Made by a program: the position numbers and the translations under genes
Part shown: positions 1 through 33,122 of the stretch, one piece after another
Layout of the letters: each line of letters begins with the position of its first letter
Position numbering within the stretch: position 1 is the stretch's first letter
Notes under the pieces: generated by a model
Told to the model about the DNA's origin: nothing
Seen by the model: the letters and a program-made list of their open reading frames with translations, nothing else
Databases searched by the model: none
NCBI GenBank assembly: GCA_937934745.1
Contig: CALGZC010000039.1
Coordinates: forward strand, 1 to 33,122
DNA length: 33,122 nt
Direction of reading: 5' to 3'
Origin: an uncultured Blastocatellia bacterium
Lineage (GTDB): Bacteria; Acidobacteriota; Blastocatellia; Chloracidobacteriales; Chloracidobacteriaceae

Positions 1-1
1 G

Positions 2-211
2 TTTGAGGTCGGCGCCGATTGAGTTGGCGCGATTCCAGTTCTTGCGCGCGGGGGTCAAGAACTGGGAGACGAAGGGGTAGGATTTGGCAAGACACGGTTG
101 CCGGGCGCGTCCGGCACGCCCGGATGGTCTGTGGAGCGCGCGCAGCGGCGGTCGGAAGCGGGAAATCCACCGGGAGGCAGTGAGTCTGAGGTGAGCTTTT
201 CAGCCGCCTGA
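2..211 (+). pseudogene. tnpB: Decayed C-terminal end of TnpB (IS605/IS1341-type RNA-guided nuclease)
   Basis: Frame 2 reads FEVGAD-stop-VGAIPVLARGG and continues to a TGA at 209-211. TnpB proteins commonly end their zinc finger with a motif of the form FEANADLVGAINVLARGH; the match at F, E, A, D, V, G, A, I, V, L, A, R, G is too long to be chance. The stop at 20-22 sits where a leucine is expected, which marks this copy as broken. A competing open frame at 3-80 (25 codons, high GC3, stop at 78-80) overlaps it and shares the same DNA; I treat that as a shadow. Only the last part of the gene lies in the window, so the RuvC catalytic residues cannot be judged. Confidence 0.6.
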
Positions 212-264
212 GCCGTTTAGCGCGTCTCCGGGGCGGCGCGCTTGGCGCGCCAGAGCGCCGTCGG

Positions 265-303
265 CTGCTCCGGGGACCTGAAGACCCTGGAGCAGGATGT
301 CAA
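265..303 (+). repeat. Subterminal hairpin and right-end tip of the left IS605-type remnant
   Basis: Arms 265-275 and 285-295 pair over 11 bp with one G-T wobble and a 9-nt loop. They are followed by GGATGTCAA (295-303). In the IS200/IS605 family a right-end hairpin next to a TCAA-like tetramer is what the TnpA transposase cuts, and the overlapping RNA is the scaffold of the TnpB guide RNA. The structure could instead be a plain hairpin between genes, but its position behind a tnpB tail favours the first reading. Confidence 0.5.
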
Positions 304-349
304 AAAGCCACCCCGTCGGTCGTCGTGTTTGTCCACAGGCAGTTCGGGG

Positions 350-363
350 CGGGAGCGCTCCCG
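350..363. repeat. Perfect 14-bp palindrome in the intergenic region
   Basis: CGGGAGCGCTCCCG lies about 50 bp beyond the stop of the minus-strand TPR gene. It could be an operator or part of a transcript end, but no T-run follows on either strand, so a classical intrinsic terminator is not supported. A further GC hairpin (235-241 with 245-251, 3-nt loop) lies nearby. Confidence 0.35.
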
Positions 364-412
364 GATGCCACAGCACAGCTTCGCGAAAGGCACCGGGTAG
401 CGCCGGGTGTCG

Positions 413-2203
413 TTAGGGTTTGGACGGGCGGAAAGGCTGGGTCTTCCCGGCAACTGCCTCTGCGTAGGCACCTCCGCGTACGTCGCCAATGGCAATGGCC
501 CGCTCATAGGCTGCCACAGCCTCCGCCCGCCGGTCGGCCAGATCGTAAATCTTGCCAATCGCCACGTAGGCGCGCGAGGCGACCCACCGTTCGTCCTCCT
601 GCGCCAACTGAGCCGCCCGCTCATACAGTGTCACAGCCTGCTCAAGCCGTTCCTGAAGAGCAGCTAACTTGTCGCTTTCATCTGCTTCCGTGTCCGTTTC
701 AAGTGCTGTCGGCTGCTTGGCCGTCAGCTCAGCCAAGCCGAAGGCGGCACGGGCATTGCCCGGCTCTGCTTGCATCAGTGCTTCCAACACTTGCCGCGCT
801 TCGGCGTACCGTTTGGCACGTAGCAGTTCGTCTGCCTGTTCGAGCCGGGCGAGCGTCTTGGCCGTCGGAACGGCCAGTGTTCGCCGCCGTTCAACCCGCG
901 CACGCAAGGCTGCCAACTCGGTTGGACGCCGACGTTCGCGGTTCGGATCGAAGCTTGCTACCATTCGCGGTAGCCATTCGAGAATGTCAACCCCAGTTTC
1001 ATCAAGGGCTGCCAACTGCTCAAAAAAGTGCAATGCCAGAACGCCACCCCCTTCCCAGACGCCGAGCAGATCGGCGCGGGCTTCTTCGTCGGCCACGAGC
1101 ACAGCGTCCGTAGCAGCGTTCCCCGTGCGCACTGCTGCTTGGACTTCCCGAATGGCGAGACGGGCCTCAACGGCGCGCCCAAGCGATTCCCGCACGATCT
1201 CAAACGGGTTGCTCCTAAGGGCAGCGTCAGCCTGCGGAGCGTTCGCAGCCAGCTTGAGCAGTGGCGTGCGGCGGTCGGCAATGAGTTTACCGGCGCGTGC
1301 AATGACGGGCTCTAAAATAAACCGGAGCAACGCCTGCCGCACTACTCGATTGGGTGGTTCCCGGGGAGTGCTGACCACAAGGAAGAATTCGTCTCCCACC
1401 CGGCGGTAGGTGCGTCGGTCGGCACCATCCAGAAAATCATTGCGCATCACAATCCGTCCAGCCGGTCCTAAGCAGTCCGGCAGGATGAACAGGCGGCGGG
1501 TTCGCTCGCGCAGTTCATCGTCTGGCAGATTGGCGCTTGTGAGTGTATCAAGATCGGTGATACGGGGCACGTCGCGCCCTGTCACAATCGGTTGGGTGTG
1601 CAGGAAGGTCAGCAGGCGAAAAAGTTCGTCGTCGGCAACTTGCTGAAGCAAGTCTGTCAAAGCGACATACCTAGCGGCATACTGAGGAAAAAGTGATCTG
1701 ATTGCCGAGTGCGCTGCAAACTCGGCAACAAGCGGGGCGAAGCCGGCCAGGGGGCGCACGTCCGGCGGCAGTTTCTCTTCCGGTGGAAGGGTAAAGTCCG
1801 GCAGAGGACGGGCAATGAGGGCCAAAGCAACTGCGCTGCCCGGTAGCGTCCCCCGTGTTCGCTCCCTTTCAGGGAGCTGTCGCCAGAAGGCACGTAGCTT
1901 CTCGGTGACTTCCGGCGGTGTGGTCTGAAGGTCGCGTAACAACTGAGCGCGGGCTGCATTTGGCATTGCGCCGGGTGTTTCGGCCTCGAAGCCGGCCAGG
2001 TTGAGCGCCGCCAGGGTCACAAAAAGCCGTTCATCTGTTCCTACAAAAACGTTGGCGGCCGCTAGGGTCTGCGGCCGGGTTTGCCCCATCGCCGGTTCGG
2101 CCGCTACCCCGATCAACAAGACCATCAGCAACAGCCGGCACCGTGCCAACCGGTGCAAGGAAGGGGATAGGTTGCCGAAAAGAGTAGAAACCTGGTCAGC
2201 CAT
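413..2203 (-). CDS. Exported TPR-repeat protein of unknown function
   Basis: The 596-residue product starts with a basic stretch and a hydrophobic segment (about residues 22-40, ending in AMGQ), which looks like a cleavable signal peptide, so it is probably periplasmic or envelope-bound. The large middle part (about 45-430) is rich in Ala, Arg and Leu and matches no family I recognise. The last ~150 residues form tetratricopeptide-type helices (ADELLRAKRYAEARQVLEAL and AVAAYERAIAIGD), which usually mediate protein-protein contacts. The ATG at 2203 overlaps the end of the epimerase gene by 8 bp (ATGGCTGA), which suggests translational coupling and one transcript. The function is unknown; the coupling hints at a role in envelope polysaccharide or cell-surface assembly, but that is inference. 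Confidence 0.85.
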   Translation of the reverse strand: MADQVSTLFGNLSPSLHRLARCRLLLMVLLIGVAAEPAMGQTRPQTLAAANVFVGTDERLFVTLAALNLAGFEAETPGAMPNAARAQLLRDLQTTPPEVTEKLRAFWRQLPERERTRGTLPGSAVALALIARPLPDFTLPPEEKLPPDVRPLAGFAPLVAEFAAHSAIRSLFPQYAARYVALTDLLQQVADDELFRLLTFLHTQPIVTGRDVPRITDLDTLTSANLPDDELRERTRRLFILPDCLGPAGRIVMRNDFLDGADRRTYRRVGDEFFLVVSTPREPPNRVVRQALLRFILEPVIARAGKLIADRRTPLLKLAANAPQADAALRSNPFEIVRESLGRAVEARLAIREVQAAVRTGNAATDAVLVADEEARADLLGVWEGGGVLALHFFEQLAALDETGVDILEWLPRMVASFDPNRERRRPTELAALRARVERRRTLAVPTAKTLARLEQADELLRAKRYAEARQVLEALMQAEPGNARAAFGLAELTAKQPTALETDTEADESDKLAALQERLEQAVTLYERAAQLAQEDERWVASRAYVAIGKIYDLADRRAEAVAAYERAIAIGDVRGGAYAEAVAGKTQPFRPSKP

Positions 2204-3188
2204 GCTTAGCCTCGCGTTGCCTACCCTCGGCCTTGTCGAGTTGATACACCTGGCGCATCCAATCGGCCGTCAGTTGCAGTCCCTCTTCCAAGCTATACGT
2301 GTTGCGGTGGTCGAGGTCGCGGACGGCTTTGCTTGTGTCCACAAGTTTGATCTTCGTTGTCAGCGGCTCTGCTTCGGCATAGCGTGCCAGGCTTGGAGAA
2401 GCACCCGTCACTTTGATCACGGTGTCGGAGAGTTCTTCAATGGTGTGTAGGCGGTCGCCGCCAATGTTGTAGGTTTCGCCTGGCTTGAACCGTTCGACGA
2501 TGTTGGCCAGGGTCCGCACGGTGTCCGCCAGAAACGTCGAGGTTCGCGCATGCCCGCGATAGACCGTCCAGGGCAGCCCATGCAGTGCACAGTAGAGGAA
2601 GCGGCAGTTTACCGAGCGATACGGACTGTAGTATTCACCTGGGCCATAGGTATTGAACAGTCGCACCACAACGCATTCCACCCCGTGCTGCGCAATGGCG
2701 TTGCGAATCTGCATTTCGTTGACCCACTTCGACAGGGCGTAGTCGTTGAGTTGCTTGATTTCAACTTCGTCGGTGATGTGCTCCACCATGAGGTGGGGGT
2801 AGTCGCCGTAAATCTCCGAAGACGAAAAGTGAACGAGCCGAAACCGCCGACGTTCCTGAAGCCGTAGCAAGTGTTTTGTGCCGATGACGTTGGTGCGCCA
2901 GAGGTCCTCATAGAAGTCTTCACCGTTCCAGCGTCCAAACTCAGCAGCGCAGTGAAACACATAATCGAAGTGACCGAAATGGTCAAAGACACGGGCTAGC
3001 TGACGGTATTCACCAACGTCACAGCGTGCATAACGCGGTTCGCGCAGGTCACCGTGTAACCCAAAGGCAACTTCGTCAGGTTGGTGCGCCAGATCACAGG
3101 CGATGACCTCGTGGTGTCGTTCACGGAGTTCGCGGACAAGCCCAGCGCCGACGACGCCGAGCCCACCCGTGACCAAAATACGCGCCAT
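2196..3188 (-). CDS. NAD-dependent epimerase/dehydratase (extended SDR family)
   Basis: The protein has 330 residues, typical for nucleotide-sugar epimerases and dehydratases. The Rossmann glycine motif GGLGVVGAG sits at residues 8-16. The active-site set is present: Ser122-124 (FSSSEIYG) and Tyr150-x3-Lys154 (YALSK). NTYGPGEYYSPYR and later RTSTFLADTVRTL match the substrate-binding part of GalE/RmlB-type enzymes. It probably converts a nucleotide sugar in the cytoplasm for surface polysaccharide; the exact sugar cannot be told. It lies downstream of the STAS gene on the same strand (about 75 bp gap) and overlaps the exported TPR gene by 8 bp. No dedicated glycosyltransferase or other sugar gene is nearby. 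Confidence 0.9.
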   Translation of the reverse strand: MARILVTGGLGVVGAGLVRELRERHHEVIACDLAHQPDEVAFGLHGDLREPRYARCDVGEYRQLARVFDHFGHFDYVFHCAAEFGRWNGEDFYEDLWRTNVIGTKHLLRLQERRRFRLVHFSSSEIYGDYPHLMVEHITDEVEIKQLNDYALSKWVNEMQIRNAIAQHGVECVVVRLFNTYGPGEYYSPYRSVNCRFLYCALHGLPWTVYRGHARTSTFLADTVRTLANIVERFKPGETYNIGGDRLHTIEELSDTVIKVTGASPSLARYAEAEPLTTKIKLVDTSKAVRDLDHRNTYSLEEGLQLTADWMRQVYQLDKAEGRQREAKHG

Positions 3189-3264
3189 CGGTGTGCCTCG
3201 TGAAAAAGAAACTGCTCAGCAATGAACCACCGTGTGTCAGACGCCGGTCAGAAGAAAACAGCCC

Positions 3265-3609
3265 TCAAGAGAAACTCGCAATGGCGTCAGCTTCATTGTC
3301 AAAGGTGTCAAACACGGTCAGCAGCTTAGTAATCATCAGCAGGTCCTGGATCTTTTTCGTCAGGTTCAACAACTTGAGTTGACCTTGCTGGTTCTTGACC
3401 GTGGTGTAGCTGTGAACCAATTCCCCGATGCCGGAGCTGTCAACGTAGCTCACATCGCCCAGGTTGAGTAGGATGTGTTTGTTGCCGTTTTCGAGTAGCG
3501 ACTTGACAGCCTCGCGCAGCTGGACGCTGCCTTCGCCAATGGTAATTTTGCCGCTGAGGTCGAGAATGGTGACGTCACCAACATTGCGATGGGAAATGGT
3601 CAGAGACAT
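3265..3609 (-). CDS. STAS-domain anti-anti-sigma factor (SpoIIAA/RsbV-like)
   Basis: A single STAS domain of 114 residues. The region [13 protein letters not shown] carries the conserved serine that the partner kinase phosphorylates in SpoIIAA/RsbV proteins. In the known partner switch, the unphosphorylated form binds the anti-sigma kinase and frees the sigma factor or another target. I chose ATG 3609 because AAGGAG precedes it (11-nt spacer) and because [20 protein letters not shown] is the usual start of the fold; a GTG at 3642 would add 11 residues. The gene for a matching kinase-type protein lies 152 bp upstream on the same strand. A second STAS protein is encoded at 31281-31658. Confidence 0.92.
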
Positions 3610-3626
3610 ACGACGCGGGACTCCTT

Positions 3627-3652
3627 CACTAAAAATGTCCACTAAAAATGTC
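3627..3652. repeat. Perfect 13-bp tandem repeat (two copies) upstream of the STAS gene
   Basis: CACTAAAAATGTC occurs at 3627-3639 and again at 3640-3652 without a gap. On the minus strand the pair lies just upstream of the AAGGAG of the STAS gene, so it is in the leader or promoter of that gene. Its AT-rich character stands out against the GC-rich surroundings. It may be a regulator binding site or a simple duplication. Confidence 0.7.
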
Positions 3653-3761
3653 GGCTAACTATTGGCCGGTGCGCAGATGTGCTTGCTGCCGGACTGCTCT
3701 GGGGACTTACCTAGCGACTACCGACCCCTATGATGTCTGTGCACTGCGCAATGTGCTTCCC

Positions 3762-4253
3762 CTAACAACTGCGATGGTTTTGGTTGGTTGGACGATGTTT
3801 GACCATGCGAACTTCGAGTCCGCCCTGCCCCTGAAGGAGAAACTCGACGTTGTCCATAAAGGTTCGCATGTAGAAAATGCCGCGGCCGTTGGGGTTGAGG
3901 AGGTTTTCCGGAGCACACGGGTCGGCCAGATGGTTGAAGTCAAAGCCGTTGCCGCAGTCCCGCACCACCACAATCAATTGCTCATCTGTCAACTGAAAAC
4001 GCACACGAACAGGCTTGGAGGCATCCAGTTGGTTACCGTGCTTAATGGCGTTGACAATCGATTCCCGGACTGCCAAGCCAACCCAATCCGCACTCTCAGC
4101 TTCAAACCCAGCCATTTGCGTCAACTGATCTGCCACAACGCCAACGATTTCGACAAAACGAAAGTGACTCGCAATGGTGATTTCAATGACCGTATCGGCC
4201 GCTCCGAGGCTCTCGTTCGGCGTCGCTTCCACTGGTTTTGCCCACCCGCGCAA
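3762..4253 (-). CDS. Anti-sigma regulatory factor, serine kinase of the RsbW/SpoIIAB type (HATPase_c_2)
   Basis: The 163-residue protein is a single GHKL ATPase domain. The N box is RESIVNAIKHGN (Glu64, Asn68), the G1 box is DCGNGFD (Asp99, Gly101, Gly103) and the G2 box is NGRGIFYMR (Gly123, Gly125). These proteins bind ATP, phosphorylate a STAS partner on serine and hold a sigma factor or other target inactive. The STAS gene directly downstream is the obvious partner. No sigma factor gene is seen nearby. The start is uncertain: TTG 4253 has AGGAA about 12 nt upstream and GTG 4232 is an alternative; there is no ATG before residue 47. The last ~10 residues are not part of the conserved fold. 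Confidence 0.9.
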   Translation of the reverse strand: MRGWAKPVEATPNESLGAADTVIEITIASHFRFVEIVGVVADQLTQMAGFEAESADWVGLAVRESIVNAIKHGNQLDASKPVRVRFQLTDEQLIVVVRDCGNGFDFNHLADPCAPENLLNPNGRGIFYMRTFMDNVEFLLQGQGGLEVRMVKHRPTNQNHRSC

Positions 4254-4298
4254 TGACTGGTGATATTCCTAACCGCACAATCACAGGCTTCACTTTTT

Positions 4299-4349
4299 GC
4301 CGTTACGGCTTAGATACCACGCGCTGAAAAGAAGCGTCAAGGTAACGGC
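4299..4349. repeat. 8-bp inverted repeat between divergent genes
   Basis: GCCGTTAC (4299-4306) and GTAACGGC (4342-4349) form perfect arms 35 nt apart, between the anti-sigma gene (minus) and the hydrolase gene (plus). The spacing suits a protein-binding site more than an RNA hairpin. It lies just upstream of the proposed promoter at 4354-4382. Confidence 0.35.
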
Positions 4350-4353
4350 CGGC

Positions 4354-4382
4354 GTAGGTGGTGACGCAATTCGTGCTATACT
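4354..4382 (+). promoter_or_regulatory. Candidate extended -10 promoter for the alpha/beta hydrolase gene
   Basis: TATACT (4377-4382) matches five of six bases of the bacterial -10 consensus and has the TGn extension (TGC, 4374-4376). The -35 region is weak (GTAGGT at 4354). Transcription would begin near 4389 and leave a leader of about 80 nt before GTG 4470. Confidence 0.4.
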
Positions 4383-4469
4383 ATGACCTGTTGCTGCCCG
4401 GTGTGCGGGTTTCGGAGACAGCGCCGGAGAGCCTACCGGGGAGCGTATTTGATTGGGAGAAATTTTTCG

Positions 4470-5630
4470 GTGAAAGCAAAACAATGGTTGACGACGCTCG
4501 GCGGAGCGGCACTGGCCGGCGGGGTTGCCTGGCAGTATCTCAAGCGTCCCCGTGATGTGCGGTGGATTGACTGCGTTGGGGAGCTACCGCACCCGGATGC
4601 GAGTCGGTTTACGGTTGTGGACGGGGTTCGTCTGCACTACCAAGAGTTTGGTGCGCCGAACGCCCCGGCACTGGTGCTGCTGCATGGGTATTGCTCCTCT
4701 AGCTACACGTGGAAAGATGTTGCCGAGCCGCTGGCAACTGCCGGCTACCGCGTCATTGCACCCGATTTGAAGGGCTTTGGCTTCTCGGAGAAGCCGGCTG
4801 ACCGGCGTTACCACGTTCAAGACCATGCACAGCTTGTGATCGGTCTGCTCGACCGATTGGGGATTGAGGCGCCAACCCTGGTGGGGAACTCGTTTGGCGG
4901 TGCTGTCGCCCTGTCCTGCGCCCTGATGTGGTCGACGCGCGTCTCTGCCCTCGTGTTGATCGATGCGGCGTACAATGACGCGCCCCTGCAGCAGTACCCG
5001 TTTAGTCTCTACGCCCGAATCGCCCGGACGTGGTTGGTGGGTGAAACCGCCGTGCCGTTACTGATGGCAACACGCCGGACTGCGGAAACCCTGCTGCGTG
5101 GCTTTTTCCATGACCAGCAAGTGGTGACGCCGGACCGGGTTGCAGCGTATTTTCGGCCGCTACGGACGGTTGAGGGACAGCGGGCAGCACTGACGACGGC
5201 TCGCCAGTGGGACCTCAACTGGATTGAACAAGAGCTGGATGGCGTGACTGTTCCAACGCTGATCATTTGGGGTGAGTATGACCGCTCAATCCCGGTCGCG
5301 TTGGGGGTGCGGTTGCGCGCCCGCCTGGCGCACGCTGAGTTTGTCGTTATCCCTGACTGCGGCCACATTCCTGAGGAAGAGCGTCCCGAAGAAACCACGG
5401 CGCTGATTGTGGATTTTTGCCGGCGACGCCTGGCACGCGCGCCGGCATCTCTGACGACCTCGACGGCAGGGACGTCACCACCGGCCGTGGCAGTGGCCAC
5501 GGTTGTCAAGCCCGAGGCAACTGCCGTGGCCGATGTAACGGCGACTACAGATGCATCTGGTGTGCCAGCCGCGGCTATGACAGATGCGGCCGAGGCGCCA
5601 CCGGCGACTGTCCCGAGTGTACTAAACTAA
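4470..5630 (+). CDS. Alpha/beta-hydrolase fold protein, probably membrane-anchored
   Basis: Starting at GTG 4470 (GGGAGA 10 nt upstream), the product has 386 residues. A hydrophobic N-terminus (LTTLGGAALAGGVAWQYL) could act as a signal anchor. The hydrolase core shows the oxyanion region LLHGYCSSSYTW, nucleophile elbow GNSFGG (Ser141), acid WGEYDRS (Asp271) and histidine DCGHIPEEE (His299), so the triad is complete. Such enzymes cleave esters, epoxides, haloalkanes or C-C bonds; the substrate cannot be read from sequence. The last ~55 residues are a low-complexity Ala/Thr/Val tail. Open reading continues upstream to 4383, but the Cys/Arg-rich stretch there is unlike a protein start. A possible promoter lies at 4354-4382. 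Confidence 0.88.
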   Translation: MKAKQWLTTLGGAALAGGVAWQYLKRPRDVRWIDCVGELPHPDASRFTVVDGVRLHYQEFGAPNAPALVLLHGYCSSSYTWKDVAEPLATAGYRVIAPDLKGFGFSEKPADRRYHVQDHAQLVIGLLDRLGIEAPTLVGNSFGGAVALSCALMWSTRVSALVLIDAAYNDAPLQQYPFSLYARIARTWLVGETAVPLLMATRRTAETLLRGFFHDQQVVTPDRVAAYFRPLRTVEGQRAALTTARQWDLNWIEQELDGVTVPTLIIWGEYDRSIPVALGVRLRARLAHAEFVVIPDCGHIPEEERPEETTALIVDFCRRRLARAPASLTTSTAGTSPPAVAVATVVKPEATAVADVTATTDASGVPAAAMTDAAEAPPATVPSVLN

Positions 5631-5639
5631 CGGCGTGCA

Positions 5640-5677
5640 CCGCGCAATTGGAAGCTGTTGCTTGTACAATTGCGCGG
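5640..5677. repeat. Perfect 11-bp inverted repeat between hydrolase and DUF444 genes
   Basis: CCGCGCAATTG (5640-5650) and CAATTGCGCGG (5667-5677) are exact reverse complements around a 16-nt loop. The structure begins 10 bp after the hydrolase stop and ends 22 bp before the DUF444 start. No T-run follows, so it is more likely an RNA processing or stability hairpin or a protein site than a terminator. Confidence 0.6.
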
Positions 5678-5699
5678 CGTGCGCTGCGGAGAGCGGGTG

Positions 5700-6872
5700 A
5701 TGGCCATTCAACAGCACGATTGGAGCCTCCAACGCAAGGGCGTCATTGACCAGGAGCGTCACCGGGAACGCGTCAAGGAGGCCATCCGCAAAAACCTGGA
5801 TTCGATTGTTGCCAACGAATCTATCATCCTGTCAGACGGGCGCAAAACCGTCAAAGTCCCAATTCGGTCGCTTGACGAGTACAAGTTTCGCTTTGACTAC
5901 CATAAGCGGAAACACGTCGGGCAGGGAGATGGGCATTCAAAGGTCGGCGATGTCATTGCGCGCGAGGCACAGCCCGGCAACGGAAAGGGGCAGGGTGGAA
6001 GCGGCCCGGCCGGCGATGCTGCCGGACAGGAGTACTATGAGACCGAGGTCAACATTGACGACATTGCGGCGCTGATCTTTGAAGACCTCCAACTACCGTT
6101 TTTGGAAGAGCGTGCCAAGAAGGCGGTGCCGGCGCGGACGACACGCTTTACTGAGATTCGCCGCACGGGGGCGCTGTCAAACCTCGATAAACGGCGCTCG
6201 GTCATCGAAAACCTCAAACGCAATGCCGTCGAGCGGGGGCGCGCACAGGTTGGCGGTTTTAAAAAGGAAGACTTACGCTTCAAAAGCTGGGAAGAGGACA
6301 CGCGGTTTGAGTCAAACGCCGTTGTTCTGGCAATGATGGACGTGTCCGGCTCGATGGGTGAGTTTAAAAAATACATCGCACGGAGTTTTTATTTCTGGAT
6401 GGTGCGGTTTTTGCGCACCAGGTATGACAACGTCGAGATTGTTTTCATCAGTCACCATACCGAAGCAAAGGAAGTGACCGAAGAACAGTTTTTCACCCAG
6501 GGCGAATCGGGTGGAACGGTTGTGTCGAGCGCCTACAAGCTGGCACTGGACATCATCGAGAAACGCTATCCGCCGCAGCAATGGAACATTTATCCGTTTC
6601 ATTTCTCGGACGGCGACAACTACTACAGCGACAACGATGAAGCTGTGCGGCTGGCAGATAAGCTGATTACGACCTGTAACTTGTTTGGGTATGGTGAAAT
6701 CGGCGACGAAGGCGGGGCGAGCTATCGCCGTTCGTCGGGAGCGCTCCTTTCGATTTTCAAAGAACATCTCAAGCATCAGGCGCGCTTTATTGGTGTCCGC
6801 ATTGATAGTAAGGAAGATGTGTACCCTGCGCTGAAAGAGTTTTTCGGCGCACGACACCACATCAAGGGCTAG
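5700..6872 (+). CDS. DUF444 family protein (YeaH/YhbH-like, VWA domain)
   Basis: The 390-residue product begins at ATG 5700 with DWSLQRKGVIDQERHRERVK, the characteristic start of this family; an upstream start at 5658 would add residues that do not fit. The C-terminal half is a von Willebrand A fold with a metal-adhesion site DVSGSMG (DxSxS) and HFSDGDNYYSDN later on. YhbH is a Bacillus sporulation protein and YeaH a stress and stationary-phase protein in enterobacteria; both are usually found with the serine kinase PrkA/YeaG and often SpoVR. Neither partner is in this window, so the gene stands alone here. Length and motifs look complete. It is probably cytoplasmic; the biochemical role is unknown. 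Confidence 0.93.
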   Translation: MAIQQHDWSLQRKGVIDQERHRERVKEAIRKNLDSIVANESIILSDGRKTVKVPIRSLDEYKFRFDYHKRKHVGQGDGHSKVGDVIAREAQPGNGKGQGGSGPAGDAAGQEYYETEVNIDDIAALIFEDLQLPFLEERAKKAVPARTTRFTEIRRTGALSNLDKRRSVIENLKRNAVERGRAQVGGFKKEDLRFKSWEEDTRFESNAVVLAMMDVSGSMGEFKKYIARSFYFWMVRFLRTRYDNVEIVFISHHTEAKEVTEEQFFTQGESGGTVVSSAYKLALDIIEKRYPPQQWNIYPFHFSDGDNYYSDNDEAVRLADKLITTCNLFGYGEIGDEGGASYRRSSGALLSIFKEHLKHQARFIGVRIDSKEDVYPALKEFFGARHHIKG

Positions 6873-6951
6873 TGTGGCCGGCCAACCAATCGGTCTTCTG
6901 GCGAGCGACTGCCGCACGCGCTGTTGAGTGCCTGACAGACAGAGTAACGAC

Positions 6952-7455
6952 GTGAAGTGTCCGTACTGTGGCAACCTTGAGGATCGTGTGGTGGATTCAC
7001 GCGAGAGCCGGGAAGGGGACGTGATCCGCCGGCGGCGTGAGTGCCTCAAATGCGAACGACGGTTTACCTCCTATGAGCGGATTGACGAAATCCCGTTTAT
7101 GGTCATCAAAAAGGACGGGCGCCGCGAACCGTTCGACCGGCAGAAGGTCTTGGCCGGGCTGGCACGTGCCTGTGAAAAACGGCCCATTCCAACGGCCAAA
7201 CTTGAAGCCATTGTGGCGGCCGTCGAGAAATACGTTCAGGAGTCACGCGACCGTGAACGCTCGACCCAGAAGATTGGGGAGTTGATCATGCGCCGACTCA
7301 AAGACTTGGACAAGGTCGCGTATGTCCGCTTTGCTTCGGTGTACTTAGAGTTCAAGGATGTCACCGAGTTTATGTCCGAGCTGAAATCGCTGGTGAAAAG
7401 TAATGCTCCGCCGGCGTCCCGCCGCAAACGCAGTACAGATGCTGTGTCCACCTAA
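6952..7455 (+). CDS. nrdR: Transcriptional repressor NrdR
   Basis: From GTG 6952 the product is 167 residues and starts [19 protein letters not shown], the invariant NrdR N-terminus; an upstream GTG at 6928 would add eight residues and is less likely. The zinc ribbon has Cys pairs CPYC and CLKC. An ATP-cone domain follows ([21 protein letters not shown] to [15 protein letters not shown]). NrdR binds NrdR boxes upstream of ribonucleotide reductase genes and represses them according to its ATP/dATP state. No reductase gene is present here. It lies 80 bp downstream of the DUF444 gene on the same strand. The basic tail after VKSN is unconserved. Confidence 0.96.
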
Positions 7456-7510
7456 AGTGATTCATAACGTTGTTCATGCCCAGAACAAGACGCCTTGACT
7501 GAGTGTCAGC

Positions 7511-7537
7511 TTGCGCGAGATGGATAGCTGGTATAGC
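7511..7537 (+). promoter_or_regulatory. Candidate promoter upstream of pilT
   Basis: TGG-TATAGC (7529-7537) resembles an extended -10 element, with TTGCGC (7511-7516) as a weak -35 at 15-bp spacing. The 210-bp gap between nrdR and pilT (7456-7665) otherwise holds no gene. A long leader of about 120 nt would result. No sigma-54 site of the TGGC-N8-TTGC type was found. Confidence 0.25.
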
Positions 7538-7665
7538 GTTTAGGGTATCCGCTGCGTTTGAGTGCTCTTTTTTGCTACCACCAAGGTGTAATCTGCACAA
7601 AGGCCCCGTAGGGGTGGGTAGCGCACGCTCGGGCTTAGGCATACTTCAAAGGGGGATAGGGTTGT

Positions 7666-8928
7666 ATGAGTTACTTTGACTTGCCACCGATCATTGAACG
7701 CATGCTGGCGGTGGATGAGAAGATTAGCGACTTGAATTTTTCGGTCGGTCGTCCGCCGCAAGTGGAACTCAACGGCAAGCTCGTGCCAGTGGACATCAAG
7801 GGACTCCGTAACCTGACGCCCTACCAGACCGAGATCATCGCCATGGCTTTGATGGCGGGGAACAGTGACGCAGCAGAGAAGTTGGTGCAGACCGGGTCGG
7901 TGGACTTATCTTACAGCTTACCCTCACGGACACGCTTCCGCGTCAACATTTTTTCGCAGCGCGGTACGTACTCGATCGTGATGCGCGTCATCCCTACCGA
8001 AGTGCCCACCATTGAGTCGTTGGGGTTGCCGCCACAACTTGGCGAGATCTCGAATCTCAAAAACGGCATCGTCCTTGTAACCGGACCAACTGGAAGCGGC
8101 AAGTCCTCCACCCTGGCGGCCATCTTGCGGAAGATCAACGAAGAGAAGTTCTACCACATCGTCACCATTGAGGACCCAATTGAGTTCCTCCACACACACA
8201 AGAACTGCACCATTAATCAGCGTGAATTGGGAAGCGATACGCCGAGTTTTGCGTTGGCCCTGCGTGCCGCACTGCGGCAAGCCCCCAAAGTCATCCTCGT
8301 GGGCGAAATGCGTGACTTAGAAACGACGGAAATTGCGCTGGAAGCCGCCGAAACAGGACACTTGGTGTTTTCGACCCTACATACAACAGATGCGTCAAAG
8401 ACGGTGGACCGCATTATCGGTATTTTCCCAAAGAATGAGGAGCACGTTATTCGAGTCCGGTTGGCACAGGCATTTCGTTACATTATCAGCCAGCGCTTAA
8501 TTCCACGCGCCGACGGCAAGGGACGGGTTGCGGCCGTTGAGATTCTCAAGTCCACACCACGCACCCGTGAGTACATTGAGAAGGGTGAGAGTGAGGGCAA
8601 ATCCCTATTGGACGCCATGGAAGATGGTTCACTGGATGGAATGCAACATTTCGACCAGGTCATCGAGCGGATGATCCGCCAGGGCATCATTACCCAAGAA
8701 GACGGCGTCGCCTTTGCAACCAACCAGAACAACCTGTTGTTGCGGCTGTCAGGACTTGGCTCATCGAGCGACTTTGCCGGTGCCGGAGGCAGTGAGATTC
8801 ACCGCATGCAGAAAGAACAACAGGCTCTGCGTAATCCAACGCTGGGCGGCATGCGCCCGGTTGCCCCGCCGGTGCGGACGACAATGGAGACACCACGGCC
8901 CTCGATGCTGGATATCATTGAGCGTTGA
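7666..8928 (+). CDS. pilT: PilT/PilU-type pilus retraction ATPase
   Basis: The 420-residue product is a full GspE/PilT secretion ATPase of the retraction subfamily. It shows Walker A GPTGSGKSS (140-148), the Asp box VTIEDPIEF, Walker B ILVGEMRD (210-217) with the AALRQAPKVILVGE context, and the His box FSTLHTTDA. Length, lack of an N-terminal extension and lack of a zinc finger fit PilT or PilU rather than PilB. It powers depolymerisation of type IV pili for twitching from the cytoplasmic face of the inner membrane. No other pil gene is in the window. GGGGGAT about 10 nt upstream of ATG 7666 is a good ribosome site. The extended C-terminus (HRMQKEQQALRNP onward) is variable in the family. Confidence 0.95.
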   Translation: MSYFDLPPIIERMLAVDEKISDLNFSVGRPPQVELNGKLVPVDIKGLRNLTPYQTEIIAMALMAGNSDAAEKLVQTGSVDLSYSLPSRTRFRVNIFSQRGTYSIVMRVIPTEVPTIESLGLPPQLGEISNLKNGIVLVTGPTGSGKSSTLAAILRKINEEKFYHIVTIEDPIEFLHTHKNCTINQRELGSDTPSFALALRAALRQAPKVILVGEMRDLETTEIALEAAETGHLVFSTLHTTDASKTVDRIIGIFPKNEEHVIRVRLAQAFRYIISQRLIPRADGKGRVAAVEILKSTPRTREYIEKGESEGKSLLDAMEDGSLDGMQHFDQVIERMIRQGIITQEDGVAFATNQNNLLLRLSGLGSSSDFAGAGGSEIHRMQKEQQALRNPTLGGMRPVAPPVRTTMETPRPSMLDIIER

Positions 8929-8972
8929 TCACCTTCTGGTGGTGACAACCAAGGGGTTGTTGTGCGGACGTT

Positions 8973-9656
8973 ATGCAGGTTGTTTGTACACAATGCCGCG
9001 CAAAATTTGACATCCAGGAAAAAAACCTACCCGAGAAGCCCTTTCAGGTGAACTGCCCGAAGTGTCGCTTTGAGCTGACAGTCAAACCGCCCCCAAAAGC
9101 GACACCGGCATTGCGAGGAGCACCTAAGCGTATGCAAGTCAATCAGGATGTCCTTGCTCAACTGGCTGCCCTGTTAACCGGACAACTGCGCGCCGCCGAC
9201 GGCCAGGGAATTCCACTGGCAAGTTGGGAGCGCCGCCAAACCCTGATCTGTTTATCCGATCAGAGGCAGGTTCAGCAGGTACTGGAAAAGCTTGACCATA
9301 ACATCTATGCGCCGACAGTCTGTGAGGAAGCGGCAAAGGCCATTGAACTCATGCGCGATACGCGCGTGGATATGATTCTGCTCGATCCACAGTTTGACAG
9401 CCCAAATCAGGGCGGCATCGCCGTTTTGCGACATGTCAACTCGCTGCCGCCTAAGTACCGGCGGCGCACATACTTGGTGTTGCTCTCCCCGCAGGTCAAA
9501 ACCCTTGACACCTACATGGCGTTTCTCAACGGCGTCAACCTAACCATCAACACGGCTGACATTGAGACCATCAATCAGGTTCTGGAACGCAGCATTCGTG
9601 ATTTCAACGAGTTGTATCAAAACTACAATGCCGCGGCCGGCCTCAAACCGTTTTAA
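8973..9656 (+). CDS. Zinc-ribbon (MJ0042-type) plus receiver-like domain protein
   Basis: The 227-residue protein opens with a zinc ribbon, VVCTQCRAKFDI then VNCPKCRFEL (two CxxC pairs), matching the MJ0042 motif common in Acidobacteriota, Myxococcota and other deltaproteobacterial lineages. After a Pro/Lys linker, residues ~85-215 look like a response-regulator fold (LICLSDQRQV as strand 1, ILLDPQFDS as strand 3 with a possible acceptor Asp, YLVLLSP as strand 4). The acidic pair of strand 1 and the conserved lysine are missing, so phosphorylation is doubtful. It starts 44 bp after pilT on the same strand and is probably co-transcribed, which suggests a role in motility control (inference). 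Confidence 0.85.
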   Translation: MQVVCTQCRAKFDIQEKNLPEKPFQVNCPKCRFELTVKPPPKATPALRGAPKRMQVNQDVLAQLAALLTGQLRAADGQGIPLASWERRQTLICLSDQRQVQQVLEKLDHNIYAPTVCEEAAKAIELMRDTRVDMILLDPQFDSPNQGGIAVLRHVNSLPPKYRRRTYLVLLSPQVKTLDTYMAFLNGVNLTINTADIETINQVLERSIRDFNELYQNYNAAAGLKPF

Positions 9657-9729
9657 AGTCCGGTGTGTCGTGGGTCGCTCAGCCGAGCTACAACAGGGTG
9701 ACGTTGGGAAGGCAATGCAGAGGGGCGGA

Positions 9730-10200
9730 ATGTATCGAGGCGTGTTAGTGTCTATGCGGCAGACAACAGCACTGGTGATCGTGTTGTCGTTGGTCACGCT
9801 GGGTAGCGTCAACGCTGCCGCCCCGACGCAGCTTCGGTTTCGCGATTTAGACGGTGTACAAGTCAACGGCCGCGAGGTGATTTTCCCCCCACGAGCGCAG
9901 CAGCTCAACGGGAAGCAGGTTGAGATCAACGGCTTCATGGTGCCGCTCGGCATTGGAGACGGCAAGATTCGGCGCTTCATTCTCATTGAGGTGCCCCTGG
10001 CCTGTTGTTTCGGCGATGGCCCGGGCATTGAGCAGATGATTTTCGTCACCCTGGCACCTGGACACGAGTTAAGTGCTGCGAGCGACTATCCGGTGACCGT
10101 CAGTGGCACATTTCAAGTCGGTGTCCAACGGCGTGAAAGCGGCGCTGTGGAAAGCCTCTACCGGATTGTGAACGCACGCGCACGCAAGTTGGTGCCGTGA
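9730..10200 (+). CDS. Exported DUF3299-like protein
   Basis: From ATG 9730 (GAGG six bases upstream) the product is 156 residues; ATG 9715 and ATG 9754 are alternatives. A hydrophobic stretch TALVIVLSLVTLGSVNAAA is a clear signal peptide, so the protein is periplasmic. The core LNGKQVEINGFMVPL, then FILIEVPLACCFGDGPGIEQ, resembles DUF3299 proteins, in which a short beta domain carries a cysteine-containing segment. The adjacent Cys-Cys pair might bind metal or form a disulfide. DUF3299 proteins often sit near metal transport genes; here the neighbours are motility-type genes. It is the last plus-strand gene before a convergent junction. Confidence 0.75.
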   Translation: MYRGVLVSMRQTTALVIVLSLVTLGSVNAAAPTQLRFRDLDGVQVNGREVIFPPRAQQLNGKQVEINGFMVPLGIGDGKIRRFILIEVPLACCFGDGPGIEQMIFVTLAPGHELSAASDYPVTVSGTFQVGVQRRESGAVESLYRIVNARARKLVP

Positions 10201-10375
10201 GGACGTGACGGACGCGACTTGAATGTTCTCCACCCGTACCGTCCGAGCAGCAGCGCTCTGCCGGAAAGATGTGCCCCTGCCTCGCGACGACGGTGAAAAG
10301 CGGGTTGGGAGCAGGACGATTTGGGAAAGACAAATGAAAGGTCGGCTCTCGCGCCCAGGCCGTTGCGGAAGCGCT

Positions 10376-10419
10376 TGACAGGGGAACGCATCCTGTCAGG
10401 AACCTGTCTGTCAGGAACC
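10376..10419. repeat. Overlapping inverted and direct repeats at a convergent gene junction
   Basis: TGACAGG (10376-10382) pairs with CCTGTCA (10392-10398) around a 9-nt loop, and CTGTCAGGAACC occurs twice (10393-10404 and 10408-10419). They sit in the 270-bp gap between the convergent DUF3299-like and signal peptidase genes. They could help end transcription on either strand, but no T-run is present. The rest of 10201-10470 shows no gene. Confidence 0.5.
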
Positions 10420-10470
10420 GGTCGCCCGCTATCGGCAGCAGGCGCGCCCTGTTCTGCAGCCGGGTGCGCT

Positions 10471-11523
10471 TTACTCGGCGAAAGGCAGATCACGCTGTGG
10501 CTCCATTCGTTGTAGCCTGCGCAAAGGGGCGAGAACCTCCTCATCATCCCCAATGAAGCCCATCTCAGTGAGCGGCCAGTAGCGATATACGGCCTTGCCG
10601 TAGATGTACATCTCGGGCACCAATCCCCAGTTGCGACTGTCGTTGCTGGCGTCGCGGTTGTCGCCCATGACAAAGTAGTGGTGTGGTTCAACTATCCATG
10701 TCCGGGGCGGGCTGACAATGGTGGTGTAATCGCTGGAAAGATAAGCTTCGGGAACCAGCCTGCCGTTGATGTACAACTTGCCATTTGCCAGAGTCACTTC
10801 ATCGCCGGGTAACCCGATCACCCGCTTGATGAAACTTTCCTGCGGGTTTTTGGGATAGTAAAACACCACAATGTCGCCCCGCTCAATTTTAGAAAAGTTG
10901 TAAATGAAGCGATTGACAAATAGGCGCTCACCTTCACGCAGGCGGGGCAGCATGCTCGTGCCCTTGACATAGACGGGCTGGATGACGAACAGCCCAATCA
11001 GTAGGGCAATAACCAGCGCCAGCGCAACATCCCGTACAAGGCTCAAGCCTTCACGGCTCCACTGCTTCCATCGGGGAGCCCTTTCCTCAAAGGTGACCGT
11101 CTGTACGCCGGCTTCATCGCCGAGCGTGATGCCCCTAGGCAGTGGGGTCTGGGGGGAAATAACCCACAACGGTCGGAACACAGGTCGTAGGTTCGGCTCA
11201 TAGGGAGCTGCCATCTCGGCGTCCGTCGGTAGTGACGGCTCGGCCTCATCCACCCCTACCGGGGCAGGATGCATCGGCTCTAGCGTTGCCGATGGCAAAG
11301 GTGGGGCAGACGCTGCATCCATCGCGACCGTATCTGAGGTTACAGGCAGTCCTGGGAGCTTGGATGGATTGTCTGGGAGGTTGACCGTGGCAGCACCTGA
11401 CGGCGGTGCCGAGGGAACAGAAGGCGACGAAGGTTCCACCAAGCAGTGACTTGAAAAGCTGGTGGTCACCGGTATCCACGGCGAGGATTCGGCACGGGTG
11501 TTGTTAGGACAGTCATCCCGCAT
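10471..11523 (-). CDS. lepB: Signal peptidase I with a long N-terminal extension
   Basis: The C-terminal ~170 residues are a standard type I signal peptidase (S26). A transmembrane helix (VALALVIALLIGLFVIQPVYV) leads into the catalytic serine box KGTSMLPRLREGERL (Ser190 from this start), then RGDIVVFYYP, the lysine box FIKRVIGLPGDEV (Lys233) and VMGDNRDASNDSRNWG. It removes signal peptides on the outer face of the inner membrane. Before the helix lie about 165 Pro/Ser/Ala-rich residues, far more than the family's usual few. The start is uncertain: ATG 11523 is used, TTG 11613 would overlap the M16-like gene, and ATGs at 11322, 11274 and 11214 would shorten the extension. It follows the M16-like gene closely, probably in one transcript. 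Confidence 0.9.
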   Translation of the reverse strand: MRDDCPNNTRAESSPWIPVTTSFSSHCLVEPSSPSVPSAPPSGAATVNLPDNPSKLPGLPVTSDTVAMDAASAPPLPSATLEPMHPAPVGVDEAEPSLPTDAEMAAPYEPNLRPVFRPLWVISPQTPLPRGITLGDEAGVQTVTFEERAPRWKQWSREGLSLVRDVALALVIALLIGLFVIQPVYVKGTSMLPRLREGERLFVNRFIYNFSKIERGDIVVFYYPKNPQESFIKRVIGLPGDEVTLANGKLYINGRLVPEAYLSSDYTTIVSPPRTWIVEPHHYFVMGDNRDASNDSRNWGLVPEMYIYGKAVYRYWPLTEMGFIGDDEEVLAPLRRLQRMEPQRDLPFAE

Positions 11524-11584
11524 GGTCGGCAATTCGGCGTTCTCGTTCGAGTGGGTCAAGGGCAAACGCACATCACAGTGAATA

Positions 11585-12991
11585 TCAGGGTTGAATGATC
11601 TCAACCGTTCCAAACTTGGCCAACGTTGCTTGCAAGGCGGGGCTTTCTCCCAAGACCGTCACCAGCCGCCCACGACTGAACGTGGCCTGGGCGAGGGCAT
11701 GGCACGCTGCCGGTGTCACGGCGGTCAGTTGTGCCGGCAGCTCGGCTTCTGCCGCTGCGCTGCGCCCATAGGTTTCCAACTCAATCAGATGGTAAGCAAT
11801 AGACCGGTTGTTGGGAACACGGTGGCGCAGTTCAGCTATCAGACTCTCCTGGGCGGCGCGGACCTCATCCTCACCGGGCGGTGTATCGCGTAGCTGATCA
11901 AGGACTCGCAGGACCTGTTCCAACTCGGTAGCAACTGCCTCTGGCGTACAGGTTCGACGGACGACCCAGGGGCTGTCCGGGAGGCGGCGATGTTCGAGCG
12001 TCAGTGTCCAAGGGTGGAGACGGCGTTTGAGGATTTCCGTCAGTACAAGCCAAGCCGCGCGTGTTTCGGCGGTGGCTTCCGGTACAAGCCCGCCGAGGCG
12101 AACGTCAACGCGGTCGCCCACACGTGGTTGTAGAACCAGGCGGAGGGACTCCGGTGGGTTAGGCGGCAAAAACGTCGCCGGCGCCGGCTTTCCCTTAGAC
12201 CAGCCGCCAAAGGCACGGCGCGTAATGCTCCGAACCTGCGCTGCCGTGACATCACCGACGACCACAATGGCTGCATTGTTTGGCAGCCAGTGCCGCCGGT
12301 AGAAATCGACGACATCCGCCGGCGTGACCGCCGCCACACTTTCAGGTGTTCCTAAAACGGTGTGGTGATAGGGATGCGCCCCGTAAAGGGTTTGGAAAAA
12401 CAATGCATCGGCAGCAGCTTCATCTGTTTGGGCGGCGCGTGCAGCTGCAATGGCAGCTTCCTGAAAGGGCCTAAACCGGCTGTCGGTGAAGTCGCGTTTG
12501 GCAAGGTCCGGTAGTGTGACAAGTCGGCCAAGGAGATCGATGAGAACGGCAACCTGCTGTGCCGACCCGGTCAACAGGATGCAGGTTCGGTCCCAATCTA
12601 CGTCAATCTCAAGCTGTGCTTCGGCTTCTTCCAGTTCAAGCTGGACGCGGTCGGGGCTGTAACCACCACCTCCGCCGCGCAGACATTCCGCCGTCAAGCG
12701 TGCCAGGCCGGCCTTCCCAACACGGTCAAACGTAGCACCGACTTTAATGACAACCGCAACCGTGACCGAAGTCGAACCTGGGCGTTCCACAACCAAGACC
12801 GGCAGACCGGTCAGTAAGGCATCTCGTTGAATGACCAGTGGTTCTTCAGGGGTAGATGCCCAGGCCGCATCGCGGCCGGTCAGCAACACGAAAAGCAGCA
12901 GGCACATCAACCGGCCAACGAATCGGCGCCGGTTATACGGCCAAGGCCTACAGGATATGCAACACATGGTCCACATGTTGGTTGGCAACAT
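11585..12991 (-). CDS. M16-family (pitrilysin-like) protein lacking the zinc-binding motif
   Basis: The 468-residue product has an N-terminal basic region and hydrophobic segment (LMCLLLFVLLTGRDAAWA), so it is exported. The M16 fold is clear: TGLPVLVVERPGSTSVTVAVVIKVGA, FDRVGKAGLARLTAECLRGG, ALFFQTLYGAHPYHHTVLGTPESV, then FYRRHWLPNNAAIVVVGDV. Active M16 peptidases carry HxxEH where this protein has ARLTAE, so it should be unable to bind catalytic zinc. Inactive M16 proteins usually pair with an active partner encoded next door; none is visible here. The start is uncertain (ATG 12991, 12976, 12967 or 12907, none with a good ribosome site). The signal peptidase gene follows directly. Confidence 0.88.
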   Translation of the reverse strand: MLPTNMWTMCCISCRPWPYNRRRFVGRLMCLLLFVLLTGRDAAWASTPEEPLVIQRDALLTGLPVLVVERPGSTSVTVAVVIKVGATFDRVGKAGLARLTAECLRGGGGGYSPDRVQLELEEAEAQLEIDVDWDRTCILLTGSAQQVAVLIDLLGRLVTLPDLAKRDFTDSRFRPFQEAAIAAARAAQTDEAAADALFFQTLYGAHPYHHTVLGTPESVAAVTPADVVDFYRRHWLPNNAAIVVVGDVTAAQVRSITRRAFGGWSKGKPAPATFLPPNPPESLRLVLQPRVGDRVDVRLGGLVPEATAETRAAWLVLTEILKRRLHPWTLTLEHRRLPDSPWVVRRTCTPEAVATELEQVLRVLDQLRDTPPGEDEVRAAQESLIAELRHRVPNNRSIAYHLIELETYGRSAAAEAELPAQLTAVTPAACHALAQATFSRGRLVTVLGESPALQATLAKFGTVEIIQP

Positions 12992-13350
12992 TCGATTGAT
13001 GGCGGTCGAACGTGCTGGCCGTTGATGTTAAAACAACCCCCTCGTGTTGGCTACCAGCTGTTTGTCAGAAATTCTGAGGCGGGAAGACAGTTTTATGGCC
13101 CTCTGTTGGGTCGCTCCCTAGCGCGTGAGAAAGACACTTCACGGCTGCAACGTTTTGCCGGGCGGCTGGGGGCAACGGTCAGGTCAAGCTGTGCCGTTTG
13201 CTCCGGTCAAAAACCGGACACGCGTTTGAAAGACTGCTGGCCCAGCCCACGTTGACTCCTGTGCGGAGCAGCCGATGGTGGTTGCAAACTGCCGGCTCTC
13301 AGCCGCCATGGCGCGTCGTCCGTCCTGGAAGACCAGGTTCTTTCAAAGGG
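12992..13350. other. Intergenic region without a recognised gene
   Basis: This 359-bp gap separates two minus-strand genes. A short hairpin CCTGG-AAGA-CCAGG lies at 13324-13337, just downstream of the response regulator stop, without a T-run. The promoter of the M16-like gene should lie near 13000-13200, but I see no convincing -35/-10 pair. No tRNA-like fold was found. Confidence 0.5.
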
Positions 13351-14616
13351 TCACAGAACTTCGCCGCAGTGTGGACAGATGATGTCGCTTTCAAGAACAC
13401 GCCCCCCACAGTGTGGACAGTCCAGCTCGGCGACTGCCGCGGTATTGCCTTCCGTGGGCGGCGTGACCGCAACAATCACGGCTTCGGCAAGAATTTCCGT
13501 GCCGGTCTCCTGTAACAGCGCCACTTCATCTGCGGCACCGTCACTCAAGACATCAGCTTCATCGAACGTTTCCGGCAGAGAAGCCAGGGTTTCTTCTGGA
13601 ACAGGTGGCAGTTCTTGGGTGTTGTTTTCCGGCAGTTCAACCTCTGTTACTTCGTACAGCCCGCCGATATGCACGGCTGCATTGCCGGTGTCGAATTGAA
13701 TACTGAGACCGGCTGCTGGGTCAGGTGGAGGAAGCTCTGCCGTGACCCGCTCCGGCAAGCTAAAGCTGACATCTGTTGCGGTTTGTGTCGGAATCCTGGC
13801 GAAGATGTTGACCGAAGGATAGGGGTCGGTGTACGGCGGAGCCTGATCGGAGGCAGTGTCGGGTGCCGGCTGCGGCGAGGTTTCCATTGGCAGTGGCGCA
13901 TCATCCGGTGGCGCACCATCGGATGCCGGTGAATCCGCCGGCGCTTCGTCGAAATATGCTGCATAGTCGCCGCTGGCAACCACAGAGTACGGGTCGGGTA
14001 ACTCCATGGTCGGCGGCGACGATGCTTCTGCCACAGCCGTCACCGGCGCCACTGCTACATCGTCGGGTGTTGCCTCTGAATCCAGCGCCTTCTCCGCAGC
14101 AACGCTATCTGGCGGTGTTGTTTCAAGGCCCGGTGCTCCATCGCCGGGCGGTGACTCGGGGGCAGGCCCCTGGCCGAATGCCGCTTCGACGTCCTCTTCC
14201 CGAACTTCCTCGACAAAATCACCGGACTCTAGCCCGACCGGCATCCGTCCGTACTTGCGCCACAGACTGTTGACCGTTTCCAGGAGGGCAAATGGATCAA
14301 GCGGCTTGACGAGGGTTTCATCGGCACCGGCACGCAGCGCCTCACCACGGTCAAATGGCTCGCCGTCATGATGGATCATCAATACGGGCAGCTCGAGCTT
14401 GAGCACCTGCTTGATGTGGCGACAAGCTTCGTATCCGGTTTTTCCGGGCATGAGAACATCGAGTACCACTAAATCGGGGCGCATTTCACCGGCGCGGCGG
14501 GCTGCCAGATCGCCGTTGCCAACCGCAACCACTTCAAACCCCTGTTGTTGGAAAAAGGCCTGTAGGTCGCGGCGGGTGGGTACGTGATCGTCGGCAATCA
14601 GAATTCGGCGACTCAT
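13351..14616 (-). CDS. Response regulator with receiver domain, long Pro/Asp-rich linker and C-terminal zinc ribbon
   Basis: Residues 1-125 are a receiver: acidic pair Asp9-Asp10 (IADD), acceptor Asp53 (VLDVLMPG) and Lys104 (LVKP). The usual Thr/Ser at the end of strand 4 is replaced (VLMIHHDG), so switching may be altered. Residues ~130-395 are an acidic, Pro/Ala/Thr-rich low-complexity stretch. The last ~25 residues form a zinc ribbon with two CPHCG pairs (LDCPHCGGRV, IICPHCGEVL). No DNA-binding or enzymatic output domain is present, so it probably works through protein contacts. It lies 32 bp downstream of the TPR/DUF4388 response regulator gene on the same strand and is likely co-transcribed with it. 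Confidence 0.9.
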   Translation of the reverse strand: MSRRILIADDHVPTRRDLQAFFQQQGFEVVAVGNGDLAARRAGEMRPDLVVLDVLMPGKTGYEACRHIKQVLKLELPVLMIHHDGEPFDRGEALRAGADETLVKPLDPFALLETVNSLWRKYGRMPVGLESGDFVEEVREEDVEAAFGQGPAPESPPGDGAPGLETTPPDSVAAEKALDSEATPDDVAVAPVTAVAEASSPPTMELPDPYSVVASGDYAAYFDEAPADSPASDGAPPDDAPLPMETSPQPAPDTASDQAPPYTDPYPSVNIFARIPTQTATDVSFSLPERVTAELPPPDPAAGLSIQFDTGNAAVHIGGLYEVTEVELPENNTQELPPVPEETLASLPETFDEADVLSDGAADEVALLQETGTEILAEAVIVAVTPPTEGNTAAVAELDCPHCGGRVLESDIICPHCGEVL

Positions 14617-14648
14617 GCCTGGGCAGGCGGTTGAAACAGCTTACCGTA

Positions 14649-16859
14649 TCAAAGCCCCTTCGCGATGAACTTGACACGTCCGTTGTCAACCGAAACTGAG
14701 AATGAGATGTGGGTGCACTTTAGCTGGTTTTTGATTCTGGCCGATTGATCGCACAGGATGCGCTGAAACCGTGCAAAGGTAAAATCCTGAAGCGACTCTC
14801 CACATTGCCGTTTGGCGGCGACAACAGCTTCATAGAGCTGTTTGGCAAGTTCTTCCTCCGTTGCAGGATCCGAAAAAGTGACCCGGTATTCACCCTGAAA
14901 GATCGGCGGTGACGGGTCGGGTGGAGTCGCCGGCGGCAATGTGGCGGGGGCTGTGAGAGGGGAACCGAAATCGTAGGCCGGCGGAGGCGAGGTCACCGGC
15001 GGCGGAGTCCCATAGGATTCAGCTGGAACATAAGGTGGTACATAGCCTGGCGGCCCATAGGTCGGCTGCGTCGGCGGCAGGCCATACCCACTTGGAGGAT
15101 AGGCCGGGTGAGATGGTTGTGGCGGATAAGACGGCGCCGGAGCAGGGTATGGCGCTTGGGGGGGCAATGGCGGCAACGGTGCACTCCCCCCCGGCGGATA
15201 ATGGCCCCCGCCGTAGGTCTGCTGTCCAGGGTAGGTTTGTCCCGGTGGGTACTGCAAAGGCCCAGTTGCCGGATGCATCGGTAGTGACGGCGCGGTCGGC
15301 ATAGCCATTGGGCTCAGCGCCGGTGCACTGGGCGGCGACAGGGGTGTGATCGGCGGCGGTGCAAGGGGCGGTGCCGGCGCAACCGGCTCGTGTCTCCTTG
15401 ACGACCAGAGGATGCTGAACATCCGCAGCAGATCAATGTCGTGGTGCGCCTGTTGCAAACATTGACCAACCGTATGTTTGCCGTCTAAAAGCGCCATGGT
15501 GCGGCGTACCTTCTCCGGCGGAAAGCTGGCAAACCATGAGACATCAAAACCGGGTGGTGGCACTGCCAGCGTGCTGGGCGGCGGTAATGAGGCAATCAGG
15601 CTCTGCTCTTCGTCATAGCGATGCATCGCCTCCAGAATCAGCTCTGCTGCCCGAAGATTAATGACATTCGGACGCGTCACCGGTTGCTGGGTAAACACAT
15701 AGCTTCCTTCCGACCAATGCACCAGGTGGATAATGGCGGCAATGCCGGTAAGGGAACCACTTTCCGCGTCAACAGCGGCGCCATCCTTGAAGTAAATCGT
15801 GCCGGTTTCCTGGCTCGGCGTGACAATCTTGATAACGCCTTCCTTACGCTCCCGCTCCATCTGGTTCAGGAGGTCGGTCACGCTGGTGTGCGACAATTGT
15901 CCGCTGATTCGCGCCACTGCCGGTTGGCGCTTGAGGATGCGCTTGACCTTGAGCGGAATCTCCCGAACGCTAAACGGCTTGGCCCAGTAGTCCTCAACAC
16001 CGAGTTCGAGCGCCGAGACTTTTTCGTCCTCCTGGGCGCGAGAAGAGAGGCACACAAACGGAATTTTGGCTAGATTCGGGTCGTCCTGCAGGGCGGCGAA
16101 AAGCTGGCTGCCGTCCATCTTGGGCATCATGAGGTCGGAAATAATCAGCGCCGGGGTATGCTGCTTGATAACATTGAGGGCCTCCAACCCATTGTTGGCC
16201 GTCATGATCTGACAGCCCAGTGGCTTGATGATTTTCTCTAGAATCATCAGTACATGTGGCTCGTCGTCCACCAACAACACCATTCGGTCGGAGAAGTCAT
16301 CCTGATCCTTTGGCAACCGTCCGCTATTTTCCTCTGTGACCCAGGTGGCTTTTGCCCCCTGCATCCACTTTTCGCTGCGCTCCTGAATCATCTCGCGCAG
16401 CTCTTTGCGGTAGTCGGCGTCTCTTTCCCCAAAGCCGGGCAGCATTTTGAGGAACCCCATCGCCGCTTCCGGTTGTTGCTCGCCGAGGTACAGACTGATC
16501 ACCTGCCGGCAGTACTCATAAGCCCGGTCAAACTGCCGCGTTTCAAAGTAGATGTTGACAATGTTCTTGAGGATAGTGGCCCGTTGGGCAGGCTCGACCA
16601 GGCGCTCAACCTTGCGGTAAAACACCAGCGCCAGCTCGTACTGCTTACCGGTGCGATAAACATCCGCCAGCCGCAGGAAGTGGCTGATAGCAGCTTCCAA
16701 GTTGCCACTTTCCTGATACGCCTCAGCCAAGCGCTTGAGCACGTCCACATTGTTGGGATTATTGCGAAGGGTGGCCGAGAGCTGCTCAATCTCACGAGCG
16801 AGTTTCAGCTGATCAAGTTGGTTGGCGACTTGTCGGCGGACGTTTTTGAAGAGTTCCAT
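14649..16859 (-). CDS. TPR - receiver - DUF4388 (PatA-like) response regulator
   Basis: The 736-residue protein has an unusual order of parts. TPR-like helices occupy residues ~25-165. A complete receiver spans ~192-310 (Asp198-Asp199, acceptor Asp242 in ISDLMMPKMDG, Ser272, Lys294). A DUF4388/PatA N-terminal-like domain follows at ~318-420 (ISGQLSHTSVTDLLNQMERE), then a helical part to ~490. A Pro/Gly/Tyr-rich stretch fills ~492-655, and a conserved ~75-residue C-terminal domain (TEEELAKQLYEAVVAAKR onward) resembles a domain seen in myxobacterial regulators. DUF4388 regulators are linked to motility and development in myxobacteria and cyanobacteria. The pilT group elsewhere in the window would fit, but a direct link is inference. 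No DNA-binding domain is present. Confidence 0.9.
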   Translation of the reverse strand: MELFKNVRRQVANQLDQLKLAREIEQLSATLRNNPNNVDVLKRLAEAYQESGNLEAAISHFLRLADVYRTGKQYELALVFYRKVERLVEPAQRATILKNIVNIYFETRQFDRAYEYCRQVISLYLGEQQPEAAMGFLKMLPGFGERDADYRKELREMIQERSEKWMQGAKATWVTEENSGRLPKDQDDFSDRMVLLVDDEPHVLMILEKIIKPLGCQIMTANNGLEALNVIKQHTPALIISDLMMPKMDGSQLFAALQDDPNLAKIPFVCLSSRAQEDEKVSALELGVEDYWAKPFSVREIPLKVKRILKRQPAVARISGQLSHTSVTDLLNQMERERKEGVIKIVTPSQETGTIYFKDGAAVDAESGSLTGIAAIIHLVHWSEGSYVFTQQPVTRPNVINLRAAELILEAMHRYDEEQSLIASLPPPSTLAVPPPGFDVSWFASFPPEKVRRTMALLDGKHTVGQCLQQAHHDIDLLRMFSILWSSRRHEPVAPAPPLAPPPITPLSPPSAPALSPMAMPTAPSLPMHPATGPLQYPPGQTYPGQQTYGGGHYPPGGSAPLPPLPPQAPYPAPAPSYPPQPSHPAYPPSGYGLPPTQPTYGPPGYVPPYVPAESYGTPPPVTSPPPAYDFGSPLTAPATLPPATPPDPSPPIFQGEYRVTFSDPATEEELAKQLYEAVVAAKRQCGESLQDFTFARFQRILCDQSARIKNQLKCTHISFSVSVDNGRVKFIAKGL

Positions 16860-17184
16860 GATGCTTCACAAATGGTTATGGCGAGATCGCCTAAGAGCCC
16901 GCATGGGAGTCTCTTACCAGCCGAAGCCAAAAGTGGCTTTCTTGTGCCTTGATATGACCATAGGCAAGACTTGGTAACAATGCTACGTACAGCCGCCCTA
17001 AGCAGACCGGACAAACTCTGCGCCCAGTCTAGGACAGGTTGGTGAACGAAGCAACGGACGACTGAATACACGTTGAGAAAGGCGGTGTGGGTCGTATTCC
17101 CAAGTTGCCCCGAACCGCCCAACCGAACCGGTCATCGATGGAGCCGGGGCTGTCGCTAACCGCCATCTGAGTCCACCTGATAGG
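16860..17184. other. Intergenic region without a recognised gene
   Basis: This 325-bp gap lies between the TonB-like gene and the TPR/DUF4388 regulator gene, both minus strand. A small hairpin AAGCCA-AAAG-TGGCTT sits at about 16923-16938. Reading frames here have no family resemblance. It should contain the promoter of the regulator gene, but none stands out. Confidence 0.5.
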
Positions 17185-18228
17185 CTAGCCCTTCCTAAAG
17201 TTTTGTTGCAGAAGGGCATTAAGCTGGCTCCGCGTCATTTGGACAGTTGCCGTCAAACGCTTGCCGTCTGCCCTAATGGTGGTGTGATTCAAAAACGCCT
17301 TGGTTTCTGGCTTGCGTGGTACAAGCGACAAGCCGCCGTTGATGAGGTTTTGCAGCGCAGCGGCTTCGAGTGGCGAAGCGGCAAAGCCGCCGATGCGCAG
17401 TGTCATAAACTGTGCTCCGGCGTCTAACGTGAGCGTTGTCGAGGTTAGAATGTGCAGCGGGGCAAGTACCTGCGAAGCGCTCACGGCGCGCGCGATATTG
17501 AGCGCCGCTTCATCTACCCTGTCAATGCCGGACGATTTGACAATCCGAATGGCAGAGAGTCGTCCGCTTGGTTCAACACGAAAGGCAAGGGTGATCGCAA
17601 ATGTTTCCTGCCCAATATCGAGTTGGCCCGATTCACCCAGTGCGTAGAGCTTGGTGACGACGGCTTTGATCGGACCGATGTCCACCTTGCCGAAGCTAAG
17701 GGGGCGATTCGGTAATCCAGCGGATTCGGTGTGCGTCGTCTCCTCACGCCGTTGCGCCTGGTCTTCCACCTCACGCGCCACAGCGCGCCGTTGCCGTTCG
17801 GCTTCGGCACGCCGCCGCGTTTCTTCTGCTTGCTTGCGGCGGCGGGCAGTTTCTTCCGCACGCCGCCGGGCCTTGGCTAAGGGGTCTGTGGTCGGTGTGC
17901 TAGGGGCGACCAGTCCTTCTGGATTCGGCAGCGGCTTATAGCGCGGATCGGTGAGCGTTACCCAATCCACTTCATACTCGCTTTCGACAACATCAACTTC
18001 AAAGGGGACGATAAACGTCCGGTAAATCTGATAGCCCCAGAACGGCAGGTGCAGCGCCAGCGCCAAAACCAATCCCAAGGTGAAGCCGTGTCTGACCCAG
18101 AAGGAAGACTGCTGTTCAAAATCGAGCGTGTGTGGTGTGGCATAGATGAAGCCACGCAGGATGTAGGCACGCGGCGACGGTGTGGCAGCCGCTGATTCGG
18201 AAATCGTGGATGGGTGGTGCGTGGGCAT
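17185..18228 (-). CDS. TonB-like energy transducer or envelope-spanning protein
   Basis: The 347-residue protein has a cytoplasmic N-terminus, one transmembrane helix (~47-68, FTLGLVLALALHLPFWGYQIY) and a highly charged Arg/Glu/Ala helix (~118-165) that should span the periplasm. Its C-terminal half holds a TonB-like fold: QETFAITLAFRVEPSGRLSAIRIVKSSGIDRVDEAALNIARAV. In the TonB/TolA superfamily this design transmits energy or force across the periplasm; related proteins occur in deltaproteobacterial gliding machines. No ExbB/ExbD genes are adjacent. The ~100 residues after the TonB-like part look like a second, unassigned domain. The start ATG 18228 is the first in frame. Confidence 0.82.
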   Translation of the reverse strand: MPTHHPSTISESAAATPSPRAYILRGFIYATPHTLDFEQQSSFWVRHGFTLGLVLALALHLPFWGYQIYRTFIVPFEVDVVESEYEVDWVTLTDPRYKPLPNPEGLVAPSTPTTDPLAKARRRAEETARRRKQAEETRRRAEAERQRRAVAREVEDQAQRREETTHTESAGLPNRPLSFGKVDIGPIKAVVTKLYALGESGQLDIGQETFAITLAFRVEPSGRLSAIRIVKSSGIDRVDEAALNIARAVSASQVLAPLHILTSTTLTLDAGAQFMTLRIGGFAASPLEAAALQNLINGGLSLVPRKPETKAFLNHTTIRADGKRLTATVQMTRSQLNALLQQNFRKG

Positions 18229-18577
18229 AAGTCAGCAGTGTTCCGGCAAGGACCTCCGGTTTCAGATGGCGCATCGTGGAAGAAAGTTCCCTGCGTTGCA
18301 AACAAGACGGCCGATTGAGCTGGAGCGGAGAGGCGCAGTGTGGGGTGGTGCGTTGCCCGGTTTGTGGGCGTTCGACTCCAACGCAAGTTGAACACATCCA
18401 CGCCCTCAAACGCGCTCTTGAAGATGTCCCTCAAGGAAGCTTCCGCGCTGTCGGTTGCTCGGCCGCTGAGTCTTCGGCGCTTGCTTGTCACATTTCGCAT
18501 GCTTTCGTACTATCTACTCGCCGGTGCGCTAAGGAGTCTGCATCAAGTGCGCATTCACCGTACGCTTCCACTTCACC
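18229..18577. other. Divergent intergenic region
   Basis: This 349-bp gap separates the TonB-like gene (minus) from the ABC1 gene (plus). It holds a 7-bp inverted repeat TGCGTTG/CAACGCA (18349-18355, 18379-18385) and the promoter listed at 18485-18513. No gene or RNA is recognised; a TTCGACTCC stretch near 18371 looks like a tRNA T-loop but lacks a paired stem. Confidence 0.5.
18485..18513 (+). promoter_or_regulatory. Candidate sigma-70-type promoter for the ABC1 kinase-like gene
   Basis: TTGTCA (18485-18490, five of six consensus) and TACTAT (18508-18513, four of six) are spaced by exactly 17 bp. The predicted start is about 60 nt before GTG 18578. A similar TTGTCA element lies upstream of mnmG. 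Confidence 0.5.
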
Positions 18578-20065
18578 GTGGTGCCCGACGTGACACTGCC
18601 AGTTTCTACCATCAACACGCCAGACCGAGAGCACACGACTTTCTCCTCGGTTCACCGTGCGATGACCGGACGCTACCAAGTGGCGCGGCGTGCGGCGCAG
18701 GTGGTCGGTGCGGCAACGCCGCTCATCTTGGGTTACTGGCGGGATGAACGGCGGTTTTTCTTCTTTGGCGGCGCCCGGCCTGTCACAGAAGCGACCCATG
18801 CGGAACGTGCGCGGCGGATCCGAGCGGAAATCGAACGCCTTGGTGTCGGTTTCATTAAGGTCGGCCAGGTTGTCAGTACCCGGGGAGACCTGTTGCCAAG
18901 GCCCTACCTCGAACAATTACGCCAACTCCAAGACAACCTGACACCACTGACGTTCGACGCAGTGCAGGCCGCGCTGGAGGCAACCTACGGTTGTCCCCTG
19001 GCGGATGTGTTTGAGGACTTCGAGCCGTCGCCGCTTGCCACCGCTAGTATCGGGCAGGTTCACCGCGCGCGGTATGCCGGACAACCGGTTGTCGTCAAGC
19101 TCATCCGACCCGGGATTCAGCGCCAACTGGCCGTGGATTTTCGCATTGTGACGGCACTTCTGCGGTTTCTTGACGAACAACTGGTGCGCTTCCGACAGGA
19201 AAATTCCGATGTGCATGTCCTGACGCGCCTGTTTTCGCAGATCGTGACGGAAGTCAACGCCGGCCTGCGTGAAGAAATGGATTTTGTCTTTGAGCGCGCT
19301 AATGCCGAACGCCTTGGGGTGCTGCTGGCAGATAATCCCCTGGTTGTTGTGCCAAAAGTGATCGGTGAACTGTGCCGCCCGAATATCCTGGTACTGGAAT
19401 ACCGACCCGGCATCAAAATTAGCGATGGAGGGGCATTGCGGGCCGCCGGCTTTGAACCGTTGCGCCTGGTTGAGCAGTTGGTGGAAGTCTACCTGGAGAT
19501 GATTTTGGTGCATGGCGTCTACCATGCCGATCCCCACCCCGGCAACATTGCGGTGGATGAGCGCGGACGCATCATCCTGTACGACTTCGGCATCGTACGG
19601 ACGCTTTCAGCGCGTATCCGAGAGGGGCTTCTCAAGATGACGCTCGACGGCCTCCGCGGTGATATCCCGGCCATTGTGGATGAACTCTACCGCATGGGAG
19701 TCGTTGACCCGGCAGCTGACCGCGCGATTGCCCTGCGTGTCGGTGAGAAATTTCGGGAACTGTACCTGCGTGACATGCTGACTGCGGAGCGGATTGAAGC
19801 GGTCGGCCGTTATATGCGCGACGCCTTTGGCTATGTCCCACTGCGCATGCCGAAGGAAATGGTTTATGTCTTTCGCGTCGTTTCTATGCTGGAAGGCCTG
19901 GGAACGTGCTTCAAACCGGGTTGGAACATCATGGCAGACGCTGCTCCTGCTGTGCAGCGGGGAATTCGCAAGATGATGCTGGCTAATGAAACGATCAAGT
20001 GGCCGGAGTTCATTGCCCGGTGGATTGGGCAGTGGCTTCGGACACTCTTCACGCGCCCGGCCTAA
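18578..20065 (+). CDS. ABC1/AarF/UbiB family atypical kinase-like protein
   Basis: The 495-residue protein carries the UbiB hallmark motifs: KxGQ (FIKVGQVVSTRGDLLP, Lys94-Gln97), the Ala-rich loop that replaces the kinase glycine loop (LATASIGQVHRA), the lysine VVVKLIRPG (Lys174), the catalytic loop YHADPHPGNI and the DFG segment LYDFGIVRTLS. UbiB/ADCK proteins are membrane-associated ATPases needed for quinone synthesis or lipid handling. In phototrophs several paralogues are common, so this one may serve quinone or lipid metabolism of the photosynthetic membrane (inference). The GTG 18578 start has no clear ribosome site; ATG 18662 is an alternative that still keeps all motifs. The secreted TPR gene follows after 40 bp. 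Confidence 0.93.
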   Translation: MVPDVTLPVSTINTPDREHTTFSSVHRAMTGRYQVARRAAQVVGAATPLILGYWRDERRFFFFGGARPVTEATHAERARRIRAEIERLGVGFIKVGQVVSTRGDLLPRPYLEQLRQLQDNLTPLTFDAVQAALEATYGCPLADVFEDFEPSPLATASIGQVHRARYAGQPVVVKLIRPGIQRQLAVDFRIVTALLRFLDEQLVRFRQENSDVHVLTRLFSQIVTEVNAGLREEMDFVFERANAERLGVLLADNPLVVVPKVIGELCRPNILVLEYRPGIKISDGGALRAAGFEPLRLVEQLVEVYLEMILVHGVYHADPHPGNIAVDERGRIILYDFGIVRTLSARIREGLLKMTLDGLRGDIPAIVDELYRMGVVDPAADRAIALRVGEKFRELYLRDMLTAERIEAVGRYMRDAFGYVPLRMPKEMVYVFRVVSMLEGLGTCFKPGWNIMADAAPAVQRGIRKMMLANETIKWPEFIARWIGQWLRTLFTRPA

Positions 20066-20105
20066 ACGCCTCTGACGTTGGCCGCGGTAGCAAGGAGGAT
20101 TTTCG

Positions 20106-21380
20106 ATGCGGCTGAATGTTGTGCAGCAATTTCTACCCAGTGGTTTACGTCTGGTTGGATTAGTCATTGTCCTCGTGACTGGCAGTCACTTGGCCCTGGC
20201 CCAAAATGGGGCGATCCGTGGAACGGTGTTCTATCAGGCGTCGGCGGATGCGAAGCCAGAACCCAGACCGGGTGTGGAAATCCTCATCCTGCGACAGGAC
20301 ATCAAGGGGCGGCTCACGACGAAAACCGACAAAAAGGGTGGCTATTTTTACACAGTTCAGGCCTTTGGGACATATGTCGTGGTGGCGCATGGTCCGGGGT
20401 TGAGGTACCAGGTCAAGCCGCCGGTACGCATTACCAGTACAGAGCCGGTCGTCCTGGATATTACCGTCACGCCGGGCGATGGAACACTGCCGCCGGATGC
20501 GCAACTACTGGAAGAAGCTAAGGTTGGCGGTACTCCCACGGCTCCTCCGACTCCGGCAGCCCCGCCGGAGCCGACCCCGGAGGAGAAGGAAGCGGCTGCC
20601 AAGCTCAAAGCTGAACGTGAACGGATTGAGAAGGAAAATGAGCGCGCCCGCAACATCAACGAGCAGTTGCGCGCCCTTATGGAATCCGGGAACGCGGCTT
20701 TCAACCGCAAGGACTTTGCCGCTGCTGCGGAAGACTATCGCAAGGCATTGGCGTTGGATGACAACCAACCCGGCTTTTGGGGTAATCTGGCTTCAGCAAT
20801 GCTGGAAATTGCTGTGAGACATTACAATGCCAAGCAACGCGACGAAGCGCGCAAAGCTTTTCAGGAATCAGGCGACGCAGCTTTGCGCGCGGTGGCAGTC
20901 AATGATGCCCAACCGGCCGACAAACGCGATCCGGGGTATCGCAGCAAGGCGGCAGAAGCCTACCGCTTCCTGGCAGAACTCTATGCCGATGTCGAAGCTG
21001 GTGAAAAGGCCGGAAGGCTGTACACTGAGCTGGCCGACATCCAAACCGATTCAAAGAAGCGCCAGGAAATGAAGGTTCGGGCCGGGGATTCCTATCGGTT
21101 TGCAGGTAAGTTCAAGCAGGCTGACGAATTGTACCGCGCTGTTCTTCAGGAAGATAGCAACAACATTCCTGCGATGAACGGCTTGGCACTGTCGTTGTTG
21201 TCCTCCGATCCTGAACTGCTCGATCCGAATAAGGCGGGCGAAGCCATCGCGTTGTTTGAGATGGTGGCTGCTAAGACAACCGACCCGAATCTCAAACAAT
21301 CCGCTCAAACCAACGCCGAGTACATTCGGACGACGGCAAAAGAGATTGTCCGCCCCAAGCCCGGCCGGAAGCGAAACTAA
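20106..21380 (+). CDS. Secreted protein with carboxypeptidase-regulatory-like domain and TPR repeats
   Basis: The 424-residue product begins at ATG 20106 with a perfect AAGGAGG 7 nt upstream (20092-20098). A signal peptide (LVGLVIVLVTGSHLALA) is followed by a beta-sandwich resembling the carboxypeptidase regulatory-like fold (IRGTVFYQAS, TDKKGGYFYTVQAFGTYVVVA), often used in Acidobacteriota envelope proteins. A Pro-rich and then charged linker (~140-190) leads to TPR helices (~195-400) and a basic tail. It is probably periplasmic or outer-membrane associated and acts by protein contacts; no enzyme motif is seen. It lies between the ABC1 gene and ispG with short gaps, so the three are probably one transcript. 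Confidence 0.88.
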   Translation: MRLNVVQQFLPSGLRLVGLVIVLVTGSHLALAQNGAIRGTVFYQASADAKPEPRPGVEILILRQDIKGRLTTKTDKKGGYFYTVQAFGTYVVVAHGPGLRYQVKPPVRITSTEPVVLDITVTPGDGTLPPDAQLLEEAKVGGTPTAPPTPAAPPEPTPEEKEAAAKLKAERERIEKENERARNINEQLRALMESGNAAFNRKDFAAAAEDYRKALALDDNQPGFWGNLASAMLEIAVRHYNAKQRDEARKAFQESGDAALRAVAVNDAQPADKRDPGYRSKAAEAYRFLAELYADVEAGEKAGRLYTELADIQTDSKKRQEMKVRAGDSYRFAGKFKQADELYRAVLQEDSNNIPAMNGLALSLLSSDPELLDPNKAGEAIALFEMVAAKTTDPNLKQSAQTNAEYIRTTAKEIVRPKPGRKRN

Positions 21381-21437
21381 CCCTGAGCGGCGTGGCCGCA
21401 TGGCGGCAGCCGCTCGTTCACCGTCAGGAGAGCAACG

Positions 21438-22682
21438 ATGCCACTTGCCTCTCGTCGTCGTTCTGTGCCGGTTAACGTCGGCGGTGTCGTGATTGGGGGC
21501 GGCGCGCCGGTCGTCGTGCAGTCCATGACCAATACCGATACGGCCGATGTTGCCGCTACGGTCGAGCAAGTCGCCGCGCTGCACGCGGCCGGCTCGGAAA
21601 TCGTCCGGATCACGGTCAACGACCGCGCGGCAGCCGCGGCCGTCCCGGACATTGTGCGCGGCCTGCGTGCGCGCGGCTGTGAGGTTCCGCTTGTTGGCGA
21701 TTTTCACTACAACGGTCATGCCTTGCTGCGTGATTTCCCGGAAACGGCACGGTTGCTGGCAAAATATCGCATCAATCCGGGCAATGTTGGTTTCGGCAAG
21801 AAACACGACGAAAACTTCAAAGCCATTGTTGAGTTGGCCATCCACTATGAAAAACCGGTTCGCATCGGCGTTAACTGGGGGTCGCTTGACCAAGCAATGC
21901 TCGCCCGGATGATGGATGAAAATGCACGGCGCGAGCCGCCGCTCTCGGCCCGCGAGGTGATGCTGGAAGCAATGTGCGCCAGCGCCCTGGAATCGGCGCA
22001 GATGGCCGAGGCGCTTGGGCTGCCGCATGATCGGATTGTCATTAGTACGAAAGTTTCGGAAGTACAGGACTTGGTCGAGGTGTACCGGGCAATTGCCGCG
22101 CGCTGCGACTACCCACTGCATGTCGGCTTGACTGAGGCCGGGATGGGTGCAAAGGGTACTGTCGCCAGCGCCATCGGCATCGGGTTACTTTTGCAGCAGG
22201 GGATTGGGGACACCATTCGCGTGTCTCTCACGCCGACACCCGGCGGCGACCGTACTGAGGAAGTACGAGTCGCGCAGACCATTTTGCAGGTCTTGGGTAT
22301 CCGCAGCTTTACGCCTCTGGTCACGGCTTGCCCGGGGTGTGGGCGTACGACGAGTACACTGTTTCAGGAAATGGCTCAGGATATCCAGACCTATCTCCGT
22401 GAACAAATGCCCGTCTGGAAAACTCGCTATCCGGGCGTGGAAGCACTCAAAGTGGCAGTCATGGGGTGTATTGTCAACGGCCCGGGCGAGTCGAAGCACG
22501 CCGACCTCGGCATTTCGTTGCCCGGCACAGGCGAAGACCCCAAAGCCCCGGTTTTTGTGGACGGTGTAAAGGTCGCTACCCTGGAAGGCGAGCGGATCGT
22601 GCCGGCATTTATTCAAATACTCAACGACTATGTTGAGCGGCGGTTTGGCGCTCCGAATGCATCCGGCGCATGCCCCCGGTAA
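21438..22682 (+). CDS. ispG: 4-hydroxy-3-methylbut-2-en-1-yl diphosphate synthase IspG (GcpE)
   Basis: The 414-residue product matches the usual bacterial IspG length. The N-terminal TIM-barrel start [20 protein letters not shown] and the signature [11 protein letters not shown] are present. The [4Fe-4S] ligands are Cys298 and Cys301 (ACPGCGRTT) and Cys344 (GCIVNGPGE), with Glu351 after them. The enzyme turns MEcPP into HMBPP, the penultimate step of the MEP isoprenoid pathway in the cytoplasm. This supplies carotenoids, quinone tails and the (bacterio)chlorophyll tail. AGGAG 7 nt upstream of ATG 21438 supports the start. It follows the secreted TPR gene by 57 bp. No other MEP gene is in the window. 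Confidence 0.97.
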
Positions 22683-23041
22683 AGGCATCCACCAGGCTCG
22701 CGCTTGGCATGATCGGATGAAGAACCGGAAGATTCCCTCGCTTGTCCGGCAGCCTCACGGGTTAGGCTAAGTCTTGATCGGCGGATACAAGCCCGGAGCA
22801 AGCAGGTCTCTTTCGAGCGACCACGCCGTGGGCCGGGTGGGACATCGTGCGCAAGACAAGATGGGCAAGACAAGATGGCGGATGTTGTATGCCTCGGCAA
22901 CCGGGCGAATGTCATAAGCCGTTTGTCGGTAATGCCGAAGTAGTGATCTGCTCCCGGTGAAGAAACAAACCTGTTCAGCAGTGGGTCGGCCGTTACCGGC
23001 GTTGATCGCCGTAGCAGCAGGCGTAGTCCAGAGGCCGTGTG
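22683..23041. other. Convergent intergenic region with a 14-bp tandem repeat
   Basis: This 359-bp gap lies between ispG (plus) and the MATE gene (minus). GCAAGACAAGATGG occurs twice in tandem (22851-22864 and 22865-22878). A hairpin with one bulge (22994-23001 with 23007-23013) sits about 30 bp beyond the MATE stop and could help end that transcript. A minus-strand open frame here (22767-23165) has no family resemblance and no start outside the MATE gene. Confidence 0.55.
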
Positions 23042-24430
23042 TCACGTCTCCGTATGTGACCCTGACACACCGGCAGACCGGCACTCCGGCGTGCGGCTCA
23101 GAATGTGAAAGCGGGCCAGGAACAGTCCGGCAGCCAGAGCAAGGCCTGCGACATAGCCCATCCAAATGCCGGCCTCACGCCAGCCGAGGGGAAACGCCAG
23201 CACGTAGCTTGTCGGCAGGGCAACCCCCAGGTAGGCAATACCGGCCAGCACCGTCGGGGTGGCAGCATCGGTCAGGGCGCGCAAGGCGGCAAGCATCACG
23301 ACCTGCAACCCGTCCACGAGCTGGAAGGCGGCTGCAAACAATAGGAGCTTGGCGGCTTTGCCGATCACTGCCGAATCTCCGGTGTAGAGCAGCGGCAGCG
23401 CCGAGTGCAGTGCCAGGATCACCAGTGCCGTCAAGCCCATGTACGCTAGGACGACATGGGCTCCGGCAAATCCGGCCGCCCGCATGGCCGCCGGTTGCCT
23501 AGCGCCAAGGTAGTAGCTCACGCGAATGGTTGTTGCTGCGGCAATCCCGGAAGCTCCCATAAATGTGAAGGATGCGATGCCGATGGCAATCTGGTGGGCA
23601 GCCTGTTCAATCTCGCCCAACCACCCCATCATCAATGCTCCGGCGGCGAAAGCACCGACTTCGAGCACGAACTGTCCGCCCAGTGGCAGCCCAAGCCTGA
23701 AGTACTCTCCGGTAACAGCACGACTCCAGGGCACGGTGCGCAGTGCCGCCCGATAAGGCGCAAAGAACTGCAACTTGATGAAAAAACCTGCGAAGGCCAG
23801 CGGCAGAGCAAGCCTAACCAGCAGCGTTGCCAGCCCTGCGCCGACAAGCCCTAATCGGGGACAGCCCCAGTGCCCGAAGATCAGCACATAGTTTAGAACG
23901 ATATTGAGCAGCACTTCCAAGACGGTGATGGCGGCAGCAATCCGCGTGTTGCCAAGACCTTCGGTAAACTGCCGAAATGTCTGGAACACAATGACCGGCA
24001 CGAGAGAGGCGACCAGGCACAGGTAATAGTTGCTGGCTGCCGCCGCTACCGTCGGAGTTTGCCCCATGCGGTTGAGCCAGGGGTAAAGTGCCAAGAGCAA
24101 CAGCGTCACCAGTAAAGCAATGGTCAAATTGACGGCTGCGCCATGTTTGAGCCACCGTACTGCGGCAAGAACATCCTGCGCACCGCGGGCTGCGCCGACC
24201 GGCGGCGTCAGGGCGAGGGTAACGCCAACCGAGAACACCAGCCCGACGGTGAACACACTCTGCGCAAAAGATGACGCTGCCAGCGCCGTCGTGTCGTAGT
24301 GACCTAGCATGATGCTGTCCGTCATCTGTACGATGAGATGGCCCATCTGCGCGAACATGATCGGGAGGGCCAGCCTGATATGCGCCACGTAGTGGGTCGG
24401 TGGGCGGTGAAGGTAGGCGTTTGCCGACAT
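23042..24430 (-). CDS. MATE-family multidrug/sodium antiporter (NorM-like)
   Basis: The product is a 12-helix inner-membrane protein of about 462 residues. The family start IRLALPIMFAQMGHLIVQMTDSIMLGHYD and the second-half counterpart YFRLGLPLGGQFVLEVGAFAAGALMMGWLG are clear, as is the repeated two-bundle layout. MATE proteins export cationic drugs or metabolites against Na+ or H+ gradients. ATG 24430 (MSANAYLHRPPTHY) is chosen over TTG 24481 because residues before it do not resemble family starts; neither has a clear ribosome site. The gene lies about 125 bp downstream of the PuhE-GTPase fusion on the same strand, so the two may be co-transcribed. Its substrate is unknown. Confidence 0.93.
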   Translation of the reverse strand: MSANAYLHRPPTHYVAHIRLALPIMFAQMGHLIVQMTDSIMLGHYDTTALAASSFAQSVFTVGLVFSVGVTLALTPPVGAARGAQDVLAAVRWLKHGAAVNLTIALLVTLLLLALYPWLNRMGQTPTVAAAASNYYLCLVASLVPVIVFQTFRQFTEGLGNTRIAAAITVLEVLLNIVLNYVLIFGHWGCPRLGLVGAGLATLLVRLALPLAFAGFFIKLQFFAPYRAALRTVPWSRAVTGEYFRLGLPLGGQFVLEVGAFAAGALMMGWLGEIEQAAHQIAIGIASFTFMGASGIAAATTIRVSYYLGARQPAAMRAAGFAGAHVVLAYMGLTALVILALHSALPLLYTGDSAVIGKAAKLLLFAAAFQLVDGLQVVMLAALRALTDAATPTVLAGIAYLGVALPTSYVLAFPLGWREAGIWMGYVAGLALAAGLFLARFHILSRTPECRSAGVSGSHTET

Positions 24431-24555
24431 GGTGAGATGAGCGCAACGAAGCGCAGTCGGTGCTATAAGTTTGGCAAACAACTCTCGATGAAGCCCGACC
24501 GGTGGCGGCGGGGTGGCAGCCTAACCTTGCTGCATGAGCCTGTCGGTCTGGCGCA

Positions 24556-26322
24556 CTAACCGACCGTTGGAGAAAGATAGCGGCGTACTCCGGTCGGAGC
24601 CACCACTGCGGAAACGTCTGCCGGAGCGGATGTGATGGCTGCCGCTCGAACGGCCGTCATGAGAAGAGTTGGGGCCAGCGCCTGACCAATGACAACCAGC
24701 GAGCTTTCCTGTGCCGGTCCGCAGGGATTGAGGCTGAAGGATTGCCCGGCATACTCCAGACGCAACCAGCCGCCGGCTGTTTTGAAAACGCCTTTGGCAC
24801 GGGCAACCGTCCCAAAATGCCCCGCTGCGATAGACTCAAAAACACGTTGGAGTGCTACGGTGTCGAAGACCGAGGTAAAAGTTTCCGCACATTGCTCAAA
24901 GCTTATGCGTGGTGCAAGGGTATCACCCAGGCAGGCATCCTCCTGGGTGTCGCTGAGGTCGCGCAGACTAATTCGCCCAAAGCTCGTGTGGATGACACTG
25001 GCCGTTGCATTACGGCTGGCGATCCAAGCATCAATACATGCCAACTCCGCCTGCGACAGCCCGTCACACTTATTGACGACAACCGTGGCCGCCGCCTCAA
25101 CGTAGGCTTCAATGGCCGCCCGGATCGCTTTGTCGGCCGTCAGCCACTGCTTGCCGTCCACTACTGCCACAACGCGAATCGTCCCCAGCAATTCCCGGCA
25201 TCCAGGCTGATGCAGGGTGCCCAGCAGGTCGCTAAGGGCCGCTGCCCCCGATGGCTCAATCAAAATCCGTGCCGGCGCGTAATCGCGGATCAGACGCGCC
25301 AGCGTCGCGGCGACATTACGGGAGAGCGTACAGCAGAAGCACCCCCCGGCCATCTCAACCACCGGTGTCGCGTCGTCACCGCCGCTGCCGTCCCGGAGCT
25401 GCACCCCGTCCAGCCCCACATCGGCGAACTCGTTCACCAACACAATGGTTTTCGAGTCGAGTTGGGGCATCAGGTTGCGCAGTAGGGTAGTTTTGCCTGA
25501 GCCGAGAAAGCCGCCGATGACATCTACGGTCGGCTTGACTTCAGGTCGGTTGCGCGAAAGCAAACCCCAGGCCCAGACACCGACCGGCTGGGGCAGGATG
25601 AGCCACCAGTGTTCGAGAATAGCCAGTGCCATCAGCGTACACGCCAAGCTGTTGGCCGCGACCGCGAATGCGTCGGTCGCATGTAACGCCCGGTAGAACA
25701 GCCAGTGTGCGACGGCCGTCGAAATCGTCACCGAAAAAGGGAAGAACCAGTTGATGGGGCGCTTGGAGAAAAACTGCGTCATCTGCCGCAGGTGCTCCGG
25801 TAGATACTCTTCGTTGAGGTTGCGCACCCCGAAAAACACGTTCAATTTGGCGGATTGGTGCATCCACCAGTGAATGAGAAAGGTCCACAGGGCAACTCGG
25901 TTTGGCCCTGGCGTAGCCATCCAGACCAGGGCAAAGCCGATGAAGATGGAAAGTTCGTGGAAGAGATTGGCCTTGACGCCGTGTACGAAGTGTCGCCATC
26001 CACCGCAATCGGGCGGGCAAGGTGGTATGTCCAAGCCGACGACGTAGCCCGTGTAGTAACTGGTTTCAAACCAGCCCCACGCAACAATTCCTAGGAGAAA
26101 CCCGGCGACAGCACCCAGCGGCGTTGTGATTTGACTAACACTGGGCATAAGCGCCAACGCCCCCAGAGCCAACCCCGAAGACGTCACCAGCACCGTCCGG
26201 TGCCAGCGCTGACGACCACAGGCAAAGATGATGGCCACGGTTGCCACCCACCAGACAGCAACGGCAAACAAAGGAAGCCCAAGCCAGAGCAACCACGAAC
26301 TTTGGAAACGCAGATCAGGCAT
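24556..26322 (-). CDS. Fusion of PuhE (photosynthetic complex assembly protein 2, DUF3623) with a CobW/COG0523 G3E GTPase
   Basis: From ATG 26322 the product has 588 residues. Residues ~5-255 form a multi-helix membrane domain with the PuhE pattern: FAVAVWWVATVAIIF, VAWGWFETSYYTGYVVG, PCPPDCGGWRHF and the strong signature AKLNVFFGVRNLNEEYLPEH (158-177). After a linker of under 20 residues comes a full G3E GTPase: Walker A GFLGSGKTT (271-279), switch VLVNEFADVGLDG, metal motif Cys328-Phe-Cys330-Cys331 (GGCFCCT), IEPSG (355-359), VVAVVDGKQWL, NKCD (417-420) and a CobW C-terminal domain (GHFGTVARAKGVFKTAGGWL). PuhE is known from purple-bacterial photosynthesis clusters, where it affects bacteriochlorophyll supply and complex assembly. 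COG0523 GTPases handle zinc, cobalt or other metals. TTG 26385 would add 21 residues with no family match. Confidence 0.9.
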   Translation of the reverse strand: MPDLRFQSSWLLWLGLPLFAVAVWWVATVAIIFACGRQRWHRTVLVTSSGLALGALALMPSVSQITTPLGAVAGFLLGIVAWGWFETSYYTGYVVGLDIPPCPPDCGGWRHFVHGVKANLFHELSIFIGFALVWMATPGPNRVALWTFLIHWWMHQSAKLNVFFGVRNLNEEYLPEHLRQMTQFFSKRPINWFFPFSVTISTAVAHWLFYRALHATDAFAVAANSLACTLMALAILEHWWLILPQPVGVWAWGLLSRNRPEVKPTVDVIGGFLGSGKTTLLRNLMPQLDSKTIVLVNEFADVGLDGVQLRDGSGGDDATPVVEMAGGCFCCTLSRNVAATLARLIRDYAPARILIEPSGAAALSDLLGTLHQPGCRELLGTIRVVAVVDGKQWLTADKAIRAAIEAYVEAAATVVVNKCDGLSQAELACIDAWIASRNATASVIHTSFGRISLRDLSDTQEDACLGDTLAPRISFEQCAETFTSVFDTVALQRVFESIAAGHFGTVARAKGVFKTAGGWLRLEYAGQSFSLNPCGPAQESSLVVIGQALAPTLLMTAVRAAAITSAPADVSAVVAPTGVRRYLSPTVG

Positions 26323-26463
26323 CGGCTGGAAACAAAGTGCAGTGGAGTGAGGCCGCGGAGACAAGTACGAGTAGCCTGCCACCAACCTACTTTGGACCGA
26401 CTACCTGCTGCAATGAAATCCCTGTCCGGGGACGCCGTCCCACCACCACACCACACGGTCTGG

Positions 26464-26493
26464 TTGTCATCCTTACAGCCCTGTCGCTAGACT
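26464..26493 (+). promoter_or_regulatory. Candidate sigma-70-type promoter for mnmG
   Basis: TTGTCA (26464-26469) and TAGACT (26488-26493) are spaced by 18 bp, with the predicted start about 30 nt before ATG 26532. The -35 element is the same as that proposed upstream of the ABC1 gene. The -10 match is four of six. Confidence 0.4.
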
Positions 26494-26531
26494 TCCAAGC
26501 CTGAGTTCTTGCCTGAGGATCACCGGCAATC

Positions 26532-28430
26532 ATGAGCGAATACCGTTTTAATGAAGTCTTTGATGTGGTGGTGATCGGCGCCGGGCATGCCGGTTGTGAA
26601 GCAGCCTATGCGGCCGCCAAACTGGGCTGCCGGACGGCGCTCATTACACTCAACCTGGACCTCGTCGCCCAGATGTCCTGCAATCCGGCCATCGGTGGTA
26701 TCGCCAAGGGTCACTTGGTGCGTGAAATGGACGCCCTAGGCGGCCTGATGGGCAAAATTATTGATCGCACCGGTATTCAGTTCCGTTTGCTCAACCGCAG
26801 TCGCGGACCGGCTGTACAGTCGCCACGCGCCCAGGCTGACCGTGGGTTGTACCGCACCGAAATGCGCCGCTTTCTTGAAACAGTTGAAAACCTGCATCTG
26901 CGGCAAGGTGAAGTGATTGACCTCATGGTGGAACAGGACCGGATCCTGGGCGTCGAGATGTGGGACGGACGCCGCCTGGGCGCTACATCCGTCGTGATTT
27001 GCACCGGGACGTTCCTCAACGGTCTTATCCACATCGGGACGCGCACCTACCAGGCTGGGCGCGCCGGTGAGCTCCCCTCACTCCTCCTCGCGGCAGGCTT
27101 GCGTCGGCTCGGCTTCCGGGTCGGCCGACTCAAAACCGGAACGCCACCGCGCATCCATGCCAAAACTGTTGATTGGTCAAAGTGTGAGGAGCAACCCGGT
27201 GATCCCAACCCGGTTCCCTTTTCCTTTGCCACCAAAACCATTACGCGGCGGCAACTATCCTGCTACATTACCTACACCAACGAGGAAACCCACCGCATCA
27301 TCCGTGAAAACCTTGACAAATCACCGATGTACAGCGGGCAAATCCAGTCGGTCGGACCGCGTTATTGCCCGTCCATCGAAGATAAAGTCGTCAAGTTTCC
27401 CGACAAGGAACGCCACCAAATTTTCCTGGAACCGGAAGGCTTTGACACGCACGAAGTCTATGTCAACGGGATTTCGACGAGCTTACCGGTTGACATCCAG
27501 GAGCGAATGGTGCGGACAATCCCCGGTCTTGAACAGGCGCACTTGATTCGTCCCGGGTACGCCATCGAGTACGACATGGTCGATCCGACCGAACTCAAAC
27601 CGACGCTTGAAACAAAGCGGATTAGGGGGCTGTTCCACGCCGGGCAGATTAACGGTACGACCGGTTATGAAGAGGCCGGCTGTCAGGGTCTGGTAGCCGG
27701 TATCAACGCTGCCCGTACGGCCCGCGGCCTGCCGCCAATCGTACTTGACCGGGCAACCAGTTACATTGGCGTCCTCATTGATGACCTCACGACGCAGGGT
27801 GTGGACGAACCCTACCGAATGTTCACGTCGCGCTCGGAAGTACGGTTGTTGCTGCGCATTGACAACAGCGACCAACGCTTGACGCCGTTGGGCCACGCCA
27901 TCGGCCTGGTGGATGACACGGAGTTTCAGTCTTTCCAACAGCGGCAGACGCGAATTCAGCAGTGTCGGGCGCTGCTGGAGTCCGTGGCCCTGACGCCAGA
28001 TTCAAGTGCAGCCGATGCCTTTGCAGCCGAGACCGGAGCCGTCATCAAGGAAAAGCAACGCCTATCCCTTCTGGCACGACGTCCCGAGATTGCCACCGAG
28101 CATCTGGCCGCAGCCCTGCGGCGGGCCGGTGTGACCGACTTTGACGAAGCCGAGTTGAGTGTTGCCGTCAACGACCTCAAGTATGAGGGCTACGTGCGTC
28201 ACCACGAGGCAACGGCGAAGAAACTTTCTCAAGCGGCGGACATCACCATTCCGGCCGACTTTGAGTTTGCCGGCTTGCCGGGCTTATCACGGGAAATGAC
28301 GGACAAACTGACGCGCATTCGCCCGTTGACACTTGGGCAGGCCGCACGCATCCCCGGTGTGACACCGGCTGCCCTGGCCATCTTGAGCCTCCACTTGGGA
28401 GCAGGGAAACGCGCTTCTGCTGCGGTCTGA
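26532..28430 (+). CDS. mnmG: tRNA uridine-5-carboxymethylaminomethyl modification enzyme MnmG (GidA)
   Basis: The 632-residue length is standard for the long MnmG form. The FAD-binding dinucleotide motif [20 protein letters not shown] lies near residue 15. Family signatures include [49 protein letters not shown] and [20 protein letters not shown], and the C-terminal helical domain ends in [14 protein letters not shown]. With MnmE it adds the cmnm5 group to U34 of certain tRNAs, using FAD, NADH and methylene-THF. mnmE is not in the window. The gene stands alone, divergent from the PuhE fusion and convergent with the transglutaminase-like gene. Confidence 0.98.
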
Positions 28431-28560
28431 TCCGGCGCAGCGTGCCGAGCAAACCCGGTCTTGGGGTGCGCTTCGGCCTCCTAAAATGGCAGCTTGCGCC
28501 CTGCCGGTTTGCGAATTTGACCTGGGAAGAGGGTCGTGGCAAGCCGCCGAAAGCCGCGCT

Positions 28561-28583
28561 GCCCGCTGCCGGAAGCGGGCTTT
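28561..28583 (+). terminator. Candidate terminator hairpin after mnmG
   Basis: GCCCGCT (28561-28567) and AGCGGGC (28574-28580) form a 7-bp GC stem with a 6-nt loop, followed by TTT. It lies about 130 nt beyond the mnmG stop and just before the end of the convergent gene. The T-run is short, so efficiency is doubtful. Confidence 0.35.
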
Positions 28584-28606
28584 GCCCAACCGCTGCGAGA
28601 GGTTAC

Positions 28607-30832
28607 CTAGGAGGTACGCTTGGCGGGTAAGATGCGCCGCTGTGTTCGCAGCCGTCGCCGCAGTGCTTGCAGCGCATGTTCAATCTGCTGTGGGTCGGTG
28701 TCTAAACGGGCCCCGTACCGCGCTTGATTGTAGGCGTGGGTGATTGTGAGCGCCTCTTCAAAACCGATAGCCGTGGCAAACTCTAGTGGTGTTTGGGAAG
28801 GGGCGCGCCGGTATCCGGCACGGCGCAAAAGCGCCCCCATCTCATCGTAGAACAACACTGCGGATTGGCATTCGTCACCACGGAGTGTCCGGCGCAGCAA
28901 CGGCGTCAACCAGCTCAGCCACCGGCGCTCAAACATCAGGCGCGGCGTCCGCCGGAGGCGTCGCCACAGCAGATAGCCGCCAAGCGTCAGCAATGCCGTC
29001 CCGACCAGCAGGAGGATCGTCATGACACTGCGCATCCATTGGCCATCCTGCACGACTGCATACAGCCAGTATGCATAGCCCTCCAACCAGGCCCGAAAGT
29101 GGCGGCGGTGAGCGTTGACGTATGCCTGGGTGGCGGTCTGATATTGGGCGACGGCGCTGCCGGCGTCGCGCGCCAGCATACGCTGGCGCTGCGCGTCATA
29201 GGCAATGACGTAGTCTATATAAAACATGCGCAGTGCGTCCAAATAGCGCCGGACGGATGCCAACCAATCGGACCGATTCGTGCGGGCGGTGGTACTTGGC
29301 GGCGTTGGGTCAAACTCCACCCACGTCCCAGTTTGTGGGAAATATACTTCAACCCAGGCGTGGGCGTCTGCCTGGCGGACAACGTAGGTTTGATTGACGT
29401 CGTTGTACTCGCCAAGGTGATAGCCTGCGGCCAGGCGCGTCGCCAGGCCGATTGAGCGGCACATCAGCGCCATGGCTGAGGCAAAGTACTCACAGTGTCC
29501 GCGACGGGTCTCAAATAGGAAGTCCACGATGGGATCCGGCTCGCGTCCCCGCTGCAAATCCACGGTGTAGAAGTACCGTGTTTTGAGATACTGCTCGATG
29601 GCACGTGCGCGGTCGTAGCCGTTGGTTGCGTTGGCTGTCGCTTCGCGCGCCAACTGCGCAATGCGCGGGTCGAAATCAGACGGGAGTTGGAGAAACGTCT
29701 GGCGGATAGCTGCGTCGTAAACGAGCGGGTCCTGCCGCAGACTTTCCTCCGGCGCCTCAACCAGGCTGGTCGCCACAGTGTAGCTCAGGCGACTCCCCCG
29801 TTCTGCCCGGTAAAACGTTCCGGTGGCGTCCCGCGCCAATCCACGAAGGTTGTATGCAAACCACGGCTCGCCGCAGTGAAACAGAGCCCCGGTTGCCATC
29901 GGTTCGACATACACCGTTTGCGTGACAAGCGGCCCTGGGGGACGGTCATCCAAAATGTAGCGTCCATCGCGCTGGGGAACGGCAATCCGGCGTTCGGCTT
30001 CCGGGCGCGTCCACTCACGCCCGTCAAATTGCGTCAGCACCATCCCCCGCCAGTGCCGGTGAGAGGGGAATGGCCCGGGAACTCGAATGCGTAGGGCAGT
30101 CCGCTCATCGGTTTTGATGCTTTCCACCGAGCCGAGTGCAATCGAAAGATCGGAAAACCCGGTCATGGCGGTGTCTTCGGCGAAAGACTGCGCCAAGAGA
30201 CCACTGTTCCAGCGGGGCAAGATGAAGAACATCGGGACGCTCAGGACACCGATAAGCAGCGCCATCACAAGGGTTGTCGCGACGAGATAGGGTATGGGAC
30301 GCCCACCGGAACGGACACGTTGGCCGTTGTGGGACAAGGTCACGACACGTGTTGCCTGCCGTGCCGTGCGCCGCGTCCGCACGATTTCAAACGCCTGAAG
30401 CGCTGCCAGCCCTGTGAGTACAAAGCCGGCGAGCAGGAGTAAGAACAGGGCGTCAATCGTCAAGCCTGCGGCCAGTAACATCTCGAACACTGCCAGCAGG
30501 TACAGGAACACCCAGTCGCGGTCGCGCTTAACCTGAAAGAGCTTGAACACTGAAACAAAAAGCACAAAGTGAACCAGCGCCCCAATCCACGAACTGCTGA
30601 GGTAGCGCAGGTCAAAGTAGGCAAACGGCAGGTAGCCCAACACACACCAGTTGGCGACCCGTTCGCTGATTTGCAGGCGTGAGCCGGGCCGGTCGGCAAA
30701 CCAGCTTGCGATGAGCGCCGTCACGTAGAGGATGCAACTGACGGCATCCACACGTCCGCTCAGCGCCAGGGTGAGAAAGCCACCGGTAATCAGGGCATAG
30801 GAAGTTGCTTTGAAAAACTGCTCGATGGTCAT
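28607..30832 (-). CDS. Transglutaminase-like membrane protein (TgpA/DUF3488 type)
   Basis: The 741-residue protein starts with several transmembrane helices (~10-210), as in TgpA. A periplasmic part follows with a transglutaminase core: Cys447 in RRGHCEYFASAMALMCRSIG, His491 in ADAHAWVEVYF and Asp508 in WVEFDPTPP, the complete Cys-His-Asp triad. A last helix (~610-635, LLLVGTALLTLGGYLLW) precedes a cytoplasmic DUF4129-like tail. Such proteins often sit with a MoxR ATPase and a DUF58 protein; neither is here. The function in bacteria is unclear, possibly peptide cross-linking or proteolysis in the envelope. Its ATG (30832) lies only 6 bp from the ATG of the divergent neighbour, and no ribosome site is visible. 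Confidence 0.92.
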   Translation of the reverse strand: MTIEQFFKATSYALITGGFLTLALSGRVDAVSCILYVTALIASWFADRPGSRLQISERVANWCVLGYLPFAYFDLRYLSSSWIGALVHFVLFVSVFKLFQVKRDRDWVFLYLLAVFEMLLAAGLTIDALFLLLLAGFVLTGLAALQAFEIVRTRRTARQATRVVTLSHNGQRVRSGGRPIPYLVATTLVMALLIGVLSVPMFFILPRWNSGLLAQSFAEDTAMTGFSDLSIALGSVESIKTDERTALRIRVPGPFPSHRHWRGMVLTQFDGREWTRPEAERRIAVPQRDGRYILDDRPPGPLVTQTVYVEPMATGALFHCGEPWFAYNLRGLARDATGTFYRAERGSRLSYTVATSLVEAPEESLRQDPLVYDAAIRQTFLQLPSDFDPRIAQLAREATANATNGYDRARAIEQYLKTRYFYTVDLQRGREPDPIVDFLFETRRGHCEYFASAMALMCRSIGLATRLAAGYHLGEYNDVNQTYVVRQADAHAWVEVYFPQTGTWVEFDPTPPSTTARTNRSDWLASVRRYLDALRMFYIDYVIAYDAQRQRMLARDAGSAVAQYQTATQAYVNAHRRHFRAWLEGYAYWLYAVVQDGQWMRSVMTILLLVGTALLTLGGYLLWRRLRRTPRLMFERRWLSWLTPLLRRTLRGDECQSAVLFYDEMGALLRRAGYRRAPSQTPLEFATAIGFEEALTITHAYNQARYGARLDTDPQQIEHALQALRRRLRTQRRILPAKRTS

Positions 30833-30838
30833 GCCATT

Positions 30839-31255
30839 ATGGAATTACGCCAGCTCACAAAACATCAGGAACACGTCGTCAAACACGTACTTGGCTGCCA
30901 AATTTTAGGTGTTTACGCCCAAGCAGAACACCTCCATTTCCTGCTCGACCTGCCTTACCTGTGGAGTGTCGATGCCGATGGGAGTATGGCCCTGGTACAG
31001 GACGAAGAAGCCATTCGCGGACTTGACGTGCCGGAAGACGTAGCCGCTGCTTTGCTGGCGGAAGCCCACGCTCTGCGTGAGGTAGGCACGGCAGCAACTA
31101 TCCAGTATTTCACGCATCCGCCCCGGGACATCGGAGCCATTGAAGATGTCACCCTCTATGTGACGGGAACAGAAATCCACATGCACATTATTGGCGACGC
31201 GGACACCTTGCCGGTTGCCTGGCAGGGGACAAGCATCTACGTGTTGGAAGGTTGA
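30839..31255 (+). CDS. Small protein of unknown function
   Basis: I do not recognise this 138-residue protein. It is soluble-looking, acidic, with no signal peptide or membrane helix. The predicted pattern is short helices at the start (LTKHQEHVVKHVLGCQI), strands around YAQAEHLHFLLDLPYLWSVD, a helix VPEDVAAALLAEAHALREV and a strand-rich end (VTLYVTGTEIHMHIIGD). The coding bias matches its neighbours, so it is probably real. The start codon lies 6 bp from that of the divergent transglutaminase-like gene and lacks a ribosome site, which suggests a leaderless transcript or a promoter inside the neighbour's coding region. It converges on the STAS gene with a 25-bp gap. Confidence 0.7.
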   Translation: MELRQLTKHQEHVVKHVLGCQILGVYAQAEHLHFLLDLPYLWSVDADGSMALVQDEEAIRGLDVPEDVAAALLAEAHALREVGTAATIQYFTHPPRDIGAIEDVTLYVTGTEIHMHIIGDADTLPVAWQGTSIYVLEG

Positions 31256-31280
31256 GCTTCCCTGGCGTGGCCTGTGTGCG

Positions 31281-31658
31281 TCACCCGGCAGATGGTGGTT
31301 GATGGAGTGGGGAAGACTGTTGGCAGAAGCTGGCCACTGCCGCGTCTTCGGTATCATAGCTCTCCAAAATGGAGGACAGCTTGGTAATGTTTAGAATGTC
31401 CACCAACCGGCGCGTCGGGCTGGCGAGTTTGAGAATCCCCCCGGCACGTTTGACGGCAGTCATCGCGCGTACAATTTCGCCCAAGCCGCTACTATCCACG
31501 TACGGAACACCGGCCAGATTCAGAACGACCTGACGGTTGCCCTGCGCCAGGAGGCGCGACACCTGTTCCCGCAGCAGAGTGTCACCGTCGCCGAGCAAAA
31601 TGTTGCCGTGGAGTTCCAGGATTACAACACCGTCTTTCGTGCGTTCATGGATAGTCAT
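31281..31658 (-). CDS. Second STAS-domain anti-anti-sigma factor
   Basis: A 125-residue single STAS domain beginning MTIHERTKDGVVILELHGNI. The segment VPYVDSSGLGEIVRAM carries the conserved phosphorylatable serine. The C-terminal ~15 residues (QQSSPLHQPPSAG) are outside the fold. It is a relative of the STAS protein at 3265-3609 (shared pattern: glycine-rich turn after strand 2, YVDSSG, LLKL-type strand, ITKL helix) but not a recent duplicate. No anti-sigma kinase gene is adjacent. It lies 87 bp downstream of tlyA on the same strand. The kinase encoded at 3762-4253 could serve both proteins, but that is speculation. Confidence 0.9.
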   Translation of the reverse strand: MTIHERTKDGVVILELHGNILLGDGDTLLREQVSRLLAQGNRQVVLNLAGVPYVDSSGLGEIVRAMTAVKRAGGILKLASPTRRLVDILNITKLSSILESYDTEDAAVASFCQQSSPLHQPPSAG

Positions 31659-31745
31659 CTGGGCGTTCGGCGTCGGGGTGCAAGGTTTCCGTGTACACGA
31701 CTACCACACAACTGACTTCGGCGCTAGAGCATTGGATAGCTGCGT

Positions 31746-32609
31746 TTACTCAACCGGACTGTTTTCCTCTGGAAACAACTGTGACCAGTCGGTGCGCAAA
31801 GTATTGGTCTCTGCTGGCGACACCGTGCGCCGCGCTAAGAGCAGGAACTCGCGGTTGCCCGCTGCGCCGAGGATAGGTGACGCAATCAGTCGAAGTGGGA
31901 CAAGTCGGTTGTGGCGGCTGGCGGCAATGATGCGGGTGACGGCGTCAGCTTGCCGTTTCGCCTCGCGCACGACACCGCCTTTGCCGACTTCGGCGCGACC
32001 GACTTCAAACTGGGGCTTGATCAGCAAGATGAGCGCCGCCTCTGGCAGCAGCAGTGGGCACAGCGCCGGTAGGATGAGGGCAAGTGAGATAAACGAAACA
32101 TCAACCGTTGCAACGGCAAATTGTTCGGGGAACATCTCCGGTGTCAGGTAACGTGCGTTGACACCTTCCCGAAGGATGACACGTGGCTCGCACCGCAGCT
32201 TCCAGGCAAGCTGGTTGCGCCCGACATCTACGGCATATACCCGGCGTGCGCCGTGTTGTAGCAGGCAGTCCGTAAAACCGCCGGTGGAAGCACCGACATC
32301 CAGGCAGACGGCATCGCTGACCTCCACCCCAAACTCACGCAGTGCTGCTTCGAGTTTAAGACCGCCTCGCCCGACATACCGCAGCGTTTCGCCGCGCAAC
32401 CGAACGACGGCGCCAGGTGGTACGGGCTGTCCCGGTTTGTCGGCCGGGCGTTCGTTGAGAAGAACTTGCCCGGCTAAAATCAGCGCCTGTGCTTTGTGCC
32501 GCGATTCGGCCAGGCCAGTTTCGACTAGGTAGGTATCCAAACGTCGCTTGGTCACAGCGGTGGGTGCGGTTGCTAAGCGGTCTGTTGGTTTTGGCCGATG
32601 TGAAGTCAT
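31746..32609 (-). CDS. tlyA: TlyA-family rRNA 2'-O-methyltransferase (S4 plus FtsJ-like domain)
   Basis: The 287-residue product has an N-terminal S4 RNA-binding domain (RLDTYLVETGLAESRHKAQALILAGQVLLN), then YVGRGGLKLEAAL, typical of TlyA. The Rossmann methyltransferase follows: VCLDVGASTGGFTDCLLQHGA (SAM site), VYAVDVGRNQLAWKLR, ATVDVSFISLALILPAL and LLIKPQFEVGRAEVGKGGVV. TlyA methylates 2'-OH positions of 16S and 23S rRNA; it was once called hemolysin. ATG 32609 has no clear ribosome site; GTG 32555 is a possible shorter start that keeps the S4 domain. The STAS gene follows on the same strand. Confidence 0.93.
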   Translation of the reverse strand: MTSHRPKPTDRLATAPTAVTKRRLDTYLVETGLAESRHKAQALILAGQVLLNERPADKPGQPVPPGAVVRLRGETLRYVGRGGLKLEAALREFGVEVSDAVCLDVGASTGGFTDCLLQHGARRVYAVDVGRNQLAWKLRCEPRVILREGVNARYLTPEMFPEQFAVATVDVSFISLALILPALCPLLLPEAALILLIKPQFEVGRAEVGKGGVVREAKRQADAVTRIIAASRHNRLVPLRLIASPILGAAGNREFLLLARRTVSPAETNTLRTDWSQLFPEENSPVE

Positions 32610-32850
32610 CGTCCGTGTTCCGGATCACTGCGTTGAGGAACTTCTAGCAGGAGCCTCTAGTTTGTGTGGTTGCTACCGGTTGTTCATCTGGCAGAGGGTC
32701 TCCACCACGGTGGGAGTTCACCATGGTAGCCTCTTTTGGATGCCCTGTGGTCAGGTATCCGGCGACTGAACGCCAGAACAGAACCCAAAACAACACGGCG
32801 GCAAGATTATCAACCATCACAGTGGCATAGGCTACCGGCGTAACCGGCAG
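32610..32850. other. Region between tlyA and the right IS605-type end
   Basis: No gene is recognised in these 241 bp. They contain short CCACCACGGTGG-like symmetrical stretches near 32700-32735 and should include the tlyA promoter, which I cannot place with confidence. Confidence 0.4.
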
Positions 32851-32865
32851 CTTGCCATCCTCCCC

Positions 32866-32877
32866 GGCCTGAAGGCC
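32866..32877 (-). repeat. Core hairpin of the right IS605-type end
   Basis: GGCC-TGAA-GGCC forms a 4-bp GC core. Further pairing with the flanking CCC/GGG is interrupted by two mismatches, weaker than in active elements. The GGATGGCAA that follows on the minus strand differs by one base from the common GGATGTCAA. Confidence 0.5.
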
Positions 32878-32989
32878 CTGGGATTCCTCCGGCGCTCAGG
32901 CGTGCGCTCAGGCGCGGCATTGCACCACCCCGGAATCGCTCCGGCAGGGGAGCGGCTTCCCACTGCGGTTCGCTCCACAGGCCATCCGC

Positions 32990-33121
32990 TCAACGAGCGC
33001 CCATAGGCGTGTCCCGCCCTTCTCGCACCAGATGCCTATCCCGTAAGACAGAATGGTGATCGGCGCCGACCTTGTCGGCGTTGTCCGCGCCGCCACATCC
33101 CCATACACAGGCCCATCGAGC
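32990..33121 (-). CDS. tnpB: TnpB C-terminal end (partial, continues beyond the window)
   Basis: The minus frame from 33121 reads 43 residues to a TGA at 32990-32992. It contains ACVWGCGGADNADKVGA, matching the last Cys pair and the NADxVGA motif of the TnpB zinc finger, although the spacing here is CxxxC rather than CxxC. TnpB is an RNA-guided nuclease of IS200/IS605 elements and an ancestor-type relative of Cas12. The RuvC residues lie outside the window. A different open frame (32908-33108) overlaps and may reflect a frameshift in the tail, so the true stop is uncertain. The CxxxC spacing hints at decay. Confidence 0.5.
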   Translation of the reverse strand, partial: ARWACVWGCGGADNADKVGADHHSVLRDRHLVREGRDTPMGAR

Positions 33122-33122
33122 C

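Follow-up and report, generated by a model that had tools for sequence, protein, structure and literature searches.

The special pair of the Chloracidobacterium reaction center is described as two molecules of Zn-bacteriochlorophyll a' (Zn-BChl a'), and the complex is said to be the sole known reaction center with a different metal in its special pair than in its antenna (PMC8245765, PMC9751088). Most of the chlorophylls of this genus carry magnesium, and a 2020 review called the way in which zinc replaces it unknown and especially perplexing (PMC7242693). For Acidiphilium, zinc insertion after magnesium loss has been proposed, and in a bchD mutant Zn-BChl is reported to form via ferrochelatase acting on protoporphyrin (PMC4944227, PMC5972617).

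PuhE is called a negative modulator of BChl production in the title of a cited reference, and its family, DUF3623, is described as a seven-helix family that does not have the TmAT fold and was taken out of the acyltransferase clan (PMC12423673). The COG0523 GTPases include CobW, a Co(II) chaperone for cobaltochelatase, the zinc metallochaperone ZigA, which carries a CxCC motif, and the stand-alone Escherichia coli protein YjiA. As a chaperone for a tetrapyrrole chelatase, CobW is the closest functional parallel to the protein reported here. We found no description of a PuhE-GTPase fusion in the open-licence PubMed Central literature on PuhE, DUF3623 and zinc bacteriochlorophyll, and no account of the PuhE mechanism in the open-licence articles.

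A PuhE-GTPase fusion in Chloracidobacterium

We analyzed a window of 33,122 nucleotides (the whole stretch of DNA considered here) from a genome of 3.29 Mb in 73 contigs. A preliminary description had claimed one continuous frame that joins a PuhE/DUF3623 domain to a complete G3E GTPase through a short linker, without naming a strand. Such a frame is present on the minus strand, with its ATG at 26322 and its stop ending at 24556 (Table 1). Residues 18-259 match DUF3623 (Pfam PF12291; E 8.8e-70, 235.3 bits against a cut-off of 27), so that the N-terminal assignment stands, and residues 17-254 match the PuhE model TIGR03055 of NCBIfam over positions 3-245 of 245 (211.4 bits; equivalog cut-off 164.05). 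The cobW-type Pfam match begins after an interval of 6 residues, and the segment KPTVDVIGG that follows is kept in all seven aligned orthologs. P-loop, CxCC and NKxD motifs are all present in the G domain, which places this half in COG0523/G3E; it scores below the cut-offs of all four COG0523-type NCBIfam models listed, with CobW (TIGR02475) as the best, weak match (91.5 of 332.1 bits) and ZigA (NF038288) at 73.2 of 600 bits. The C-terminal domain match scores 31.9 bits against a cut-off of 22. The novelty is the joining of two known families into one protein.

Table 1. Positions of the fusion gene, its domains and motifs, and the adjoining transporter gene in the window
Feature	Positions	Strand	Basis
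PuhE-COG0523 GTPase fusion gene, 588 aa	24556..26322	(-)	Open frame; profile matches; unbroken in 7/7 genus genomes
PuhE/DUF3623 domain, residues 18-259, seven predicted TM helices, predicted N-out/C-in	25546..26271	(-)	Pfam, NCBIfam, low-confidence model, loop charges
Glu86, possible polar site in membrane	26065..26067	(-)	Invariant in 14 PuhE
His122-Glu123	25954..25959	(-)	Invariant in 14 PuhE
Glu237-His238	25609..25614	(-)	Invariant in 14 PuhE
Stretch separating the two Pfam domains, residues 260-265	25528..25545	(-)	Pfam limits
G3E/COG0523 GTPase domain, residues 266-444	24991..25527	(-)	PF02492, E 7.9e-34; Foldseek best match YjiA 4ixm
P-loop GFLGSGKTT, residues 271-279	25486..25512	(-)	Translation, ortholog alignment
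CxCC metal-binding motif (by sequence), residues 328-331	25330..25341	(-)	Cys328/330/331 invariant in 7/7
Guanine-specificity motif NKCD, residues 417-420	25063..25074	(-)	Translation, ortholog alignment
CobW C-terminal domain, residues 481-560	24643..24882	(-)	PF07683, E 1.2e-7
MATE-family transporter, outside the fusion	23042..24424	(-)	Pfam/NCBIfam; directly downstream of the fusion, same strand, in 6/7 genus genomes, not G006

We searched 58 genomes, comprising the window genome and its relatives, and found the fusion at full length and free of stops in all seven Chloracidobacterium genomes, three of which are two-contig assemblies. The other six proteins are 76-81% identical to the window protein; of the remaining 51 genomes, 10 match the GTPase part only and 41 give no match. 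Two records named as Chloracidobacterium MAGs (79-80% identity) encode the same proteins as G002 and G003 along the final 550 residues; we did not count them separately, and the genus name used here rests on them. Mean omega over 21 pairs of the seven orthologs is 0.092 for PuhE and 0.102 for the G domain, 0.17 for both the linker and the CobW C-terminal domain, and 0.28 for the C-terminal tail (17 of the 21 pairs); both halves are under purifying selection. That the fusion is an assembly join or a frameshift artefact is refuted by the same joined frame in seven of seven genomes, and with the two halves and the junction under purifying selection this explanation has a negligible probability. 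Twelve pattern matches in viral contigs include no relative.

PuhE exceeds its family cut-off in four genomes of an even sample of 396 from the phylum and in seven of 162 from the class, all of them Chloracidobacterium; the survey covers the phylum sample and the class. A PF12291 match in G373 (21.1 bits; cut-off 27) was dropped, as it falls in the membrane part of a frame that reads like a sensor kinase.

The host had been described as a likely type I reaction center phototroph, and the window genome indeed encodes both a photosystem I-type core protein (PF00223) and the FMO protein (PF02327). In the seven genus genomes and in the fragmentary G008, which belongs to another genus of the same family, PF00223 is matched along part of its length at ∼30 bits (cut-off 23.3); FMO family proteins occur in the same eight genomes, as does AcsF (8/8). 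The acsF gene is reportedly absent from most C. aggregatum strains (PMC12816986). As also claimed before, PuhE lies outside a puh/bch cluster: no bch, puh or psc model is matched above its cut-off by any of the 20 window proteins scanned, and we found no photosynthesis gene directly flanking the fusion and no photosynthesis operon around it. IspG, a TPR protein and an ABC1-type kinase occupy one flank in all seven genus genomes, and the MATE gene may be co-transcribed with the fusion. The opposite flank is variable, with MnmG in the window and in G006, and in G002, G004 and G005 a hydrolase gene ∼90-260 bases upstream of the fusion, followed in G005 by ABC-transporter-type genes. We rejected this hydrolase as BchO, since it scores as a haloalkane-dehalogenase type (453-462 bits; cut-off 265) and reaches 39-45 of 172.55 bits with the BchO model. 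Neither Rfam matches at gathering scores nor a promoter and terminator content above that of shuffled sequences were found in the window.

Other genes in the window and in the neighboring genus may be recorded here. At positions 4383-5630, 19 kb from the fusion, lies an alpha/beta hydrolase gene whose product scores best in NCBIfam with BchO (129.7 bits, below the cut-off of 172.55), a family of hydrolases that takes its name from bacteriochlorophyll clusters. Positions 14649-16859 encode a 736-residue protein that combines a response regulator, DUF4388, TPR repeats and an MXAN_5187 C-terminal domain. G008 carries genes for a PscA-type protein, FMO and AcsF and a BchH/CobN-family fragment (C758/L062, C200/L101, C597); its PscA-type protein is 85% identical over 487 residues to that of the window genome. 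G008 may thus represent a second phototrophic genus near Chloracidobacterium, or contamination. PuhE was not found in G008, whose contig stops at the syntenic place; we judge this genome uninformative as a counter-example because its contig breaks off at the end of IspG, just before the expected place of the fusion region.

The PuhE half resembles its purple bacterial counterparts

PuhE had been characterized as a protein that normally stands alone in purple bacteria. This agrees with the nine purple puhE genes that we fetched from 11 plasmid matches, all of which encode separate proteins of 259-280 residues; a stand-alone gene in a puh operon is the setting of these purple genes and not part of the TIGR03055 definition. 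At the nine loci, acsF precedes puhE in seven and hemA follows in eight, with bchE following in Thiodictyon. The PuhE half of the fusion is 39% identical to Thiodictyon PuhE over 252 positions, covers the full-length domain above the equivalog cut-off and has seven predicted helices, as reported for DUF3623 (PMC12423673). Unlike the purple proteins, it is fused to a GTPase, is encoded outside a puh operon and belongs to a host with type I reaction center genes. An alignment of 14 PuhE sequences (five of the seven from the genus and the nine purple ones) contains 22 invariant residues, including, in predicted helices, Glu86, His122-Glu123, Ser157, Lys159 and Glu237-His238.

An AlphaFold model of the fusion, built from five sequences, has a mean pLDDT of 53.9, with values below 50 over most of the PuhE half and of 65-85 over much of the GTPase half. 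The low-confidence PuhE half shows seven long helices, followed by a helix (residues 245-256) that runs into the GTPase, and is too poor to place any site. A hydropathy scan recovers six of the seven model helices and gives two further peaks in the GTPase half. With loop limits taken from the low-confidence model, we count 66 lysine and arginine residues in the inner loops and 2 in the outer loops over the seven orthologs (95 and 11 with wider loops). This bias predicts a cytosolic location for the C terminus and with it for the GTPase.

At E values up to 10 the window PuhE matches no further Pfam entry, and a PDB sequence search with the PuhE half returned one match only (E 1.8). Single purple PuhE members give seven scattered weak Pfam matches (best E 0.00094), which we take as chance. 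We set aside the reading of DUF3623 as an acyltransferase, its placement in that Pfam clan having been withdrawn (PMC12423673).

The GTPase half and its metal

The G3E motifs named in the preliminary description are intact. Cys328, Cys330 and Cys331 are invariant across the seven orthologs, and P-loop and NKCD motifs are kept, with P-loop variants GAGKTT in one ortholog and GSGKTS in another. YjiA, which shares the CxCC motif, the G domain and the C-terminal domain with the fusion, is the best PDB match by sequence (E 5.8e-12), and its Zn(II)-bound structure 4ixm is the best Foldseek match of the model (E 1.0e-11, at 21% identity; the TM-scores, 0.27 and 0.47, are low). The genus-invariant residues His371 and Cys375 align with His114, which we take to be a metal ligand, and Cys118 of YjiA. 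In contrast, the fusion has a valine at the position of YjiA Glu37, which is among those altered in the triple mutant 4ixn.

Compared with three plasmid-borne CobW proteins, the fusion is devoid of two cysteines ahead of CxCC and of a histidine-rich stretch, and neither element was found in the alignment of the seven fusion orthologs. A histidine stretch is reported for all CobW proteins analyzed in one study (PMC2770081), and another describes a cysteine pair of CobW that its homologues lack, among them the Zn-preferring YeiR and YjiA (PMC7895991); in our own reading, this is the pair missing from the fusion. In a tree of 43 sequences, the fusion GTPases form one clade (98/98 support) outside CobW, ZigA and the paralogs of the genus, and join two Planctomycetes proteins, a placement that carries a long-branch warning. 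Under the same warning, the tree does not support the idea that the GTPase half arose from one of these paralogs.

Two stand-alone COG0523 types are present in all seven genus genomes. A further one is of ZigA type (639.5 bits against a cut-off of 600 in the window genome) and is whole in five genomes, in fragments in G006 and not found in G002. A stand-alone COG0523 GTPase gene lies 2.9-3.4 kb from acsF in seven of seven genomes (G000:C3, L099:5000-6226 and 8870-9925); we viewed two of these loci, and in both the two genes face opposite ways and are separated by others.

CbiC/CobH was found in none of eight genomes by a search that was positive in 7 of 14 known genomes as a control. All Chloracidobacterium strains are described as apparently unable to make vitamin B12 (PMC8245765), and C. 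validum is tabulated as not requiring it (PMC12816986). All seven genus genomes have two matches to the CobN/BchH family, and in the window genome one exceeds the BchH and the other the CobN cut-off. The genus has thus kept a CobN-type subunit in genomes in which CbiC/CobH was not found (G000:C68, L092:6754-10692). Five other genomes encode this CobN-type protein at 68-82% identity, and a contig-end fragment of it in G002 reaches 93%. The CobN-type gene adjoins one for a transporter-binding-protein-like product in G000, G003, G005 and G006, not in G004, and has an adenosyltransferase nearby in G000 and G005. The CobN-type protein is a candidate Zn or Mg chelatase or dechelatase.

The metal preference of the fusion GTPase cannot be read from its sequence alone. 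Zinc is likelier than cobalt, because the extra cysteine pair and the histidine stretch are missing and cobH/cbiC is found in 0/8 genomes.

A possible role in zinc delivery

The fusion may reasonably be read, as proposed before, as coupling metal handling to photosynthetic assembly; the connection with Zn-BChl a' was not part of that proposal. We infer that it binds GTP and a metal, with zinc as the metal and a pigment as the client. Given the gap in the zinc route to Zn-BChl a' in Chloracidobacterium, we propose the fusion for GTP-controlled delivery of Zn(II). The PuhE half would be the membrane anchor and, its C terminus being on the cytosolic side, would hold the GTPase at the inner membrane face. 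In its GTP-bound state, the GTPase would load a metal, most likely Zn(II), at CxCC, and GTP hydrolysis would release Zn(II) close to where PuhE acts on membrane enzymes or pigments. As client, the tetrapyrrole that becomes Zn-BChl a' would be the likeliest, at the stage of reaction center assembly.

We favor, tentatively and with limited confidence, a genus-specific, membrane-tethered zinc metallochaperone for bacteriochlorophyll and reaction center assembly, with Zn-BChl a' as its client. The presence of the fusion in seven of seven genomes, its restriction to the genus in the samples surveyed, purifying selection on its two halves, the kept motifs, the match to Zn(II)-bound YjiA with the aligned His371 and Cys375, the missing CobW elements, the absence of CbiC/CobH from the eight genomes searched, the predicted C-in topology and the Zn-BChl a' special pair of the genus argue for it. 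Against it stand the valine at the YjiA Glu37 position, the lack of an adjoining photosynthesis gene, G008 as a genome with no detected PuhE, though with a contig that stops at the syntenic place, and the routes by which Zn-BChl is reported to arise elsewhere (PMC4944227), for which no fusion is known. Zinc delivery need not depend on the fusion either, because the genus has other COG0523 proteins, including the ZigA type. The more specific scheme, in which a membrane-located chelation step receives Zn(II) from the fusion, the CobN-type protein being a possible chelatase, to yield Zn-BChl a' for the reaction center core, appears unlikely.

The strongest rivals are that PuhE itself is the client and that PuhE and such GTPases are partners in general. 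Fusion partners are often client or regulator of one another, and the GTPase could serve PuhE, either by loading a metal at Glu86, His122-Glu123 and Glu237-His238 or as a metal and GTP sensor that switches PuhE's control of BChl. The polar residues invariant in predicted membrane helices of five genus and nine purple sequences speak for such a function, as does the title that makes PuhE a negative modulator. However, all nine purple proteins fetched do without a GTPase, and a chaperone in cis is thus not generally needed; we regard a role on PuhE itself as doubtful, though still a serious possibility.

A second rival is that PuhE everywhere has a COG0523-type GTPase as its partner at some step of BChl synthesis, such as Mg-chelatase or cyclase, Chloracidobacterium having simply fused the two and the zinc pigment being incidental. 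It draws on the adjacency of purple puhE to acsF and hemA and on the COG0523 gene found near acsF in all seven Chloracidobacterium genomes. Yet no COG0523 gene is annotated near the nine purple puhE genes, within flanks that are short (4-6 kb for three, 0.8 kb for six) and gene tables that are incomplete; at the two loci viewed, the GTPase gene near acsF has the opposite orientation and is separated from it by other genes, and the GTPase of the fusion forms a separate, long-branched clade. We consider a general partnership rather unlikely.

A role in cobalt or cobalamin metabolism, as a CobW-like chaperone for the CobN-type protein or for BchE, is improbable. CobW is the best if weak NCBIfam match, the CobN-type gene occurs throughout the genus (as a fragment in G002), and bchE is called cobalamin-dependent (PMC12816986), but the fusion lacks the extra cysteine pair and the histidine stretch of CobW, scores below its cut-off and falls outside its clade, and CbiC/CobH was not found.

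Most improbable among the functional alternatives is a GTP-gated metal transporter with PuhE as the channel, for which the union of seven predicted membrane helices with a cytosolic GTPase resembles FeoB, which has its membrane domain and a G protein in one chain according to a reference title in PMC9164220; against it, the window PuhE shows no transporter similarity in the PDB sequence search or in Pfam, and the purple PuhE proteins compared carry no GTPase. The G domain of FeoB lies at the opposite end of the chain from that of the fusion and belongs to a different GTPase class.

Returning to zinc delivery, the fusion provides a testable, single, genus-wide candidate gene for the question of how Chloracidobacterium brings zinc instead of magnesium into its special-pair pigment. 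Because one gene joins both modules throughout the genus, a single deletion or motif mutation, followed by pigment analysis, would put this question to the test. The fusion further suggests a metal-linked function for PuhE and points to specific residues. If the scheme with a chelatase is right, the protein would be part of a machine that deliberately places a second metal in a chlorophyll.
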